NCBI GenBank assembly: GCA_024655945.1
Contig: JANLFK010000012.1
Coordinates: 62,001 to 126,000 of the forward strand
From: a candidate division KSB1 bacterium
GTDB lineage: Bacteria > Zhuqueibacterota > Zhuqueibacteria > JANLFK01 > Oleimicrobiaceae
Reading direction: 5' to 3'
DNA: 64,000 bases
Shown here: positions 1 through 64,000 of the stretch, one piece after another
How the letters are laid out: every line of letters starts with the position of its first letter
Position numbering within the stretch: position 1 is the first letter of the stretch
The notes under the pieces: model-generated
Told to the model about the DNA's origin: nothing
Seen by the model: the letters and a program-made list of their open reading frames with translations, nothing else
Databases searched by the model: none
Program-made: the position numbers and the translations under genes

Positions 1-960
1 GCCTCTGTGGGCCTCCTAAGCTCCCACGTGCGGACCAACCAGGCACGATCCGGGAAGATGCTGCTCTCTCCGCTCATCGATAATCACGACGTTGCCCGCT
101 TCAGCCATTGGGCAGGGGACGATGCCAAGCGGAAGCTTTCCCTGGCCCTCACCTTTCTTCTGACCCACGAGGGCCTGCCCATGCTCTACTACGGCACCGA
201 GGTGGCCTTGGAAGGGGCGGCGCCGGTCAACCCCTCCACCGGCGAGAGCCAGGACTACTTGAATCGTCTGATGATGCCGTGGGAACGAGTCACAGGAAGG
301 GACGCGGATCTGGTGGCGCACTGCCGCCGGCTACTGCAGTTGCGCCGCGCCTCTCTTGCCCTGCGGCAAGGTGTGACCGTGGACCTGTACGTGGACCATG
401 GCGTGTACTGCTACCTGCGCGCCCTCCCCGAGGAGGAGGCAATGGTGGTGCTGAACACCTCGAGCTACGAAGAAGTCAGGTCCATTCCTTTAGCAGGCAC
501 TCTTTTTTCCGGACACCGGGAGTTGGTGGACGAGCTCTCGGGCCGGAGCTGGCCGGTGAGCGACGACTCCCTCCGTCTCACGATGGCGCCGCGCAGCTCG
601 TACCTCTTTCGCGCTGTTGCCCCTGCCGGCAGAGCCGCACCAGTTCACCTGCTCCCGCACTGCCCGTTCACCGAACGTTTGACCAAGGACTTTCGAGCCG
701 TGCGCTTTTCCTGCCGAACAGCGAGCCCCGCAAGATCCGTGGCAGTGGCTGGCGACTTTAACGGGTGGAATCCCGTTGCTCACCCTATGGAAGCCGAGGA
801 CAGTTCTCGGACTGCGTGGAGCCTGGTCATGCCCTTGCGCGAGGGGCGCTACCGGTACAAGTTCGTGATTGACGGCTCCGTGTGGATCCACGATCCGGCT
901 GCCCAGTCCCAGGAGCTGGACCCCTACGGCGGGCTGAATTCCGTGGTGGTCGTGCGGTAG
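1..960 (+). CDS. GH13 alpha-amylase family protein, C-terminal part, with terminal glycogen-binding (CBM48-like) module
   Basis: The reading frame is open from the first base, so the 5' end lies outside the window. The visible part starts in the GH13 barrel: the motif LIDNHDVARF is conserved region IV with the transition-state-stabilising Asp, followed by LPMLYYGTE, typical of the last barrel strands. A C-terminal beta domain follows (about residues 105-200). The last 90 residues (VAVAGDFNGWNP, then GRYRYKFVIDG) are an AMPK/CBM48-type glycogen-binding fold. In most GH13 enzymes this module sits at the N-terminus, so the C-terminal position is unusual. Likely an alpha-glucan hydrolase or transferase; substrate and location cannot be told without the N-terminus. 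It converges on the dehydrogenase gene, only 5 bases away. Confidence 0.85.
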   Translation, partial: ASVGLLSSHVRTNQARSGKMLLSPLIDNHDVARFSHWAGDDAKRKLSLALTFLLTHEGLPMLYYGTEVALEGAAPVNPSTGESQDYLNRLMMPWERVTGRDADLVAHCRRLLQLRRASLALRQGVTVDLYVDHGVYCYLRALPEEEAMVVLNTSSYEEVRSIPLAGTLFSGHRELVDELSGRSWPVSDDSLRLTMAPRSSYLFRAVAPAGRAAPVHLLPHCPFTERLTKDFRAVRFSCRTASPARSVAVAGDFNGWNPVAHPMEAEDSSRTAWSLVMPLREGRYRYKFVIDGSVWIHDPAAQSQELDPYGGLNSVVVVR

Positions 961-965
961 GCGCG

Positions 966-2051
966 CTACTGCAGGTAAATAACCGACTTGATGATGCCCG
1001 GCTCGTAGGCGGCAGCGGCGGCGAAGGCGCCGGCCGCTTCGCCAAGGGGGTACTCATGAGTGACCAAGGCGAGGTCGTGGAGCTGCCCGGCGAGCAACGC
1101 TATCGCTTCGGGCAGGCAAGCGTTCTGCCGCCGCACATTCATGATGCTGAAGTCCTTGCGGCGGAGAAGGTTGATGTCAAAGCTCACCTTGTTGGTGCGG
1201 GGAATGCCAACGATGGCCAGCTTGCCGCCCGGCGCCAGCAGCCGAAGGGCCTGGTCAAGAGCCGCTTGTTCACCGCAGCATTCGGCCGCCACTTCCACGC
1301 CTCCCGGCACCGCTCCCAGAATTTCTCTGACCACGTCCGTGGCTGGGCTTCCCGTCCATTCGGCACCCAGGCGCATGGCAGCCTCGCACCGCCACTGCAA
1401 GGGGTCTGTGACGCAGATGCTTCTCACGCCTTTGACCGAGGCCACGGCCAAGAGACAAAGGCCAATGGCGCCCGCACCCAGGATGGCCATCGTGTGCGGG
1501 GGATTGCCACCCAGCAGGCGGAGGGTATGCAGGGCAATGGCAAGGGGCTCTGCCAACACGCCCTGGCGCAGGTTCACCTGAGGTGGGAGCGGATAACAGC
1601 AGCTCTCCGGCATCACCAGGTACTCGGCCATGCAGCCGGGAGGGCCTCCCGGACTTCCCAGAAAGCGCAGCGCCCGACAGGTGTTGGCCCGCCCGGCGCG
1701 GCACTGGTCGCAACTACCGCAGACCAAGGCGGGGTCCAGCACGACGTTCTGTCCGGGTCGCAGTCTGCGCACCCCGTCGCTCACCTCCACCACCTCCGCC
1801 GTACCCTCACGGCCCACAATCATCGGGAAATGCACCTTCTGGTCGCCGATTCGGCCATCCCGATAATAGTGGAGGTCCGAGCCACAGATGCCGCCGTAGG
1901 CCATGCGCAAGAGCACCTGGCCAGGCTCGCGGAGCCACGGCCGAGGAACGCTGCCCACTTCCACGGTGCGCTGCCCCGTCAAGAGCACCGCGTGCATGTG
2001 GGGTGCGTCTGGTAGCGGCAAAGGGGATGAACTCTTACCACGCGCGTTCAT
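966..2051 (-). CDS. Zinc-type medium-chain alcohol/polyol dehydrogenase with altered catalytic zinc site
   Basis: 361 residues, the size of sorbitol/L-idonate/threonine dehydrogenase-like MDR enzymes. The GroES-like part holds the catalytic Cys in GGICGSDLHYY (C56) and a four-Cys structural zinc lobe (C111, C114, C117, C125). The NAD(P)-binding Rossmann fold shows AILGAGAIGL. Predicted to oxidise a secondary alcohol of a polyol or sugar acid in the cytosol. Oddity: the zinc-ligand motif GHE reads GRE here (R81, codon CGT), so a catalytic ligand is replaced. The chosen start has GGAGG only a few bases upstream; a second Met at residue 19 (base 1997) fits the usual family N-terminus better but has no ribosome-binding site. 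Which polyol is used cannot be told. Confidence 0.85.
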   Translation of the reverse strand: MNARGKSSSPLPLPDAPHMHAVLLTGQRTVEVGSVPRPWLREPGQVLLRMAYGGICGSDLHYYRDGRIGDQKVHFPMIVGREGTAEVVEVSDGVRRLRPGQNVVLDPALVCGSCDQCRAGRANTCRALRFLGSPGGPPGCMAEYLVMPESCCYPLPPQVNLRQGVLAEPLAIALHTLRLLGGNPPHTMAILGAGAIGLCLLAVASVKGVRSICVTDPLQWRCEAAMRLGAEWTGSPATDVVREILGAVPGGVEVAAECCGEQAALDQALRLLAPGGKLAIVGIPRTNKVSFDINLLRRKDFSIMNVRRQNACLPEAIALLAGQLHDLALVTHEYPLGEAAGAFAAAAAYEPGIIKSVIYLQ

Positions 2052-2154
2052 AGGCCTCCGCCAGCCAAGCTGCGCCGAAGCGGTTCACGAGCCTGTGTTC
2101 GCCGACCGACCGGGTTCGACCGCAGCGCATAGCGCCATCCGCTGCAATCGCGTG

Positions 2155-2676
2155 TCAGCCTCCCGCCCTCGTCTTGTCCTCTTTCAGGAGCACATCCCGA
2201 ATCTCGCCAGGGTGTTGTGCAACCGCCCAGCGCCAGCGGCCGAAGCCGCCGTGGCCATTGACCCCCTGCACCCACTCGTCGAGATAGCGGTGTTTGACGC
2301 GGTCCTTCTCATCCTCTTCGCCTTTGGTTTCCAGGATGAGCATTGCGCCATTGGCCAGCCGCACGAGGAAGTCGGGGCGATATTTGTGCTTCACGCCCTG
2401 GTAGGGATAGGCAATCTCAAGGCCGCGATGGTCATTCTTGGCCCAGGCGGCAACGGCGTCGCTGGTGTCCAGGATAAAGGCGTCGGAGGCCTCCCAGGTG
2501 CTGTCATAGGCACAGACGTTGATGTGCGATTTGTTCGTGCGCGCGCAGGGCTTGCCGGTGTACCAGGCCCTCATATCGCCCGTTGAGCGAATGGAATAGT
2601 CGCGGTCAAAGACCCGTGTAAGTAGTTCTGTGTTCTCTTTCCGCACCGCCTGCCGCCACGCTTTGACTTGCGACAA
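2155..2676 (-). pseudogene. C-terminal remnant of a type III-like restriction enzyme (Res) subunit
   Basis: About 173 codons remain open, against roughly 900-1000 for a full Res/helicase subunit. What is left matches the C-terminal nuclease part: AYDSTWE, then AAWAKNDHRGLEI, then HKYRPDFLVRL and LILETKG, which forms a PD-(D/E)xK nuclease core (PDF ... ETK). There are no helicase motifs, and no proper start: the frame begins at TTG with no ribosome-binding site. It is the last member of a leftward cluster whose first member is a gutted methylase gene, so it is best read as a leftover of a deleted restriction-modification system. A small stand-alone nuclease is possible but less likely. Confidence 0.7.
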
Positions 2677-2715
2677 ACCTGATTCACCAAAGGCACAGCA
2701 GTGACCTTTGCCGCC

Positions 2716-2928
2716 CTATTCTGCCTGGGGAACCGTTTCGAACAGCAAGCGCCGCAGATCAACGTCCGGTGCTCGTTTGGACAGGTACAACATCTCGATG
2801 CCGACCACGCGGTCCTGCTCGTCGTAATCCACAAGAACACCGGGCGAGACTTCGTCGGTGCGGCTCGCAGGTCTATCGCTCAGGCTCAAGTAGAGCGCAT
2901 CAGCCTGTTGGTCCACCTTAATCTTCAT
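2716..2928 (-). CDS. DUF2283 family small protein, partner of the DUF4258 gene
   Basis: 70 residues, full length for DUF2283. The pattern MKIKVDQQADALYLSL, then a short variable loop, then VLVDYDEQDRVVGIEMLYLS is the family signature. The start overlaps the stop of the upstream DUF4258 gene (ATGA) and has AGGAGG eight bases upstream, so the two are translationally coupled. DUF4258/DUF2283 neighbours recur in many bacteria and behave like a two-gene module; a toxin-antitoxin role with DUF2283 as antidote is my inference, not established. The ribosome-binding site, overlap and reading frame are all intact although both flanking restriction-modification genes have been gutted, which suggests the pair is under its own selection. 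Confidence 0.85.
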   Translation of the reverse strand: MKIKVDQQADALYLSLSDRPASRTDEVSPGVLVDYDEQDRVVGIEMLYLSKRAPDVDLRRLLFETVPQAE

Positions 2929-3176
2929 GGGATAGTCCTCCTGCGGTCAAAGAATACGGTCACGACCAGGGGCGGTGTTCTCTTGCCATTGATGATCACG
3001 CGCAAAACCCGGTTGCCATGCTCAGGAATCCGGGCCAGCCGGTGTTCCAAGTTTGGGTCCTCGCGATCAGCCTCGATTGCTTCTGGCGATCCCAACGCCC
3101 TTTCCATCCAGGCGAGCGGAATCTGCCGCTTTCTCAAGACGTCCTGGGCGTGTTCCGTCAGCACATAGTCCATCAT
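2925..3176 (-). CDS. DUF4258 domain protein
   Basis: 83 residues. The order of elements fits DUF4258: LTEHAQDVLRKRQIPLAW (His-containing first helix), a variable middle with EDPNLEHRLARI, then a beta hairpin LRVIINGK and LVVTVFFDRRR. The overall size and helix-then-sheet layout resemble small RelE/ParE-type toxins, but I see no proof of toxin activity. Its ATG overlaps the stop of the methylase remnant and its stop overlaps the start of the DUF2283 gene, each by four bases, so all three form one transcript. A second, broken copy of the same pair lies near 19464-19960. Confidence 0.8.
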   Translation of the reverse strand: MMDYVLTEHAQDVLRKRQIPLAWMERALGSPEAIEADREDPNLEHRLARIPEHGNRVLRVIINGKRTPPLVVTVFFDRRRTIP

Positions 3177-3592
3177 CCGGCCCCGTTCAAGTCGAGAGTC
3201 TTCAAGCTTTCAATCCCTCGGTCGTCCACCATCTTGACGGTGACGCGCCGGTGCTCGCCCGGCTCAAACGGCAGCGAGACCGTGCTGCGGTAGGCCTCGA
3301 TCCGCTCCTCGTCGATCTCGGCCCTAAGATTACGTGCAAGTCTTGCCCAGCCTTCGTCCTCGCCGGCCCAAACCAGTTGCGGGTCAGGGTGCGGGTCGTA
3401 GGCGTAGGTCTTCTTTTGCTGGCCGGCGTCGGGGTCGGTGTCCGGCGTCACCAGCCCCACGGGCGGATTGTTGACACGCTGCTTGTCCCGATGCTCGTAG
3501 GACGCAACCTGCCTGCGCCGCGATTCCTCGCGTCCCGGCAGAGAGGTCGGGCGCTCGGTTTGGTTGGCTCCTGTACTCTTCTTTCTTGCCAT
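3173..3592 (-). pseudogene. Internally deleted type III-like adenine methyltransferase (Mod): N-terminus joined to C-terminus
   Basis: 139 codons start at ATG with a strong GGGAGGAGG site six bases upstream. The first half is the N-terminus typical of type III-like site-specific methylases (YEHRDKQRVNNPPVGLV, then YDPHPDPQLVWAG). The text then jumps directly into the C-terminal end of the same family (RLARNLRAEIDEERIEAYR, SLPFEPGEHRRV, KMVDDRGIESLK). The whole catalytic centre, including the SAM-binding and DPPY motifs, is missing, roughly 450-500 residues by comparison with normal family size. The reading frame survives across the junction, so a short protein may still be made, but it cannot methylate DNA. 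It is the first gene of the leftward remnant cluster. Confidence 0.75.
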
Positions 3593-3711
3593 CAAACCCC
3601 TCCTCCCGATGTTAGCTCCGCCTCCTCCTGGAGGCTAACTCATGATGGGAGGCCAATACAAACACCCCGGAGCTGCACCCTATGAGCGTGCGCTTGGCCA
3701 TGCCCATCCCT

Positions 3712-4959
3712 TTAGAGAAACATTACCCGGCAGATGAACACGGCGGCAATCACGCCTGCGGCGTCCGCCACCAGCCCCACTGGCACCGCATACCGCGTCT
3801 TGGTCACTTGCACACACCCAAAGTACACCGCCACGACGTAAAAGGTCGTCTCACTGCATCCGTAGATGGTCGAGGCTAACCTGCCGATGAAAGAGTCCAC
3901 TCCGTGCGTGTTGATGAGCTCGGTGATGATGCCCAATGTGCCGCTGCCGGACAGAGGTCGCATGAGAGCTGCCGGAAGTACCTCGGCCGGCATGCCGATG
4001 AGGTTGGTCACCGGCGCCAGCAGCCGGACAAAGACGTCCAGCGCCCCCGACGCCCGCAGCATGCCGATGGCCACAAGGATGCCCACCAGGTAGGGGATGA
4101 TCTTGACGGCGACCTCAAAGCCCTCCTTGGCACCGCTAATGAAGGTTTCGTAGACCTTGACCTTTTTCACGAAGGCGAGCACCGGAATGATAAACAGAAG
4201 CACGGGAATTGCCCACTGGGAAAGAAGGAGCAGTGCGTTCTTGAAAAACCCCGGGGGCAGGAGGGCAAGCCCGGCGCTGAGCAGGCCCAGCCCGCCCAGA
4301 ATGGCCAAGGTCACGACCACCAGCGCAAAGAGGGCGATCCCCTTAGCATGCTGCCGGAGGCTGGCGACGAACTGCCCCACGCCTCCTTCCATGCTCTGCA
4401 CGACTTTGGTAACCGTGACGGCAGTGATGCAGGCGAAGGTGGAGGAAAAGACCGTGCTGCCGATGATGTCCCAGGGATTAGCGGCGCCGGTCTTGGCCCG
4501 CACGGCAATCATGGTGGCGGGAATCAACGAGATGCTGCCCGTGTTCAGGGCTAAGAACATGATCATGGCATTGGTGGCGGTGTCCTTCTTCGGGTTGAGC
4601 GTCTGCAAGTGCTCCATGGCCTTGAGGCCCAGGGGCGTGGCTGCATTGCTCAGCCCGAGCCAGTTGGCAGCAAGGTTGAGCACCATCGCCCCCATGGCGG
4701 GATGGTCAGGCGGCACATCCGGAAAAAGGCGCGTGCTGATCGGGCGGATGGCCCGGGCGAGCATGCGCACCACCCCTGCCTCCTCCGCAAGCTTCATGAT
4801 GCCGAGCCACAACGCCATGATGCCGATCAGGCCCAAAGCGATGTCGACCCCGGTGTTGGCCATCTCAAAGGCCTTTTGCGTGACGGCCTCGATCTTGCCA
4901 GTGACCGCACCCACCACCAGAGCGATGACCACTAACGCCAGCCAGATGTAGTTGAGCAT
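3712..4959 (-). CDS. Fused SpmA-SpmB-like membrane protein (two nucleoside-recognition Gate domains)
   Basis: 415 residues, very hydrophobic, with about ten membrane segments. The N-terminal half resembles SpmA (GIMALWLGIMKLAEEAGVV, then LNLAANWLGLSNAATPLGLKAM) and the C-terminal half SpmB (AKEGFEVAVKIIPYLVGILVAIGMLR, split here only for description). In Bacillus the two are separate spore maturation genes; in many non-sporulating bacteria they are one fused gene whose transport substrate is unknown. The start at 4959 is chosen because AGGAGG lies six bases upstream; an in-frame extension to 5298 would run over the divergent gene and promoter. Inner-membrane location is expected. Confidence 0.85.
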   Translation of the reverse strand: MLNYIWLALVVIALVVGAVTGKIEAVTQKAFEMANTGVDIALGLIGIMALWLGIMKLAEEAGVVRMLARAIRPISTRLFPDVPPDHPAMGAMVLNLAANWLGLSNAATPLGLKAMEHLQTLNPKKDTATNAMIMFLALNTGSISLIPATMIAVRAKTGAANPWDIIGSTVFSSTFACITAVTVTKVVQSMEGGVGQFVASLRQHAKGIALFALVVVTLAILGGLGLLSAGLALLPPGFFKNALLLLSQWAIPVLLFIIPVLAFVKKVKVYETFISGAKEGFEVAVKIIPYLVGILVAIGMLRASGALDVFVRLLAPVTNLIGMPAEVLPAALMRPLSGSGTLGIITELINTHGVDSFIGRLASTIYGCSETTFYVVAVYFGCVQVTKTRYAVPVGLVADAAGVIAAVFICRVMFL

Positions 4960-5124
4960 CCCAGTCCTCCTCTTGCCGAGCTCCAAGGACCGCCCTTCGT
5001 ACTCGCTCTCAGGGAACCGCCAGTTCAGAGCCGTGAGAGACCCCGCGCCTTTCATACATGGATAAAAGGTAAGTTTTTTTCGGACAAGTGCAAGCCTTTT
5101 TTGCGCGGCCCAGGCAATTATGAC

Positions 5125-5153
5125 TTGACTTAAACGGCCCTTTGTGTTATCTT
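5125..5153 (+). promoter_or_regulatory. Sigma-70-type promoter of the SAICAR synthase gene
   Basis: TTGACT (5125-5130), a 17-base spacer and TATCTT (5148-5153), about 95 bases upstream of the GTG start at 5248. The same -35 sequence and spacer length recur at four other places in the window. Confidence 0.7.
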
Positions 5154-5247
5154 TGGGCACCTCGGACACCGGAGGGCAGCCGAAGCCGAGTTCCCTGCAG
5201 GCTGTTCTATCCACTTGTCGTGCCAGAACAGAGAATGGAGGTGCACC

Positions 5248-6270
5248 GTGGGAAGCGTGAAGGACTTGAAGGTTGTGGCCCCACCGAAGGAGCGCCAACC
5301 TGGAACGGGGATCTTTGTCTTTTCCGACCGCTATTCAGTGTTCGACTGGGGGGAGATGCCGGACCACATTGCGCACAAGGGCGAGGCCCTGTGTCTGATC
5401 GGTGCCTATTTCTTCGAAAAGGCCGAGGCAATGGGAATGGCCACCCACTATCGGGGCCTGGTGCAGAATGGGCGCACGTTTCGTCTGGCCGAGCTGTCCG
5501 CTCCCGCGAAGGCCATGGAGGTGGCCCTCCTCAACGTCGTCCAGCCAACGCTCACGGGCAATGTCTACGACTATTCCGCGTACGGCCCCCACCTGTGCAA
5601 TATCCTCCTCCCTCTTGAGGTCATCTTTCGCAATACTCTCCCGCCGGGGTCGAGCGTCTTCAAGCGACTGCAGCAGGGCAGCCTCACCCTGGCTGAGCTC
5701 GGCTTGACTCACCCACCGCAGCCGGGGCAGGTCCTGGACGCGCCCATTCTCGATGTGTCCACCAAGCTGGAAAGAACCGACCGCTACCTCTCCTGGGCCG
5801 AGGCACAACGAATAGCGGGGCTGAGCGACCAGGAGCTTGCGGAGCTGCGCACCGCCGCCTCGCGCCTAGACGAAATGATCACTGCCGAAGCACAACGCAT
5901 GGGACTGGTGCACGAGGATGGCAAGGTGGAATTCGGTCTTGATGACCAGCGCCGCCTCATAGTGGTGGACGTGATCGGCACCCCTGACGAATGCCGCTTC
6001 ACCATGGACGGCGTGCCGGTGAGCAAGGAAGTAGCGCGCGTCTTCTACAGGAAAACCGCCTGGTTTGAAGAGGTGGATGCGGCAAAGAAGCACGATCCCA
6101 TTGGCTGGGAGGCGGCAGTCCACGCGGACCCTCCGCCACTTCCTCCACGTTTGGCTGAGCTCATCTCCTTCGTCTACCAGGGCTTCTGCAGCGAGTTGAC
6201 CGGGCGCCGGTGGTTCGACTGCCCGCCGCTGGCGAAGACCGTGGCGGAGATTCGCAGCATGCTTGGCTAG
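5248..6270 (+). CDS. purC: Phosphoribosylaminoimidazole-succinocarboxamide synthase (SAICAR synthetase)
   Basis: 340 residues from a GTG start with GGAGG six bases upstream. SAICAR synthetase joins CAIR and aspartate with ATP in purine synthesis, in the cytosol. The N-terminus GIFVFSDRYSVFDWGEMPD is the nucleotide-binding entry of the family (SDRxSxFD), and later FGLDDQRRLIVVDVIGTPDECRF matches the conserved ELG-to-DE segment. The protein belongs to the long, archaeal-like PurC group (about 330-340 residues) rather than the 240-residue type. It has its own promoter and is transcribed away from the SpmAB fusion. No other purine gene is nearby. Confidence 0.85.
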   Translation: MGSVKDLKVVAPPKERQPGTGIFVFSDRYSVFDWGEMPDHIAHKGEALCLIGAYFFEKAEAMGMATHYRGLVQNGRTFRLAELSAPAKAMEVALLNVVQPTLTGNVYDYSAYGPHLCNILLPLEVIFRNTLPPGSSVFKRLQQGSLTLAELGLTHPPQPGQVLDAPILDVSTKLERTDRYLSWAEAQRIAGLSDQELAELRTAASRLDEMITAEAQRMGLVHEDGKVEFGLDDQRRLIVVDVIGTPDECRFTMDGVPVSKEVARVFYRKTAWFEEVDAAKKHDPIGWEAAVHADPPPLPPRLAELISFVYQGFCSELTGRRWFDCPPLAKTVAEIRSMLG

Positions 6271-6527
6271 GGAATTTCCGCGGAAGCGATTTGCTTTTTC
6301 TATCGGGGAAATTGCAACACCGAGAGGCCTAAGCTGGCCGCCTTTGGCCGGAGGCAGTGGGGGGAAAGAGTCCTTTCCTTCGGAAGGCGAGGGAGCTAAG
6401 TATGTCCCCGCGATGTACCCATGCCGGGCCAAACGGTCGTCGCTTACCAGCCGCAGCGACATTCCCCGTTTCGATCTACCTGCCGCTGGCTATGCCGAGT
6501 CCCGCGGCCGTCCCCTTTCCCCAGCCC

Positions 6528-6779
6528 ACAGGCAGCACCATTCTCTCCGCAGGGACGAGCAGCGACGAGATCTTTCGCTCTGCCGACAATGGGGCCAGCT
6601 GGTCGGAGGCCAGCACCGGCATGACCGACAGCGTCTACCGTTTCCTTGCCACCTTGGACACAAGGAACTTTGCCGCGGCCTTCGGGAGCGGCGTATTCGC
6701 CTCACCCATCAGTGGTACCGCCTGCCGGCAAGTCAACAACGGCTTAGCAAACCACGGTGTGAAAGGGCTGGCTGGCTCC
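6528..6779 (+). pseudogene. Remnant of a BNR/sialidase-like repeat protein
   Basis: One reading frame carries text typical of BNR-type beta-propeller repeats: AGTSSDEIFRSADNGASWSE, then FAAAFGSGVF, then QVNNGLANHGVKGLA. Complete proteins of this type have many such repeats and a signal peptide; only about one and a half degenerate units remain and neither end has a credible start or stop. It is probably a leftover of a secreted propeller protein. The reading frame stays open on both sides, but the flanking residues look random. Confidence 0.4.
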
Positions 6780-7067
6780 CACCGGCGGGAACCCTTTTGC
6801 GGGAACCTTGGTCGGCGACGCTCGTCGCTCCAGCGACAGGTGCGCCAGACGCACAAAGTACCAAGCTTCCTCCGGCTTTTGGCTGCAGCAGAGCCTGGCG
6901 ACCCCCTCCCCCTCCATGACGAGAATCACCCCCCGCTCATACGTTTCCCTCAAGATCCTGAATGCCTGCGCCGCTTCGTGTGGGAAGGCGAGGGCCTGCC
7001 CCTGGCCCCATTGCCGTTAGATGTGCGCCTGGGCATTCTGCGAGACCAGGAGGTCGCAGGCACGCAT
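6744..7067 (-). pseudogene. Possible broken small gene with an in-frame stop
   Basis: A Met-led frame reads MRACDLLVSQNAQAHI, hits TAA at 7017-7019, then continues in the same frame as RQWGQGQALAFPHEAAQAF, ILRETYERGVILVMEGEGV and EEAWYFVRLAHLSLERR up to a stop at 6744. The text after the stop is protein-like (regular hydrophobic spacing, balanced charges). No ribosome-binding site precedes the Met. I do not recognise the family. It may be a gene killed by a nonsense mutation, or chance. Confidence 0.25.
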
Positions 7068-7109
7068 CAAGAAGGCTGATAACCTGCTCAATTTTTCTCC
7101 ACTTCCCGC

Positions 7110-7138
7110 TTGACTTTTGCATGCGCTAACGGTATATT
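7110..7138 (+). promoter_or_regulatory. Sigma-70-type promoter of the cohesin/dockerin protein gene
   Basis: TTGACT (7110-7115), 17-base spacer, TATATT (7133-7138), about 70 bases upstream of the ATG at 7209. AGGAGGG lies just before that ATG. Confidence 0.75.
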
Positions 7139-7208
7139 AGTCGCGAGGGGAGGTGCGGAGTGGGAATGATGTGGTACTGCTGTCTCACCATCATAACAGG
7201 AGGGCGTC

Positions 7209-10200
7209 ATGAAATGGGCGAATGCGTTGCGGGCCACCGTTACGGTGGCGATGTTCCTCCTCCCCGCGCTGCTTCTTGCTCAGGTAAACTTTGGCGGTTA
7301 CACCTTCCAGTCCTGGGCAGCATTTGCAGACGAAGCTGCTGAAGTAGGCTCTCCCCCACCCGGCGCCGGGTTGCTCCCGCATGGCACCACCAGCATCAAT
7401 ACCGCGCTCACCGACATCAACCTCAACACCTGGGTGGTGGCGGGCGGCAGTGCCGGCATGGCCGATGTCCGTTTCACCGACAACGTCATCGTCAACGAAG
7501 ACGGCGCCGACTTTGTGGTGTTCGAGGCCGATATGGCCGAGACCTACCGGGTCGCGGTAAGCCGGGACGGCACCACGAACAACCTCACCGCCTTCCGCCA
7601 GTACAAGGGCACCCAGGCCATTGACTTGAGCGACTTTGGCATCGCGGCCGGCGCTAAGGTCTGCCTCCTCCGCATTCAGCCAAACCCGTTCTCGCCTGGC
7701 AGTGGCGGGGCCGAATTGAGCGCCGATATCCAAGACATCGGCGCGCTGCACTCAGGCGCTGCATCGACCTACGGCAAGTTCGACTTCAATGACGGCACGG
7801 TGCAAGGCTGGACGCTGGATGGCGCATGGGACGAAACCGGCAGCACGCGCTACTCCTCCAACTTCTTCGACGGGTGGCAGGACGCGGTGAGCTTCCCGAA
7901 CCCACCAGGGCTCGACCCGATGGGCGACCAGCGTGGTTCGCTACGACTGGCCACGTTGGCAGGCCATGGCATCACCAATCCTGGGGCAAACTGGTGGATC
8001 ATGAAGCTGCTGTCGCCTGACCTAGCCGGCTCTCCCACCTGGCAGGAGGCTACTGGCTTTTCCGTGGAGATTGCCGAATGCATGGCCAACTTCGGCCAGG
8101 CCTATGCCAATCTCTGGGTCATCGTGTACGACCACGACCAGGCGCGGACAAGAGCGTTCTACAGCGGCACCGCGCAGGCGCTGACCCACGACGTCTATGG
8201 TGACGGCAACGCCGTCTGGAATCACCGGGAGTTCGACTGGTCATCCATCCCCACATTTCCCACGAACTACACCATCCAACAGGTAGCGGTGTACATCTGG
8301 GGAAGGATGAGCGGCGTGTACTACGAGGGCGGCATTTACATCGACGAAGTGACGCCGTTAGGCGGAGGCGGGCCACAACCACTGAGCGCGCCATCAAACC
8401 TTCAGGCTTATCAGACCGTTCCGCAGATCCATATCACATGGCAGGACAACTCGGACGACGAAACTGGGTTCCAGCTTGAGTACAAGGACGGTCTCGGTGC
8501 GCCGTGGGACACCTTGGCGCTGCTCGGCCCCAATGTCATCTCCTATCAGATGGATAATGTCGCAGTCGGGCACACCTATGTTTTCCGGGTTGCCGCGGTG
8601 CGGGACGGGCTCATGTCCTCCTACTCCAACCTGGATACACTCACGTACAGGTATGTGTTCGGCTTTCTCCGGGTGGACAGCCCAAACGGTGGCGAGGAGT
8701 GGCCAGTGGGCTCCACGCAGACCATTTCCTGGACCGGCTATCTCATCCCACTCTCCAACTATGCCATCGACTATTCCATCGACGGGGGGAGCCATTGGCA
8801 AAGTGTTGTGGATTTGCTGTTGCCCTGTAGTTCCTATCAGTGGACCATCCCCAACACGCCGTCCACCAACTGCATCGTAAAGGTGCGACTGACATCCCAC
8901 AATATCTACGACCTCACCGACCATCCCTTCACCATTACTGCAGAGCAGGGGCCGGTTCTGGTAGTAACGCCTTCTTCACGCGACGTTCCGGCCAGGGCCG
9001 GGACGACCGGGTTTGAGGTAGACAACACCGGCGGCGGCACAATGAACTGGACGGCTACAGTGACCGAGGGGGCCGCGTGGCTGACCATCACCTCAGGCGC
9101 CAGCGGCACGAACAAGGGGACCATCGCCGTGGCTCACACCGCGAACCCATCCACCACACCACGCAGCGGCACCATCACCGTCACTGCACCCGGGGCAAGC
9201 GGCAGTCCCTGCCAGGTGACGGTCAATCAGAACGGGGCGACAGAACCTGGCGTCACGGTACGGATGGAGCCGGCCAAGAAGCAGCTCTACCTGAACCGAA
9301 CCGGTACGACGGATGTGGTCATCGACGATGCCACAAACCTGGGTAGCTTCCAGTTCGAAATAGGCTACGACCCGGCCGTGGTGCAGTTGCGGGGTAGCTC
9401 CCCTGTGCAGCTCGGCTCATTCCTGGCCAGCACAGGTCGTACTGTCATCCCGGTCGGCCCGGCAATTGATACCACCGCCGGTACGATCGTATTCGGCGCC
9501 GCCACCTTTGGCACCCAGGCCGGACCGACCGGCTCCGGCGTTTTGGCTACCATCAGCTGGACGGCTGTAGGCGAGGGAACCAGCAGCCTGGACCTCAGAA
9601 ACGTCCAGGTGAGCGACATCAACGGCGTGGTTATCCCGGCGAGCGAGATCGACGGCGAAATCACCGTGAAAAGAGGTTTCTGGGCGGACGTCAATAACGA
9701 CAATCGCATCGACATCATCGACATTCAGCTGGTGTGCGCGCACTGGAACACCCGCGCCGGCGACCCCAACTACGACCCGCAATACGACGTGGACAACGAG
9801 GGCCAGGGCGATGGGGACATCGACATCATCGACATCCAGCTGGTGGCCTCTTGGTGGAACAGGCCGCTCCCTGGCGCCGGGCTTGCCCGTGCGGAAGTGG
9901 GGGGCTCGCCTCCGCCCGTGCGCCTGACAGTGCGCGAGGGCGACGACGCTTCCGGCCATTTCTGCGAGGTCGAAGCCGAGGGTGCCACTGACCTCGCCGG
10001 ATTCCAGTTCGACCTGGTCGCCTCGCAAGCCTTGCAACTGCGCTCCTTTGAGGTCGGCAGGTTCCTGGACAGCGACAAGAATGTCGTCACTCCCCTGGGC
10101 CCACAAGTAGCTGAGGAAGGCCGACGGGTGACGGTGGGCGCGTTCAGTTACGGCTCATCTTCGGGTGCCACCGGTTCGGGCACCTTGGTGCGCATCCGGC

Positions 10201-10604
10201 TCGACCGGCACGAGGCGTTGCGGCTGGAGAACGTGCAGCTTGTTGATGTGCACGGCCAGCCAGTGCCGGTGTCAGCCATCACCTATGCCGTGGCACTGAG
10301 CCCCCTCATGCCTGGGGAGTTGGTCCTCCAACAGAATTACCCCAACCCCTTCAATCCGGCGACGAGCATCCGTTTCGAGCTCCCTGGCGAGCAAGGCAGG
10401 AGCCAGCCGGTGACGCTGCGGGTGTACGACGTGAAAGGACAATTGATTCGCACGCTTATCGACGGAGAGCGCACCCCAGGGGTGCACACGGTGGCGTGGG
10501 ACGGATGCGATGAAGCAGGCCGCCCGCTGCCCTCTGGGCTCTACTTCTGCAAGCTCGTCGCTCTCCAGCGCACGCTGACGACGAAAATGATCCTGATGCG
10601 CTGA
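7209..10604 (+). CDS. Large secreted multidomain protein with two cohesin-like domains, a dockerin and a FlgD-like sorting domain
   Basis: 1131 residues. Order: signal peptide 1-25 (LLPALLLAQ); two beta-rich regions of unknown type (about 26-185 and 190-385, the second like a carbohydrate-binding module); fibronectin type III (394-478); an NGGEEWPVGS-type Ig domain (485-577); BACON-like domain (580-675, AWLTITSGASG); cohesin-like domain (681-821); a type I dockerin with two Ca loops (DVNNDNRIDIIDIQ and DGDIDIIDIQLV, 823-888); a second, weaker cohesin-like domain (900-1028); and a C-terminal sorting domain containing QNYPNPFNPATSIRFELP. Domain content points to a cell-surface scaffold or adhesin; no catalytic domain is visible. 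The next gene encodes a second cohesin protein. Domain borders are by eye. Confidence 0.85.
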   Translation: MKWANALRATVTVAMFLLPALLLAQVNFGGYTFQSWAAFADEAAEVGSPPPGAGLLPHGTTSINTALTDINLNTWVVAGGSAGMADVRFTDNVIVNEDGADFVVFEADMAETYRVAVSRDGTTNNLTAFRQYKGTQAIDLSDFGIAAGAKVCLLRIQPNPFSPGSGGAELSADIQDIGALHSGAASTYGKFDFNDGTVQGWTLDGAWDETGSTRYSSNFFDGWQDAVSFPNPPGLDPMGDQRGSLRLATLAGHGITNPGANWWIMKLLSPDLAGSPTWQEATGFSVEIAECMANFGQAYANLWVIVYDHDQARTRAFYSGTAQALTHDVYGDGNAVWNHREFDWSSIPTFPTNYTIQQVAVYIWGRMSGVYYEGGIYIDEVTPLGGGGPQPLSAPSNLQAYQTVPQIHITWQDNSDDETGFQLEYKDGLGAPWDTLALLGPNVISYQMDNVAVGHTYVFRVAAVRDGLMSSYSNLDTLTYRYVFGFLRVDSPNGGEEWPVGSTQTISWTGYLIPLSNYAIDYSIDGGSHWQSVVDLLLPCSSYQWTIPNTPSTNCIVKVRLTSHNIYDLTDHPFTITAEQGPVLVVTPSSRDVPARAGTTGFEVDNTGGGTMNWTATVTEGAAWLTITSGASGTNKGTIAVAHTANPSTTPRSGTITVTAPGASGSPCQVTVNQNGATEPGVTVRMEPAKKQLYLNRTGTTDVVIDDATNLGSFQFEIGYDPAVVQLRGSSPVQLGSFLASTGRTVIPVGPAIDTTAGTIVFGAATFGTQAGPTGSGVLATISWTAVGEGTSSLDLRNVQVSDINGVVIPASEIDGEITVKRGFWADVNNDNRIDIIDIQLVCAHWNTRAGDPNYDPQYDVDNEGQGDGDIDIIDIQLVASWWNRPLPGAGLARAEVGGSPPPVRLTVREGDDASGHFCEVEAEGATDLAGFQFDLVASQALQLRSFEVGRFLDSDKNVVTPLGPQVAEEGRRVTVGAFSYGSSSGATGSGTLVRIRLDRHEALRLENVQLVDVHGQPVPVSAITYAVALSPLMPGELVLQQNYPNPFNPATSIRFELPGEQGRSQPVTLRVYDVKGQLIRTLIDGERTPGVHTVAWDGCDEAGRPLPSGLYFCKLVALQRTLTTKMILMR

Positions 10605-10616
10605 ATCCCCCAATCT

Positions 10617-10653
10617 GAGGGCGGCGTCCACCGACCATCTGGACGCCGCCCTC
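10617..10653 (+). terminator. Strong intergenic hairpin between two secreted-protein genes
   Basis: A perfect 14-bp stem (10617-10630 with 10640-10653, core GGGCGGCGTCCA) and a nine-base loop, 13 bases after the stop at 10604. There is no T-run, so it may be a factor-dependent terminator or an mRNA-stabilising hairpin rather than a classical intrinsic terminator. Confidence 0.6.
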
Positions 10654-10712
10654 GGCATTTGCCTTGCCCATCAAGCCGGGAGGAAGGGAACGGACAAACG
10701 CGAGGACGACCC

Positions 10713-12623
10713 ATGAAAGGCCCCTTGAACAAATTGGTCACACTGCTGGCGATCGCCGTGTTCATCGCGGCACTCGCCGCCAGTTCGTGGGCACAGAGCA
10801 CGCTTAAGATCGTGCCGGAGAGCCTCACGGCGCTCTCCGGGCAACCCTGCTCGCTCAACGTTGTGGTTGATAACGCGCAGAACCTCGGCGCGTTCCAGTT
10901 TGACCTCCTTTACGCCTCGGACGTGGTACACGCCACTTCAGCAACGGTGGGATCCTTTCTCGGCAGCACCGGTAGGACGGTGATCCCCGTGGGCCCCCAG
11001 ATCGACAATGCCAGCCAGCCTGGAAGACTGACCTTTGGGGCTGCCACCTTTGGGGTAAATCAGGGGCCGGACGGAACAGGAGTCCTCGCTACCGTAGTCT
11101 TTGCCCCCCAAGCGATAGGACAGACGGCGTTGCTGCTGGAGAACGTGCAACTGGCCGACATCTACGGTCGCGTCCTGTCCATCGCCACCGTGGTTGGCGG
11201 CCGCATCATCGTCGGCTCGCCATGCCTGGTGACCACTACTGCCGACTCCGGCATCGGCTCGCTTCGCTTCGCCCTTGCCTATGCCAATGCGCATCCGGGA
11301 CCGGACACGGTCCGCTTCGCTATCCCGCCCACCGACCCGGGCTGCGATAGCACTGGCGTCTGCACCATCTACCTGAGGCAAAGCCTTCAGCTCTCCGACA
11401 GCGGCACCGTCATCGACGGCTACACCCAACCCGGCGCTTTTCCGAACAGCAACCCCTTTGGTCAGCCGATCAACGCGTCGCTGAAGGTGGTAGTGGACGG
11501 GGCTCTTTCGGAAACCTCGGGCATCCTCATTTTCGGTGCCAACAACCTGGTCCGCGGCTTGGTCCTCTCGCGACTTGACCGCGGCATAGAATTCCTTGGC
11601 GAAGCTGCCCGCGGCAATCGCATCGAAGGTAACTTCATCGGCACGGACGCCACAGGCAGCCTGGCGCGGCGCAATCGCACCGCAGGAGTCTCCATCGGCA
11701 CTTATGCGAGCATGAACATCATCGGCGGAGCCTCACCGGCGGCGCGCAACCTCATTTCCGGCAACTCCTGGGCGGTGGCAATCGGCCTATCGGGGCAAAA
11801 CGTGATCCAAGGCAACTACACCGGCACCGATGCGACCGGGCTTTCTCCGCTCGGCAACACCATCGGCGTGCGCATCGTCAACGTGTCCCAGCGGAATCTC
11901 ATCGGCGGCCCCGAGGATGGCCAGCAGAACCTGATCGCCTTCAATCAGACGGGCATCATCATCGACGGCTCGTACGGGGAGGCGTACTATAACACCATCT
12001 CTCGTAACCTCATCCACGGCAACGCAGTAAAGGGAATCTCATTGCAAAGTGGCGGAAATCAGCAACTCCCGGCGCCGGTGATTACGTCTGTGTCTCCCAC
12101 GCAGGCATCGGGCACGTGCGTGTCTCTGGCGACGGTTGAGGTCTTTTCTGATGCCGATGGCCAGGGCGCCGTCTTCGAGGGCACCACCGTAGCAGATGGG
12201 GCAGGCAATTGGGTACTGAGCAAGCCTGGGGGATTTGTGGGCCCGTATCTCACCGCCACGGCCACCGATCCCAACGGCAACACGTCCGAGTTTTCTGCCC
12301 CGGTGGCCACAGGCGTGGGCCCGGCCTGCACAGGTCCCCTGCCCACTTCATTTTTCCTGCATCCTGTGCAGCCAAACCCTTTGCAAACGACGACGTTGAT
12401 CCGCTATGAGCTCCCGCACCCTGCGCAGGTCGTGCTGGCAATTTACAACGCTGCTGGGCAGCGGGTGCGGACATTGGCCAACCAGTACCAATCGGCCGGG
12501 CTTCATTCCCTCTCCTGGGACGGCGCGAACCACAATGCGGAACTCGTGCCCAACGGCATTTACTTCTGCCGCTTCAGAGCTGTTGGCTTTGCGACGACCA
12601 GGAAGATAGCCGTGGTGCGCTGA
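10713..12623 (+). CDS. Secreted protein with cohesin-like domain, right-handed beta-helix and FlgD-like sorting domain
   Basis: 636 residues from ATG with GAGGA seven bases upstream. Signal peptide 1-28 (AALAASSWAQ). Cohesin-like domain at about 28-165; it shares the strings STGRTVIPVGP and FGAATFG with the cohesin domain of the preceding protein, so the two domains are close paralogues. Residues 170-450 are a parallel beta-helix of the polymorphic-outer-membrane/NosD kind, built of repeats such as NRIEGNFIGTDATGS and NVIQGNYTGTDATGL. An Ig-like unit follows (about 460-545), then a C-terminal sorting domain (HPVQPNPLQTTTLIRYELP). There is no dockerin. Likely cell-surface and possibly polysaccharide-binding; no catalytic residues can be named. 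Confidence 0.8.
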   Translation: MKGPLNKLVTLLAIAVFIAALAASSWAQSTLKIVPESLTALSGQPCSLNVVVDNAQNLGAFQFDLLYASDVVHATSATVGSFLGSTGRTVIPVGPQIDNASQPGRLTFGAATFGVNQGPDGTGVLATVVFAPQAIGQTALLLENVQLADIYGRVLSIATVVGGRIIVGSPCLVTTTADSGIGSLRFALAYANAHPGPDTVRFAIPPTDPGCDSTGVCTIYLRQSLQLSDSGTVIDGYTQPGAFPNSNPFGQPINASLKVVVDGALSETSGILIFGANNLVRGLVLSRLDRGIEFLGEAARGNRIEGNFIGTDATGSLARRNRTAGVSIGTYASMNIIGGASPAARNLISGNSWAVAIGLSGQNVIQGNYTGTDATGLSPLGNTIGVRIVNVSQRNLIGGPEDGQQNLIAFNQTGIIIDGSYGEAYYNTISRNLIHGNAVKGISLQSGGNQQLPAPVITSVSPTQASGTCVSLATVEVFSDADGQGAVFEGTTVADGAGNWVLSKPGGFVGPYLTATATDPNGNTSEFSAPVATGVGPACTGPLPTSFFLHPVQPNPLQTTTLIRYELPHPAQVVLAIYNAAGQRVRTLANQYQSAGLHSLSWDGANHNAELVPNGIYFCRFRAVGFATTRKIAVVR

Positions 12624-12696
12624 GGTTGGGGGACGGTGCTGGGACCCAGGCAAGCGCAGCGCTACATCGTTTTTTTCGCCGCCAGAGGATTCGCTC

Positions 12697-13080
12697 ATGC
12701 GCATGTCCCGCGTGGAAGCAGCGGCACGCCTCGCCCTGGGGTTCAGCGAGGCCTTCAATCGCCATGACCTTGCGTCGATCGCCGAGCTCCTGGATGCGGA
12801 CTGCGTGCTGGAAACCGCCGGTCCCCCACCTGAGGGGAGTGCCTTTCGCGGAAAAGAGGCGGTTGTTGCTTTCTGGGAGCGCTTTTTTCACCAGAGGCCA
12901 GACGTCCGGCTTGCGGTGGAGGAAGTCTCCGGCCTCGGCACTCGCTCCGTGCTGCGCTGGCGAATGCACCCGAGCGGCACCTCGGGCACGGCCTCCTACG
13001 TGCGCGGTGTGGACATCTTCACGGTGGCAGGCGGCAGCATCCGCGAGCAGCTTTCGTACGTGAAGGGGGAGGCAGAGTAG
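12697..13080 (+). CDS. SnoaL-like / NTF2-fold small protein
   Basis: 127 residues from ATG with AGAGGA seven bases upstream. The layout is that of the cystatin-like NTF2 fold: helix LALGFSEAFNRHDLASIAELLDADCV, abbreviated here by its ends, then FRGKEAVVAFWERFF, then strands SVLRWRMHPSG and YVRGVDIFTVAGGSIREQLSYV. SnoaL-like proteins of this size are usually cytosolic, either enzymes (isomerases, hydrolases) or binding proteins; the family does not tell which. It follows the beta-helix protein by 73 bases and may be co-transcribed. No substrate can be named. Confidence 0.7.
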   Translation: MRMSRVEAAARLALGFSEAFNRHDLASIAELLDADCVLETAGPPPEGSAFRGKEAVVAFWERFFHQRPDVRLAVEEVSGLGTRSVLRWRMHPSGTSGTASYVRGVDIFTVAGGSIREQLSYVKGEAE

Positions 13081-13185
13081 CCAGCACACCGGGGAGGCAT
13101 CGACAAAAAACGCGGCAGAACCTGCATGGTGGCCAACAGCCCGTTTGGCCTGCAGGCGAACTCACAACAGGGAAAGGCAAAGACA

Positions 13186-13659
13186 ATGCAGATCGAGGTG
13201 ACCAACGGGAAGTACCACTTTCTGGCAAACATGTTAGCCCTGGCCCACTGGGTGCTCATGTCTATCCACCGTGAACCGGGAAGGGCCGTCTACCGCTCTG
13301 CCAAGCTGCTGCACAAGGTGTTCAGCTGCGGGAACCCAGAGGGAGAGCGCGAGCTGGCGGCGTACCTTGACCCGACCCAGTTACCCCTGTTGACCATGGG
13401 AATGAAAGGGGGTGAGAGATGGCAAGGGTGGATCGAAGACTACGATGAGCATTGCTTCTGGAAGGAGCTGACCTCACGGCTGGCAGAGGAACACCTCGAG
13501 CGGGAATATGGGATGGAGGCCCTGCGGGCGCTAGGACTTCAAGAGCACTTTACCCGCTTGATAGAACTCGCTGACAAGTACGCAGAGGAATTCGAAAAGA
13601 ACGAGCTGAGGAACCTCTACGTGAAAGGCTTTTCGGAAGACGAGATAGACCCATCCTGA
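13186..13659 (+). CDS. Hypothetical cytosolic protein
   Basis: 157 residues if it starts at the ATG at 13186, which has a purine-rich stretch (GGGAAAGG) about nine bases upstream; the same frame is open back to 13126. The N-terminal third is mixed (MQIEVTNGKYHFLANMLALA), the rest is mainly charged helix, including EHLEREYGMEALRALGLQEH and ELADKYAEEFEKNELRNLY. No signal peptide, membrane segment or metal motif. I do not recognise the family. Amino-acid composition and codon use look like the neighbours, so I take it as a real gene. It is followed by a 337-base gene-free stretch. Confidence 0.55.
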   Translation: MQIEVTNGKYHFLANMLALAHWVLMSIHREPGRAVYRSAKLLHKVFSCGNPEGERELAAYLDPTQLPLLTMGMKGGERWQGWIEDYDEHCFWKELTSRLAEEHLEREYGMEALRALGLQEHFTRLIELADKYAEEFEKNELRNLYVKGFSEDEIDPS

Positions 13660-13996
13660 CACGACCATCAGCGAGTAACGGGTGAGCCAGAGCACGGCCG
13701 CGCGCGGGATTTGGCCAACCCGGGATGCAACGACACGGCCCGATGACAAGGCGGAGAGGCGGTCCGCGGCCGATTAGCCGCCAAAGGGATGGCTGAAGGC
13801 GACGGATCGCCAGGGGCAGCCGACAGGTTGGCACGGACTTCTGCCAGGAGCGTGTCCGGCCCTCTGGTATTTGCTGAGGCAGCTGGGGGTGGTCCGTTGC
13901 CGGGCACGCTCGACATTGTGCCGAGAATGCGGTGTGATTGCTACCGAGCCTGGACAACGGAAACAGGCAGCCTTGTACGCCATAGGGAGGGGAACC
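13660..13996. other. Gene-free stretch
   Basis: I see no credible gene, RNA or repeat here. A GGGAGGGG ribosome-binding site at its right end belongs to the next gene. Confidence 0.5.
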
Positions 13997-14517
13997 ATGG
14001 AATACAAGAGCGCTGAAGACTTTCTCCAAGCCGCGGACAAATGGATTGCCGCCTACCAGGAGCAGCTTCGAGGCGAGAAGACGGGGGCGGGAGGAGTAAG
14101 GACCGGCGGTGGAGGACTGCTCCTGCTCGCCAACGGGCCCCTGCACTGCATGCCTTACCTGCTTGGCATTCTCTACTACTCCATTCGCCTCCTTCGCGAC
14201 ATCCAGCAGACGCGCAAGAAGCTCCAAGGGACGGCACTTGGAACGCTCACCGAGCTCAAGCCGACGAAAAAGGACTCCGACCCCCCAGAGGATCTCAACA
14301 AGGCAGCCACCGACCTCCTCGTGGAGCTCGCCAGATCGGGTACGCTGAAGCCCAAGGGCCTCGTCAAGGTGGTCTGGCCACTGTGGCAGAAGTACTTCCC
14401 GAAGTGGCCCAGAAGGAGCAAGACTTGCTCCTTTATGTTCTCAAACACGCGTTCGGGAAGGAAGTATTTTCTCTTGCCGGAGAGGCTGACGCTCGTCTGG
14501 AGGGCGAAAAGGCGTGA
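13997..14517 (+). pseudogene. Hypothetical gene with a -1 frameshift
   Basis: The ATG at 13997 has GGGAGGGG just upstream. The frame reads MEYKSAEDFLQAADKWIAAY, a hydrophobic segment (PLHCMPYLLGILYYSIRLL) and a soluble part ending KPKGLVKVV near 14380. After that the coherent text continues in the -1 frame: LATVAEVLPEVAQKEQDLLL, then YVLKHAFGKEVFSLAGEADA, ending at TGA 14515-14517. Joined, the product would be about 172 residues with one membrane segment. Either a real frameshift or a sequencing error in a GGTGGTC run. Family unknown. If uncorrected, the first frame runs on with basic, random-looking text. Confidence 0.5.
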
Positions 14518-14775
14518 GTCCCAGTGCCTGGGGCGCTTTGCCCTCCCGACCTTGTCCCCAAACCTGGAGGGATTTCGACCCAGGAGGCTTGCTTTGAGGA
14601 GCAACGCGACCGACCTCTGCCAGGCGAGTCCTCTGCAGGCTATGCCCGTGCTGACGTCTCCTCCCACGAGGGGCCCGGTGACACTCTCTGCGAAATGGCT
14701 TCTCGATCAAGTGGGCCTCGCCCTGCCACCACCAAGGCACGGGGGGCCTTGGCCGCCCCGCAGAGGACTGCAGCG

Positions 14776-16425
14776 ATGAGCAACCTTGTGGTCGCCTCCC
14801 TCTGCCTGGTAAGCCTCCAGGTGCACGCTGGCAGTGCCGTTTCGTTGCTGGCTACCGGGACACCTGCCATTGCTCCGCCAGGCGAGCCATGCGCAGAACC
14901 GGCTGCTTTTTCTGCCGAACGCCAGCAGGGCCCCGCAAGGGCTTGCTCCCAGTTCACCGATAGCCTGCTCACCCAGGACGGCCACTTTCTGATTTTCTAC
15001 ACCAGAGAAGGCACCGCTGCGGTTTCGCCGACGGACGTCGATGGGGACGGCAGGCCGGATTTCGTGGAGGCCGTCGCGGGCGCGTTCGAGCGCAGCTACA
15101 GAGTGGAGGTCGAAGAGCTCGGTTTTCTGCCACCGCCGAACATGGCCGCTTGGAGCCAGCCGTACCGAGTCTACATGCGCGAGCTCGGCACAACCAGGGG
15201 CATCACCGTGGAAAAAGGGCGCGACCCCAACGCGCCAGTACAGCATCGTCTTGCCAGCCATATCGAGGTGGATAACGACTTTGTGAGCCCCCAGGAGCAT
15301 CTATCCCCGGAGGCTGCCCTCCGCGCGACTGCTGCCCACGAGTTCTTTCATGCCATTCAGCTCGGCTACGTCTCCCGCCTCATCACCGTGGATGGCTTCT
15401 TTGCCGAACTCAGCGCCATTTGGATGGAAGAGCAGGTCTTTCCAGGCATTGAGGACTACCGGCACTACCTGGGCAGCTTTTTCTCTGCGCCGGACATTCC
15501 GCTGAACGCCGTCTCGCTGACTGTGCCGCGCATCATCAACCACATGTACGGCGCCTCGGTGTTTGCCTTCTATCTGGCCGAGCGCTTTGGCCGCCAGGTG
15601 ATCCGCCAAGTGTGGGAGCAGATGGTCAACGAACCAGCCTTGGAGGCCATCCATCAGGTGTGCGGCGCCCATGGCAGCAGCTTCGAGGAAGAGTTCACCC
15701 GCTTCTCCCTCTGGAACTACTTCACCGGCAGCAGGCATCAGCCGGGGTACGGCTATTGGGAGGCCGCAACTTTTCCGGAAGTGGCCACCGCAAAGGACAC
15801 CGCCGTCGGCGTCTATGCGACGCGAGCCGGGCAGACCTACTGGCTGACGGCGACCTATCTGTCGTTCCGGCTCAGCCAATCTGGCACCTACCGTGTCGCT
15901 CTGGAGGGAACCGTGCCCTCCCACTGGACATTGGCAGCAGTGGTGGAAGAGCCGGCAGGAGCGCGCATCCATCAAGTCGGCCCCGGACAAAGCATTACCC
16001 TCGACATTGCCTCTGCTCCGCAGGCGGTCATGCTGCTCGTCTGCAACGTCGACCGCTCAGTGGAGATGCGCATGCTCTATTTCAAGGAAAAGCCTGAGGA
16101 GTACCTCCTCACGGTGCAAAAGCTCGACGGCGACCAAGCACATGATGGGGCGCCGTTCGAGGTGGTCAGCGCCCATCCCAATCCGGCCGCACACGGCGTC
16201 ACGTTCACCATCCAGCGCCGGGTGATGTTGCCCATGGTCCTGGATGTGGTCGATGTCCTGGGCCGCACAGTGGCGCACCAGGCTTTCCCGGCGCAGCGGA
16301 GCGGCATGTTTCAGTTGACGTGGCCGGCAGACCAAGGGCCCATGACTTCCTCAGGCGTCCACTTCTTTCGCTTCTCCTGCCCAAGCCACGTGCAGACGGT
16401 GAAGGTGACCTTTCTCCGCCCATAG
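14776..16425 (+). CDS. Secreted putative zinc metalloprotease (MXAN_6640-like) with FlgD-like sorting domain
   Basis: 549 residues from the ATG at 14776, which begins a signal peptide (MSNLVVASLCLVSLQVHAGS); the frame is open further upstream but that text is not protein-like. A calcium-loop-like motif DVDGDGRPDFVEAV precedes the catalytic region. HEFFH at residues 188-192 is an HExxH zinc site, followed about 20 residues later by FFAELSAIWMEE, which can supply the third ligand. This combination is characteristic of the MXAN_6640-type family. Beta-rich domains follow, and the last 85 residues (SAHPNPAAHGVTFTI, ending VKVTFLRP) form a sorting domain. Expected to act at or outside the outer membrane. 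The target protein is unknown. Confidence 0.75.
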   Translation: MSNLVVASLCLVSLQVHAGSAVSLLATGTPAIAPPGEPCAEPAAFSAERQQGPARACSQFTDSLLTQDGHFLIFYTREGTAAVSPTDVDGDGRPDFVEAVAGAFERSYRVEVEELGFLPPPNMAAWSQPYRVYMRELGTTRGITVEKGRDPNAPVQHRLASHIEVDNDFVSPQEHLSPEAALRATAAHEFFHAIQLGYVSRLITVDGFFAELSAIWMEEQVFPGIEDYRHYLGSFFSAPDIPLNAVSLTVPRIINHMYGASVFAFYLAERFGRQVIRQVWEQMVNEPALEAIHQVCGAHGSSFEEEFTRFSLWNYFTGSRHQPGYGYWEAATFPEVATAKDTAVGVYATRAGQTYWLTATYLSFRLSQSGTYRVALEGTVPSHWTLAAVVEEPAGARIHQVGPGQSITLDIASAPQAVMLLVCNVDRSVEMRMLYFKEKPEEYLLTVQKLDGDQAHDGAPFEVVSAHPNPAAHGVTFTIQRRVMLPMVLDVVDVLGRTVAHQAFPAQRSGMFQLTWPADQGPMTSSGVHFFRFSCPSHVQTVKVTFLRP

Positions 16426-16434
16426 CGCGAGGGC

Positions 16435-17402
16435 GATTCTGCCATCTGGGAGCTCGACGACAACTTTTTCCGGGCGGTGCGCTTTGCCAACCCAGGGACC
16501 ATTCCGGTAGACGTCTACCTTCTGCCGGCCACCTGGACGCGGCACCGCGAGGCACTGGAGGACCTGGTAGCAGAGTTTCCTGCGCTGTGCGGTGGGCATC
16601 AACCCGGAGGCGTGGACTATATGACGCCTACGAGGGCACCTACAATGCCGGTCGCCACGTGGACCCTTGGGGATGCGTGTGGGAGAACGTCGCTCCAGGC
16701 TTGGAGGTTCTGGTGGTGGGCCACCCGTTGCCGCGCCGCGCAGACGTGCGCACCTTCCAGCCACCACCTCCGGGCGCCGGCCTGCCCCACGGCTTCATGT
16801 ACATGCGCCTCTACTACCTGCGCGGCTACGAGGAGCTGATGATCGATTTCGCCGAGGAAGCACCGGAACTGCAAATGCTCATCGACAAAGTGCTGGCCTA
16901 CAACCTCCAGGAATTGGAAGCCCTCATTGCCACCAAGCCGGCCATCTATTACTTCGGCGACGACCTCGGCGACCAGCATCGCCTGCCCATTCACCCGGAA
17001 AAATGGATCCGCTACCTCAAGCCCTGCTCCCAGCGCATCTTTGGGCGCTGCCGGGAGGCCGGCGTCATTGTCTACTTCCACACGGACGGCCACATCGTGG
17101 AGATCATCGACGCCCTCATCGACTGCGGCATCGACGTATTGAACCCGCAGGTGGGCGCCAATGGCTTGCCCAACATCGCCCGCTTGGCCAAAGGGAAGGT
17201 GGCCATTTGCCTTGACCTGGACCGGCAGCGTTTCCCGTTTTGGTCGCCGCGCGACACCGAGCAACACGCGCGCGAGGCGGTGGAGGCCCTCTATCTCCCC
17301 GAGGGCGGGCTGCTGCTCCAGGCTTCTATCGGGCCCGAGCTCCCTTTGCCCACGATACGCGCCATCTGCGAGGCATTCGAGAAGTACCGGTTCTACCTCT
17401 GA
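16435..17402 (+). pseudogene. Uroporphyrinogen decarboxylase-fold protein, frameshifted near 16618
   Basis: The first part reads in one frame (AIWELDDNFFRAVRFANPGT, VDVYLLPATWTRHREALEDL, ending GGVDY) and the rest in another (DAYEGTYNAGRHVDPWGCVW, then YYFGDDLGDQHRLPIHPEKW, then VYFHTDGHIVEIIDALIDCG), so a shift of +2 or -1 falls at about 16618. Both parts match one family: the URO-D-like proteins with a WGCVWEN motif that often accompany sugar-degradation genes and methyltransferases; few have known reactions and they are not haem enzymes. There is no good start codon after the metalloprotease stop; the first candidate is GTG at 16477. Either a decayed gene or a sequencing error. Downstream, a fucosidase begins 39 bases later. 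Confidence 0.6.
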
Positions 17403-17441
17403 GTCTTCGCTCTCATCGCACAGGGTTCGAAGGAAAGGAAG

Positions 17442-18860
17442 ATGCGGACCTTACTCGTGGTAACTGCCATGCTCTTCTGCTGCAATTCTGCACCGCGACC
17501 TCCTGCGCCCTCCGGCCCGATCCCCAGTGCGCGCCAGCTGGCCTGGCACGAGTTGGAGTACTATGCCTTCATCCACTTTGGCATGAACACCTTCACCGAC
17601 CGGGAATGGGGCGACGGCCAGGAGGACCCGTCGCTGTTTAACCCGGATGCCTTGGACTGCCGCCAATGGGCGCGGGTGTGCAAAGAGGCAGGGATGAAGG
17701 GCATCATCATCACGGCCAAGCATCACGACGGCTTTTGCCTGTGGCCCTCGCGCTATACTGAGCACTCCGTCAAGAACAGCCCCTGGCGCGACGGTCATGG
17801 CGATGTGCTGGCCGAATTGGCCACCGCCTGCCGGCAATATGGCCTGAAGATGGGCATCTACCTGTCGCCGTGGGACCGCCACGAGCCCAGCTACGGCGAT
17901 ACGCCGCGCTACAATGAATTCTACAAGAACCAGTTGCGCGAAGTGCTCACCGGCTACGGCGAGCTCTTTGAGGTGTGGTTCGACGGGGCATGTGGCGAAG
18001 GTCCCCATGGCAGGCGGCAGGTGTACGATTGGCCGGCCTTCTTCGCGGTGGTGAGGGAATGTCAGCCGCAGGCAGTCATCTTTAGCGACGGGGGCCCGGA
18101 CGTCCGCTGGGTGGGAAACGAGCGCGGATTCGCCGACGTGACCAATTGGTCGCTTCTCCGCCGCGCCGAGGTGTGGCCGGGTTACCCCCGCTACCAGGAG
18201 CTCACCAGTGGCCACGCCGACGGCACGCATTGGGTGCCGGCCGAGGCCGATGTTTCCATACGACCGGGCTGGTTCTACCATACCCCCGAAGACGCACGGG
18301 TCAAGTCCGTTGCCGAGCTCCTGGAGATTTACTACGCCTCGGTGGGGCGCAATGCAGCGCTGCTTCTCAACGTCCCTGTGGACCGCCACGGGCTCATCCC
18401 GCGTGCGGATTCGCTCCGCCTGCTGGAGTTCCGGCGCGCGCTGGAGGCAGAGTTCCCCGAGGACGTGGCACGGCGGGCCCACGCCACGGCGTCTCAGGTG
18501 CGTGGCAACCATCGCCGCTTTGCGCCGCAGCGGGCCATCGATGGCGACAACGCCACCTACTGGGCCACCGACGACACCGTCACTGCGGCCTGGCTGGAGC
18601 TGGACCTGCGCAGGCCGACCTTGGTGAACCGCCTCGTGCTACAGGAGTACATCGCCTTGGGCCAGAGGGTGGAGGAGTTGCACGTCGAGGCGGAGGTGGA
18701 CGGCAAATGGCAGAGGGTTGCGGAGGGCACGACCATCGGCTACAAGCGGATTTTGCGCCTGCCTGAGGTGCGTGCTCGCCGGCTTCGTCTGTGCATCACC
18801 AAGGCCAGGGCCTGCCCGACCATTGCCACCTTTGCACTCTATCGCGCGGGGAGGCCTTAG
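17442..18860 (+). CDS. Alpha-L-fucosidase (GH29) with C-terminal F5/8-type (CBM32-like) domain
   Basis: 472 residues; AAGGAAAG lies just before the ATG. The N-terminus MRTLLVVTAMLFCCNS is a signal sequence with cysteines that may be lipidated, though the lipobox is imperfect. The catalytic barrel shows YYAFIHFGMNTFTDREWG, GIIITAKHHDGFCLWPS and FEVWFDGACGEG, in which D181 is the expected nucleophile of the retaining mechanism. The last 135 residues (ATASQVRGNHRRF, AIDGDNATYWAT, ending FALYRA) form a discoidin/CBM32-like carbohydrate-binding module. It removes terminal fucose from glycans, probably in the periplasm or at the surface. Close homologues are often in polysaccharide-utilisation clusters; here the neighbour is a frameshifted URO-D-like gene. 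Confidence 0.88.
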   Translation: MRTLLVVTAMLFCCNSAPRPPAPSGPIPSARQLAWHELEYYAFIHFGMNTFTDREWGDGQEDPSLFNPDALDCRQWARVCKEAGMKGIIITAKHHDGFCLWPSRYTEHSVKNSPWRDGHGDVLAELATACRQYGLKMGIYLSPWDRHEPSYGDTPRYNEFYKNQLREVLTGYGELFEVWFDGACGEGPHGRRQVYDWPAFFAVVRECQPQAVIFSDGGPDVRWVGNERGFADVTNWSLLRRAEVWPGYPRYQELTSGHADGTHWVPAEADVSIRPGWFYHTPEDARVKSVAELLEIYYASVGRNAALLLNVPVDRHGLIPRADSLRLLEFRRALEAEFPEDVARRAHATASQVRGNHRRFAPQRAIDGDNATYWATDDTVTAAWLELDLRRPTLVNRLVLQEYIALGQRVEELHVEAEVDGKWQRVAEGTTIGYKRILRLPEVRARRLRLCITKARACPTIATFALYRAGRP

Positions 18861-19463
18861 GGACTGGGTAGTTGTGGGGCGATAATCCTTCACGACGGAC
18901 GGCGCGCCCTGGTGCGAGGTGGAGCCGGAAACATACGCCGGGTCCAGGCCGACGAACTCCTCTACGAGTATGGAGGAGGGGGCCTCCGTCCCCGACCTCG
19001 GTTCACCGCCTGGGTAACAGGCCAAGACCAGCCCCGACGCGGCCGCCAGCGGAGGACGAACAGTGCTCCCACGTCTGGCAGCCCCTTGAGTGCATTCAGC
19101 CCTGGCCAGTGAGCCAAGGCGAGCAGCACTATTCTTCGAACGTCGCCCGAACATGAGGATGCTGCAGCGGTGCAGATTTACCCGTCGGTCGGGTGTTTTG
19201 GAGAGGGGCCGAACAGGCGCGAACTCCAGGGAACGACACCGAACAGTTGCTTCCCCGTTCTCGCTCGTCGCGAACGGGCCCTCTGCAAGGAGGTTCATCG
19301 CTTGCGGCCGGCAAGCGGGATAGGCACAGGCTTCGGCTGATCTAATGGAGCTTCGCAAGGACAATGGCTGGCGCCAGTGTGGGGGTGGGCCTTCGCAGTC
19401 ACGAAAGACAGGGAACGGTCCAGAGGGGAGACGGGCAAATTGCTCCGCTCCCCAGATGCCTCT
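18861..19463. other. Gene-free stretch of 600 bases
   Basis: Neither strand shows a credible gene, tRNA or repeat here. Open frames are short and their text is random. It may be decayed DNA, as the broken gene pair next to it suggests. Confidence 0.5.
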
Positions 19464-19712
19464 CTACGCACGCACGAGGTCGATATCTTCCAATGCGATC
19501 CTTCGGAGAATGTTTGGGGCGCCGAATCGCTTGGCTGCATCCATAATATCGGTGCCAGCCGGGCGGGTTTCCTGGTCGTACTCTGAGGCAATGCCCTCAG
19601 CCAGGTGCCCTGTGGAGACAACAGCTTCCAGACACTGGATACACGACGCGCCCACTTCTGGGTCATTGCCAACCCGCAGGGCCACCTCCTCACCAGCGTA
19701 GTAGGTGTGCAA
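19464..19712 (-). CDS. DUF2283-like protein, second copy
   Basis: Read from TTG at 19712 the product has 82 residues: HTYYAGEEVALRVGNDPEV after the start, a variable centre, then SEYDQETRPAGTDIMDAAKR and a tail ILRRIALEDIDLVRA. The C-terminal half follows the DUF2283 pattern (VxYDxxGxxxGIEILDAxKR). It lies directly after a broken DUF4258 gene in the same orientation, mirroring the intact pair at 2716-3176. The frame is open through the end of the DUF4258 remnant, so the start is uncertain. Changes at usually constant positions (GTDIMDA for GIEILDA, ETRP for a D/N-G turn) suggest decay. Confidence 0.5.
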   Translation of the reverse strand: MHTYYAGEEVALRVGNDPEVGASCIQCLEAVVSTGHLAEGIASEYDQETRPAGTDIMDAAKRFGAPNILRRIALEDIDLVRA

Positions 19713-19960
19713 CGTGACCGGGACGGTGTCGCTCTCCTCTCCCACAAAGGCTGGTTGCACCTGCCTCCTGGCGTACATTCTGCCGTGCTATGAGGCGCCG
19801 AAAGGAAAAGTCATCTGGCACTCATGCTTGCCGAGTGTAGCCGGAAGCCACGAGGCAGAGCGGATGGCCTGCACGATTTCCTCCCCGGTGGCCCCCAACG
19901 CTGCATCTGCTGGCGCGCGTGCCCGGACAGACGAATCGGCTTCACCGGTGGAACAGGCAT
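19713..19960 (-). pseudogene. Broken DUF4258 gene (one frameshift, one stop)
   Basis: From ATG at 19960 the text reads MPVPPVKPIRLSGHARQQMQ then RWG, where a run of five Gs breaks the frame; one extra G restores RWGATGEEIVQAIRSASW, then ATLGKHECQMTFPFGAS, followed by TAG and then HGRMYARRQVQPAFVGEES and VPVTLHTYY. The repaired protein is a normal DUF4258 (His-Ala-Arg first helix, EEIVQAIR, closing beta strands). Two independent lesions make it a pseudogene, unless the assembly is poor here. Its partner follows at once. Confidence 0.65.
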
Positions 19961-19962
19961 GC

Positions 19963-20088
19963 CTAATCCTCGTCGACCCCCTCTCCCGCTTCCACGCTCT
20001 GCTCTCCTTTCGGCTCCTGCAAGCCAGCGCGGATTTCTTGCAGCTCGGCGGGTGCGAGGCTCCAAGGTTGCGCCGCTATCTCATCCAT
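19963..20088 (-). CDS. Small acidic peptide upstream of the broken DUF4258 gene
   Basis: 41 residues, MDEIAAQPWSLAPAELQEIR followed by a Glu/Gly-rich tail, ending two bases before the ATG of the DUF4258 remnant. GAAGG lies a few bases before its ATG. The tight spacing and protein-like first half suggest it belongs to the same transcript, perhaps as the tail end of another lost gene or as a small regulator. I do not recognise it; chance cannot be excluded. Confidence 0.3.
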   Translation of the reverse strand: MDEIAAQPWSLAPAELQEIRAGLQEPKGEQSVEAGEGVDED

Positions 20089-20235
20089 CTTGCCTTCACT
20101 GCCGGCTAGGCGCCACTGCGTTGCCGGCACTCACCGAGCTCTTCCCTGTCACTTCTCTGGTGCCGAGGCGCGTCTCTCAAGCGCGTCGCCGATGGGCCTC
20201 AGGGGGCCATGCGTGGGAAGGCTCTCGCTCCCTTC

Positions 20236-21429
20236 TCACCCCCGCCTCAGCAACTGCATCACCAGCCCGCTGCAGAGCGGCACCACCAGATTGTCGTTGA
20301 GCCCCAAAGGCACCAGCTCGCCGGCGGTGGCCACAAGCGCCCCGGCCAGCAAAAGCCAAGGGCTAAGAGGGAGCACCTCGGCCATGAACAGGCCCGCCAC
20401 CAGGCATACCGCCAGACAGGCCAGCGTCCCCTCCACCGTCTTGCCCAGCAGCGGGGTTCTCCCCCATTGCAGGCCAAACAGTTTGGCGAACACATCACCG
20501 AACACGACAAAAACGATCGCGGCCAGGGCTACCGGGGGCGCAAAGAGCAAGATGGAAAGAAAGCAGGCCGCCAAGAAGGCGGTGATGCGCGACAGGTGGT
20601 ATCCCCCAAGAAACGCCGGGTGCACCAGGTAGGAATTGCGGTGCGTCGACGCCGCGGGCGCCTCGCGGTGCGCGCGGAGCAGGTCCGCCACCACCGAAAT
20701 CGCCAAGACCGCACCGGTCAAGAGCAGCGCGCTCTGCTGCCCAAAGCTGAGATTCACCAGCGGAAAGGCGAGCGCCCCAGGACGCAACAACACCCGCCAC
20801 CACTCGACCCTCTCCCTGAGCTCAGGTCGCAGCCGCACCACCTTCTTAACCACGATGTTGTAGACATTGACGAAAAGGACGTGGGCCACCACCAGGTTGA
20901 AGAAGGCCAGCTCCCAGCACCACGAGGCGTGGGTATCGACCATCAGCAGGAGGAGCGGCAGGACCACCACCCCCACCATTTCGCCGCGCCGGGAGATGAA
21001 GGCAAACACCGCCACCCAGCCGGCCAGCACAGCCATGTGCCACCACGCCAACCAGCCGCGCACTATGGCCGTCCCCAGCAGGAAGAGCATGAGCCCCACG
21101 GCAGTCGCCACCCCCTGTCCACCGCGGAATCCTAAGTAGAACGGAAACACGTGCCCTATCACCGCAGCGTAGCCGGCCAAATACGCCTGCGCCGGGGCAC
21201 CGCCCAGCGCAAGGGTCAGCCACATCGCCGCCAAGCCTTTACCCGTGTCGAACAGCGCAGTGACCGCGCTGGGCAAGGGGCCAAGCACGGCGAAGGTGTT
21301 CACCGTTCCTGCGTTGCCGTCGCCGTGCTCTCGGATGTCTATGCCGCGCAGCAAACGGCCCAAGAAGTAGCTGGGCGACACGGAACCCAGGAGATAGCCG
21401 CCCACGCCGCACATTGCGGTTAGCCACAT
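20236..21429 (-). CDS. Fusion of glycerol-3-phosphate acyltransferase PlsY with a polyprenol/diacylglycerol kinase-like membrane domain
   Basis: 397 residues, strongly hydrophobic throughout. Residues 1-200 are PlsY: GSVSPSYFLGR, HGDGNAGTVN and GHVFPFYLGFRGGQGVATA are its three active motifs (the last is usually FKGGKGVAT). PlsY transfers acyl from acyl phosphate to glycerol 3-phosphate. Residues about 210-397 resemble the SEC59/dolichol kinase and phosphatidate cytidylyltransferase fold, with VFGDVFAKLFG and LLGKTVEGTLACL matching the GD..A..G and KTxEG motifs. Normal PlsY is about 200 residues, so this is a true two-domain protein that may couple lysophosphatidate formation to a further lipid step. 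Start supported by AAGG two bases and GGAGG eleven bases upstream. Confidence 0.8.
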   Translation of the reverse strand: MWLTAMCGVGGYLLGSVSPSYFLGRLLRGIDIREHGDGNAGTVNTFAVLGPLPSAVTALFDTGKGLAAMWLTLALGGAPAQAYLAGYAAVIGHVFPFYLGFRGGQGVATAVGLMLFLLGTAIVRGWLAWWHMAVLAGWVAVFAFISRRGEMVGVVVLPLLLLMVDTHASWCWELAFFNLVVAHVLFVNVYNIVVKKVVRLRPELRERVEWWRVLLRPGALAFPLVNLSFGQQSALLLTGAVLAISVVADLLRAHREAPAASTHRNSYLVHPAFLGGYHLSRITAFLAACFLSILLFAPPVALAAIVFVVFGDVFAKLFGLQWGRTPLLGKTVEGTLACLAVCLVAGLFMAEVLPLSPWLLLAGALVATAGELVPLGLNDNLVVPLCSGLVMQLLRRG

Positions 21430-21515
21430 GGCCTTAGCACCTCCGCTTGTTTATTCTCTGCTAACTCGAACCCCTGCCGCAGCGCAGATGACCTCACGTG
21501 CGGAGGAGGCGAACC

Positions 21516-23777
21516 TCACGAGGCAAAGTCGATCTGCAGAGCATAGTCGCGGAACGGGCCAAGGGCCGCCGGCCGCTCGATGTAGTAGTACTGGAAGACG
21601 TTGTTGATGAAAAAGCTCACCTTGAAACTGCCCACCTTGATCCCGAAGCGCAGGTCGGTCACGTACGTGGCAGGCGTCACATCCAGGTCCTTGATGGCGA
21701 GCTGCTGCAGCTTGTCCACCCGCTCGATACGGCTCACATAGCGAAAATCCGCTCCTGCCGAAGCCCTCCCGTAGTGAAGGTCCGAGCTGAGCGTGAGCAT
21801 GTGGCGGGGCCGGTACTTGAGGACCTTGCCATAGTCCGCAGTTGGCGAGCCGTCGGGGTTCTTGGAGAGGTCCGCGCTGTGCACGTAGCAATAGCCGAGG
21901 TTGGTCGTCAGCGCATCCCTGATGAGTTCCAGCTTGAGGGCGCTCTCCAGGCCGCGGATCCGCGCCCGCGTCACGTTGACGAACTTCACCTCGGGCAGAA
22001 ACATCCCGTTGTACTTCACCAGTCCTGGCTGCGGCCGCGCCTCGATCAAGTTCCAGAAGTCCGAGTGGTACGCCACCACGTCCAGGTTGATGCAGCCCAG
22101 CATCGTGTGGTTCAGTCCCAGCTCGGCGCTCAAGCTGCGCTCCGGGAGCAAGTCCGGGTTTGGCGAGACCTTCACCTGGTTGGCAAAGGTGGAGACGTAT
22201 CTTTCTGCGGTCGAAGGGGCGCGGAACCCTTTGGCCACGGAAGTGCGAATCACGGTCAGCGGCGAGACGGTATAGGTCAGGCCCACCTTGGGATTGAGCT
22301 CGCCAACGCGGGTAGAATCGTTGTAGACCTGAGCATCGTAGCGCGCGCCGATCGTGGCCAGCAGTTTCTGCCAGGGCCGGTATTCGTTCTGCAAATAGGC
22401 GGCGTACTTTAAAGCCGAAGGAGTCCCGTATTGGATGGCGTCCACCACATCGCGCTGGCCGTCGATGCCCGCCACCAGAATGGTCTGCGGGCTGTACTGG
22501 TAGTTGACCTGCACTTCGCCCCCCATGCTCGTCGCCGACGAGCGCCGATACACCCCAGCCTGGTACGGTAGGTTCGGCTTGTAGACTTCCAAGTTGTCCT
22601 GGCTGGAAGTGGACAAAAAGCGGCCCTTCACCGCATAGGCGACCTTGCGCCCCAGCGTGTGCCGCAGCGAGGGGTAGAGATAAGTCTCCCTCATCTGCGA
22701 GCGAGTGGCAGTGCCGTCTGGATCGCCACCGTTGCGGGTGGCGTAGTAGTAGCTCTTCCAAAACAGGAACGCGCCGGTGCGCTTCTTCGAGTAGCCGGCC
22801 AGCACTTCAACTCTCATGTCAGGCTTTGGCCGCGCAATGAACTTGCCCATGAAGTTGTACGTCTTGTTATCGTCGTTTTCCCGGAACCCCGTGTTGTTCC
22901 GCCAGGACGAGGAAAGCCACGCGCCGATGCCCTGGAAGTTGGTGGTGTAGCTCAGGGTAGTGCCCTCAAAGTGGCGCCGCTCGTTTGTCCAGATCCAAGA
23001 CTCGCGGTTCGGCCGGTCGTAGAATCCCGTGTAGGTGCGGGCAAAGAAGCGCGAGCCTCCCTCTGGCTCCTTGAGCACCACGTTGACCACACCACCCAGT
23101 GCCGAAGAGCCGTACAGGGCCGAACCCGCTCCCTTCATCACCTCCACCTGCTGCACCTGCGTGGGCACGACCGCGTCCCAGTCCACGTCGCTATCGTCGC
23201 CACGGATGAAGGGCACCCCATCCAGAAGCACAAGCACCCTGGTGCCGATGCCCGAGGAGTAGCCGCTGGCGCCGCGAATGTTGATGTTGCTGCCCATGGT
23301 GGTCACGCCGGGCACGTACTTGAGCGCCTGATTCACCTCCATCGGGCTGCGCCGGGCAATATCCTCGGCCTGGAGCACTGCCATGGACGCAGGCACATCG
23401 CGCAGCGCCTGCTGGTACCTGCTGGCGGTGACCACCAGGCCTCCTAACTCGATCACCGTCTGTTCTAAGGAGACGTTGACCTCCGTGGGCATTCCCGGCA
23501 ACACCCGCACTTCCAAGGTCACCTCCCTGTAGCCCATGCAGGAAATGACCACCGTGTACCATCCCGGGGCAATCTTGGGAATGATGAACCGCCCCTTCGC
23601 GTCGGTGGCGGCCCCCAGGATGGTGCCCGTGACGATAACATTAGCCCCCTCAATGGGCCGGCCCGAGCCCGCCTCCACCACACTGCCGCGCACGCTGCCC
23701 GCATCGCCCGCCATCCCAAAGAGCGGTGTGGCCACCGAGGCGAAGAGCAGGGCCAGTGCAGTGACACGTAGTATCAT
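21516..23777 (-). CDS. TonB-dependent outer-membrane receptor
   Basis: 753 residues from the ATG at 23777 with GGAGG seven bases upstream; signal peptide MILRVTALALLFASVATPLF. Residues 30-110 form a carboxypeptidase-regulatory-like beta domain (GSVRGSVVEAGSGRPIEGAN), typical of Bacteroidota-type receptors. The plug follows (VVTASRYQQALRDVPASMAV, NINIRGASG, RVLVLLDGVPF, VEVMKGAGSALYGSSALGGV) and then a 22-strand barrel with aromatic-ended strands. It imports a ligand such as a siderophore, cobalamin or oligosaccharide with TonB energy; no SusD-like partner is present, so the ligand is unknown. A lipoprotein gene lies 63 bases upstream on the same strand and is probably in the same operon. Confidence 0.9.
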   Translation of the reverse strand: MILRVTALALLFASVATPLFGMAGDAGSVRGSVVEAGSGRPIEGANVIVTGTILGAATDAKGRFIIPKIAPGWYTVVISCMGYREVTLEVRVLPGMPTEVNVSLEQTVIELGGLVVTASRYQQALRDVPASMAVLQAEDIARRSPMEVNQALKYVPGVTTMGSNINIRGASGYSSGIGTRVLVLLDGVPFIRGDDSDVDWDAVVPTQVQQVEVMKGAGSALYGSSALGGVVNVVLKEPEGGSRFFARTYTGFYDRPNRESWIWTNERRHFEGTTLSYTTNFQGIGAWLSSSWRNNTGFRENDDNKTYNFMGKFIARPKPDMRVEVLAGYSKKRTGAFLFWKSYYYATRNGGDPDGTATRSQMRETYLYPSLRHTLGRKVAYAVKGRFLSTSSQDNLEVYKPNLPYQAGVYRRSSATSMGGEVQVNYQYSPQTILVAGIDGQRDVVDAIQYGTPSALKYAAYLQNEYRPWQKLLATIGARYDAQVYNDSTRVGELNPKVGLTYTVSPLTVIRTSVAKGFRAPSTAERYVSTFANQVKVSPNPDLLPERSLSAELGLNHTMLGCINLDVVAYHSDFWNLIEARPQPGLVKYNGMFLPEVKFVNVTRARIRGLESALKLELIRDALTTNLGYCYVHSADLSKNPDGSPTADYGKVLKYRPRHMLTLSSDLHYGRASAGADFRYVSRIERVDKLQQLAIKDLDVTPATYVTDLRFGIKVGSFKVSFFINNVFQYYYIERPAALGPFRDYALQIDFAS

Positions 23778-23840
23778 GGCAAGGCCTCCAAGACACTTAC
23801 ACTGCCCGGATGCACGCCGCACGCTGCTAGCAACTCTGGC

Positions 23841-24413
23841 TCATTTCGAGAAGTAGAGCATGAAGTAGATGGCAATGCTGGTGCCCATGAAAGGCAGCGC
23901 CGAGGGCAACGTCACCAACTTGAGTTGGTTGGCCGTGGCCGTGTAGCCCAGGGTATCCAGGCGGAAGTTGGTATGGCCAAAGTCAAAGATGAGAGCATTG
24001 GGGAGTTGCCTGCCCACCACGCCGTTCTTCACCAAAGTGTCGCCGCCGGTGTAGAGCATCGGCGTAAGCGAATCGGGCTTGGTGCCAAACCAGACCGTGG
24101 CCTGCACACCCAAGGTGCAGGCGGCGCTGTAGCTGTTGTCCTGGCCAATGGTGAGCCTACCGCGCAGCTTCTCCTCATGGGTAAAGGCGTACACGCCAAA
24201 GCTGTGCATCAAGGCCAGGAGCGAGGAGTCCACCAGATGGATAGTTGCCGAGTCCGCTCGCCACTGGCCCACGGGGTCCCCGCCGAGCATCTTGACCGGA
24301 AACTCCAACTTGGGCTCAGGCTTGGTGGGTTCACCCTTGTCGCAGGCGACGTAAAGCCCGGCACAGAGTGCAACCACCCCAAAGAACACGACAACAGGCG
24401 TAGCTTTGCGCAT
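23841..24413 (-). CDS. Small lipoprotein of unknown function
   Basis: 190 residues from ATG with GGAGG six bases upstream. The N-terminus MRKATPVVVFFGVVALCAGL ends in the lipobox LYVAC, so it should be a lipid-anchored periplasmic or surface protein. After a short linker (DKGEPTKPEPK) comes a beta-rich domain, with GQWRADSATIHLV, LRGRLTIGQDNSYSAACTLG and LIFDFGHTNFRLDTLGYTAT, which resembles lipocalin-like or META-type folds that record dose-response of a small barrel. I do not recognise the family. It precedes the TonB receptor gene on the same strand and may supply it with ligand. Confidence 0.65.
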   Translation of the reverse strand: MRKATPVVVFFGVVALCAGLYVACDKGEPTKPEPKLEFPVKMLGGDPVGQWRADSATIHLVDSSLLALMHSFGVYAFTHEEKLRGRLTIGQDNSYSAACTLGVQATVWFGTKPDSLTPMLYTGGDTLVKNGVVGRQLPNALIFDFGHTNFRLDTLGYTATANQLKLVTLPSALPFMGTSIAIYFMLYFSK

Positions 24414-24813
24414 AGCTCTCCTCCACTTGGTTGATGTTGCCCCGCCCGTCATCCACTCCGACCCCTTATCGCTCCGCGGCCCGCTTGCCATACGGGGAGA
24501 GCGGGCCACGCACACTCTTTCACCTTAAAGTATAACGAACTCGGCTGATTTTGTCAAGCTATTTCTTGCCTCAAGGGCCAGGGGCGACAGTCCTACCGTA
24601 AAGAGGTGGCAGCGTGCTGTGGCCCGCCTCGACGGCGCGGAGGAGTTTCTCTGGAAGGCCCCTCGCCGCAAATTACCCCCGGCATCGTGCTGGGAAGACG
24701 GTGGACTGCTGAAGTGTCGCTGCGGCAGGTGAGGAGAGCCGGGGTTGCCTCCTTGGGCGCGTCGAGCTCGGCGGTGTGGCGCGAAAAAATTTTCCTGCAA
24801 ACAAAAATTCCTC
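24414..24813. other. Divergent intergenic region
   Basis: About 400 bases between the leftward lipoprotein gene and the lexA promoter. It must hold the lipoprotein/receptor promoter, which I could not identify with confidence. No gene on either strand. Confidence 0.5.
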
Positions 24814-24842
24814 TTGACTTTTCGCCAGGAGGACTGTATATT
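24814..24842 (+). promoter_or_regulatory. lexA promoter
   Basis: TTGACT (24814-24819), 17-base spacer, TATATT (24837-24842). The predicted transcription start falls inside the LexA operator that begins three bases further on, a classic arrangement for autorepression. Confidence 0.8.
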
Positions 24843-24845
24843 TAT

Positions 24846-24863
24846 GGTGCACAAATGTACACC
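24846..24863. promoter_or_regulatory. LexA operator, lexA copy
   Basis: GGTGCACAAATGTACACC, an imperfect 18-bp palindrome of the form GGTG-N-AC-N4-GT-N-CACC, directly downstream of the lexA -10 box. An identically built site stands at 25570-25587 before the imuB-like gene. Assignment as the LexA site is inferred from these two positions. Confidence 0.75.
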
Positions 24864-24887
24864 ACGAGAGGATTTCAGGGGAAAGGC

Positions 24888-25499
24888 ATGGACGAATTGA
24901 CGCCGAAACAAGCTCTGGTGCTGAGCCTTATCACCCGGCGGGTCAACGAGGGCGCCCCTCCGACGCTGCAGGAGCTGGCCGACGAGCTGGGCGTGACTTC
25001 CAAGACCGCGGTCACCAAGCACCTGGATGCGTTGGTCAAGAAGGGCTACATCTCCCGCTCCAGTCTGGCCCGGGGCATCAGGCTGCTCAGGTCGCGCGCC
25101 GAGCAGACCCGCGACCGCGAGGTGCGCGTGCCCCTGTTGGGGACCATTACCGCAGGCCGCCCGGTACTGGCACAGCAAAACGTCGAAGATTATCTCCACC
25201 TGCCAGGCACGTTTCTGCGCTCCAAAGGGGCGCATTTTGCGCTGCGCGTGCGCGGCGATAGCATGAAGGACGCCGGGATCCTGGACGGCGACATCGTCAT
25301 CGTCAAATCCACAAAAGAGGCGGATAACGGCGACGTCGTGGCCGCCCTCATCGGCGAGGAAGTGACCATCAAGCGGCTGGTCATCAAGGGCGCAAAGCGC
25401 TACCTGAAGGCGGAGAACCCGGCGTTTAGTGACATCTATCCTGAGGAAGCATGGAGCATTCAGGGAAAAGTAGTGGGGCTCATCCGCCATTTTGGCTAA
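24888..25499 (+). CDS. lexA: LexA repressor
   Basis: 203 residues from the ATG at 24888 (MDELTPKQALVL, the family N-terminus). Residues 1-70 form the winged helix (APPTLQELADELGVTSKTAV, then HLDALVKKGYI). The self-cleavage site is A89-G90 (ITAGRP), the catalytic Ser is S125 (RGDSM) and the Lys K162 (TIKRL), with the 37-residue Ser-Lys spacing of E. coli LexA. It represses SOS genes until RecA filaments trigger cleavage. It is preceded by its own promoter and operator, so it is autoregulated. The second operator copy suggests that it also controls the imuB-dnaE2 genes downstream. Confidence 0.95.
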   Translation: MDELTPKQALVLSLITRRVNEGAPPTLQELADELGVTSKTAVTKHLDALVKKGYISRSSLARGIRLLRSRAEQTRDREVRVPLLGTITAGRPVLAQQNVEDYLHLPGTFLRSKGAHFALRVRGDSMKDAGILDGDIVIVKSTKEADNGDVVAALIGEEVTIKRLVIKGAKRYLKAENPAFSDIYPEEAWSIQGKVVGLIRHFG

Positions 25500-25509
25500 G
25501 AGCCGCAAG

Positions 25510-25560
25510 AAGAGAGGTTCTGGTGACCTGCTGAAAGTTATGCAGGGCGTCTCTTTTTTT
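25510..25560 (+). terminator. Probable lexA terminator
   Basis: Eleven bases after the lexA stop: outer stem AAGAGA/TCTCTT, inner stem CCTGC/GCAGG around a ten-base loop, ending in a run of seven Ts. The internal bulge makes it weaker than ideal. Confidence 0.45.
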
Positions 25561-25569
25561 GCCCGATAA

Positions 25570-25587
25570 GGTGAACTAATGTACACC
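25570..25587. promoter_or_regulatory. LexA operator, imuB copy
   Basis: GGTGAACTAATGTACACC, matching GGTG-N-AC-N4-GT-N-CACC exactly. It ends two bases before the ATG of the ImuB-like gene, leaving no room for a ribosome-binding site. Confidence 0.75.
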
Positions 25588-25589
25588 AT

Positions 25590-26753
25590 ATGCAACCGCG
25601 TGCCATCATATACGCCGACGCCACCGCCTTTCCGGTGCAGGTGGAGCGCTTGCGCCACCCGCGGCTCCGGGGCTATCCGGTAGTCATCGCGCCGCCTGGG
25701 GCACGGGCGCAGGTGCTGGCGCTGTCGTTCGAAGCCCGCCAGGCCGGCCTGCGCAAAGGGATGCGCCTGAAGGATGCGCTGAAGCAGTGCCGGGATGTGG
25801 TCGTGCTGCCCCCGGACGAGCGCATCTACGCCCGGGCCACGCAGGCGATGAACAAGGTCCTCAGCTCCCTGTCGCCCGTGTTCGAGCCCGAGCGCTACGG
25901 CCACACCTACCTGGACATCACCAGCACGCAGCGCCTCTTCGGCGGGGCAACCGACACCGCCTGGCGCGCCCAAAAAGAGCTCAAGAGCCGCCTGCAGTTG
26001 GAGGTAGCGGTGGGACTGGCCAGCAACAAAATGGTCAGCAAGTTTGCGGCTGCGGTCATCAAGCCGAGCGGCCTGCGCCGGGTCCCGCAAGGGGAGGAGG
26101 GCAAGTTTATCGCTCCCTTCCTCGTGGGCCTGCTGCCGGCGGTGACCAAGCCCATCCAGGAGCACCTGTTGGACTTGAACATTCGGCTCGTGCGGCACCT
26201 GCAGCAACTCTCCCTGCCGCAACTGGCGGTCGCCTTTGGCCAGGATGCGGTAGCTCTGTATCAGAACGCGCGCGGTGTTGACCCTCGTCCGGTGCAGCCG
26301 CCGGATCAGGCGCCGCGAGTTTGCGTCAGTCGCACGCTCCCGGAGGAGAGCAACGACCTGGAGGTGCTGCGTGCGGCGTTGTTTGTCCTGTTGGAAAAGG
26401 CAGCGCGCAGCTTGCGCACCAGCCGCCTCTTCGCCCACGCGGCCCGTATCCACATCTTTTATGCCGACTATCGCGAGGCGGCGGGCCAATGTCGCCTGCC
26501 GGTGCCTTCCAACATGGAGATCGAGCTCTATCCGGCAGTGGCGGCCCTTTTGGAAACAATTCTCGCCCGCCGCACGCGTGTGCGGGCCCTCTCGCTTGTG
26601 CTGTTTGACCTAAAATCGCAGCCACGCCAGCTGCCTCTTTTTGCGGAAAGTTCCACGACCAAGAGCGCAGCGCTGACCCAGGCGATCGATCGTATCCGCA
26701 CCCGTTTCGGCGAGGAGGCCATTCGCTTTGCCCGGAGCATGGTCTGCCCATGA
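25590..26753 (+). CDS. imuB: ImuB-like, catalytically degenerate Y-family DNA polymerase
   Basis: 387 residues. The Y-family framework is clear: IIYADATAFPVQVE at the start, SPVFEPERYGHTYLDIT, then VAVGLASNKMVSKFAAAVIK (the little-finger side helix-hairpin region). The first metal ligand is kept (D10), but the catalytic Asp-Glu of the SxDEAYLD motif is replaced by G104-H105, so it should not polymerise. This is the hallmark of ImuB, which recruits DnaE2. The tail holds QLPLF (347-351), a beta-clamp-binding motif. The ATG sits two bases from the LexA operator with no Shine-Dalgarno sequence, so translation is probably leaderless. It overlaps dnaE2 by four bases (ATGA). The usual imuA/recA-like partner gene is not adjacent. 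Confidence 0.85.
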   Translation: MQPRAIIYADATAFPVQVERLRHPRLRGYPVVIAPPGARAQVLALSFEARQAGLRKGMRLKDALKQCRDVVVLPPDERIYARATQAMNKVLSSLSPVFEPERYGHTYLDITSTQRLFGGATDTAWRAQKELKSRLQLEVAVGLASNKMVSKFAAAVIKPSGLRRVPQGEEGKFIAPFLVGLLPAVTKPIQEHLLDLNIRLVRHLQQLSLPQLAVAFGQDAVALYQNARGVDPRPVQPPDQAPRVCVSRTLPEESNDLEVLRAALFVLLEKAARSLRTSRLFAHAARIHIFYADYREAAGQCRLPVPSNMEIELYPAVAALLETILARRTRVRALSLVLFDLKSQPRQLPLFAESSTTKSAALTQAIDRIRTRFGEEAIRFARSMVCP

Positions 26754-29719
26754 ACTTTGTCCATCTACACACCCACTCGCACTACTCCTTTCTGGAGGGC
26801 GCAGACAGCATCGAGGCCCTGTGTGCCGCTGCTGCCCGGCATGAGATGCCTGCGCTAGCGCTCACCGACACCAATGGCCTGTACGGCTTGATCTGGTTTG
26901 TGCGGGAGGCGCAGGAGTGCGGAGTGCAACCCATCGTGGGCGCGGAGGTCGTTACGGACCAGGCGCGGGCCGTGCTGCTGGTGAAAAGTGCCCAAGGCTA
27001 CCGCCGGCTCTGCCACATCCTCTCGGCTCGCCATTTGCGCGAGGACTTTTCCTTAGCCGAGGAGCTGATTCAGGACCGCCAGGGGCTTGTCGTCATCAGC
27101 CACGCGCTCCCCCTGCTGGAGGCAGTGGTGCGCCAGAGTGGTGCCGCCGACGTCTACGTGGAGTTAGCGCCCGGTTCTGTGCAGGCCCCGCTGCTCGCGT
27201 GTGCCGCGCGCCATCGCCTGCCACCGGTGGCCACCAACGACGTTCATTTTGTGGAACCCCAGGGGTACGGCATTCATCGGCTGCTGCGGGCCATCGACCT
27301 CAACACCACGCTCTCCCGTCTGCCGCCGGTGGTGTGCGCTCATCCGCAGAGTTGGTTCAAGAGCCCTGCGCAGATGGCGGCGCTTTTCCCCCATTGTCCA
27401 GAGGCCCTTGCCAACACCTGGCGCATCGCCGAGCAGTGCACCTTCGTGCCGGAGCATACTGGCTGCATCTTCCCCAATCCCAATGGCGCAGCCGGCTACC
27501 AACGCCTGCGGGAGTTGAGCTATCAGGGCGCTCTGTGGCGTTATGGGGCAATCACCCCGCCGGTGCGGGAGCGCCTGGAGCACGAGTTGGCGATCATCCA
27601 GCAGAAGGGGTTTGCGGACTATTTTCTCGTCGTGTACGATATCGTCCGCCAGTCGCCGCGCACCTGCGGGCGAGGCTCTGCAGCGGCCAGCTTGGTGGCC
27701 TACTGTCTGGGCATTACCCACGTGGACCCCCTGCGGCACAATCTGTTTTTTGAGCGCTTTCTCAACGCCGGGCGAAAAGACCCGCCGGACATCGACGTGG
27801 ATTTTGCCTGGGACGAGCGCGACGAGGTGCTGGACTATGTGTTGCGCACCTATGGCGAGGCGCGCGCCGCCATGGTGGCCAACCACGTCTGCTTCAAAGC
27901 ACGGGCTGCCCTGCACGAAATCGCCAAGGTCTACGGCCTCACCGAGGAGGAAATCACCAGGGTCACCAAGAGGTTCTCCCGCCTCTGGTTCGCCGGCGAT
28001 TTTGTCGAGCTCATGGGCTCCCATCCGCTCTTTCGCGGCCAGGAGCTCCCCCCACCGTGGCCAGAGATTATCGCGCTGGCCAAGCGACTGCATGGCGTGC
28101 CTAAGCAGCTCTCCGTGCACTGCGGTGGGGTGGTCATCGTCCCGGATTGCATCGACAACTATGTGCCACGCCAACGTGCCGCCAAAGGGGTCACCATCAT
28201 CCAGTGGGAGAAGGATCAGACCGAAGAGGCGGGCCTGGTCAAAATCGACCTTCTCGGCAACCGCTCCTTAGCAGTCATCCGCGATGCCTTGCAGGCGATC
28301 CGCACCAACCATGGCGTGGAAATCACTTACCAGGACTGGAACCCCATCGACGACCCCAAGACGCAGGAGTTGATCAGAAACGGCGACACCGTGGGCGTCT
28401 TTTACGTGGAATCGCCTGCCATGCGCCAGCTGCAGAAAAAGGCACAGACCGGCGACTTTGAACACCTGGTGATTCATTCCAGCATCATCCGGCCGGCAGC
28501 CAATCTCTTTATCCAGGCCTATTTGGCGCGTCTCAAAGGGGCCCCCTACACGCCCCTCCATCCTTTGCTGGCCGACATCCTCAAGGAGACCTACGGCATC
28601 ATGGTCTACCAGGAAGACGTTGCCAAGACCGCCATGGCTCTGGCCGACTTTGACCCGGCCGAGGCAGACGAGTTGCGCAAGATTTTGTCCAAGAAGCATC
28701 GCCACAAGCGCCTGGCGGACCTGAAGGCCAAGTTCTACCGCGGTGCTTTGGCCAAGGGTGTCGCACGGCAGACCATCGATGCAATCTGGCAGATGATTAT
28801 GAGCTTCGAGGGCTACTCCTTCTGCAAGCCCCACAGTGCCAGCTACGCGCTGGTGTCGTTCAAATCGGCCTACCTGCGCGCGCACTACCCGGCGGAGTTT
28901 ATGGCCGCGGTCATTTCCAACCAGGGAGGCTACTACTCCACCTTCGCCTATCTTTCGGAAGCGCGGCGCATGGGGCTGAAGGTGCTGCTGCCGGACGTCA
29001 ACCGCAGCGAACGCCACTACACCGGCAGGGGGCGAGAGTTGCGCGTCGGCCTGCTGCAGATTAAAGGCCTGTCCGAGGCAAGCATCGCGGCCATTTTGGC
29101 AGCGCGCGCCCACGGGCCATTCCGCTCGTTCGACGACTTTCTGCAGCGCGTGCGCATCGACCCGGCGCAGGTGCGCCTGCTCATTAAAGCCGGAGCATTC
29201 GACTGCGTGGAGCCGCACGCCTCGCGCCCCGAGCTCATGTGGCACCTGCAGTACTGGGCTGCCAAAAGGCACCGCAGTGCCGCACCGGTGCTCTCTCTGT
29301 TCCCGGACGAACCCCTTGACTTCCCCGACATCCCGGACTATGACGAGCGCACCGTCCTGCGTCACGAAATGGAGATATTGGGGTTCCTCATCAGTCGCCA
29401 CCCACTGACCCTGTACCAGGAACGCCTCAAAGGGCTGGACTATGTGCCGGCCAAAAAGCTCCCCCGTTACGCCGGGCGCACGGTGACGACTATCGGCTGG
29501 TGGGTGACCGGCAAGGTGGTCTCCACCAAGCGCGACGAACCGATGGAGTTTATGAGTTTTGAGGACATTACCGCGCTCTATGAGACGGTCTTTTTCCCCC
29601 AGGCCTACGCCAAGTTCGCGCGGATGATCAGCGACACGCGGCCGTACGTGCTGCGCGGGCGCGTCCAGGAGGAATACGGGGCAGTGACCCTCAACGTGTT
29701 CGACGTCCGCTTTCTGTGA
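26750..29719 (+). CDS. dnaE2: Error-prone DNA polymerase III alpha subunit DnaE2 (ImuC)
   Basis: 989 residues, shorter than replicative DnaE (about 1160) and in the ImuC range. PHP domain first (HLHTHSHYSFLEGA, then LTDTNGLYGL), then the palm with CGRGSAAASLVAYCLGITH and the metal-binding acids in PDIDVDF (D347, D349, D351), the fingers/HhH part (LQIKGLSEASIAAILAARAH) and a C-terminal OB-fold region (GWWVTGKVVSTKRDEPMEFM). DnaE2 copies past lesions and causes SOS mutagenesis with ImuB. Its start overlaps the imuB stop. It is presumably transcribed from the LexA-controlled promoter before imuB. Confidence 0.92.
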   Translation: MNFVHLHTHSHYSFLEGADSIEALCAAAARHEMPALALTDTNGLYGLIWFVREAQECGVQPIVGAEVVTDQARAVLLVKSAQGYRRLCHILSARHLREDFSLAEELIQDRQGLVVISHALPLLEAVVRQSGAADVYVELAPGSVQAPLLACAARHRLPPVATNDVHFVEPQGYGIHRLLRAIDLNTTLSRLPPVVCAHPQSWFKSPAQMAALFPHCPEALANTWRIAEQCTFVPEHTGCIFPNPNGAAGYQRLRELSYQGALWRYGAITPPVRERLEHELAIIQQKGFADYFLVVYDIVRQSPRTCGRGSAAASLVAYCLGITHVDPLRHNLFFERFLNAGRKDPPDIDVDFAWDERDEVLDYVLRTYGEARAAMVANHVCFKARAALHEIAKVYGLTEEEITRVTKRFSRLWFAGDFVELMGSHPLFRGQELPPPWPEIIALAKRLHGVPKQLSVHCGGVVIVPDCIDNYVPRQRAAKGVTIIQWEKDQTEEAGLVKIDLLGNRSLAVIRDALQAIRTNHGVEITYQDWNPIDDPKTQELIRNGDTVGVFYVESPAMRQLQKKAQTGDFEHLVIHSSIIRPAANLFIQAYLARLKGAPYTPLHPLLADILKETYGIMVYQEDVAKTAMALADFDPAEADELRKILSKKHRHKRLADLKAKFYRGALAKGVARQTIDAIWQMIMSFEGYSFCKPHSASYALVSFKSAYLRAHYPAEFMAAVISNQGGYYSTFAYLSEARRMGLKVLLPDVNRSERHYTGRGRELRVGLLQIKGLSEASIAAILAARAHGPFRSFDDFLQRVRIDPAQVRLLIKAGAFDCVEPHASRPELMWHLQYWAAKRHRSAAPVLSLFPDEPLDFPDIPDYDERTVLRHEMEILGFLISRHPLTLYQERLKGLDYVPAKKLPRYAGRTVTTIGWWVTGKVVSTKRDEPMEFMSFEDITALYETVFFPQAYAKFARMISDTRPYVLRGRVQEEYGAVTLNVFDVRFL

Positions 29720-29727
29720 GATTCCTG

Positions 29728-29756
29728 TTGATTAATTGCCAGGAATTTTGCATCTT
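29728..29756 (+). promoter_or_regulatory. Possible promoter of mrfB
   Basis: TTGATT (29728-29733), 17-base spacer, CATCTT (29751-29756). Weaker than the other promoters; no LexA operator of the window's type is near it. Confidence 0.4.
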
Positions 29757-29821
29757 GTCATAGCCCAGCTCTGGGAGGGAAGCCCAGGGCCCCAAGCTGG
29801 CAGACAACGACGCGGCGCGCC

Positions 29822-31069
29822 ATGGACATTGTCGACAAACTACGCTGGATCGACTCCATAAGCCTCTCCACGCCACCAACCCAGACGAAGCTCGGTGGCA
29901 GGGACATTGAGGCTCATTTTCCCGGACAGCTCCAGCACACGCCGGTGGGGAGCTGCTTCACTACCACCTTCCGACAACAGCTCGCGGTGGCCGATGTCCT
30001 GGCCCGCTCATCCGGACTGCTCCATCTGGTTGGCAAAGACGAGTCCTTGCAGACCCTCGACCTGCGTTGTGCGGCCTTTGTGGACTGCGAGACCACCGGG
30101 CTGGCCGGCGGTTCCGGCACCTACTGCTTCCTGGTTGGCATCGGCACCCTCGTGCAGGGCGACGTGGTCATAAAACAGTTCTTCCTGCGCAACTTCAGCG
30201 AGGAGCCTGCCCTGCTTCATGCCGTGCGCGAGGAGCTCAGTGGCTGCCAAGGCCTGGTGACTTACAACGGCAAGGCCTACGACTACCCCCTCCTGCTCAC
30301 GCGTTTTGCCCTGCGGCGCATGCCCGCGCCACAGCCCTTGCTGCACCTCGACTTGCTGCACGCGGCCCGCCGCCTGTGGCGCGACCGCATCGAGGCGATG
30401 ACGCTGAACGCTATGGAAACGCAACTCCTGGGCATCAGGCGGGCGCAGGACATCCCAGGCCATCTCATCCCCAGCCTCTACTTCGCCTATCTCCGCTCCC
30501 GGGACGCCGCGCAGATGCCGTTGGTCTTCGAGCACAATCGCCAGGATATCCTCTCCCTCATGCACCTTGCTGCAAGACTGCTCCAGCTGCATGCGCAGCC
30601 GGACGCCTTCGCCAGGCAAGGCGACGACCTATTCGCCCTGGGCCGCGTGTACGAGGACTTGCGCCTGTTCCAACGCAGCGCTGCGCTCTACGAACTTGCC
30701 CGCGCCAAGGGCCTGGACGCACGAGCCTCCACCCCGGCTTTGCTGCGCCTCAGCCTTTGTTACAAACGCCTCGGCCATTGGGACCGAGCCATTGCCCTCT
30801 GGGAGGAGATGGCCGCACAAGGAGCCGCTGGCGTGTTCCCCTACGTGGAGCTGGCCAAATACTACGAGCACCGCGCCCGCCAGTACCAGCGGGCCATGGA
30901 ACTGGTCGATCGTGCCCTGCACGCTTTAGAGGTGGAGGAGTCCTGCGGCGCCAGGTGGCACGCGGAAGAGCAGCGCGCCCAGCTTCTGCACCGGCGCCGG
31001 CGCCTGCTTGCCAAGATGAGGAACGCATCAATTGGACAAAACTCCCCCCTCGAGGACAGCCGCCGATGA
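29822..31069 (+). CDS. mrfB: MrfB/YprB-type 3'-5' exonuclease (RNase H fold) with TPR tail
   Basis: 415 residues. Residues 80-260 are a DnaQ/RNase H-like domain: VDCETTGLAGGSGTY gives D88 and E90, LVTYNGKAYDYPLLLTRF the middle Asp, and FEHNRQDILSLMHLAA the last ligand. Residues 270-400 are tetratricopeptide-like helices (ALGRVYEDLRLFQRSAALYE, LLRLSLCYKRLGHWDRAIAL). In Bacillus subtilis the homologue MrfB works with the helicase MrfA in excision repair of mitomycin-type damage. Here it overlaps mrfA by four bases (ATGA) and follows dnaE2 by 102 bases, so damage repair is the natural role. Cytosolic. Confidence 0.8.
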   Translation: MDIVDKLRWIDSISLSTPPTQTKLGGRDIEAHFPGQLQHTPVGSCFTTTFRQQLAVADVLARSSGLLHLVGKDESLQTLDLRCAAFVDCETTGLAGGSGTYCFLVGIGTLVQGDVVIKQFFLRNFSEEPALLHAVREELSGCQGLVTYNGKAYDYPLLLTRFALRRMPAPQPLLHLDLLHAARRLWRDRIEAMTLNAMETQLLGIRRAQDIPGHLIPSLYFAYLRSRDAAQMPLVFEHNRQDILSLMHLAARLLQLHAQPDAFARQGDDLFALGRVYEDLRLFQRSAALYELARAKGLDARASTPALLRLSLCYKRLGHWDRAIALWEEMAAQGAAGVFPYVELAKYYEHRARQYQRAMELVDRALHALEVEESCGARWHAEEQRAQLLHRRRRLLAKMRNASIGQNSPLEDSRR

Positions 31070-33339
31070 CCGTCGCTCAGATCTTGGACAGGCTGCAGCA
31101 GACCCCGGAGTTTCGGGACAACGTCACCCACTGGCAGCTTCTGCCGGCGCGGCCTGCACAGTACGTGGACTTTCCGGCGCATTTGAACCAACGGCTGGTG
31201 GCGGCGGTCAAGGAAATGGGCATCCGCCAACTTTACAGCCACCAAGGGGCGGCCCTGCACGCTTTGGCCGCTGGCCGACATGTGGTGGTGGTCACGCCCA
31301 CTGCCTCGGGCAAGACCCTGTGCTACAACCTGCCGGTGTTGAACACAATCCTCGGCGAGCCGGAGGCGCGCGCCTTGTACCTCTTCCCCACCAAGGCCCT
31401 TTCCCAGGACCAAGTGGCCGAGCTGCACGACCTCGTCACTCTGCTGGGACAGGACATCAAGACCTTCACCTTTGACGGCGACACCCCCTCTTCGGCGCGG
31501 CAGGCCATCCGCACCTCGGGACACATCGTCGTCACCAATCCCGACATGCTTCACCAGGGCATCCTGCCCCACCACACCAAGTGGCTGCGCCTGTTCGAAA
31601 ATCTGCGCTACGTGGTCATTGACGAAATTCACAACTACCGGGGCGTCTTTGGCAGCCATTTGGCCAACGTCGTGCGCCGCCTGAAGCGCGTCTGCCGCTT
31701 CTACGGCTCCAACCCGCAGTTCATCTGCTGCTCTGCCACCGTGGCTAATCCCAAAGAGCTTGCCGAGCGGCTGGTGGAAGAGCACGTGGAGCTCATAGAC
31801 AACAACGGGGCACCGCGCGGCGAGAAGCACTTCATCCTGTACAATCCGCCGGTGGTGAACAGAGAGCTGGGCATTCGCCGCTCATCGGTGCGGGAGGCGC
31901 AGAAGATTGCCCGCTACTTCTTAGCCGGCGACGTGCAAACCATCCTCTTTGCGCGCAGCCGTCTGCGCGTAGAAATCCTGCTCAGCTACCTCAAGGAGAC
32001 CATGCGCCAGTTGCACAAGCCCGAAGACCGCGTGCGCGGCTATCGTGGCGGCTACCTACCCAACGAGCGGCGCGAGATCGAAAGAGGGCTGCGCAGCGGC
32101 GAGATACTGGGCGTGGTCAGCACCAATGCCTTAGAATTGGGCATCGACATCGGACAGCTGGATGCCTGCATCATGGCTGGCTACCCGGGGACCATCGCCA
32201 GCACCTGGCAACAGGCCGGTCGGGCAGGGCGCCGCCTGGATGCCTCCGTGGCGATCCTGGTTGCCTCCAGCGCGCCGCTCGACCAGTACATCGTCAACCA
32301 TCCCGAGTACTTCTTCGGACAGCCGCCAGAAGCGGGTATCATCGACCCCAATAACCTCCTGGTCCTCATGAGCCATATCAAATGCGCGGCGTTCGAGCTT
32401 CCCTTCGACGAGGGCGAGCGATTTGGCGTGGAGACCACTGGCAAAATCCTCGACTACCTGGAGCAGAACCAAGTGCTGCACCGCAGCGAGGGCAAGTACC
32501 ACTGGGCCAGCGACATCTATCCGGCCGAAGAGGTGAGCCTGCGCAGTGCTTCGACTGGCAATTTCGTCATCATCGACACCACCGCAAAGGGCAAGGAGCG
32601 GGTCATCGGCGAGGTAGACCAATTCAGCGCGCCGATGCTCGTGCACGAGGGGGCCATCTACATGCACGAGAGCAAGCAATACCACGTGGACACCTTGGAC
32701 TGGCAGCGCCGCAAGGCCTACGTGCATGAAGTGGCCGTTGACCATTACACCGACGCGGAGGAAAAGAGCCATATCCGCGTGCTCGACGTTGAGGCACAAG
32801 AGGCGGTGCCTGGGGGAACTAAGGCGCTGGGCGAGGTGAGCGTCACGACCATCCCGACCATCTACAAGAAGATCAAGTTCGGCACGCACGAAAACGTCGG
32901 CTGGGGCAAGATCAGCTTGCCGGAACTGGAGCTCCACACCACCGCCTACTGGTGGGAGATCACTCGGGAGCAGTTGGCGCCGCTAGCGCTCAACCAAGCC
33001 ACCTTGGCGGATGCGCTCAAGGCGGTGGCCAATGTGCTGGCCAACGTGGCACCAGTGTTTGCGCTTTGCGACCCGCGCGACATCCACGCCGTGCCCATGG
33101 TGCGCTCGCCATTTTCGGAGCTCCCCACCGTGTACATTTACGAAAGCCATCCCGGCGGTGTGGGCCTGAGCAGGCGCCTCTTTCACCTGCACGCCGACCT
33201 GTTAGCGGCTGCCAGGGACCTCATCGCCCGATGTCCCTGCACCAGCGGCTGCCCATCGTGCGTAGGACCGCCGTTGGAAGTTGGGCAAGGAGGAAAGACC
33301 GAGGCACTGCGCTTGCTGGACCTGGGGATCGGCCAGTGA
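31066..33339 (+). CDS. mrfA: MrfA/YprA-type DEAD/H helicase with C-terminal zinc-binding DUF1998 domain
   Basis: 757 residues; GAGGA lies eight bases before the ATG. RecA-like domain 1 shows TPTASGKT (Walker A, about residue 78), FPTKALSQDQ, VVIDEIHNYRG (Walker B as DEIH) and ICCSATVANPKE; domain 2 shows LGVVSTNALELGIDIGQLDA and WQQAGRAGRR. The C-terminal DUF1998 region ends in CPCTSGCPSCVG, four cysteines for zinc. The B. subtilis homologue unwinds DNA during mitomycin C repair together with MrfB. The gene overlaps mrfB and is followed by the DUF72 gene at 40 bases. A longer open frame upstream of 31066 overlaps mrfB and is rejected. Confidence 0.88.
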   Translation: MTVAQILDRLQQTPEFRDNVTHWQLLPARPAQYVDFPAHLNQRLVAAVKEMGIRQLYSHQGAALHALAAGRHVVVVTPTASGKTLCYNLPVLNTILGEPEARALYLFPTKALSQDQVAELHDLVTLLGQDIKTFTFDGDTPSSARQAIRTSGHIVVTNPDMLHQGILPHHTKWLRLFENLRYVVIDEIHNYRGVFGSHLANVVRRLKRVCRFYGSNPQFICCSATVANPKELAERLVEEHVELIDNNGAPRGEKHFILYNPPVVNRELGIRRSSVREAQKIARYFLAGDVQTILFARSRLRVEILLSYLKETMRQLHKPEDRVRGYRGGYLPNERREIERGLRSGEILGVVSTNALELGIDIGQLDACIMAGYPGTIASTWQQAGRAGRRLDASVAILVASSAPLDQYIVNHPEYFFGQPPEAGIIDPNNLLVLMSHIKCAAFELPFDEGERFGVETTGKILDYLEQNQVLHRSEGKYHWASDIYPAEEVSLRSASTGNFVIIDTTAKGKERVIGEVDQFSAPMLVHEGAIYMHESKQYHVDTLDWQRRKAYVHEVAVDHYTDAEEKSHIRVLDVEAQEAVPGGTKALGEVSVTTIPTIYKKIKFGTHENVGWGKISLPELELHTTAYWWEITREQLAPLALNQATLADALKAVANVLANVAPVFALCDPRDIHAVPMVRSPFSELPTVYIYESHPGGVGLSRRLFHLHADLLAAARDLIARCPCTSGCPSCVGPPLEVGQGGKTEALRLLDLGIGQ

Positions 33340-33379
33340 GCGGGCCAACCGCTGCGCCTTTGTGCGCAAGGAGCGTCCT

Positions 33380-34288
33380 ATGCCATTCTCTGAGATTGAT
33401 TACAAGACCTACGTCCACTGGGGCACCAGTACCTGGACCTACGAGGGCTGGAAGGGGATCGTCTACCACAAGGACTACCGCCCCGAGCGTTTCAAGAAAG
33501 AGTGCCTGGCCGAATACGCGCGCGACGGCAGGTTCTCGACGGTGGGCATGGACCTGTTCTTCTACCGACCGCCCTCGCCTTTCGAATTGGCCGCCTATGC
33601 CCGGCAACTGCCTCCAGGCTTCAAGGCGTGCTCCAAGGTGTGGGAAGAGATCACCGTGAAGCGCTACCCCAACCATCCCCGCTACGGCGACAACAAGGGC
33701 AAGGAGAATCCCAACTTCCTCAGCGTCGAGCAGTTCGTCACCAAGGTCCTGGAACCCTATCGCAAGGCCTTTGCCAACTTTGCCGGGCCGTTCATCTTTG
33801 AGTTCGGCTACCTGTCGCGGGAGGATATGCCCTCCGTACACGCCTTCGCCGAGCGACTGGACGGCTTCTTTGCGCAGGTACCAAAGGACTTTCAATACAG
33901 CGTCGAGATTCGCAATCGCCACTTTCTCGCTCCGGCCTATTTTGCCGTGCTGCGCAAGCACGGGGTGGCGCACGTATTCAACCACTGGAGCTTCATGCCG
34001 CCGATCAGCGAGCAGCTTCGCTACGACGCCGTGACTGCGGATTTTATCGTGTGCCGGGTGCTCACGCCCTTGGGCATGCGCTACGAGGAGGCGGTCAAGC
34101 GCTTTCAACCGTACGGCAAGATTGTGGACAGGCAGCCGCGCATGCGCCAGGATGTGCTGCGCCTGGCGGCAATGGCCATGGAGCGGAAGGTACCGGCCTA
34201 CATTCTCATCAATAACCGGGCAGAGGGCTCGGCGCCGCTTACCATCACCGAGTTAGACCAACTCCTGCGGCAGAATCTGCTCTCGTAG
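33380..34288 (+). CDS. DUF72 family protein
   Basis: 302 residues, close to the usual size; AAGGAG is six bases before the ATG. The N-terminal strand VHWGTSTWTYEGWKGIVYHK and the later EFGYLSREDMPSVHAFAERL, SVEIRNRHFLAPAYFAVLRK and VFNHWSFMPPI define the TIM-barrel DUF72 (YecE-like) family. Its reaction is unknown; links with DNA repair or iron-sulfur proteins have been noted in genome neighbourhoods. Here it follows the mrfBA genes by 40 bases on the same strand, so co-transcription with the repair genes is likely. Confidence 0.8.
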   Translation: MPFSEIDYKTYVHWGTSTWTYEGWKGIVYHKDYRPERFKKECLAEYARDGRFSTVGMDLFFYRPPSPFELAAYARQLPPGFKACSKVWEEITVKRYPNHPRYGDNKGKENPNFLSVEQFVTKVLEPYRKAFANFAGPFIFEFGYLSREDMPSVHAFAERLDGFFAQVPKDFQYSVEIRNRHFLAPAYFAVLRKHGVAHVFNHWSFMPPISEQLRYDAVTADFIVCRVLTPLGMRYEEAVKRFQPYGKIVDRQPRMRQDVLRLAAMAMERKVPAYILINNRAEGSAPLTITELDQLLRQNLLS

Positions 34289-34365
34289 ATGGACGGCCTC
34301 GCTGGGGAGCGAGCCTCGATCATCCGCGCTCTCGCTTTCCCCGCACGGGTGGCGGGACGCCCGTT

Positions 34366-34974
34366 TCATCGCAAGAAGAAGACCACCCCCACGTGCACGC
34401 TGATGTCCTGACCATCGGACTCGGTCGTCACGTTGTCCTGGCGCATGCTGACCATATCGGTGACGCTGTGGTAGCGGACCTCGACGTCCACCCACGGGCC
34501 GAGGCCGATGTCGACCATGGCGCCGCCGCCGGCGTTCCACTCCCACTTGGTCTTCGTCTTGGTTTCCGAGTACCCAAAACCCCAGACATCCGTGACGGCG
34601 TACAGGTCCTGAAAGACGTAGAGCCCGCCCAGCGCTGCGCCGTAGATACGGAACCGGGCGATGTCCACCGCGAGTTGCGGCCCGAGGGTGAGGCGGAAGG
34701 CCTCCTGGCGTGCTGAGCCCGCGTAGTAGTAAAAGTCCCCCACCGGCCGCGAGCTGTAGGAAAGGTAGTCAAAGTCGCCGCGCAGGGCCAGCACCTGCGC
34801 CTGTGGCAGCGTGTAGAAGGCCTTTACTCCGATCCCCTCGCCGCTTTTCAGCTCGTCGGCCATTGAGCCGGTGGGCACGGAAACCACCACGCGCGGCCCG
34901 ACTGCGAACTGCGCCCCAGCCCTGCCGGCCAGTGCAAAACAGATGGCCAGGATGATAAGCAGAACGTTTCTCAT
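34366..34974 (-). CDS. Outer-membrane beta-barrel protein
   Basis: 202 residues from ATG at 34974 with AAGGGA about eight bases upstream. Signal peptide MRNVLLIILAICFALAGRAG then AQ. The rest alternates in amphipathic strands with aromatic ends (VGPRVVVSVPTGSM, ALRGDFDYLSYSS, VDVEVRYHSVTD) and finishes VHVGVVFFLR, ending near the aromatic residues that barrel assembly uses. It fits the small eight- to ten-strand OmpA/OmpW-like barrel class. Function unknown. Its leader probably starts at the promoter at 35326-35354 and would carry the hairpin repeats. Confidence 0.65.
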   Translation of the reverse strand: MRNVLLIILAICFALAGRAGAQFAVGPRVVVSVPTGSMADELKSGEGIGVKAFYTLPQAQVLALRGDFDYLSYSSRPVGDFYYYAGSARQEAFRLTLGPQLAVDIARFRIYGAALGGLYVFQDLYAVTDVWGFGYSETKTKTKWEWNAGGGAMVDIGLGPWVDVEVRYHSVTDMVSMRQDNVTTESDGQDISVHVGVVFFLR

Positions 34975-35040
34975 TGGCTCTTCCCTTCGTATTCGTACGC
35001 GCCACCCCCTCACCCGCTTGCTTCCCGGGGGGCCCGGCAT

Positions 35041-35092
35041 GCGCCGCCTTTATGCGGCGCCACGCCGCCGCAGGCCGCGTAAGAGGCGGCGG
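35041..35092. repeat. REP-like hairpin element, copy 1
   Basis: GCGCCGC-CTTTAT-GCGGCGC (35041-35060): seven-bp stem, six-base loop. It is followed by a second stem CGCCGCC/GGCGGCG (35063-35069 with 35086-35092). The arrangement and the GGCCGCGTA segment are shared with the element at 35146. Confidence 0.7.
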
Positions 35093-35145
35093 AACTGCCA
35101 CTCCGCCGGACGCCAAGCCTTCTCCTTTGCTTCGAGCGGGGTCCC

Positions 35146-35239
35146 GGAGTGCATCGCCTTTATGCGATGCAACGCGGCCAAAGGCCGCGTAGGGGGGCGG
35201 GTGGGCCCCACCCCGCAATGCATAAAGGCATTGCACTCC
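35146..35239. repeat. REP-like pair of hairpins with terminal inverted repeats
   Basis: Left end GGAGTGCATCGCCTTTATGC (35146-35165) and right end (35220-35239) are inverted repeats with two mismatches in 20. Within are GCATCGC-CTTTAT-GCGATGC (35151-35170), ACGCGGCC-AAA-GGCCGCGT (35172-35190) and GCAATGC-ATAAAG-GCATTGC (35215-35234). The last loop is the reverse complement of CTTTAT, so this is an inverted pair of the copy-1 hairpin. It resembles bacterial REP/BIME or small MITE elements. Confidence 0.7.
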
Positions 35240-35325
35240 CCCAGCCCCTCCTACTCCGGAGAACAATCTCGCCAGTCAACTCTTCCAGGAAAGTTAGGGC
35301 CCTCCCCGGAAGGGACATCATACAT

Positions 35326-35354
35326 AATATACATTCACCCCGAGAAAAAGTCAA
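35326..35354 (-). promoter_or_regulatory. Promoter reading leftward toward the beta-barrel gene
   Basis: On the minus strand: TTGACT (35349-35354), 17-base spacer, TATATT (35326-35331). This is the same pair of boxes as before lexA and before the gene at 7209. It lies about 350 bases from the beta-barrel start, giving a long leader that includes the hairpin repeats. Confidence 0.65.
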
Positions 35355-35454
35355 TGTGTTTTTGGCCCTTTGCATGACGCGCGGCGCGGACAGAACATCG
35401 CCTGGAATGGCCAACAGCGAGCCTTTGTCCCGTCGCTTCTGCCGCACAATTCCC

Positions 35455-35483
35455 TTGCCTTCGTCGCGGACAATTCGTATAAT
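35455..35483 (+). promoter_or_regulatory. Promoter reading rightward
   Basis: TTGCCT (35455-35460), 17-base spacer, TATAAT (35478-35483), about 420 bases upstream of the ferredoxin-like gene. Confidence 0.6.
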
Positions 35484-35900
35484 GGCGGCACAAGTCGAGC
35501 CCCTGTTGGTTTGCGGACGGCGGGCGCGTCTGCATAAATCTGCTTCGAATAGGCGTCACGGGACAAGCAAATTCGGCAGCCGTCGCAAGAACAGAACGCC
35601 TGTGCCAAGGATTGAAGAGACCAGGCGGAAAGCAGACGTCATGCGGCAGTCGGCCGCCGGCCTGACTCGCTGCACGGCTCTCTACGATGCCAGCAAGAGA
35701 GGAGCGTTCGCCCATCTCAAAGCGCCACGGGCCCGCATGGCAGTTGGGGCAGCGCAGTTCGCTTGTAGAACCACATCTCTGGGATAGGGACAACCGAAGG
35801 GGAATTCCCCGCATGAGGACTCGAGGCCGGGCGCGAGGCCAGAACCTCGGCCCGCCGCCGGTAAGCTCCGGCAAGAACAACCTCATCTTGTGAGCCACGT
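35484..35900 (+). other. Gene-free stretch after a good promoter; long leader or small RNA
   Basis: About 400 bases with no credible protein. I looked for marks of RNase P RNA, tmRNA, SRP RNA and common riboswitches and did not see them. A 187-codon open frame on the other strand has Cys/His but otherwise random text. If the promoter is used, the product is either a long leader of the ferredoxin-like gene or a small RNA. Confidence 0.35.
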
Positions 35901-36971
35901 ATGGAAGATCCGTACAAGAAGCTGGCGCAGCGTTTAGACCAGATCCCGAACGGCTTCCCGCGCACCGAGAGCGGCGTGGAGCTCCGCCTCTTGGCCAAGC
36001 TCTTCACCCCCGAAGAGGCCGCATTGGCAGCGGAGTTAACGCTCCAGCCTGATGAGACGGCAGAGGAGCTCGCCTTGCGCTTGCACCGCGACCGCCATCA
36101 ACTCCGCCAGATGCTCAAAGAGATGCTGAAGAAGGGGCTGATCGACGCGGAGCCGGGCAAAGGTGGATTCGCCTACAAGCTGCTCCCGTTCGTGGTGGGC
36201 ATCTACGAGCACCAGAACGCGCAGATCGACGAAGAGTTCGCCCGCCTTTTCGAGGAGTACTACCACCAGGCCTTTCATCGCGTCATGACTGCGCGGCCGT
36301 CCGTGCACCGGGTGATTCCCGTGGAGCGGGCCATCCCCTGGCAGGTTGAAGTGCTGCCTTACGAGCGTGCCAGCCACTACATCGAGCAGGCGCGCGCATG
36401 GGGTGTGCTGAACTGCATCTGCCGCGTGCAAAAGCGCCTCATCGGGCAAGGGTGCCGACACTCAGTCGAGAACTGCCTCGTGCTTTCGCCGCGCCCTGGT
36501 GCATTTGACCATGCCACTGCCATCCGGGCGCTGAGCAAGGAAGAAGCTTTGGCGGTGCTGGCTGCTGCCGAACAGGAAGGGTTTGTCCACTCCACTTCGA
36601 ACGTGCAGGAAGGGGTGAGCTACATCTGCAACTGCTGCATCTGTTCCTGCGGCGTGCTGCGCGGCATTGCGGAGCTGGGCGCGCTCGGTGCCGTCGCTCC
36701 CTCGTCCTATCAGGCGTCTGTGGATTCGACCTTGTGCAGCGCCTGCGGGACCTGCATCGAGCGCTGCCAATTCAGCGCGTTGTCGCTCGACGGTGACTCC
36801 TGCACCGTGGAGGTCCACCGCTGTGTGGGTTGTGGCTTGTGTGTGAGCACCTGCCCCACCGGCGCCATTCGCCTGGAACTTCGCGCAACGGCAGAACACC
36901 AGCCGCCACCGCGCACAGAGGAAGAGTGGCGGAGCGCCCGCTCAGCTGCGCGGAAGGAGAGCGCGCCGTGA
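35901..36971 (+). CDS. Winged-helix protein with two 4Fe-4S ferredoxin clusters and extra Cys motifs
   Basis: 356 residues. Residues 20-95 look like a winged helix (ETAEELALRLHRDRHQLRQM, then LKKGLIDAEPGKGGFAYKL). The centre carries CICRVQKRLIGQGC and CNCCICSCGVLRG, and the C-terminal part is a two-cluster ferredoxin (CSACGTCIERCQFSAL and CVGCGLCVSTCPTGAIRL). Such proteins are found in anaerobes and are thought to be redox-linked enzymes or regulators; the reaction is not known. Cytosolic, no signal peptide. It is convergent with phoU, 13 bases from its end. The many Fe-S clusters fit an anaerobic life. Confidence 0.8.
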   Translation: MEDPYKKLAQRLDQIPNGFPRTESGVELRLLAKLFTPEEAALAAELTLQPDETAEELALRLHRDRHQLRQMLKEMLKKGLIDAEPGKGGFAYKLLPFVVGIYEHQNAQIDEEFARLFEEYYHQAFHRVMTARPSVHRVIPVERAIPWQVEVLPYERASHYIEQARAWGVLNCICRVQKRLIGQGCRHSVENCLVLSPRPGAFDHATAIRALSKEEALAVLAAAEQEGFVHSTSNVQEGVSYICNCCICSCGVLRGIAELGALGAVAPSSYQASVDSTLCSACGTCIERCQFSALSLDGDSCTVEVHRCVGCGLCVSTCPTGAIRLELRATAEHQPPPRTEEEWRSARSAARKESAP

Positions 36972-36984
36972 AGGGACCTTACCC

Positions 36985-37668
36985 CTATCGCCCGCGCACG
37001 TCGCCTTGTTTCTCCTCGAAGTGGTGCTTGATGGTGTGCGCCTGATAGATGAAGATCACCTCCTCGGCGATGTTGGTGGAAAGGTCGGCGATACGCTCCA
37101 AATTCTTGCTGATGATGATCAAGTGGAGGGCCCGTGAGATGGTGCGGGGGTCCTCCACCATGTAGGTGAGGAGCTCGCGAAATACCTGGTCGTCGAGGTT
37201 ATCCACCTGGTCATCGCGCACGCAAATGTCCTTGGCCCGCTGCACGTCGCCGGTGACAAAGCTCTGGATGCTGTCCTTGACCATCTCCTGCGCCAGCACG
37301 GCCATGCGGGGGATGTCGATGAGCGGCTTAAGTTGCTCCTGCTCGCACAGCACAATCGCCCGCTCGGCAATGTTGACGGCGTGGTCGCCCATGCGCTCCA
37401 GGTCGTTGTTGATCTTGATGGCCGAGGTGACAAAGCGCAGGTCGCCGGCCATCGGCTGATGCAACGCCAGAAGCTTGAGGCACTGCTCGTCGATGGCGAT
37501 CTCCAAGCTGTTGATGGCGTCGTCGCCGGCGATTACTTGCTCGGCGAGAGACTTGTCGCGGTCCACCAGCGACGCCACCGCCTTGTTGATGGCGCCCTCC
37601 ACCAACGCGGCCATGTGCGTCAAGGTGGCCTTGAGCTCTTGGAGCTGCTCATGAAAGTGTCGTTCCAT
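36985..37668 (-). CDS. phoU: Phosphate regulon protein PhoU
   Basis: 227 residues from ATG at 37668 with AGAGGA upstream. Two repeats of the PhoU three-helix bundle: MERHFHEQLQELKATLTHMA with INSLEIAIDEQCLKLLALHQ, then the second half ending NIAEEVIFIYQ. The E/D-x-x-x-D metal motifs are present (DLERMGDHAVNIAER, NLERIADLSTNIAEE). PhoU links the Pst transporter to the PhoR kinase and represses the regulon when phosphate is ample. Last gene of the porin-pstSCAB-phoU series, 32 bases after pstB. Confidence 0.92.
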   Translation of the reverse strand: MERHFHEQLQELKATLTHMAALVEGAINKAVASLVDRDKSLAEQVIAGDDAINSLEIAIDEQCLKLLALHQPMAGDLRFVTSAIKINNDLERMGDHAVNIAERAIVLCEQEQLKPLIDIPRMAVLAQEMVKDSIQSFVTGDVQRAKDICVRDDQVDNLDDQVFRELLTYMVEDPRTISRALHLIIISKNLERIADLSTNIAEEVIFIYQAHTIKHHFEEKQGDVRGR

Positions 37669-37700
37669 GGGATTTTTCCTCTGCTGGTGAACGGGCGGGA

Positions 37701-38459
37701 TCATCCGAAGCGCCCGGTCACATAGTCCTCGGTCCTCTTCTGGCGTGGCCGCGTGAAGATCTGATCCGTCTCGCCGAACTCGACCAACTCACCAAGGTAG
37801 AAGAAACCGGTGTAGTCCGACACCCGCGCCGCCTGCTGCATGTTGTGCGTGACGATGACGATGGTGTAGTGTTGCTTGAGCTGAAAGATGAGCTCCTCGA
37901 TCTTCTGCGTGGCGATGGGGTCGAGCGCCGAGGCCGGTTCGTCCATCAAAATCACTTCCGGCCGCACGGCCAAGGCCCGCGCGATGCACAGCCGTTGCTG
38001 TTGCCCACCGGAAAGGTCCATAGCCGATTTGTTCAGACGGTCCTTCACCTCGTCCCACAAGGCAGCGTCCCGGAGGCTTTCCTCCACCCGCTGCGCTAAC
38101 ACTGCCGGGTCGCGCACGCCGTGAATGCGCAACCCATAGGCCACATTGTCGAAAATCGACTTGGGAAAAGGGTTGGACTTTTGAAACACCATCCCCACCT
38201 TACGCCGTAGTTCCACCACATCCACGCCCCGGTCATAGATGTCGACGCCGTCAAGGAGAATGGTGCCCTCCACGCGCGTCCCAGGAATGATGTCATTCAT
38301 GCGGTTCAGGGAGCGCAAGAAGGTGGATTTGCCGCATCCGGACGGGCCGATAAGGGCAGTGACCTTGTTCGCCGCGATGTCCATGGTGACGTCGCACAGG
38401 GCCCTCACGCTCCCATAGTAGAAGCTAAACTTCTTAGTTTGGATCTTCGTATTTTCCAT
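37701..38459 (-). CDS. pstB: Phosphate ABC transporter ATP-binding protein PstB
   Basis: 252 residues, full length. Walker [11 protein letters not shown]-loop [11 protein letters not shown], signature [15 protein letters not shown], Walker [15 protein letters not shown] and the switch His in [11 protein letters not shown] are all present. The central insert [19 protein letters not shown] is typical for PstB among ABC ATPases. It powers phosphate import through PstC-PstA at the inner membrane. It starts 24 bases after pstA. Confidence 0.95.
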
Positions 38460-38483
38460 CTCTGCGCCTTGTCCTTGACCTTT

Positions 38484-39356
38484 CTATGCGCGGCGGAATT
38501 TCCTGCGGAACCGGTAGCGAATGAGCACCGCCCCGAGATTCAGGAGGAAGATGAGCATGACCAGCACCAGGGCCGTGCCGTAGGCCAGGGGCCGCACTTT
38601 GCCAATCTCGTGGTGCTGGGTGGACATGATGAACAAGTGGTAGGGCAGGGCCATGAACTGCGTGGTCAAGACCTTGGGGAAGGGTGCGAGAAAGGGCCAG
38701 AAGAATGCCGCTCCGGTGAAAAGGATGGGGGCCGTCTCGCCAGCTGCCCGCGCCAGTCCCAGAATGGTACCGGTGAGCATCCCCGGCACTGCGTAAGGCA
38801 GGACGTTGGTGCGGATGGTCTGCCATTTGGTGGCACCCAGGGCAAGGGCCCCCTCGCGGTAGGAGAAGGCCACGGTCTTGAGTGCCTCTTCGCTGGCGGT
38901 GATAGTCCAGGGCAAGGTGAGCAGCCCCAGGGTGAATCCTGCCGCAAGGACCGACAGCCCAAGATTGAGCGTAAGTACGAACAAACCGAGGCCGAAAAGT
39001 CCATACACGATCGACGGCACGCCGGAAAGATTGCGAATGGCCACCCGGATGAGTCGGACAAGCCGCCCTTGCCGGGCGTACTCGTTCAGATAGATGGCTG
39101 CGCACATGCCCAGGGGCACGGAGACGGTCACGGTGACCAAACTCACCCAGAACGTGCCGACAATGGCCGGCCAGATGCCTCCGGCGGTCATCCCTTTCGT
39201 CGGCTTCTGGGTGATGAACTCCCAGGTGACCGCCTTGCCGCCCTTGGCCACGATGTCGTACATGATGAGGACCAGCACCGCCACGACAAGCAGCGCAGCC
39301 AACCCAAGGAGCGCAAAACCTAAGGCTTCGCTGAGCTTCCTCCACCACTTTCTCAT
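38484..39356 (-). CDS. pstA: Phosphate ABC transporter permease PstA
   Basis: 290 residues with six membrane helices. The ABC-permease EAA loop reads EGALALGATKWQTIRTNVLP, and the PstA-type strings WPAIVGTFWVSLVTVTVSVP and RNLSGVPSIVYGLFGL are clear. With PstC it forms the inner-membrane phosphate channel. Its ATG overlaps the pstC stop by four bases, so the two subunits are translationally coupled. Confidence 0.93.
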   Translation of the reverse strand: MRKWWRKLSEALGFALLGLAALLVVAVLVLIMYDIVAKGGKAVTWEFITQKPTKGMTAGGIWPAIVGTFWVSLVTVTVSVPLGMCAAIYLNEYARQGRLVRLIRVAIRNLSGVPSIVYGLFGLGLFVLTLNLGLSVLAAGFTLGLLTLPWTITASEEALKTVAFSYREGALALGATKWQTIRTNVLPYAVPGMLTGTILGLARAAGETAPILFTGAAFFWPFLAPFPKVLTTQFMALPYHLFIMSTQHHEIGKVRPLAYGTALVLVMLIFLLNLGAVLIRYRFRRKFRRA

Positions 39357-40276
39357 CGCCGCACCCGCTGGAAGCGTTCCAAAACGAGGTCCGAAACCAC
39401 GTTGACGGCAAAGGTCATGCAGAAGAGCAGCAGCCCGATGACAAACAGCGACTGATAGTGCAGGCTCCCCTGCACCGTTTCACCCATCTCGATGGCAATG
39501 GTTGCCGTCATCGTGCGCACCGGGTCGAGAAAGCTTCTGGGCACGGCTGCCGCGTTGCCCGTGGCCATGAGCACGGTCATGGTCTCGCCAATGGCTCGTC
39601 CCATGCCCAGCATCACCGCCGCAATGATGCCAGAGGAGGCAGAGGGAAGCGTCACGTGCACCAGCGTCTGCCACTTGGTGGCGCCAAGCGCCAAGGAGGC
39701 GCTCTTGAACTCCTGGGGTACTGAGACGATGGCGTCTTCGCAGATGCTGACGATGGTCGGCAGGGCCATGACCGCCAACAAGAGGGCGCCGTTCAAAGCA
39801 CACAGGCCGCTGGGCATGTGAAAGAGCCGCGCTATGAAAGGACCGACAAGCACCACGCCGAGGAAGCCAACTACCACCGACGGGATGCTGGCAAGGATTT
39901 CCACGACGGGCTTGAGAAACTCCCGCACCTGCGGCGGTGCCACATCGGCAAGGAAGGCGGCACAGGCCACCCCCACCGGCACGGCGATGGCCAAAGCCCC
40001 GAAGCTCACCATGAACGTGCTGAGCACCATGGCCAGTATCCCATAGGAAGCCCGTTCCGGCGAGGTGGGATCCCAGCACAAGTGGAAGAGAAACTCACCC
40101 ACCCCAAGCTCCTTGAGTGCCGGCAAGCTTTCGGTGAACAGAAGGGAGAAGATGCCAAGGAGGATGACGATGGCCAACACCCCGTTTGCGGCGAAGAAGA
40201 ACCGCAGCGCGTTCTCCTTCAGGTCGCGCCACGAAGAAAAACGCCTGCGTAGGTTATTCCTTGGCTGTCTTGACAA
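39353..40276 (-). CDS. pstC: Phosphate ABC transporter permease PstC
   Basis: 307 residues, six membrane helices. The EAA loop is SASLALGATKWQTLVHVTLP, and EILASIPSVVVGFLGVVLVG plus GRAIGETMTVLMATGNAAAV are PstC hallmarks. It begins 170 bases after pstS; a strong hairpin lies in that gap, which may lower expression of the permeases relative to the binding protein. Overlaps pstA by four bases. Confidence 0.93.
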   Translation of the reverse strand: MSRQPRNNLRRRFSSWRDLKENALRFFFAANGVLAIVILLGIFSLLFTESLPALKELGVGEFLFHLCWDPTSPERASYGILAMVLSTFMVSFGALAIAVPVGVACAAFLADVAPPQVREFLKPVVEILASIPSVVVGFLGVVLVGPFIARLFHMPSGLCALNGALLLAVMALPTIVSICEDAIVSVPQEFKSASLALGATKWQTLVHVTLPSASSGIIAAVMLGMGRAIGETMTVLMATGNAAAVPRSFLDPVRTMTATIAIEMGETVQGSLHYQSLFVIGLLLFCMTFAVNVVSDLVLERFQRVRR

Positions 40277-40366
40277 ATGCCCTCCTCAAACCAAGTCCTG
40301 CCCAAGTCCGGTTCTTGCTCTTTGCAACCGGGCAAATATAGCGTGCCCATATTACATCCATGTTAC

Positions 40367-40408
40367 AGAAAAGGCGCCTCCGGCAGAATTTCTTTCCGGA
40401 GGCGCCTT
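40367..40408 (-). terminator. Hairpin between pstS and pstC (attenuating terminator)
   Basis: Perfect 13-bp stem AAGGCGCCTCCGG (40371-40383 with 40396-40408) and twelve-base loop; on the minus strand it is followed by TTTT. It sits after the pstS stop and before pstC, suiting partial termination that yields more PstS than PstC/A/B. Confidence 0.7.
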
Positions 40409-40446
40409 CTCCTGGAGGAGCCTGCCCAGGGCCTCTGGCCCAGCCG

Positions 40447-41331
40447 TTAGAAACCGAGCTTCTTGTTCGCCTCCAGGTACTTTCCGGAAACCGGGTAGAA
40501 GCCCATCTCTTCCACAATCTTCTGCCCCTCCGGTCCGAGCTCGAAGGCGATGAAACTCCTGACCGCGCCCTTTGGGGTACCCTTGCTGTACTGGTAGAGG
40601 GCTCGCGCTATGGGATAACGCCCACTGGTGATGTTCTCGGTGACCAGCGGCGACACCCCTGGCGACTTTGCCTCCTTGGCGACATCGACCACTTTCAGGC
40701 CCGGTATGACTTGCCCATGTTCATCACGCACGTAGCCGACACCTACATAGCCAATGCCGCCCCTGTCGGTGCGCAGGGCTTCGACGATCTGCGCGTTGCC
40801 GTTCATCTGCTTCATCCTGGGCGAGTAGTTCTTGTTGCCCAAGACGAACTCCTGGAAGAAGACGTAGGTGCCCGAGTTCGGCTGGCGCCCGTACAGGGAG
40901 ATCGGCAGATTCGGCCCGCCTACCTCGCTCCAGTTGGTAATCTCGCCGCGGAAGATGGCGCCAATCTGCTCCTTGGTGAGCTTGGTGATGGGGTTGCTGC
41001 TGTTGACCGCGATCGAAAGGGCATCGATGGCGATGGCAATCTCCACCGGGATGACCCCGTTTTCCTTAGCAGCAGCGTATTCCTTCTCCTTCATCTCCCG
41101 CGACGCGTTGGCGATGTGCACGCGATTGGCAATGAGTGCAGCGATGCCCACACCCGATCCACCCCCGGACACCGCACACGCCACCTGCGGGTTCTTTTCC
41201 ATGTACACCTCGGCCAACCGCTGCACCAGGTTGACCATGGTGTCGGAGCCCCTAATCTGCAACAGCTCTTGCGAAAAGAGCAAGGTGGGGACAAACACCC
41301 CTGCGAGCACGATTGCCATGATTCTTCTCAT
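40447..41331 (-). CDS. pstS: Phosphate-binding periplasmic protein PstS
   Basis: 294 residues from ATG with GGGAGG seven bases upstream; signal peptide MRRIMAIVLAGVFVPTLLFS. The phosphate-binding motifs are clear: LQIRGSDTMVNLVQRLAEVY, AVSGGGSGVGIAALI (the SGSG-type loop), RQPNSGTYVFFQEFV and RGGIGYVGVGYV. It captures phosphate in the periplasm and delivers it to PstCA. It follows the porin gene at 28 bases, so porin and pstS share a transcript. No separate pstS promoter is visible. Confidence 0.95.
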   Translation of the reverse strand: MRRIMAIVLAGVFVPTLLFSQELLQIRGSDTMVNLVQRLAEVYMEKNPQVACAVSGGGSGVGIAALIANRVHIANASREMKEKEYAAAKENGVIPVEIAIAIDALSIAVNSSNPITKLTKEQIGAIFRGEITNWSEVGGPNLPISLYGRQPNSGTYVFFQEFVLGNKNYSPRMKQMNGNAQIVEALRTDRGGIGYVGVGYVRDEHGQVIPGLKVVDVAKEAKSPGVSPLVTENITSGRYPIARALYQYSKGTPKGAVRSFIAFELGPEGQKIVEEMGFYPVSGKYLEANKKLGF

Positions 41332-41359
41332 CTCGAAACCTCCCTTCGGTTGGTTGGAG

Positions 41360-42508
41360 CTACTCGACAACTATCTTGCCGGAGCTGTAGTTGTACGATA
41401 CGGTCAATCGAGCAGTGACATCGCTGTCGACCTTTGGCGCCGCGTACTTCTTGACAATCACATTCGGCATGACGTGAATACCGGCCACGGGGATGTAATC
41501 CAGACCGGCAAAGATGGTCTTTTCCTCGTTTTTCTCTCCGCCGATGAGAACCCCGTTCTTGAAAGAAGTAAACACGTCAGCCTTGGTGTTGGGGTCGAAA
41601 AAGTCGTAGCGCGCAAAGGCCTTGAGTTTCGGGACCGGGGTGATGACGGAGGCGAACACCGAATACCCGAATCGCTGCACATCTGCCGGCGCAAAGGTTT
41701 TCACCGCGTTCGCCTCGATGATGACGTCGCTGATGCCTGATTCCTTGTTGGTCCGGTGAAAGACCTCCGCCCCAAGGGAGAACCTGCGGTGGTCATACCC
41801 CACGAATGCCTTAAGGGTATGGTAGCTGCTGGCCAACCGATAGTCCTTTGCGGAACTCAGCTCCGCGACCGTCTGCGGCTCACGTTTGGCCAGATTCTCA
41901 AAGTCGGCATACCCCTCGATAACGAGCCCACGCAGCGGCGTCAGCCACAAGGCATATCCCACCTTCTTGAAACGGTCAATCTCCGAGGAGCCGTAACCGG
42001 TGCCGTTGAACACCGCCAGCCAATGGTGGACAGTGCTCCCCAAGAGATCGCCCTTGATGGCCATACCCATGTCCGCCGAGGAAGAGATCTTGTTCAGGTC
42101 CATGATCGTCTTCTCGATGGAGCGGTAGCCCCAAAGCTCCTCGCTGTTCTTGAAGGCATTGGTTTCGATCATGCCCACGTAAAAGTCCTGGCGAGGCAGA
42201 AGGCCTGACCACTGCAGGAAAGCGTGTTTGACGAAGGGGTTGATCTCCTTGCTCTCGCCGTATTTCTCGCTCTCTGACTCTAGCCGGAAGCGCACTTTGA
42301 TCGCCTCGGTGATGTTATTCTCGAAGGTGAAGTAGATGCGCCGGAAGGTAAATGCGTTGCGGTCTTGCTCAGCCGGAGAATGGTTGGACAGGTTGTAGTA
42401 GTAGTCGCCGAAAATGACCCCGTCGACCTTTGAGGTGGTTTGGGCATGCGCTATGCCAGCCACGCACAGCCCCAACGCTACTACTACCGCCATTGCCTTG
42501 AACCTCAT
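41360..42508 (-). CDS. Outer-membrane porin of the phosphate regulon (OprP/OprO-like)
   Basis: 382 residues with signal peptide MRFKAMAVVVALGLCVAGIA then HAQ. The text after that is a 16-strand barrel type: FTFRRIYFTFENNITEAIKV, VRFRLESESEKYG, HAFLQWSGLLPRQDFYVGMI, GMAIKGDLLG, AFARYDFFDPN, and it ends in SYNYSSGKIVVE. Its place directly before pstS, under the Pho-box-like repeat, suggests that it admits phosphate or polyphosphate across the outer membrane. Only general similarity to the phosphate-selective family is visible, so substrate choice rests mainly on context. Confidence 0.75.
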   Translation of the reverse strand: MRFKAMAVVVALGLCVAGIAHAQTTSKVDGVIFGDYYYNLSNHSPAEQDRNAFTFRRIYFTFENNITEAIKVRFRLESESEKYGESKEINPFVKHAFLQWSGLLPRQDFYVGMIETNAFKNSEELWGYRSIEKTIMDLNKISSSADMGMAIKGDLLGSTVHHWLAVFNGTGYGSSEIDRFKKVGYALWLTPLRGLVIEGYADFENLAKREPQTVAELSSAKDYRLASSYHTLKAFVGYDHRRFSLGAEVFHRTNKESGISDVIIEANAVKTFAPADVQRFGYSVFASVITPVPKLKAFARYDFFDPNTKADVFTSFKNGVLIGGEKNEEKTIFAGLDYIPVAGIHVMPNVIVKKYAAPKVDSDVTARLTVSYNYSSGKIVVE

Positions 42509-42799
42509 TGCTTTTCCTCCTCACTGTTCAGTTCGGTTGCCCACACGGTGGGTACGAGTACTTTTGTCCTTGGGACGATGTTCAACAGTTTTTCATGGCC
42601 GCTTCCTCCTTTGCTTCTCGTTGCTCCCTGCGTCTGGTGCTGCCGAGCTGCCGACGCCAAGGGCTCCACCACTCATTTTTCGAGGGCAAATTTAGAAACG
42701 GCATGTTACGCGGAGATTACGCGCACATTGAGATGGTGTTAAATCGACACGGAGAGGGGGTTTTCTGGGGAAGGCCTGGAGCAGGTGGGAAAAGGGCTT
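42509..42799. other. Intergenic control region of the porin-pst operon
   Basis: 291 bases between phoR and the porin gene, no gene on either strand. It holds the tandem 11-mer described separately and, downstream of it on the minus strand, a possible -10 box TAAATT near 42690. Confidence 0.5.
42701..42722 (-). promoter_or_regulatory. Pho-box-like tandem repeat
   Basis: On the minus strand GCGTAATCTCC is followed at once by GCGTAACATGC: two 11-base units sharing GCGTAA. PhoB boxes are tandem 11-mers, and this one stands upstream of the porin-pst operon and next to phoBR. The sequence differs from the E. coli CTGTCAT unit, so the assignment rests on spacing and place. Confidence 0.5.
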
Positions 42800-44581
42800 T
42801 CAGGCGGCGGGAAGGGTGAACCAGAAGCGACTGCCCTTACCGAGCTCGCTCTCCACGTGGATGGTACTGCCGTGCTTTTCGACGAGGTGTTTGACAATGG
42901 CCAGCCCCAAACCTGTGCCCCCCATGGCGCGGGAACGCGTCTTGTCTACCCGGTAGAAGCGCTCAAAAATGCGCTCGTGGTACTTGGGGTCGATGCCCAT
43001 GCCGGTATCAGACACCTCTACGACTAGTTGGCCCGACGCATCGCTGTGGCCGCGCAGGGTCACTGACCCACCCGCCCCAGTGTACTTGAGAGCGTTATCC
43101 ACCAGGTTGGCGAGGACGATGTGCATGGCATCTGGGTCGACCAACGCCTTCAGTCCTGGGGCGGCCTTCACCGTCAGCGTAACCCCTTTCTCGGTTGCCC
43201 TGCCCGCGAACTCTTTGGCCACGGTCCGGAGGAGCTTCTGCACCGGTTGGGGCACGAGCTTGAGCGCCCCCTTTTCTTCGCTCTCGGCCAGCGTCAGGAG
43301 GTCGGAGGTGAGGAATTCGAGCCGCTGCGCCTGTTCGCGGATGCGCCGCAGATAACGCAACCACTGCTCTGCCGGCATCTTTCCCCCATCGGCCAGCAGG
43401 GTCTCCGTGTAGCCGACGATGGCGGTCAGTGGGGTCTTGAGCTCATGGGAGGCGTTGGCGACAAAATCGCGCCTAATGGTCTCCAGCCGCTTCCGCTCAG
43501 AAATGTCGTACAATTGGACCAAGGCACCAAGGGGAGATCCCTGTTCGAAGCCAAGCGCGGCAATGCTGTAGCCGATCGAGAGCTTACGTTCCTGCGTAAA
43601 GGCCTCCAACTCGCCGCTTTCCCGCACCCCTGTTGCCAGGACGCGATCAACCGCCGCCACCAGCTCTGACGAGCGTACCAGTTCCACGAGGTCCTGTCCC
43701 CTTGCTGCCAGAGGCTCCCCGCCAAAAATGCGGAATACCGCGCGATTTGCCTGCAGAACGTGGCGGTGGGCATCCACGACGAGAATACCGCAGTCCAGGA
43801 GGTCGAGGAGGTGCTGGAGCTCTGCCTGTGCCTCCTCTGCCTGCTTGGCGCGCTGGTGCAACTGGCCTGTTAGATGATGGAGCACCAGGGCCAATTCGCC
43901 CACCTCATCCTGGCGGTGGATGGGAAAACGGACTTCCGCCCCGATGGCCAGTCTGTGGCAGGCCGAAACCATCTCCCGCACTGGGCGGGTGACCACGGCG
44001 CTGAGAAGTGTTGCCAAACCAATGATGACAAGCAGGCCGACACAATTCGCCCCGACCATGAGGAGAACGATGTCGTGCAGGGCTGCGTCCACGTGCTCGG
44101 CATAATGAGCTAAACGCACGAAGCGGACCGGCGCAGAGGGTACATCCACCTTAGCTGCAGAGTAGTAGATGGTCCGCCCCATGGTGGGGCTGCGCCGGTG
44201 GCTGCGCCCAAAGCCGCTTTGGGCCGCCTGTTGTACCTCGGGGCGCTGCAGATGGTTGTCCATGTGCCCCACACCGGCAGGCCCCACGTCCGAGTCGGTG
44301 AGCACAGCACCGCTGGCATCGATGAGCGTGATTCGTGCTCCCACTGCGTCGCGGAGGCGATAGGTCAGCGCCCAGAGGTCGTCGCTTTGGTCCATGCCCG
44401 CTGCGCTGGCTTGCTCGAGCAGGGCGAGTGCCAGTTGCGCACTCCTGTCCAGGTCGCCTATCGTCTGCTCGTGCCAGTAGTTGCGGATAGTGCGGTAGAG
44501 GACGAGATCGAAGACCACAAACCCGCACAGGGCAACCAGCGCGATGGTCAAGGTAAACTTGCCACGCAGCGACCTGAACAT
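42800..44581 (-). CDS. phoR: Phosphate-sensing histidine kinase PhoR
   Basis: 593 residues. Two membrane helices (LTIALVALCGFVVFDLVLY near 10-30; DIVLLMVGANCVGLLVIIGL near 168-190) bracket a 140-residue periplasmic domain. HAMP linker, a PAS domain (LLDCGILVVDAHRHVLQANR), then HisKA with H in ANASHELKTPLTAIVG (about residue 379) and HATPase with NLVDNALKYT, DTGMGIDPKYHERIF and GGTGLGLAIVKHLVEKHG. The Bacteroides/Bacillus-like long periplasmic type rather than the short E. coli type. Six bases separate it from phoB. It phosphorylates PhoB in phosphate shortage, under PhoU/Pst control. Confidence 0.9.
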   Translation of the reverse strand: MFRSLRGKFTLTIALVALCGFVVFDLVLYRTIRNYWHEQTIGDLDRSAQLALALLEQASAAGMDQSDDLWALTYRLRDAVGARITLIDASGAVLTDSDVGPAGVGHMDNHLQRPEVQQAAQSGFGRSHRRSPTMGRTIYYSAAKVDVPSAPVRFVRLAHYAEHVDAALHDIVLLMVGANCVGLLVIIGLATLLSAVVTRPVREMVSACHRLAIGAEVRFPIHRQDEVGELALVLHHLTGQLHQRAKQAEEAQAELQHLLDLLDCGILVVDAHRHVLQANRAVFRIFGGEPLAARGQDLVELVRSSELVAAVDRVLATGVRESGELEAFTQERKLSIGYSIAALGFEQGSPLGALVQLYDISERKRLETIRRDFVANASHELKTPLTAIVGYTETLLADGGKMPAEQWLRYLRRIREQAQRLEFLTSDLLTLAESEEKGALKLVPQPVQKLLRTVAKEFAGRATEKGVTLTVKAAPGLKALVDPDAMHIVLANLVDNALKYTGAGGSVTLRGHSDASGQLVVEVSDTGMGIDPKYHERIFERFYRVDKTRSRAMGGTGLGLAIVKHLVEKHGSTIHVESELGKGSRFWFTLPAA

Positions 44582-44587
44582 GGCCTG

Positions 44588-45268
44588 CTACTCCTCTATG
44601 TCGGCTCGATAGCCGAATCCCTTGACGGTGACCACGAGCTTGGCCCAGGGGCCGAGCTTTTCGCGCAAGCGCCTGATGTGCACGTCCACAGTGCGCTGGC
44701 CGCCGTAGTAGTCGTACCCCCAAACCTGATCCAACAGCTGCTGTCGCGACAGCACCCGACCTTTTGCCGCGATCAGCGCCCGGAGCAGGAGGAACTCCTT
44801 TGCCGTGAGCACGATCTCCTTGCCTGCACCAGTAACGCGGTGGCGGGAGAAGTTCACCTCGAGGCCCTGCCACATGAATAGCTCATCTTCGCCCTGGCGA
44901 TGGCGGCGCAACACCGCCTTAACGCGCGCCACCACCTCGCGCGGCCGAAACGGCTTGGTGATGTAGTCATCGGCGCCCTGCTCAAGGCCCTGCAGGATGT
45001 CCGCCTCTTCCGAGCGCGCGGTGATCATGATGATCGGCAGCGTCGCGGTCTCTTCACCGCGGCGCAGGTAGCGCGCAATCTCCCAGCCGCTGCGGCCGGG
45101 TAGCATCAGGTCCAGCAAAACCAGGTCGGGCGGCCGCTCCTCGATGGCCGCCAGGCCGTCATCGCCGTTGGCAAACACCTCGACATCAAACCACTCCTGC
45201 GCAAGATTGTGCCGCAGGATTTCGGCGATGTCAGGATCGTCCTCAAGGATGTAGACGGTTGCCTCCAT
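44588..45268 (-). CDS. phoB: Response regulator PhoB (OmpR family)
   Basis: 226 residues. Receiver domain with acidic DDPDIAE, the phosphorylated Asp in [13 protein letters not shown] (about residue 54), MITARSEE and the Lys in [11 protein letters not shown]. The C-terminal winged helix shows [40 protein letters not shown] and RLREKLG. It binds tandem 11-bp Pho boxes; a candidate lies at 42701-42722. First gene of the phoBR pair, 22 bases after the PHP-domain gene and perhaps co-transcribed with it. Confidence 0.92.
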
Positions 45269-45290
45269 ACACCCTCTGCGCCCAGTTGCC

Positions 45291-46442
45291 TCAGGGTTGC
45301 CCAGCCTCAGGCACGTTCACCTTGACAGGCAGCGAAACGCGGAGTCCCTGCCCAGGCCCCTCGCGCATGTTCTCAACGCGGAAGTGCAGAAGAACCCTTC
45401 CGCTTCCCTTGCGTGCGGTCTGGGCAGCACGCAAGCGCACCAGACTAATCCTCTCTGCAGGCAGTGTGACCTTCTCCGGCGGCATCAGGTAGTCGCCCTC
45501 GCCCTCGGCAGTCAGTTCAAGAGCCACGGGCAGGCTGTTGTGCACCTGCAGTTCCGCCGACCGGCCAGCGACCACCTCCAGACCCTGGTTCACCGCTGAC
45601 ACGCCTTGTTCAAAGAGGGCCTGCAAGAACTTGCCCTCGCCGATGAGGAGGCTTTCCCAGTAGACGACCGTGCGCCGGGCGCGCAGCGCCTCCTTGATGG
45701 CCTCGGCACTTCGTTGCCGGGCGAAGACCAAGGTCAGCGGCCGGTGTTCACCGGCGGCGAGGTCGTATTCCATCGCCACGGGGTCGTGGGCGTCCGAGTT
45801 GCCCAACAGGGTGAGGTTCTTCTCGGCGCACCAGGTCTGCACGTCCGGATAGTACTCGTGCGAATTGACCACTTCGATGCCATGCAGCCATCCCTTCTGC
45901 AAGAGCTCGGTGTGCTCGTCGTACCAGACAGGGATGGTGCCCGGCTGCCGCCATCCGGGGTGATTCCAGAAGACAAAGGCGCCCTGGTCAATTGCCGCCT
46001 TGATCGCCTGACGCCAGTCGTCCACCGCCAGCGCATCCGCGTCGCTGAGAAAAATAGCATTGAAATGGCCAGGAGGCATTGAGCGGCTGATCTCCCCTCC
46101 TCTGATCAAGATCAGTCCCAGCTCCTGTGCCCGCGCCTTGGCCTTGTCGAAGGAAGTGTTGCTGCTGCCCGTGACCTCCGCCCGGTGATGGCGACCTTCG
46201 AGGTGCTCGGTGAGGGCGATGGCGTCCAACCCCTGCCGCCACGCCTCTTCCACCCGCGCCGTCGGCCACACCGTGCCATCGGAGAACACCGTGTGCAGGT
46301 GAAAATCGCACACCAGGGTCACATAGCCAGGAAGGTCTGGAAAGCGCAGCGGCTTGCGCCCGTCACCCAGTGCAGGCACTGCCAGCAAAGCAAGGAACGC
46401 AACAAGAATCCGGTGTCGTCTTGACCAAGGATGGTGTCGCAT
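45291..46442 (-). CDS. Secreted PHP-domain (CehA/McbA-like) metal-dependent phosphoesterase
   Basis: 383 residues from ATG at 46442 with GGAGGGAGAGGA upstream. A signal segment ([18 protein letters not shown]) begins the protein. The PHP motifs are [20 protein letters not shown] (HxH), [30 protein letters not shown] and [12 protein letters not shown] enzymes of this secreted type hydrolyse phosphate esters using two or three metals. The last 110 residues are beta-rich. Its place 22 bases before phoB suggests that it frees phosphate from organic sources. Substrate unproven. Confidence 0.75.
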
Positions 46443-46455
46443 TGTCCTCTCCCTC

Positions 46456-46824
46456 CTACTCGATGCGTCTCCCAAAAGGCACCAGCGCAAGGTTCACTAA
46501 TTTCAGGTGCTGTTTTGCAAATGGCAGGCCGACTATGGTGATGGCAAAAAGGGCTGCCAGGAGCAAGTGCAGAAGGGCTATTTCCAGCCCTGCCACAAGC
46601 AGCCAGATGACGTTCATGATGGTGGCCAGGCAGCCGGTGGACCGCTCAGTGCTCACCACCCGCCTGCCAAAAGGCAACAGCGCCAGGGGCGATAATTTGA
46701 AACATTGAACCCCAAAGGGAATACCGATGATGGTCAGGCAGAGGACTATTCCCCCAAGCAGATACCAGAGGAACAACAAGAAACCACCGAGCACGATCCA
46801 CAGGATGTTGCCGAGCACGCTCAT
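46456..46824 (-). CDS. yccF: YccF (DUF307) inner-membrane protein
   Basis: 122 residues from ATG with GGAGG five bases upstream. Two YccF units, each with GIPFGxQxxKLxxLALxPFGRR-type ends: LCLTIIGIPFGVQCFKLSPL and AITIVGLPFAKQHLKLVNLA, and PFGRR after each. Four membrane helices. The family is widespread and of unknown role, possibly in small-molecule passage. It is 13 bases before the PHP-domain gene. Confidence 0.85.
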   Translation of the reverse strand: MSVLGNILWIVLGGFLLFLWYLLGGIVLCLTIIGIPFGVQCFKLSPLALLPFGRRVVSTERSTGCLATIMNVIWLLVAGLEIALLHLLLAALFAITIVGLPFAKQHLKLVNLALVPFGRRIE

Positions 46825-47136
46825 GGGTACCTCCGTCACCCGGTTGCCACCGCAGCAACTTCCTCAGCAGAGCCCAGGGAGTTTGTCGCCGCCATTTTGC
46901 GGCAATATACGCACTTCCAGGACGAATGTCCAGCAATTTCTTCTGCGTGCTCGGACTCTTCGTCCTGCCGGGAGAAAAGAGGGGAACTTTTTGCCGAGCG
47001 ACGCACAGCTTGTCGCCCGCCTTCACTTACCAAGAACCCGTGGTACCCTCGGCCGGAGACACGACCAAATGCGTTGGAGGGCTCAATTCCGCGTTCGCTC
47101 GATTCGCGGTGCCCGAGGGCACTCCCCCGTCTTCGC
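46825..47136. other. Intergenic region
   Basis: 312 bases between the CoA-binding protein gene and yccF. No gene or repeat seen. A promoter for yccF should be here but I found no pair of boxes good enough to mark. Confidence 0.4.
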
Positions 47137-47511
47137 TCAAAACTCCCCGCAGCGCAACAACAGCAGAGTGCAGGCGCGGACACACAAAATGCCGTGGTCG
47201 GCTAACTCCTGCTCCAGCTCTGGGCATTCGGCACCAGGGTTGAAGATGACCCGCGCCGGCTGCAGGGCGATGATGGCCGGGCCCGACTGGCGACTCTTTT
47301 CGCATGCCACGTACATGGTCACCGTGTGCACTGGCGGCTCGACCTGCGTAAGGTCGGCTACCGCGCGCAGCCCTTCGATCTCGCGCTGCACCGGATGGAC
47401 CGGAACAACGCGATAGCCATGCTCGAGCAGCAGGCGCACCGCACGATTCGAGTAGCGCTCGCGCTTTGGGCTTGCCCCCACGACAACCACTGTCTTTGTT
47501 GCCTCACTCAT
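47137..47511 (-). CDS. CoA-binding domain protein (YccU-like)
   Basis: 124 residues, one Rossmann-type domain. VVVVGASPKRERYSNRAVRL is the nucleotide-binding loop; YRVVPVHPVQREIEGLRAVA and then PARVIFNPGAECPEL follow the CoA-binding family pattern. Proteins of this small stand-alone type bind CoA or a related cofactor in the cytosol; the reaction is not known. It follows the transporter gene by 33 bases and is probably in the same transcript. Confidence 0.8.
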   Translation of the reverse strand: MSEATKTVVVVGASPKRERYSNRAVRLLLEHGYRVVPVHPVQREIEGLRAVADLTQVEPPVHTVTMYVACEKSRQSGPAIIALQPARVIFNPGAECPELEQELADHGILCVRACTLLLLRCGEF

Positions 47512-47544
47512 TTGCCTGATCCAGCTCGCAAGGACCTTGCGTGC

Positions 47545-48864
47545 TCACCGTCGCGAGCGCTCCAAGCCAGCCCCTTCGCGGGCATCCGCCTTTTTGAGCA
47601 GGATGGCAAAGAGCAATCCGACACCACCTAAGCTTGCGAACATGAGAAGGCTGGCGGTGTAGGTCTTGGTCAGGTCGCGGAGCAGGCCGTTGAGCAGCGG
47701 AAAGAGCGCAAGGCCAATGTTCTGGATGGCCGTCATCAGACCAAAGGCCGTGCCGACGCGCTCCTGGCGCACAATGAGCGGCACCGATGGCCACATGGCC
47801 GCCGGCACAAGGACAAACGCCGCGCCCAGGGCAATCATGGGGTAGGCAGGATAGATATGCGTCAGGCCCATAAGGAGATGGGCAGGGATCATGAGCAGCG
47901 AGCCGATGATCATCAGAGTGGCTCGTCTGCCCACCTTGTCCACCAACTGCCCGGCAAAGGGCGCAAGAACCATGGAGGCGAAGATGATGATGGAGGAAAT
48001 GCCACCGGCGGTGCTGAACATGTGCAGAAAGTTGTTGAAGACCTGGTGGAGAAAACCACCGCCGGCTTCGGCATAGCGCGCAATCCCCCATTTATCCACG
48101 AAAAAATCCGTGGAGAGGGCCGTGAACGGGAAGATGGCCGAGTAGAAGGTGACGCAGAGGAGCGTCACGTACCAGAAGGAAGGCCCAAACTCCTTGATGT
48201 CGCTGAGCACAATGCGCTCGCCCGCGCCTTCGTCCTTCAGCCGCAAGATGCGCTCGCCCCTCTTGTCCATGACCACGTAGAAGAGGTTGCCCAGCAGCGA
48301 CACGCCACAGGCGATGACCGCCACCAGCAAGGCATAGCGGTAGCTGCCAAAGTAGCCGGTGATCAGCTCGCCGGTGTTGAAAGCAAACAGGGTGCCCAAT
48401 CGGCTCACCGTGAGCGTGATGCCGAAGGACAGGGCGAGCTCTTTGTTCTTGAACCAGCGTGCCAAAATGGCACTCTGAGCCACGATGAGCGGCTCGGAGC
48501 CGGCGCCGAACACGAAGCGCCCCAGAAAGACAAGGGGCAGACTGCGCGCCTGCCACACGATAGCCGCGCCGAGAAAGACCAACGTGGAGAACATGATGCT
48601 CGCCCTGCGCGTCCCCAGCCGATCCACCAGCATACCACCGACGAGCACGGCCAGCACCGCGGCAATGCTGTACATCGTGTACATGGTGCCGACTGTTCCT
48701 CGTGCTGCACCCAGGTCTTCCACCAGCGAAGGGGCAATGGCCCCAACGATGTCATAGGCAAAGTAGCTGCCAAATGACAGCGAGGCCACAAACACCAAAA
48801 TCGTGAACCGATAGAGTGCCCGCGAAGGGTGAAAGATGCCTACCGTCTTTGCCGCATTCGTCAT
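47545..48864 (-). CDS. Major facilitator superfamily transporter (MFSD1-like)
   Basis: 439 residues from ATG at 48864, twelve membrane helices. The MFS motif A between helices 2 and 3 reads GGMLVDRLGTRRASI, and the second-half equivalent GQLVDKVGRRATLM. Helix 4 holds FLGRFVFGAGSEPLIVAQSA. A long cytosolic loop (RGERILRLKDEGAGERIVLS) separates the halves. The overall text is like the MFSD1 branch. The substrate may be a dipeptide, sugar or organic acid; no specific mark. GAGGG lies about ten bases before the start. Confidence 0.8.
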   Translation of the reverse strand: MTNAAKTVGIFHPSRALYRFTILVFVASLSFGSYFAYDIVGAIAPSLVEDLGAARGTVGTMYTMYSIAAVLAVLVGGMLVDRLGTRRASIMFSTLVFLGAAIVWQARSLPLVFLGRFVFGAGSEPLIVAQSAILARWFKNKELALSFGITLTVSRLGTLFAFNTGELITGYFGSYRYALLVAVIACGVSLLGNLFYVVMDKRGERILRLKDEGAGERIVLSDIKEFGPSFWYVTLLCVTFYSAIFPFTALSTDFFVDKWGIARYAEAGGGFLHQVFNNFLHMFSTAGGISSIIIFASMVLAPFAGQLVDKVGRRATLMIIGSLLMIPAHLLMGLTHIYPAYPMIALGAAFVLVPAAMWPSVPLIVRQERVGTAFGLMTAIQNIGLALFPLLNGLLRDLTKTYTASLLMFASLGGVGLLFAILLKKADAREGAGLERSRR

Positions 48865-48963
48865 CGCACCGTACCCTCGTCCTGTTCCACAGCTACCAGC
48901 TTCTTCGGGATAGTCTCCAATTCTCGCTCTGCGACCTTGCCCGATTGTGCTCCACAGCGCCAC

Positions 48964-50799
48964 CTACCAGGTGAGCATGCCCACCTTGCCGTCCGCATCG
49001 CTGACCACCAAGCGACCTCCGCCAGCCGGCGCCACGGTATTGACCAGCGCCACGCCGAACCGATACCTCCAGCGCACCTGCCCGGAGGCCTCCACCGCGT
49101 ACACATACCCGTTCTTGGTGCCAAAAAAGACCAACCCCTCTTTTTCCACCGGCATGGAGGGGTCGATGTCGTACCCGTAACCGCAGGCACAGCTCCAGAC
49201 TGCCTGCGGGGACTGCGCGGCGCTGGTCATGGCCACCAAGGTGTCGGTCATGCAGCGCACGTACACCCGGGAGCTGTCCTCGGACAAGCCGATTGCTTCG
49301 CGCACCTGGTATCTTGCCGTTCGCCAGACCACTTGTCCGGTGCACACATCCAAGGCGGTCATGTGGCGATCCGGCGCGACGATGAACACCTTCCCTTTGG
49401 CAGCTACAGGCCAACAGGCGGCTGGCGAGTAGAGGCGGCCCTCCCGGCCACCGCGCCATCGCCAGGCCTCGGCGCCCTCTTCGCCTCGCACTGCAAAGAG
49501 ATGGCCGTCCCACGCCCCGAAGATGACCATGCCGCGATAGAGCAGGGGAAGCGTCTCGATGAAGCCCTGTGCCTCCCGGTGCTGCCAGCGCAGGGCGCCA
49601 GAGTGCAGCTCAATTGCGTGCATCACCCCATGCCCGTCACCGACATAGGCTGTGCCGCCTGCGGCGCGAACCGCCGCCACCACCGGTGCCCCCACGTGCA
49701 GCTTCCAGCGCAAGCGGCCGTCCTCCACGCCAAGGCAGTACACATTGCTATCCGCGGAGCCGCAGACCACCAGCCCCTCGGCGATGTCCGCCCGGCCGTA
49801 GACGGGCCCTGCGGTCTGGTATTGCCAGCGCACCTGGCCGCTTTCCAGTTCCAGGCAGTTGATGCGCCCGCTGCCGTCGCCGACCACCACGACCTCCTCA
49901 CCCACAACCGGCGGTGCGGCGATGGTCCACCCAGCCTCCCAATGCCAGGAAGTGCGCACCTGGGAGGCGGCGTTGACACTAAAGTCCGGACGCGCATGGG
50001 TCTCCTGCCTGTGCGGACGCACCCGCCCCGTGACGGGGACTGCGTGCCACTGCGACAGCTCATCTTTGCCCACCACTGCCTCGGCGAAGCGCAGACCATC
50101 CGGCCCCACAGTGACGACCGTGCAGCCAGCACCGTCTTTGCCGCGCAGCGTCGCGCGCCCCATGACACCAGGAATACCTTCAAAGTCCAGAGCCTGGTTG
50201 CCATGGCCGTGGCCGCAGAGAATGACTTGGGGGTTATGCCTCTTGAGCCGGTCGAGGAGCTCAAACCAGTTGTCGACGGAGTCATCCAGGGGATAGTGGG
50301 TGACCACGATGAGCGGCCTACGCGGCGGCAACGCCACCAGTACGGAATCCAGCCAGCGCCGCGTCTCCGGGCTCAAGTGGCCATCCCCCATGCGCATGAT
50401 CGGCCCCTGGTGCAGGCCGACAAACTGATAGCCGCCGTAGGCAAAGCAAAAATTCTCCTTCCCCCAGAGCAAGGGGAAGGCCGTGCACCCCGACTCCGAC
50501 CACTTGGTGTCATGGTTGCCAGGGATGATGTAGTAGTCAACTTGCAGGCTGTCCAGAATCTGCTTGGCCTGCACGAGCTCTGCGGTGGCGCCCATTTCGG
50601 TGATGTCGCCGGAGATGACTACAAAGCGGCAAGTGCCGCGGCGGTTCACATCCTGCACCACGGCCCTCAGGTCCTCGGCACCCGTACCCCCGCCCACGTG
50701 CAGGTCGCTCAACCAGGCGAACTGAAAAGAGTCCTGACTGGCGACCCACTGGCAGGAGCCCAGAAGCAAGGCTGCCATCAGCACTTTGCGCCAGCTCAT
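48964..50799 (-). CDS. Secreted calcineurin-like phosphoesterase fused to a PQQ-type beta-propeller
   Basis: 611 residues from ATG with AGGAGG eight bases upstream; signal peptide MSWRKVLMAALLLGSCQWVA. Residues 25-260 are a metallophosphoesterase: WLSDLHVGG, VVISGDITEMG, YIIPGNHD, VVTHYPL and LCGHGHG give the five metal motifs. Residues 300-611 are a beta-propeller of BamB/PQQ type, with repeats such as GRINCLELESGQVRWQYQTA, SNVYCLGVEDGRLRWKL and GYVYAVEASGQVRWRYRF. The propeller may bind substrate or partner. Start overlaps the stop of the dehydratase gene by four bases. Possible phosphate scavenger or signalling enzyme in the periplasm. Confidence 0.82.
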   Translation of the reverse strand: MSWRKVLMAALLLGSCQWVASQDSFQFAWLSDLHVGGGTGAEDLRAVVQDVNRRGTCRFVVISGDITEMGATAELVQAKQILDSLQVDYYIIPGNHDTKWSESGCTAFPLLWGKENFCFAYGGYQFVGLHQGPIMRMGDGHLSPETRRWLDSVLVALPPRRPLIVVTHYPLDDSVDNWFELLDRLKRHNPQVILCGHGHGNQALDFEGIPGVMGRATLRGKDGAGCTVVTVGPDGLRFAEAVVGKDELSQWHAVPVTGRVRPHRQETHARPDFSVNAASQVRTSWHWEAGWTIAAPPVVGEEVVVVGDGSGRINCLELESGQVRWQYQTAGPVYGRADIAEGLVVCGSADSNVYCLGVEDGRLRWKLHVGAPVVAAVRAAGGTAYVGDGHGVMHAIELHSGALRWQHREAQGFIETLPLLYRGMVIFGAWDGHLFAVRGEEGAEAWRWRGGREGRLYSPAACWPVAAKGKVFIVAPDRHMTALDVCTGQVVWRTARYQVREAIGLSEDSSRVYVRCMTDTLVAMTSAAQSPQAVWSCACGYGYDIDPSMPVEKEGLVFFGTKNGYVYAVEASGQVRWRYRFGVALVNTVAPAGGGRLVVSDADGKVGMLTW

Positions 50800-51791
50800 G
50801 GACACACCACCTCCTTGAAGCGGTCGATGGCAATGTTGCCGCCGCAAAGGATGACTGCGGCATTGGCGTGCCTGTCCGGCCGCGTCTGGCGCAGAAACTT
50901 GCACGCGCCTGCAACCGCGACACCCGCGGCCCCTTCGATGACCAGCCTGTGCTCCTCGAAAACCTGCCGCAAGGCGGCTCGAATCTCCTCCTCGGTTACC
51001 AGCACCCAGTCGTCCACCAGCTTCTGGCACAACGGGAAAGTGATGGCACCGGGTTCAATTCCCCCGGCAGTGCCGTCCGACAGGGTCGGCCGCACCGTGG
51101 CCTCGACGATCCGCCCCGCCTTGATGGATTCGTACATGGTGGGAGAATTGGCGGGCAAACAGCCCACCGTCCGCGTCTCTTGGCCACCCCCTTTCAGGTA
51201 GCCTGCGCAGCCGGCAATGAGGCCTCCGCCTCCCACTGCCGCAAACAGGTAGTCGATGCGCCCAAGCTCTCCTTCGAGCTCAACCGCAATAGTGCCCTGC
51301 CCGACCACCACGTCCAGGTCGTTGTAGGGCGAGATGTAGACCGCACCGGTCCGCCTTGCCGTGCGCCGCGCCTCCTGCTCGGTGACTGCGCAATCGTGGC
51401 CAAAGAAACGCAACTTCAAGCTTGAGCGCCGCAGCGCGGCCACTTTTTGCGGGGAGGCATTCTCCGTCAGGAAAAGCGTCCCGTGCAGCCTAAGCTTCTC
51501 GGCGGCGTAAGCCACCGCCAGCGCATGATTGCCCGTTGAGGCAGTGATTATGCCGGCCTCCCTCTCCTCCTGCCGCAGGCAAAGCAGCTTGTTCACCGCC
51601 CCGCGCGCCTTGAATGAGGCGGTCACCTGCACGTTTTCCATCTTGAGGAAGACACGACAGCCTACCTGTTCGCTGAGGGCCGCCGAATATTCCAAAGGCG
51701 TCACCCGGACTAAAGGGCGGATCCGCTGGCTTGCCTCCGCGACCGCGACTCGCAGAGGCACGTGCTCATCCTGGTAGTCACTTTTGGCCAT
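50796..51791 (-). CDS. PLP-dependent threonine/serine dehydratase or racemase-like enzyme
   Basis: 331 residues, fold type II. The PLP lysine is in TASFKARGAVNKLL, the phosphate loop in AVGGGGLIAGCAGYL, and STGNHALAVAYAAEKL is the substrate-binding ASAGNHAQG equivalent. Lengthwise it is a catabolic threonine deaminase or serine racemase type, lacking the ACT tail of biosynthetic IlvA. It turns L-threonine or L-serine into 2-oxobutyrate or pyruvate plus ammonia. It overlaps the GH31 gene upstream by 14 bases and the phosphoesterase gene downstream by four. Confidence 0.85.
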   Translation of the reverse strand: MAKSDYQDEHVPLRVAVAEASQRIRPLVRVTPLEYSAALSEQVGCRVFLKMENVQVTASFKARGAVNKLLCLRQEEREAGIITASTGNHALAVAYAAEKLRLHGTLFLTENASPQKVAALRRSSLKLRFFGHDCAVTEQEARRTARRTGAVYISPYNDLDVVVGQGTIAVELEGELGRIDYLFAAVGGGGLIAGCAGYLKGGGQETRTVGCLPANSPTMYESIKAGRIVEATVRPTLSDGTAGGIEPGAITFPLCQKLVDDWVLVTEEEIRAALRQVFEEHRLVIEGAAGVAVAGACKFLRQTRPDRHANAAVILCGGNIAIDRFKEVVCP

Positions 51792-54129
51792 AGATAACCA
51801 CCCGCGGCCTGGGGCGGAGACCGCTCAGCTGCACGCGCCCCTGGCTGAATCGTATCGTTCCCTGCTTCTCGCCGTCGTCATAGTCCAGTCGGCCGTCCGC
51901 GCCACCGTAGACTTCCACCTCCACCACTGGCCCCACCCTGTTGTCCGTGCACTCGCGCTCCTCGCCATAGGGGACGATGCTGCCGCCTTTGACGTAGATG
52001 GGCATGGTGCGCAGGTCCACAGGCCGGGTGACCCACTCACCCCGAGAGCGTATCCGCTTCTTGGTCCAATAATCCCACCAGAGGCCGGCGGGCAAATAGA
52101 GCGTGCGCGTGCTGCACTCGGCAAGCGGCTGCAGGATGGGCGCGATGAGAAATGCATCGCCGAACAGGTACTGGTCCTCGATGTGCCAGACGTTGCAATC
52201 TCCCGGGTACTCAATAAGAAGGGCCCGCACCATCGGCTTGCCGGTGGCAGCACACTTGCGCGCCTGGTCGTAAATGTACGGCAGCAGACGGTAGCGGAGC
52301 CGCGCGTACCGGCGGAATATCTCCTCAGCTTCTTGGCCGAAGGTCCACGGTTCGCGCGGGTTATCGTTGCCTGCCCCATGGCAGCGCGCGTGGCTGGAGA
52401 AGAGGCCGAACTGCGCCCAGCGCACGTACAGCTCCGGACTTGGCCGCCCGATGAAGCCGCCGATGTCGTGCGAAAAGAACGGAAAGCCCGACAAACCCAT
52501 GCTCAGCGCTGCCCGCACGGTGCCCGCAAGCCCAAAGAAGCTGCACTGGCTGTCGCCTCCCCAGTGGACAGGATAGCGTTGGCTGCCGGCTGTGCCGCTC
52601 CGTGCCCAGATGATCCATTCGCCGGTCACCTCGTGCACGGCATTGGCAATGGCAGCCGCATACACCAGCGAATAGAGGTTGTGAAAACGATGACCGGCGA
52701 TGCGCGCATAGACCGCCTCCTCAGGAATCCCTTCGCCAAAGTCCACCTTGATGGTGGCCGCCCCCATGCGCAACAGCCCCTTGATCTGCTCGGTGTACCA
52801 GGCCGCCGCCTTCGGGTTGGAAAAATCGATTATCGCGTCGTCGAGCCACATCCCCTCCAAGCGCGCAGGGTGCCGGAACACATCCCCCTTGCGGTCCTTG
52901 GCAAAGTAGCCGCGTTTCACTCCTTCCAAGTAGTTCGGGTTGTTGGCACGGGGCGGCACAAAGTTGTACTGCCAAAGGCTGAGGCGATAGCCTTGCTTGC
53001 GGAGCTCCGCCATGTGCTTGGCCGGCTCCGGAAAACGGGTAGGCGAAAAGCGCAGGTCGCAGTTAAAATCCTCCTCGAACCAGTACGAATCCAAATGGAG
53101 CACGTCGGCCGGGATATGCCGCTGGCGCATGCCCTGGGCCACCTCGTGTACCACATGCCAGGAAATGTAGCTGTTGCGGCTCATCCACAAACCAAAGCTC
53201 CACACCGGCGGGGTAGGCGCAAAGCCCGTCAGCTCGCAATAGCGGCGCAAAATCTCTGCCGGAGCCGGGCCGTGAATCACAAAATAGTCCAGCCATTCCT
53301 CCTCCACACCGAAGCCTAAGGTGAAAGCCTCCATCGTGCCGATTTCCCACTCGGTGCGTGCCGAGCAGTTGACGAACAGCCCATAGCCCTGGGTACAGAG
53401 CAGGAAAGGCACATTGATGTAGCTCCGCGGCGTGCTGGTACCGATGGCATCCTTGTTCCAGAAATCGACCTGCTTGCCTTTGCGCACCACATGGTCGAAG
53501 CGCTCACCCAGCCCATACACCTCGTCTTGCCCGTCGAGCACAAAGGCGTCGAAGCAGGCATGCCGGCCTGGCAGTGCCGCAAGCGACATGTCGAAAATGT
53601 CCGAGGTGAAGAGCTCCGATTTGCGTTGCTGCCAAAAGAGCCGGCCATTTGCCTCGGTGGCCCAGAGGCGAAAGGGCGCCCTGTCGATGTGCAAGGTGAT
53701 TGCCCCGCTGTCGACATCCCAGCCGGCTTCGTGCTCCCCCACGCGAAGCTGAAAGTCGCTGCGGGGCGTGCCGACCAGCATGCGCGCCTCTGGCGGCGGA
53801 AAGTCCGGCTCCTGGTCGGGCAAAGCCCCCCAGCCGAATCTGATGCGGAACACATCTGGCGACCAGAAGGTGATCTCCACGGCGACCGACGGCGACTCGG
53901 CCCCCAGTTGCTCGGCCATCTGGTGCATGTGCGTCTCATGCGTCCATACCGTGCGATTGAGGAAGGTGCGTGTGGCACACTGCAGTTGGAGGGCATTGCC
54001 GCAGTGGGCAAGCCCGAGCACCTCAGTCAAACGGTGAAAAAGAACCTTCTCCCCCCGCTTGAAGGCCATGGGTCCTTTGAGTTCGCTTGCCCCCTTCCCT
54101 GGGCGGGGGTTGTCCGACCGTGTCGTCAT
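51778..54129 (-). CDS. GH31 alpha-glucosidase/alpha-xylosidase (YicI-like)
   Basis: 783 residues with an N-terminal beta-sandwich (DEVYGLGERFDHVVRKGK, then YINVPFLL), a barrel and beta-sheet C-domains. The nucleophile Asp is in TIKVDFGEGIPE (about residue 462) and the acid/base Asp in HWGGDSQCSF (about 524). KVDFGEGIP is closest to the alpha-xylosidase YicI group (KTDFGERIP), so xyloglucan or isoprimeverose oligosaccharides are likely substrates. No signal peptide, so probably cytosolic. Two starts are possible: 54129 after GGAGGG, or Met at 54069 after AAAGG. It overlaps the dehydratase gene. Confidence 0.88.
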   Translation of the reverse strand: MTTRSDNPRPGKGASELKGPMAFKRGEKVLFHRLTEVLGLAHCGNALQLQCATRTFLNRTVWTHETHMHQMAEQLGAESPSVAVEITFWSPDVFRIRFGWGALPDQEPDFPPPEARMLVGTPRSDFQLRVGEHEAGWDVDSGAITLHIDRAPFRLWATEANGRLFWQQRKSELFTSDIFDMSLAALPGRHACFDAFVLDGQDEVYGLGERFDHVVRKGKQVDFWNKDAIGTSTPRSYINVPFLLCTQGYGLFVNCSARTEWEIGTMEAFTLGFGVEEEWLDYFVIHGPAPAEILRRYCELTGFAPTPPVWSFGLWMSRNSYISWHVVHEVAQGMRQRHIPADVLHLDSYWFEEDFNCDLRFSPTRFPEPAKHMAELRKQGYRLSLWQYNFVPPRANNPNYLEGVKRGYFAKDRKGDVFRHPARLEGMWLDDAIIDFSNPKAAAWYTEQIKGLLRMGAATIKVDFGEGIPEEAVYARIAGHRFHNLYSLVYAAAIANAVHEVTGEWIIWARSGTAGSQRYPVHWGGDSQCSFFGLAGTVRAALSMGLSGFPFFSHDIGGFIGRPSPELYVRWAQFGLFSSHARCHGAGNDNPREPWTFGQEAEEIFRRYARLRYRLLPYIYDQARKCAATGKPMVRALLIEYPGDCNVWHIEDQYLFGDAFLIAPILQPLAECSTRTLYLPAGLWWDYWTKKRIRSRGEWVTRPVDLRTMPIYVKGGSIVPYGEERECTDNRVGPVVEVEVYGGADGRLDYDDGEKQGTIRFSQGRVQLSGLRPRPRVVIYGQK

Positions 54130-54307
54130 CCACCCTCCGTCAATGGTCCGCCCTTGCTACAAAACTGTAGCTCCGGGCGATCTTGATTGGCGCATCGCAA
54201 GAGATGTCCAACGCTCTGGCAGCCGAGCGTGCTCGCTTCCCCAGCTGAGGCAACACAGGGCTTGACCGCGCCCGTCGCCGCCAGTCTCTTGCCCTCCCGA
54301 GCCTTTC

Positions 54308-55753
54308 TCAGCCCTTGCTCCACAGTCTCAGCCACTTGCCAAAGCTCCTCGCGGGGGAGCCAAACAGCTTGGGCTCGGGGTCGCTGTAGCCTGTGGGCGA
54401 GAACTCTCCGGTGCCAGGATTGAGTTCGTAGCGGGCGAAGTCCTTGCGCGCGATGCGTTCGAGCATCTCCACCCAGCGGTCGATGTCCTCCTCACGGGTG
54501 TAGCAGCCGAAGCTGGCGCGCACCATCCCTGGCAGGCCACTGCGATCGCCGGCCAGGACCTTCGTCCGCCACCCCTCGGCCTGAGCACGCGTCAAGCCGA
54601 GCAGGTGCACCACGTAGGGATGGGCACAGAAGCACCCGTTGCGCACCCCAATGCCGCCTTCGTAGCCGAGGACCGCCGCCACCAAGGCGTGATGCACCCC
54701 CTCAACGTTGAAGGGGATCACGCCCACCCGTTCGTGCGCCTTGGCAGGGTCGGTCTCTCCGTAGAGGATCACCCCTTTGACTTTGCGCAGCTTGCTCAGG
54801 GCATAGTGCACCAGCTTCTCCTCCCTGGCTGCGATCCGCTCCATGCCGATTTCCATGAGTGCCTTGGCGGCGGCAGCCATCGCCACTGCCCCCACCACAT
54901 TGGGGGTCCCGGCCTCCTCCCGGTCCGGGGGATCGGCCCAGTCGACATGCTCGGTGGTGACCGCCTGCACGGCGCCGCCGCCACAATACTCTGGGTCGCC
55001 ACAGAGAAAGGCCGCCTTGGGGCCGATGAGGGCGCCGCTGCCGAAGGGAGCGTACATCTTGTGCGCCGAGATCACCACATAGTCCAGGTGCTCAGGATCG
55101 TGTGGCGGCTTCATGTCGATGGGGCGATGGGGGGCAAGCTGGGCAGCATCCACCAGGATCTCGGCTCCTGCCTCATGTGCCTTGCGGGCCAGGCGATGAA
55201 TGGGCGGCAGGTAACCGGTCACGTTGGAGGCCCCGGTGACCGCCACCAGTCCAATTCGTCCCGCGTACTTCTGGAGTTGCCGGTCAAAATCCTCTTCGTC
55301 CAGAGGTCCGTCTGGGGTGGCCCGTACGCGTACCACCTGCGCGCGCCGTCGCCAGGGCAGGTCGTTGGAGTGGTGCTCAAGCAGAGTGCTGATGACCACA
55401 AAGTCGCGGGGCAGACAGAGGCGATAGGAGAGCTTGTTAATGGCCCCGGTGGCGTTGAGGCCGAAGATGACCGTGTCGTGCCGCAGGTTGGCCCCGACAA
55501 ATTTGGCGACAATTTCCCGCGCCTCTTCAAAGGCCATGGTGCTCCACCGCGACTTGAACCCGGCGCCGCGATGGACGCTGGCGTAGTAGGGCAGGAATTC
55601 CTTGAGGGTCTCCACTACATCCACCAGCGGCGGGGTGGTGGCCGCATTGTCGAGGTTCACGTAGCGCGCCTGTCGCCCGTCCAGCAGCGGCACGGTGCGC
55701 CCCCAACCCACGATTCGCTTGCGCAAGTCCAATGTCTGACCTTCGCCTCCCAT
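54308..55753 (-). CDS. Class V aminotransferase / cysteine-desulfurase-like enzyme
   Basis: 481 residues. The N-terminus ARYVNLDNAATTPPLVDVVE and HRGAGFKSRWSTMAFEEARE are the NifS/SufS pattern; the PLP Lys is in YVVISAHKMYAPFGSGAL, and VTGASNVTGYLPPIHRLARK is the phosphate loop area. VRNGCFCAHPYV carries a Cys at a place compatible with the desulfurase cysteine, though the group also contains lyases and epimerases. Longer than SufS (about 406) by a C-terminal tail of 50 residues. It is nine bases after the alanine-glyoxylate-type aminotransferase gene. Sulfur or amino-group transfer cannot be separated here. Confidence 0.75.
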   Translation of the reverse strand: MGGEGQTLDLRKRIVGWGRTVPLLDGRQARYVNLDNAATTPPLVDVVETLKEFLPYYASVHRGAGFKSRWSTMAFEEAREIVAKFVGANLRHDTVIFGLNATGAINKLSYRLCLPRDFVVISTLLEHHSNDLPWRRRAQVVRVRATPDGPLDEEDFDRQLQKYAGRIGLVAVTGASNVTGYLPPIHRLARKAHEAGAEILVDAAQLAPHRPIDMKPPHDPEHLDYVVISAHKMYAPFGSGALIGPKAAFLCGDPEYCGGGAVQAVTTEHVDWADPPDREEAGTPNVVGAVAMAAAAKALMEIGMERIAAREEKLVHYALSKLRKVKGVILYGETDPAKAHERVGVIPFNVEGVHHALVAAVLGYEGGIGVRNGCFCAHPYVVHLLGLTRAQAEGWRTKVLAGDRSGLPGMVRASFGCYTREEDIDRWVEMLERIARKDFARYELNPGTGEFSPTGYSDPEPKLFGSPARSFGKWLRLWSKG

Positions 55754-55762
55754 GCCTTCCTC

Positions 55763-56944
55763 TTAGCTGGTCTTCCTCCCTTGCAGCAAGACCCCCTGGG
55801 CTGCGGCCAGGCCGGCACCTGGCGTGAACGCGTAGCCGCACGCCTGCAAGCCCTGCTCGATGGCCGCAATCGTGGCCAGCAGGTCGCCGTAAGTGGTGGC
55901 GCCCATGTGGCCGATGCGGAAGTAGCTGTTCTTGATCTCCGGGTGTAAGCCGCCGGCCAGGATCGCACCTGCAGCCTTTACACGCGCCAAGAATTCCGGG
56001 CCTGTGACCCCTTCGGGAAGGTAAGGGGCAGTCAAAGTGGCCGCTGCATGTTCCTCGGCGGTGGGGACCTGGCGCAGTCCCAGAGCGGCAATCGCTGCCC
56101 TGCAGGCTTTGCCAAGCTGCTGGTGACGAGCCACGCGCGCCTCCACCCCCTCGGCCAGAATGTGTCCCAGGCTCACCTCGAGCGCGGCCACCAGGTTCAC
56201 GGCCGGCGTAGCGAAATAGCTCCCCTTGCGCGCCTCGTACGCCTCCATAATCGGCAGCCAGTTCCCCCAATCGGCGTAGTAGTTGCCCACGGGACTCTTG
56301 CGGCTCCGCCAGGCCTGGAGCGCTCGCTCGCTGGCCACAAGCAAGGCCAGTCCCGGTGGCACGCCCACGGCCTTTTGCGAGGCGGTAAGAGCCACATCGA
56401 TGCCCCATTCCTCCTGGCGCAACTCCTCGGCTGCCAGCGAGCAGACGCCGTCCACTACGGTGAGCACCCCGTGCTCCAGCGCCAAGGCGGCAAAGGGCTC
56501 GGGGTCCACGCGCACGCCGGTTGAGGTATCCACGTGGGTGATGGTCATCAGCTTGAAGCGGCCTGCGCCAAGCGCGCCTTCCACATCGGCCGGGTCGATG
56601 GTCTCCCCCAAAGGGGCCGATACTACCGTCACCTCCGCTCCATACCTGCGGAGGATGTCGGCAAACCGTTCGCTGAAATAGCCGGTCGACAGCACCAGCG
56701 CCCGGTCGCCCGGTTCAACCAAGTTGGCTGCCGCCATATCCATGGCCAGGGTGCCCGAGCCCGCTACAACAAAGGGCTGGCCAGAGGGGCAGCGCCACAC
56801 CTCGCGCATTTTGGCCAGCGCCCGTGTAAAGATTTCGATGAACTCCTGCGCCACATGGCTGGTAGTGGGTGCCCCCATTGCAGCCAAGACCTCTGGCTCG
56901 AATTCCACGGGGCCGGGAATCATCAGGAGGGTGCGTCCTTTCAT
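55763..56944 (-). CDS. Alanine-glyoxylate / serine-pyruvate-type aminotransferase (class V)
   Basis: 393 residues from ATG at 56944 with GGAGG five bases upstream. LMIPGPVEFEPEVLAAMGAP is the defining N-terminus of the AGT/SPT group, FVVAGSGTLAMDMAAANLVE the cofactor region, VDGVCSLAAEEL the PLP ring Asp and LTASQKAVGVPPGLALL the Lys. It likely moves an amino group from alanine or serine to glyoxylate, making glycine. It overlaps the 4-hydroxy-2-oxoglutarate aldolase gene by four bases; that enzyme makes glyoxylate, so the pair forms consecutive steps. Confidence 0.85.
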   Translation of the reverse strand: MKGRTLLMIPGPVEFEPEVLAAMGAPTTSHVAQEFIEIFTRALAKMREVWRCPSGQPFVVAGSGTLAMDMAAANLVEPGDRALVLSTGYFSERFADILRRYGAEVTVVSAPLGETIDPADVEGALGAGRFKLMTITHVDTSTGVRVDPEPFAALALEHGVLTVVDGVCSLAAEELRQEEWGIDVALTASQKAVGVPPGLALLVASERALQAWRSRKSPVGNYYADWGNWLPIMEAYEARKGSYFATPAVNLVAALEVSLGHILAEGVEARVARHQQLGKACRAAIAALGLRQVPTAEEHAAATLTAPYLPEGVTGPEFLARVKAAGAILAGGLHPEIKNSYFRIGHMGATTYGDLLATIAAIEQGLQACGYAFTPGAGLAAAQGVLLQGRKTS

Positions 56945-57894
56945 GAGCTCCTCCGTAAGTTGCGGTGAGGTTGCTGTCTCTGCATCTGCCACCCGGCAAG
57001 CACGCCGCTCTCCTCCAGCAGGGTACTCAGCGTGGCGGCTTGCTCGTCGCTCAGCGGAAGGAGCGGCGCTCGCACCGGTCCGCCATACAGGCCCAGCATG
57101 TCCATGGCGCGCTTCAGGGCTGCCACTCCCCAGAGGCGCGTCACAGCGGTGTTCAGGCGCACCAGCCGCAATTGCAACGCCTTTGCCGCGGCCATATCCC
57201 CCTGCCGGAACTTTTCCCAGAGGGCGCAGCACTCCGCAGGCGCGATATTGGCCAATGCCATGATGCCGCCTGCTGCACCCACGCTCAGGGCCGCAAGGAA
57301 GAACCCAGCCGAGCCGGCCAAGACGTGAAACCCAGGGGGCGCGGCCCGGCACACTTCAGCCATCGCCACAAGGTTGCCGCCCGAGTCCTTGATGCCCACG
57401 ACGTTCGGGTGCCCGGCGACCGTCAACACCGCCTCGGGCCCAAGGTCGACGCCTGTGTTAGCGGGCATGTTGTACAGGACGATGGGAATCGGTGCCGCAT
57501 CAGCCACGGCCAAGAAGTGGCGCGTCAGTGCCTCGCTGGTCATCCGGCCGCGATAGTAGCTGGGTGTAATCACCAAGGCGGCGTCTGCACCCAGTCGGGC
57601 AACCTTCCTGGCGAGCGCAATTGTAGCTGCGGTGCTCTCGCATCCGGTGCCGGCAATCAGGAGCCGATCTGGCGGCACACAGGCACGGGCATGCTCCACC
57701 ACCTGCAGTTTTTCTTTCTCGGAGAGGAGCACGAACTCGCCGTTTGAACCCAAGACAACGTCGCCACGAAGGGGAAATGGGGCCAGCGAAGCAAGATTGT
57801 CGCGGAGGGCACTGGGGAGGAACCTGTCGTCGCTGTCGAAGGGGGTCGGCACCGGGGCCAGAACCCCCTCGATACAGATGCATTTCTGTTCCAT
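56941..57894 (-). CDS. 4-hydroxy-2-oxoglutarate aldolase-type DapA family enzyme
   Basis: 317 residues from ATG at 57894 (AGGACAGG upstream). DapA-fold TIM barrel with GVLAPVPTPFDSD, GSNGEFVLLSEKEK, ITPSYYRG (Tyr), VLYNMPANTGVDLGPE and the Schiff-base Lys in VVGIKDSGGN. The strings VLAGSAGFFLAALSVGAAGG, LNTAVTRLWGVAALKRAMD and GGPVRAPL are like eukaryote-type HOGA1 rather than dihydrodipicolinate synthase. HOGA splits 4-hydroxy-2-oxoglutarate into pyruvate and glyoxylate in hydroxyproline breakdown. The coupled aminotransferase gene supports that role. Other oxo-acid aldolase activities remain possible. Confidence 0.8.
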   Translation of the reverse strand: MEQKCICIEGVLAPVPTPFDSDDRFLPSALRDNLASLAPFPLRGDVVLGSNGEFVLLSEKEKLQVVEHARACVPPDRLLIAGTGCESTAATIALARKVARLGADAALVITPSYYRGRMTSEALTRHFLAVADAAPIPIVLYNMPANTGVDLGPEAVLTVAGHPNVVGIKDSGGNLVAMAEVCRAAPPGFHVLAGSAGFFLAALSVGAAGGIMALANIAPAECCALWEKFRQGDMAAAKALQLRLVRLNTAVTRLWGVAALKRAMDMLGLYGGPVRAPLLPLSDEQAATLSTLLEESGVLAGWQMQRQQPHRNLRRSS

Positions 57895-57937
57895 CACCTG
57901 TCCTTTGACTGCGCGCAAAGCGCCTTCGAAAAACGCC

Positions 57938-58705
57938 CTACACCACAAGTTCGACGCCCACGGGGCAATGGTCCGAACCCATCACCTCCGGCAGAATAAA
58001 CGCCGACCTGACCTGGCCCACGAGATTGCGACTCACAAAGAAATAGTCGATGCGCCAGCCCACGTTCCGCTCCCGGGCCCGGCTCTTGTAGTCCCACCAG
58101 CTATAGTGACCACCCTCCGAGGTGAACAGGCGGAAGGTGTCCACAAAGCCGGCGGCCAAGAAGCGATCGACCCAGGCGCGCTCCTCGGGAAGAAAACCGG
58201 AGACCTTTTCGTTCTCCTTGGGCCGCGCCAAGTCTATCTCCTTGTGCGCCGTGTTCACGTCCCCGCCCACCACAACCTTCCTCCCCGCAGACAACAGGTC
58301 CTGCACGTGGGCCAAAAAGGCCTCGTAGAAGTCCATCTTGTAGCGCAGCCTCTCGGCAGAAGCTTTGCCGTTGGGGAAGTACACGTTGTACAGGACAAAG
58401 TCGCCGTAATCGGCCACCTGCGTGCGGCCCTCCTTGTCGAAGCGCTCCACTCCGAATCCGGCTTGGACGCGCAGTGGTGCTTTCTTGCTGAGGAGGGCCA
58501 CCCCACTGTACCCGGGCTTCTCCCCGGCAACCCAAAAGGCATGGTAGCCCTGCAGGCTCTTCAGCGCTTCGGGCAGCTGGTGCAAGCCGACTTTGGTCTC
58601 CTGCAGACAAAGGACGTCCGGCTGCTCCCTTGCCAGCCAATCCAAGAAACCCTTGCCCAGGATGGCGCGCAAGCCATTCACATTCCACGAGAGCATGCGC
58701 AGCAT
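57938..58705 (-). CDS. xthA: Exodeoxyribonuclease III / AP endonuclease XthA
   Basis: 255 residues. All metal and catalytic motifs of the ExoIII family are visible: LSWNVNGLRA, LCLQETKV, NVYFPNGKA, VVGGDVNTAHKEIDLARP, HYSWWDYKSRARERNVGWRI and MGSDHCPVGVEL (D and H of the active site). It cuts DNA at abasic sites in base excision repair. It lies 43 bases before the aldolase gene and near tag, which makes the abasic sites it would process. Confidence 0.95.
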   Translation of the reverse strand: MLRMLSWNVNGLRAILGKGFLDWLAREQPDVLCLQETKVGLHQLPEALKSLQGYHAFWVAGEKPGYSGVALLSKKAPLRVQAGFGVERFDKEGRTQVADYGDFVLYNVYFPNGKASAERLRYKMDFYEAFLAHVQDLLSAGRKVVVGGDVNTAHKEIDLARPKENEKVSGFLPEERAWVDRFLAAGFVDTFRLFTSEGGHYSWWDYKSRARERNVGWRIDYFFVSRNLVGQVRSAFILPEVMGSDHCPVGVELVV

Positions 58706-58738
58706 AGCGACGGGTCCTCCTTGTGCATGCAGCAGTGC

Positions 58739-60559
58739 CTATCGCCGCCGGCTTGGGGCGAAAAAGGCCAAGAAGTAGTGGGCTTCGGCAGTGCCGTCCA
58801 GAGTGGGCTCGTTGGTGGCATAGTCCCAGGTATCGTCGTGATAGACCACGAACTCAGACTGGAACTCTTCGTACGGGTCTTCGCGCGACAGGCGAATCCC
58901 CTTGAGGCTGTTGAAAATGGAGGCGTACACCGGGCCGTCGTTGAGCGCGCCGACAATCTCTCGTCCCAAATGCAGGGCGATGGCGCTGTGCGGGTACTGG
59001 GGGGTGCGCCCGCCCTCGCGCGGGATGCCCACAAATTGGCTGACCCCCCACGGATTGCGGCCCAACAGCCAGTCACGGGTCTCTGTCATCAGAGGACGGT
59101 AAGTCGAATCGCCGGTCATTTGCTCATACAGCAGGCACTGCATCACAAAGGCGGCGGCCAGGTTGTTCGAGCACCAGATGAACGGAATGCCAACGTGGTA
59201 GGGGTTCTCCTCTGCTCGTCGCCACACCGCCTCGATGCCTTCGCGGTAGTAGTTCGCCAATGTGTCGCGGAGGGCTCCGTCAGCAACTTGCCACAGGGCA
59301 AAGTGGCCGAGGTTCATGAAGGGATAGAACTCGTAGTGGTGGGCGGTGTCGGCGCCCATCCAGGAGACCGTGTTCGCGATGCGCGCGTAGCTCCTCGCCT
59401 CCTCCAGGTAGCGCTCCAGCCCGGTGACCCGGAATAATTCTGCGGCGCCCCATTCCATGTCGTCTGCCCAGGTGCGCTCGTGATAGCGGTAAGGGGCGCG
59501 GCAGGGCGTGCCTTCCTGGCAGCCTAGTTGCCGCCGCCCCATCTCATAGACCTCCTTGCCTGCCTGCAGGCAGCGGGTGGCAAACCACTCCTCGCCCAAA
59601 TCGTTGCGCCAGATGTCGGCCGCCATGGCCATGGCCGCAGCATAGCGCCCTCCCAGATTGGCAATTCCTGTGGAGGTGTTTTGGTAGTTCCCCAACCCCT
59701 GCGGTTTGCCCGTCGCATAGTAGACCACCCGATAACTGCCTGGACCCCAGCCATAGTCCGCCGAGTCTGCGTACGGCATTTTGAAACCGATGTGGTCGCG
59801 GTCGTCAGCCACTTGGTGAAAAAGCTGCTCCGGCGCAGGGTGCATCTTGAGCATCCACTCCAACCCCCAGCGCGCCTCGTCGAGCACATCGGGAACACCG
59901 TTGCCGCCCGCGTGCCCAAGCGCATCGACTTCATCCGCAAATTTGCCCTTGTTCTGCCGGTAGGAAAAGAGCAGGCGGCAGACGGCATTGCCTGAGGTCA
60001 GCAGGTAACGCAGGTAGTCACCGGCATCATGCCAGCCGCCGCTCACATCGATGAAGGTGCCGCCTGGCATGGGGCCGTATGCGGTGCGGCCATCCTTGCG
60101 GTGGCAGACCTCGTCCAAAAAAGGATTGTAGCCACACCGCTGTTGCCGCATGTAGGCAAGGACCAGTTCGTGGTAGCCGTCGTAGGCCTGCTGGCTGATG
60201 GTGAACGGCAGCGATTCGTAACCGGTGCCGCAGATGCGCACCTTGAAACGTCCGGGCCCGCGCACCCCGCTAAAGTCCAGGCGATAGTGGTAGGCGAAGC
60301 GACCCCAGCGGCCGGCATTGGGCCCTACCGACCGCGGTCCCCAAGCCCGCCTCCCGGTTGCGGCATCCACCACTTCGAAGCGCGCGCCGTGCAGCGGTTG
60401 AGCAGCGAACGCGATGGCTATTTTGGTGTCCCCGGGCAGGTAGCCCACCTGGTTCGCCCGCACATGCACTCGCGGGAGCGCCGCACTCACCGGCTTTGCA
60501 GACTGCAAGGCCAAGAGAGTACACATACACCACGCCACAATCACCGCGGTTCTGCGCAC
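58739..60559 (-). CDS. GH9 endoglucanase (cellulase) with N-terminal Ig-like domain
   Basis: 606 residues; signal peptide MRRTAVIVAWCMCTLLALQS up to about A26. Residues 30-125 are a CelD_N Ig-like domain (VRANQVGYLPGDTKIAIAF). The (alpha/alpha)6 barrel holds SGGWHDAGDYLRYL (catalytic base Asp near residue 179), GNGVPDVLDEARWGLEWML, NPHHVxx-like NPYHVGIPF, GRNPWGVSQFVG and, near the end, TWDYATNEPTLDGTAEAHYF with the acid Glu near 583. This Ig-GH9 architecture is theme E2 cellulases and some exo-beta-glucosaminidases. No dockerin or sorting tail, so it is probably periplasmic. Confidence 0.88.
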   Translation of the reverse strand: MRRTAVIVAWCMCTLLALQSAKPVSAALPRVHVRANQVGYLPGDTKIAIAFAAQPLHGARFEVVDAATGRRAWGPRSVGPNAGRWGRFAYHYRLDFSGVRGPGRFKVRICGTGYESLPFTISQQAYDGYHELVLAYMRQQRCGYNPFLDEVCHRKDGRTAYGPMPGGTFIDVSGGWHDAGDYLRYLLTSGNAVCRLLFSYRQNKGKFADEVDALGHAGGNGVPDVLDEARWGLEWMLKMHPAPEQLFHQVADDRDHIGFKMPYADSADYGWGPGSYRVVYYATGKPQGLGNYQNTSTGIANLGGRYAAAMAMAADIWRNDLGEEWFATRCLQAGKEVYEMGRRQLGCQEGTPCRAPYRYHERTWADDMEWGAAELFRVTGLERYLEEARSYARIANTVSWMGADTAHHYEFYPFMNLGHFALWQVADGALRDTLANYYREGIEAVWRRAEENPYHVGIPFIWCSNNLAAAFVMQCLLYEQMTGDSTYRPLMTETRDWLLGRNPWGVSQFVGIPREGGRTPQYPHSAIALHLGREIVGALNDGPVYASIFNSLKGIRLSREDPYEEFQSEFVVYHDDTWDYATNEPTLDGTAEAHYFLAFFAPSRRR

Positions 60560-61188
60560 GACTTCCTCCTCGCTCGCTCATGCGTCTCCCCCACCAAAAG
60601 GGCAAGCTCCCGGTGGCGAAAGCAGGAGACAAGATGGTCATTCACCATGCCCACCGCCTGCATAAAGGCATAGCAGATGGTCGGGCCGACAAACGTGAAC
60701 CCGCGGGCGCGTAAGGCCTTGCTCAAAGCTGCGGCCTGCGGGGAGCTGGCAGGCACTTGGTGCATCTCCCGCCAAAAGTTCACCACCGGCCGGTGGTCCA
60801 CAAAACTCCAGACAAAGGAGGCAAAGCTGCCCCACTCTTGCCGTACCTTCAGGAACGCTTGCGCATTGCGAATCGCCCCCTCTATCTTTGCTCGGTTCCG
60901 GACAATGCCAGGGTCGGCCAGCAACTCCCTCACTTTCTCCTCAGAGTAATTGGCCACCACCTCCGGGACAAATCGGCCGAAGGCCATGCGCAAGTGCTCC
61001 CGCTTCCTGAGAATGGTCGCCCAGCTCAGCCCCGCTTGAAATCCTTCCAGCACTAAGAACTCGAACAGCAGGCCGTCGTCGTAGACCGGCACCCCCCATT
61101 CCTCGTCGTGATAGCGCACATACAGGGGATCCACGCCCACCGCCCAATCGCACCGTGGCAGCTGTTTGTCGCCCGCATCGTCCATCAT
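60541..61188 (-). CDS. tag: DNA-3-methyladenine glycosylase I
   Basis: 215 residues, about 20 longer than E. coli Tag. The family motifs RCDWAV, YVRYHDEEWGVPVYDD, FEFLVLEGFQAGLSWATIL and FTFVGPTICYAFMQAVGMVN are present, and the zinc ligands are all kept (Cys in RCDW, His in YHDEEW, His and Cys in NDHLVSCF). It removes 3-methyladenine from alkylated DNA, leaving an abasic site for XthA. Its stop lies within the start of the GH9 gene (19-base overlap), and it is overlapped by the end of the beta-mannosidase gene. Confidence 0.93.
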   Translation of the reverse strand: MMDDAGDKQLPRCDWAVGVDPLYVRYHDEEWGVPVYDDGLLFEFLVLEGFQAGLSWATILRKREHLRMAFGRFVPEVVANYSEEKVRELLADPGIVRNRAKIEGAIRNAQAFLKVRQEWGSFASFVWSFVDHRPVVNFWREMHQVPASSPQAAALSKALRARGFTFVGPTICYAFMQAVGMVNDHLVSCFRHRELALLVGETHERARRKSCAEPR

Positions 61189-63761
61189 TCGGCCTCGAAT
61201 GCATCTACCAATGACACCGCGCGCAGCTGCTGCTTGAACTCCTCCAATCCCAAGGGCCCTCTTGGAGTAAAGGACACGCGCACCGTCTCACCGGGCAGCA
61301 CGTCAAAGAAGTTGTCGCTGAAAAAACCATCGGCCTCTGCCGTGGACAGGTAGACGTGCCGGGCCAGCACATCTGAGCCGACGAGGACGATGAAGTGCTG
61401 ATCGCCTTCCTCGCAACGCAAGGAAAGCTGCGGCCTGGGGAGCTTCCTCTCCTTAGGGGGAACAAAGAAGTGGAGGTTCGAAGAGACCGGTTGCTCCCCT
61501 TCAACAAGGGCACAATGAAGAAACACTCCCTTCGGGTCATGGCCACTGAGCAGCTCGCTTACCGGCGCTTGCCAGACAACCTTGCTGCTCTGCGGTTGAG
61601 CAATAACCTTGCGCGCATCAGAGAATAGAACTTTTCCGGCAACATCCATGAGCCTGACTGCGAGCGTAGCACGCGACTGGCGCTTCTTGTCCGAGACGAC
61701 GTAGATCTTGAGGGTGCCGTCTTCCTCGCTTGGACTGACCAGCAGCTGGGCGTAGAAACGTCGCGCATAGTAGTGCAACGCCTTCCAGCGGCCGAAATAG
61801 TCGATGCTGGACCAAGAGGCGACTGGCCAGCAGTCGTCAATCTGCCAGTAGAGCGAACCCATGCACCTGGGCATGAGGCGCCGCAGATGCTCGGCGCCGC
61901 GCTTGATCCCCTCCGCTTGGAGGATCTGGCTCACGTAAAGAAAAGCGGAAAAGTGCTTGGGCGGCGGGTAGTCGCGCAGCAGGTACTCGCGAATCAGCTG
62001 GTTGCCGCGCGGATGCTTCTGGTGGACCATCATCACCGGCGATGCGATGTCGCGGTCCTCGGGCAAGGTGAAAGCCTCGACCGTTCTCAGCTCCGGAAAC
62101 GACTGGAAGCCGTACTCGCTCATGAAGCGCGGGGCCTGCTTCTGGTACTCTTCGAACGGTGCCGCTGCGTGCCAGACTCCCCAGTAGTGCATGTCGCCAA
62201 AGTTCGGCGAGTTCGGCTCCGCCTGAAGATTGGAGCTGGGAGAGCTCGGCCAATAGGGGCGGCTTGCATCGTGTTGCTGGCAGACCTCCGGCAGCAGCTT
62301 GTGGAAAATCGCCTCATAGTCCGCCCACGCTGTTGCCGGTAGTTGCTCCCGCCAGCCCCAGCTATGCCACCCCCACTCCATCTCGTTGTTCCCGCACCAG
62401 AGCACGATGCACGGGTGATGCCGCAGCCTCTTCACCTGGCAGATGGCCTCCTGCCGAACGTTTTCCAAAAAGGCGGCATCCCCGGGATACTGGCTGCAGG
62501 AGAACATGAAGTCCTGCCAGACCATGAGGCCGAGCTCGTCGCACAGCCGGTAGAAGGTCTCGTCCTCGTACACACCGCCTCCCCACACGCGCAGCATGTT
62601 CATGCCGACATCCCGACAGGAGGTCAGCAAGTGGCGGTAGCGCTGCCCCTCCACGCGGTTGAGGAAATTGTCCGCCGGGATCCAGTTACCACCTTTGGCA
62701 AACACTGGCACACCGTTGACCACGAAGGTGAAGCTCTTGCCCCATTGGTCAGGCAGTTGCCGCAGTTCAAGGGAACGAATTCCGGTGGTGCAGCTCTTGC
62801 GGGCTATGAGGCGCGCGTCGCGCAGCAGCTCCACCTCGATGGTATACAACGCCTGCTCGCCCAGACCATTGGGCCACCAGAGGCGAGGCTTGGCAATCTT
62901 CATCTCCACAGGCAGGACGTTGTCTCCTTGTGCGAGCCTGAAGCTCTTCTGAATTGTGGGGACTCCGCCGTCGCGGCTCTTGAGCACGAGGGTGGCTTCG
63001 GCTGTTCCGGTAGATTCCACCTCCACCCATGCGCTCAGCGCGGCCTCCTTGCTACTCACTTTGTGCGGGAGAAGCTGCAGGCTCGCGATGCGCGCGCCGT
63101 TCCACCCCTCCAAGTACACCGGCCGCCAAATGCCGCAGGTGACCAGGCGCGGCCCCCAATCCCAGCCGTAGTGGTAGGGCGCCTTGCGCGTGTAAGGGCT
63201 GGTGCCCACAGGGTCATTGGCAGCGGGCAGTCTGGCTGGCGCGGCTTTGAGACGCGGCATCACCTCCTGGATCGGCGAGCGAAAACGGACATGGAGCGTG
63301 TTCTCCCCCTCATGCAGCAGCTCCTTGCACGGTACGCGCCAGTGCCTGAACATGTTGTCGGCCTCGAGCACCTTGGTGCCGTTCAGCACCACCGTGGCGT
63401 AGGTATCCAGCCCCTCAAAGACCAAGTCGCAGCGTTCGCTCTCCAGCAGGGCGCTATCCACGACGAAAGAGCACGCGTACTCCCAGTCGACCTCGCCAAT
63501 CCATTGCATTTTCAGCTCTTTGTCGCGGTAGAAAGGGTCCCCGATCAGCCCACATGCCAGCAGGTCAGTATGCACACACCCTGGCACGGTGGCAGGGTGC
63601 CAGTCTTGCTCTCCAACTTTGCGGAATTGCCAACCCTGATGCAAATAGTGCACGCCTTTGTCCTCCTCACTGCCGGCCCTTGCGAGTGTGACCCCGGAGA
63701 GAGAAGCGGAAATCACCAATGAAATGAACAGAACAGACCACTTGCTGCACGTCGTAGCCAC
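61185..63761 (-). CDS. GH2 beta-mannosidase
   Basis: 858 residues from GTG at 63761, chosen because GGAGG lies six bases upstream and the segment right after it (KWSVLFISLVISASLSGVTL) is a signal peptide. Sugar-binding domain (WQFRKVGEQDWHPATVPGCV, APYHYGWDWGPRLVTCGIWR), Ig-like domain, then the barrel: WGGGVYEDETFYRLCDELGL, the acid/base Glu in WCGNNEMEWGW (about 459) and the nucleophile Glu in MSEYGFQSFPE (about 548). QIDDCWPVASWSSIDYFGRW is typical for beta-mannosidases. It releases mannose from beta-mannosides, with mannan or glycoprotein glycans as sources. Probably periplasmic. Confidence 0.88.
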   Translation of the reverse strand: MATTCSKWSVLFISLVISASLSGVTLARAGSEEDKGVHYLHQGWQFRKVGEQDWHPATVPGCVHTDLLACGLIGDPFYRDKELKMQWIGEVDWEYACSFVVDSALLESERCDLVFEGLDTYATVVLNGTKVLEADNMFRHWRVPCKELLHEGENTLHVRFRSPIQEVMPRLKAAPARLPAANDPVGTSPYTRKAPYHYGWDWGPRLVTCGIWRPVYLEGWNGARIASLQLLPHKVSSKEAALSAWVEVESTGTAEATLVLKSRDGGVPTIQKSFRLAQGDNVLPVEMKIAKPRLWWPNGLGEQALYTIEVELLRDARLIARKSCTTGIRSLELRQLPDQWGKSFTFVVNGVPVFAKGGNWIPADNFLNRVEGQRYRHLLTSCRDVGMNMLRVWGGGVYEDETFYRLCDELGLMVWQDFMFSCSQYPGDAAFLENVRQEAICQVKRLRHHPCIVLWCGNNEMEWGWHSWGWREQLPATAWADYEAIFHKLLPEVCQQHDASRPYWPSSPSSNLQAEPNSPNFGDMHYWGVWHAAAPFEEYQKQAPRFMSEYGFQSFPELRTVEAFTLPEDRDIASPVMMVHQKHPRGNQLIREYLLRDYPPPKHFSAFLYVSQILQAEGIKRGAEHLRRLMPRCMGSLYWQIDDCWPVASWSSIDYFGRWKALHYYARRFYAQLLVSPSEEDGTLKIYVVSDKKRQSRATLAVRLMDVAGKVLFSDARKVIAQPQSSKVVWQAPVSELLSGHDPKGVFLHCALVEGEQPVSSNLHFFVPPKERKLPRPQLSLRCEEGDQHFIVLVGSDVLARHVYLSTAEADGFFSDNFFDVLPGETVRVSFTPRGPLGLEEFKQQLRAVSLVDAFEAE

Positions 63762-63815
63762 GCTTCGCCTCCGGAATGACCGATCACCCTTCTTACCTGA
63801 CGGCAAAGTTTCCGC

Positions 63816-63844
63816 TTGTTTGCAGCGCGGCTTTTGTCTATATT
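63816..63844 (+). promoter_or_regulatory. Promoter of the gene at the right edge
   Basis: TTGTTT (63816-63821), 17-base spacer, TATATT (63839-63844), about 80 bases before the ATG at 63923. The -10 box and spacer equal those at lexA. Confidence 0.6.
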
Positions 63845-63922
63845 TGCACGCAAATCTAGGGAACGGCGAGGCCGCATCCTCGTGCAAAGTTTCTAACCCC
63901 GCCTCCGGAGATAGTTCCAGCA

Positions 63923-64000
63923 ATGAAGCGTCTCTGGCTGTTGCCCGCAGTGGGCGCCGTCATCGTCTCCTTTCTCGCAACTGTGTCCTGTTTTGCGGAG
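63923..64000 (+). CDS. Start of a secreted protein, cut by the window edge
   Basis: 26 codons from ATG: basic MKRLW, then a hydrophobic stretch LLPAVGAVIVSFLATVSC and FAE, which is a signal peptide, possibly with lipoprotein-type Cys. CGGAG lies about twelve bases upstream. The rest is outside the window, so nothing can be said about function. It is divergent from the beta-mannosidase gene and has its own promoter. Confidence 0.65.
   Translation, partial: MKRLWLLPAVGAVIVSFLATVSCFAE

Follow-up and report, generated by a model that had tools for sequence, protein, structure and literature searches.

The lexA-imuB-dnaE2 locus analysed here carries two 18-bp sites of the design GGTG-N-AC-N4-GT-N-CACC, one at the lexA promoter and one directly before imuB, and the 3.94-Mb genome has no further exact match. 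Based on the sequence comparisons described below, we consider it very probable that both are sites of the LexA encoded between them, which would repress its own gene as well as imuB-dnaE2. LexA boxes change between phyla, and the present results provide a defined box for a class for which we found no described SOS system, tie this box to a form found in Ignavibacteria, and point to a regulon that seemingly comprises error-prone repair alone and does not include recA.

Two sites at the lexA-imuB-dnaE2 locus

The features of the locus are listed below by their positions in the window, i.e., the whole 64,000-nucleotide stretch of DNA that was analysed.

24814..24842, + strand: lexA promoter, TTGACT-N17-TATATT (10/12 consensus bases; 0.2 expected from shuffling)
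24846..24863, + strand: candidate LexA operator 1, GGTGCACAAATGTACACC (18 bp, pattern match)
24888..25499, + strand: lexA, 203 aa, winged helix-turn-helix and S24 peptidase (TIGR00498, PF01726, PF00717)
25550..25569, + strand: conserved stretch TCTCTTTTTTTGCCCGATAA before operator 2, near-unchanged in three congeners
25570..25587, + strand: candidate LexA operator 2, GGTGAACTAATGTACACC (18 bp, pattern match)
25590..26753, + strand: imuB, 387 aa, Y-family, ImuB-like (PF00817, PF11799, sequence)
26750..29719, + strand: dnaE2-type error-prone DNA polymerase III alpha subunit, 989 aa (PF07733)

The original prediction of two sites of this design, one after the lexA -10 box and one two bases before the ATG of an imuB-like gene, was borne out in both form and placement (24846-24863 and 25570-25587). 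Operator 1 starts 3 bases past the -10 box TATATT (24837-24842), itself separated by a 17-base spacer from TTGACT (24814-24819), and 2 bases separate the 3' end of operator 2 from the imuB ATG at 25590. The description of the sites as 18-bp palindromes holds for the constrained positions, which pair perfectly in both, but is slightly generous for the full length, where the N positions are partly unpaired. Exact matches to the pattern are rare: the 64-kb window has 2, whereas 100 dinucleotide shuffles averaged 0.01 and never gave as many as 2 (0/100), and the genome-wide expectation is about 0.23 (12 fixed bases, 3.94 Mb, equal base frequencies). Removing the outermost bases from the pattern yielded one further match in the genome, inside a gene. 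A genome scan at two mismatches returned 170 matches vs. 241 for a reversed-pattern control, that is, no excess, and hence the signal lies in the two exact sites.

The gene between the two sites encodes LexA according to the curated model TIGR00498 (202.5 bits against a cut-off of 110.95). The protein matches solved LexA repressors over its full length and, when aligned with them, has the cleavage residues intact (Ala-Gly near residue 89, Ser125 and Lys162); the nearest LexA in the named-genome collection comes from a Calditrichaceae genome (51%). The imuB product is assigned to ImuB and not to a working polymerase IV because its catalytic Asp-Glu pair is replaced by Gly-His (RYGHTYLDIT). Its gene overlaps dnaE2 by 4 bases, and the dnaE2 product scores above the cut-off of TIGR00594 and below that of PRK05672 (the error-prone subfamily). 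All three congeners have two DnaE genes per genome, dnaE2 and a longer one elsewhere, and the locus has the make-up of a mutagenic cassette, i.e., a predicted catalytically dead Y-family ImuB beside a second DnaE. At this locus no imuA lies between lexA and imuB, and the terminator search in the same interval gave nothing stronger than a weak match of the kind that shuffled sequence also gives.

Conservation within the genus and the proposed role of operator 2

Both operators are present in both other congeneric species (G001 and G002). The three congeners have the same operator 2 sequence, the sole change in operator 1 falls on the free fifth position (C/C/T), and the lexA -10 box is invariant. 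That is, the lexA promoter has a palindrome that relatives retain, as is characteristic of a LexA operator.

We infer LexA binding, repression, RecA-dependent induction and the mode of action of operator 2 from the sequence. Specifically, a LexA dimer on operator 1, which is expected to overlap the lexA transcription start, would cover the lexA promoter at its start region, thereby repressing the gene (autoregulation), and a dimer on operator 2 would repress imuB-dnaE2 at the imuB start. The latter could work either by covering a second promoter with its -10 inside the operator, in which case the imuB message would be nearly leaderless, or by stopping read-through transcription from lexA; TCTCTTTTTTTGCCCGATAA is possibly the -35 region of an imuB promoter. 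Following DNA damage, RecA filaments would trigger the self-cleavage of LexA, both operators would be released, and translesion synthesis would be switched on.

Alternatively, imuB-dnaE2 might be transcribed from the lexA promoter only, with operator 2 being a relic or a roadblock as opposed to a separate control. Several relatives with a tightly coupled lexA-imuB-dnaE2 have the lexA operator alone, and the sigma-70 promoter search before imuB called none, as would be expected under this scenario. However, the three species show almost no change in operator 2 and in its preceding T-rich block, whereas the flanking DNA and the rest of the lexA-imuB gap have diverged, and we regard the relic or roadblock scenario as somewhat unlikely. 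Accordingly, we favor repression of imuB-dnaE2 through its own site; this second operator looks like an addition in this genus because the coupled lexA1-imuB-dnaE2 of several relatives has a single operator.

The box across the class and in Ignavibacteria

The class comparison covered the DNA upstream of 46 lexA1 orthologues (one side of a tree branch with a support of 80). Exact GGTG-N10-CACC was found in 26 of these 46 promoters vs. 0.14 expected based on shuffling, and every other spacing from 2 to 19 occurred in only 0 to 2 promoters each. As in the window, the match is mostly located a few bases past the -10 box. The exact 8-base frame is absent from the other 20 promoters, about 8 of which match at one mismatch, and the ten inner bases vary across the class. 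Thus, the full design, GGTG-N-AC-N4-GT-N-CACC, is exact for this genus but not for its class: the class-wide fixed motif is GGTG-N10-CACC, and only in this genus and some outgroups are the inner AC-N4-GT bases also fixed.

All 22 of the Ignavibacteria lexA promoters examined carry RGTGNACN4GTNCACY at two or fewer mismatches (about 0.2 of 22 in shuffles), and for this reason the form with the AC-N4-GT core may be the earlier one. In contrast to the placement after the -10 box in the window's class, the Ignavibacteria box is mostly found directly behind the -35 element (usually right after TTGACA), i.e., between the promoter elements. The conservation at both genes in three species, together with the class-wide occurrence of the box at lexA promoters, strongly supports the original assignment of the two sites to LexA.

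Extent of the regulon

The expectation that further sites would be found before recA and other damage genes failed: only lexA and imuB-dnaE2 have sites, and none was found upstream of recA, recN, uvrA or the second dnaE in this genome (G000) or, apart from a weak match near recN in G002 (see below), in its congeners. Consequently, a regulon-wide test cannot confirm the LexA site within this genome. Similarly, in 25 class genomes (a set that includes one partial recA and one short upstream stretch), the 1.5 kb upstream of recA contains neither a LexA1 nor a LexA2 box that could be recognised. The classical SOS arrangement, with recA under the operator of lexA, is not what we observed, and the LexA regulon of this genus appears, from the pattern searches, to be minimal, consisting of lexA and imuB-dnaE2, that is, mutagenic repair without recA. 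For comparison, the imuY-imuB-C-dnaE2 cassette of Deinococcus is controlled by LexA/RecA and its recA by IrrE/DdrO (PMC8072749); no alternative control of recA is known here.

It is also conceivable that the regulon is larger, with degenerate sites missed by the strict pattern and with recA and other genes under weaker boxes. Only 8 bases are fixed across the class and, therefore, real sites can differ by several bases; further boxes do exist in some relatives (G057), and, our scans being pattern-based, there may be weaker LexA sites elsewhere in the genome. However, the relaxed pattern GGTG-N3-WWW-N4-CACC showed no excess over the control in the three congeners (8/9 vs. 9/9 in G000), and all three share this AT-centred pattern at lexA and imuB only. 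Further, recA of G000 lies at the end of a long gene run (dnaX, ebfC, recR, pgsA, pgpA, cinA, a thpR-like gene and others, with names assigned by eye from the translations), and its control by a distant operon promoter was rejected since the 11-kb recA region has no site at one mismatch or fewer. Hence, we consider a larger regulon unlikely and favor the minimal one.

Among the individual candidates for additional members, 15 of the 16 near-match sites checked in G000 fall within long open frames, and the remaining one (C2:310579) is surrounded by unrelated metabolic genes. G001 has one more exact match (C104:804), which lies within an open frame and lacks an exact counterpart in G000 and G002, and a weak GGTG-N10-CACC match near recN was seen in G002 alone. 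As a separate observation, two full-length uvrA genes are present about 8 kb apart in G000 (C1:431572-442329) and in G001 (C107), and one was found in G002.

Finally, it is very improbable that another regulator (an unrelated repressor or activator) owns both sites and that LexA acts elsewhere, even though recA and other classical SOS genes have no site and the binding of LexA is read from sequence, given that the box tracks the lexA promoter across the class (26/46), that a sister form is found at the Ignavibacteria lexA promoters, and that LexA regulates its own gene in almost all groups studied.

Relation to known LexA boxes

Neither site has the arms of the E. coli box CTGT-N8-ACAG, and the Firmicutes box GAAC-N4-GTTC is not matched either (GCAC/GTAC in site 1 and GAAC/GTAC in site 2). 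The LexA box of Fibrobacter succinogenes, TGCNCN4GTGCA, shares the TG-N-AC-N4-GT-N-CA frame and has a C at its free base, but is shorter and without the outer GG/CC found here. The earlier statement that the box is neither of the E. coli nor of the Bacillus type is thus correct for both consensus forms, but the box is not unrelated to the latter: it has the same core register, G-N-A-C-N4-G-T-N-C, as the Firmicutes/Actinobacteria GAAC-N4-GTTC (PMC3323433), and GAAC itself occurs in the left half of operator 2, although the third base is relaxed (free) here and essential outer GGT/ACC flanks replace C/G. The box of Geobacter sulfurreducens, GGTT-N10-AACC (PMC8565304), is also an 18-bp palindrome with outer GGT/ACC arms and a ten-base interior, but arm base four is G/C here and not T/A (i.e., the outer frame is one base per half away), the interior here contains AC-N4-GT, and it is GGTG/CACC with N10 that is found in the 26 lexA promoters. 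The cyanobacterial RGTACNNNDGTWCB (PMC3091678) shares the AC-N4-GT centre but is 14 bp long and differs in the bases outside the centre. That is, since its frame is near the Geobacter box and its centre is in the register of the GAAC-N4-GTTC and cyanobacterial boxes, the present box is, judged by sequence, a distinct member of a broad known group and not an isolated design. A 2021 paper gives the number of reported LexA box types as 17 (PMC8565304). Our literature search found no earlier description of a GGTG-N10-CACC type of LexA site, none of LexA in Ignavibacteria or Zhuqueibacterota, and none naming Caldithrix.

A second LexA lineage in the class

Many genomes of the class (including G005, G009, G010, G014, G017, G018, G022, G054 and G060) have a second LexA (LexA2) beside LexA1, with about 38% identity to it, and the boxes at the lexA2 promoter are of the GTGAAC-N4-GTTCAC or GGGTACATTAATACCC types. 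A search for targets of the LexA2 box in five relatives gave mostly no clear excess over the control, except for the lexA2 promoter itself. The present genus has one LexA only (LexA1). Our tentative reading, to which we give slightly less than even weight, is that the class has two LexA lineages with separate operators, LexA1 being linked to imuB-dnaE2, and that this genus kept LexA1, with its SOS response cut to mutagenesis and recA outside. If true, this would represent a natural case of a proposed model, in which lexA duplication leads to operator divergence and regulon loss. The presence of LexA2 in many relatives, yet its absence here, makes the group a test case for shifts of operators and regulons after duplication.

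Further box-bearing promoters in relatives

In G057, promoters that carry GGTG-N10-CACC and a -10 element (C143:2896-2922 and C224:61575-61602) lie 26-31 bases upstream of two broken integron integrases. LexA boxes of the E. coli type are known to control integron integrases, and a 2011 survey reported only E. coli type LexA sites at integron-integrase promoters (PMC3108266). The boxes in G057 fit a LexA site because such control is known, and these promoters may represent integrons under a different LexA box. Further, in G057 and G058, which belong to two genera, a small DUF6504-like gene directly follows a -10 box and GGTG-N10-CACC and is, by this arrangement, a likely LexA1 target. Both the integrase remnants and the DUF6504-like gene provide further support for the box being a LexA site.
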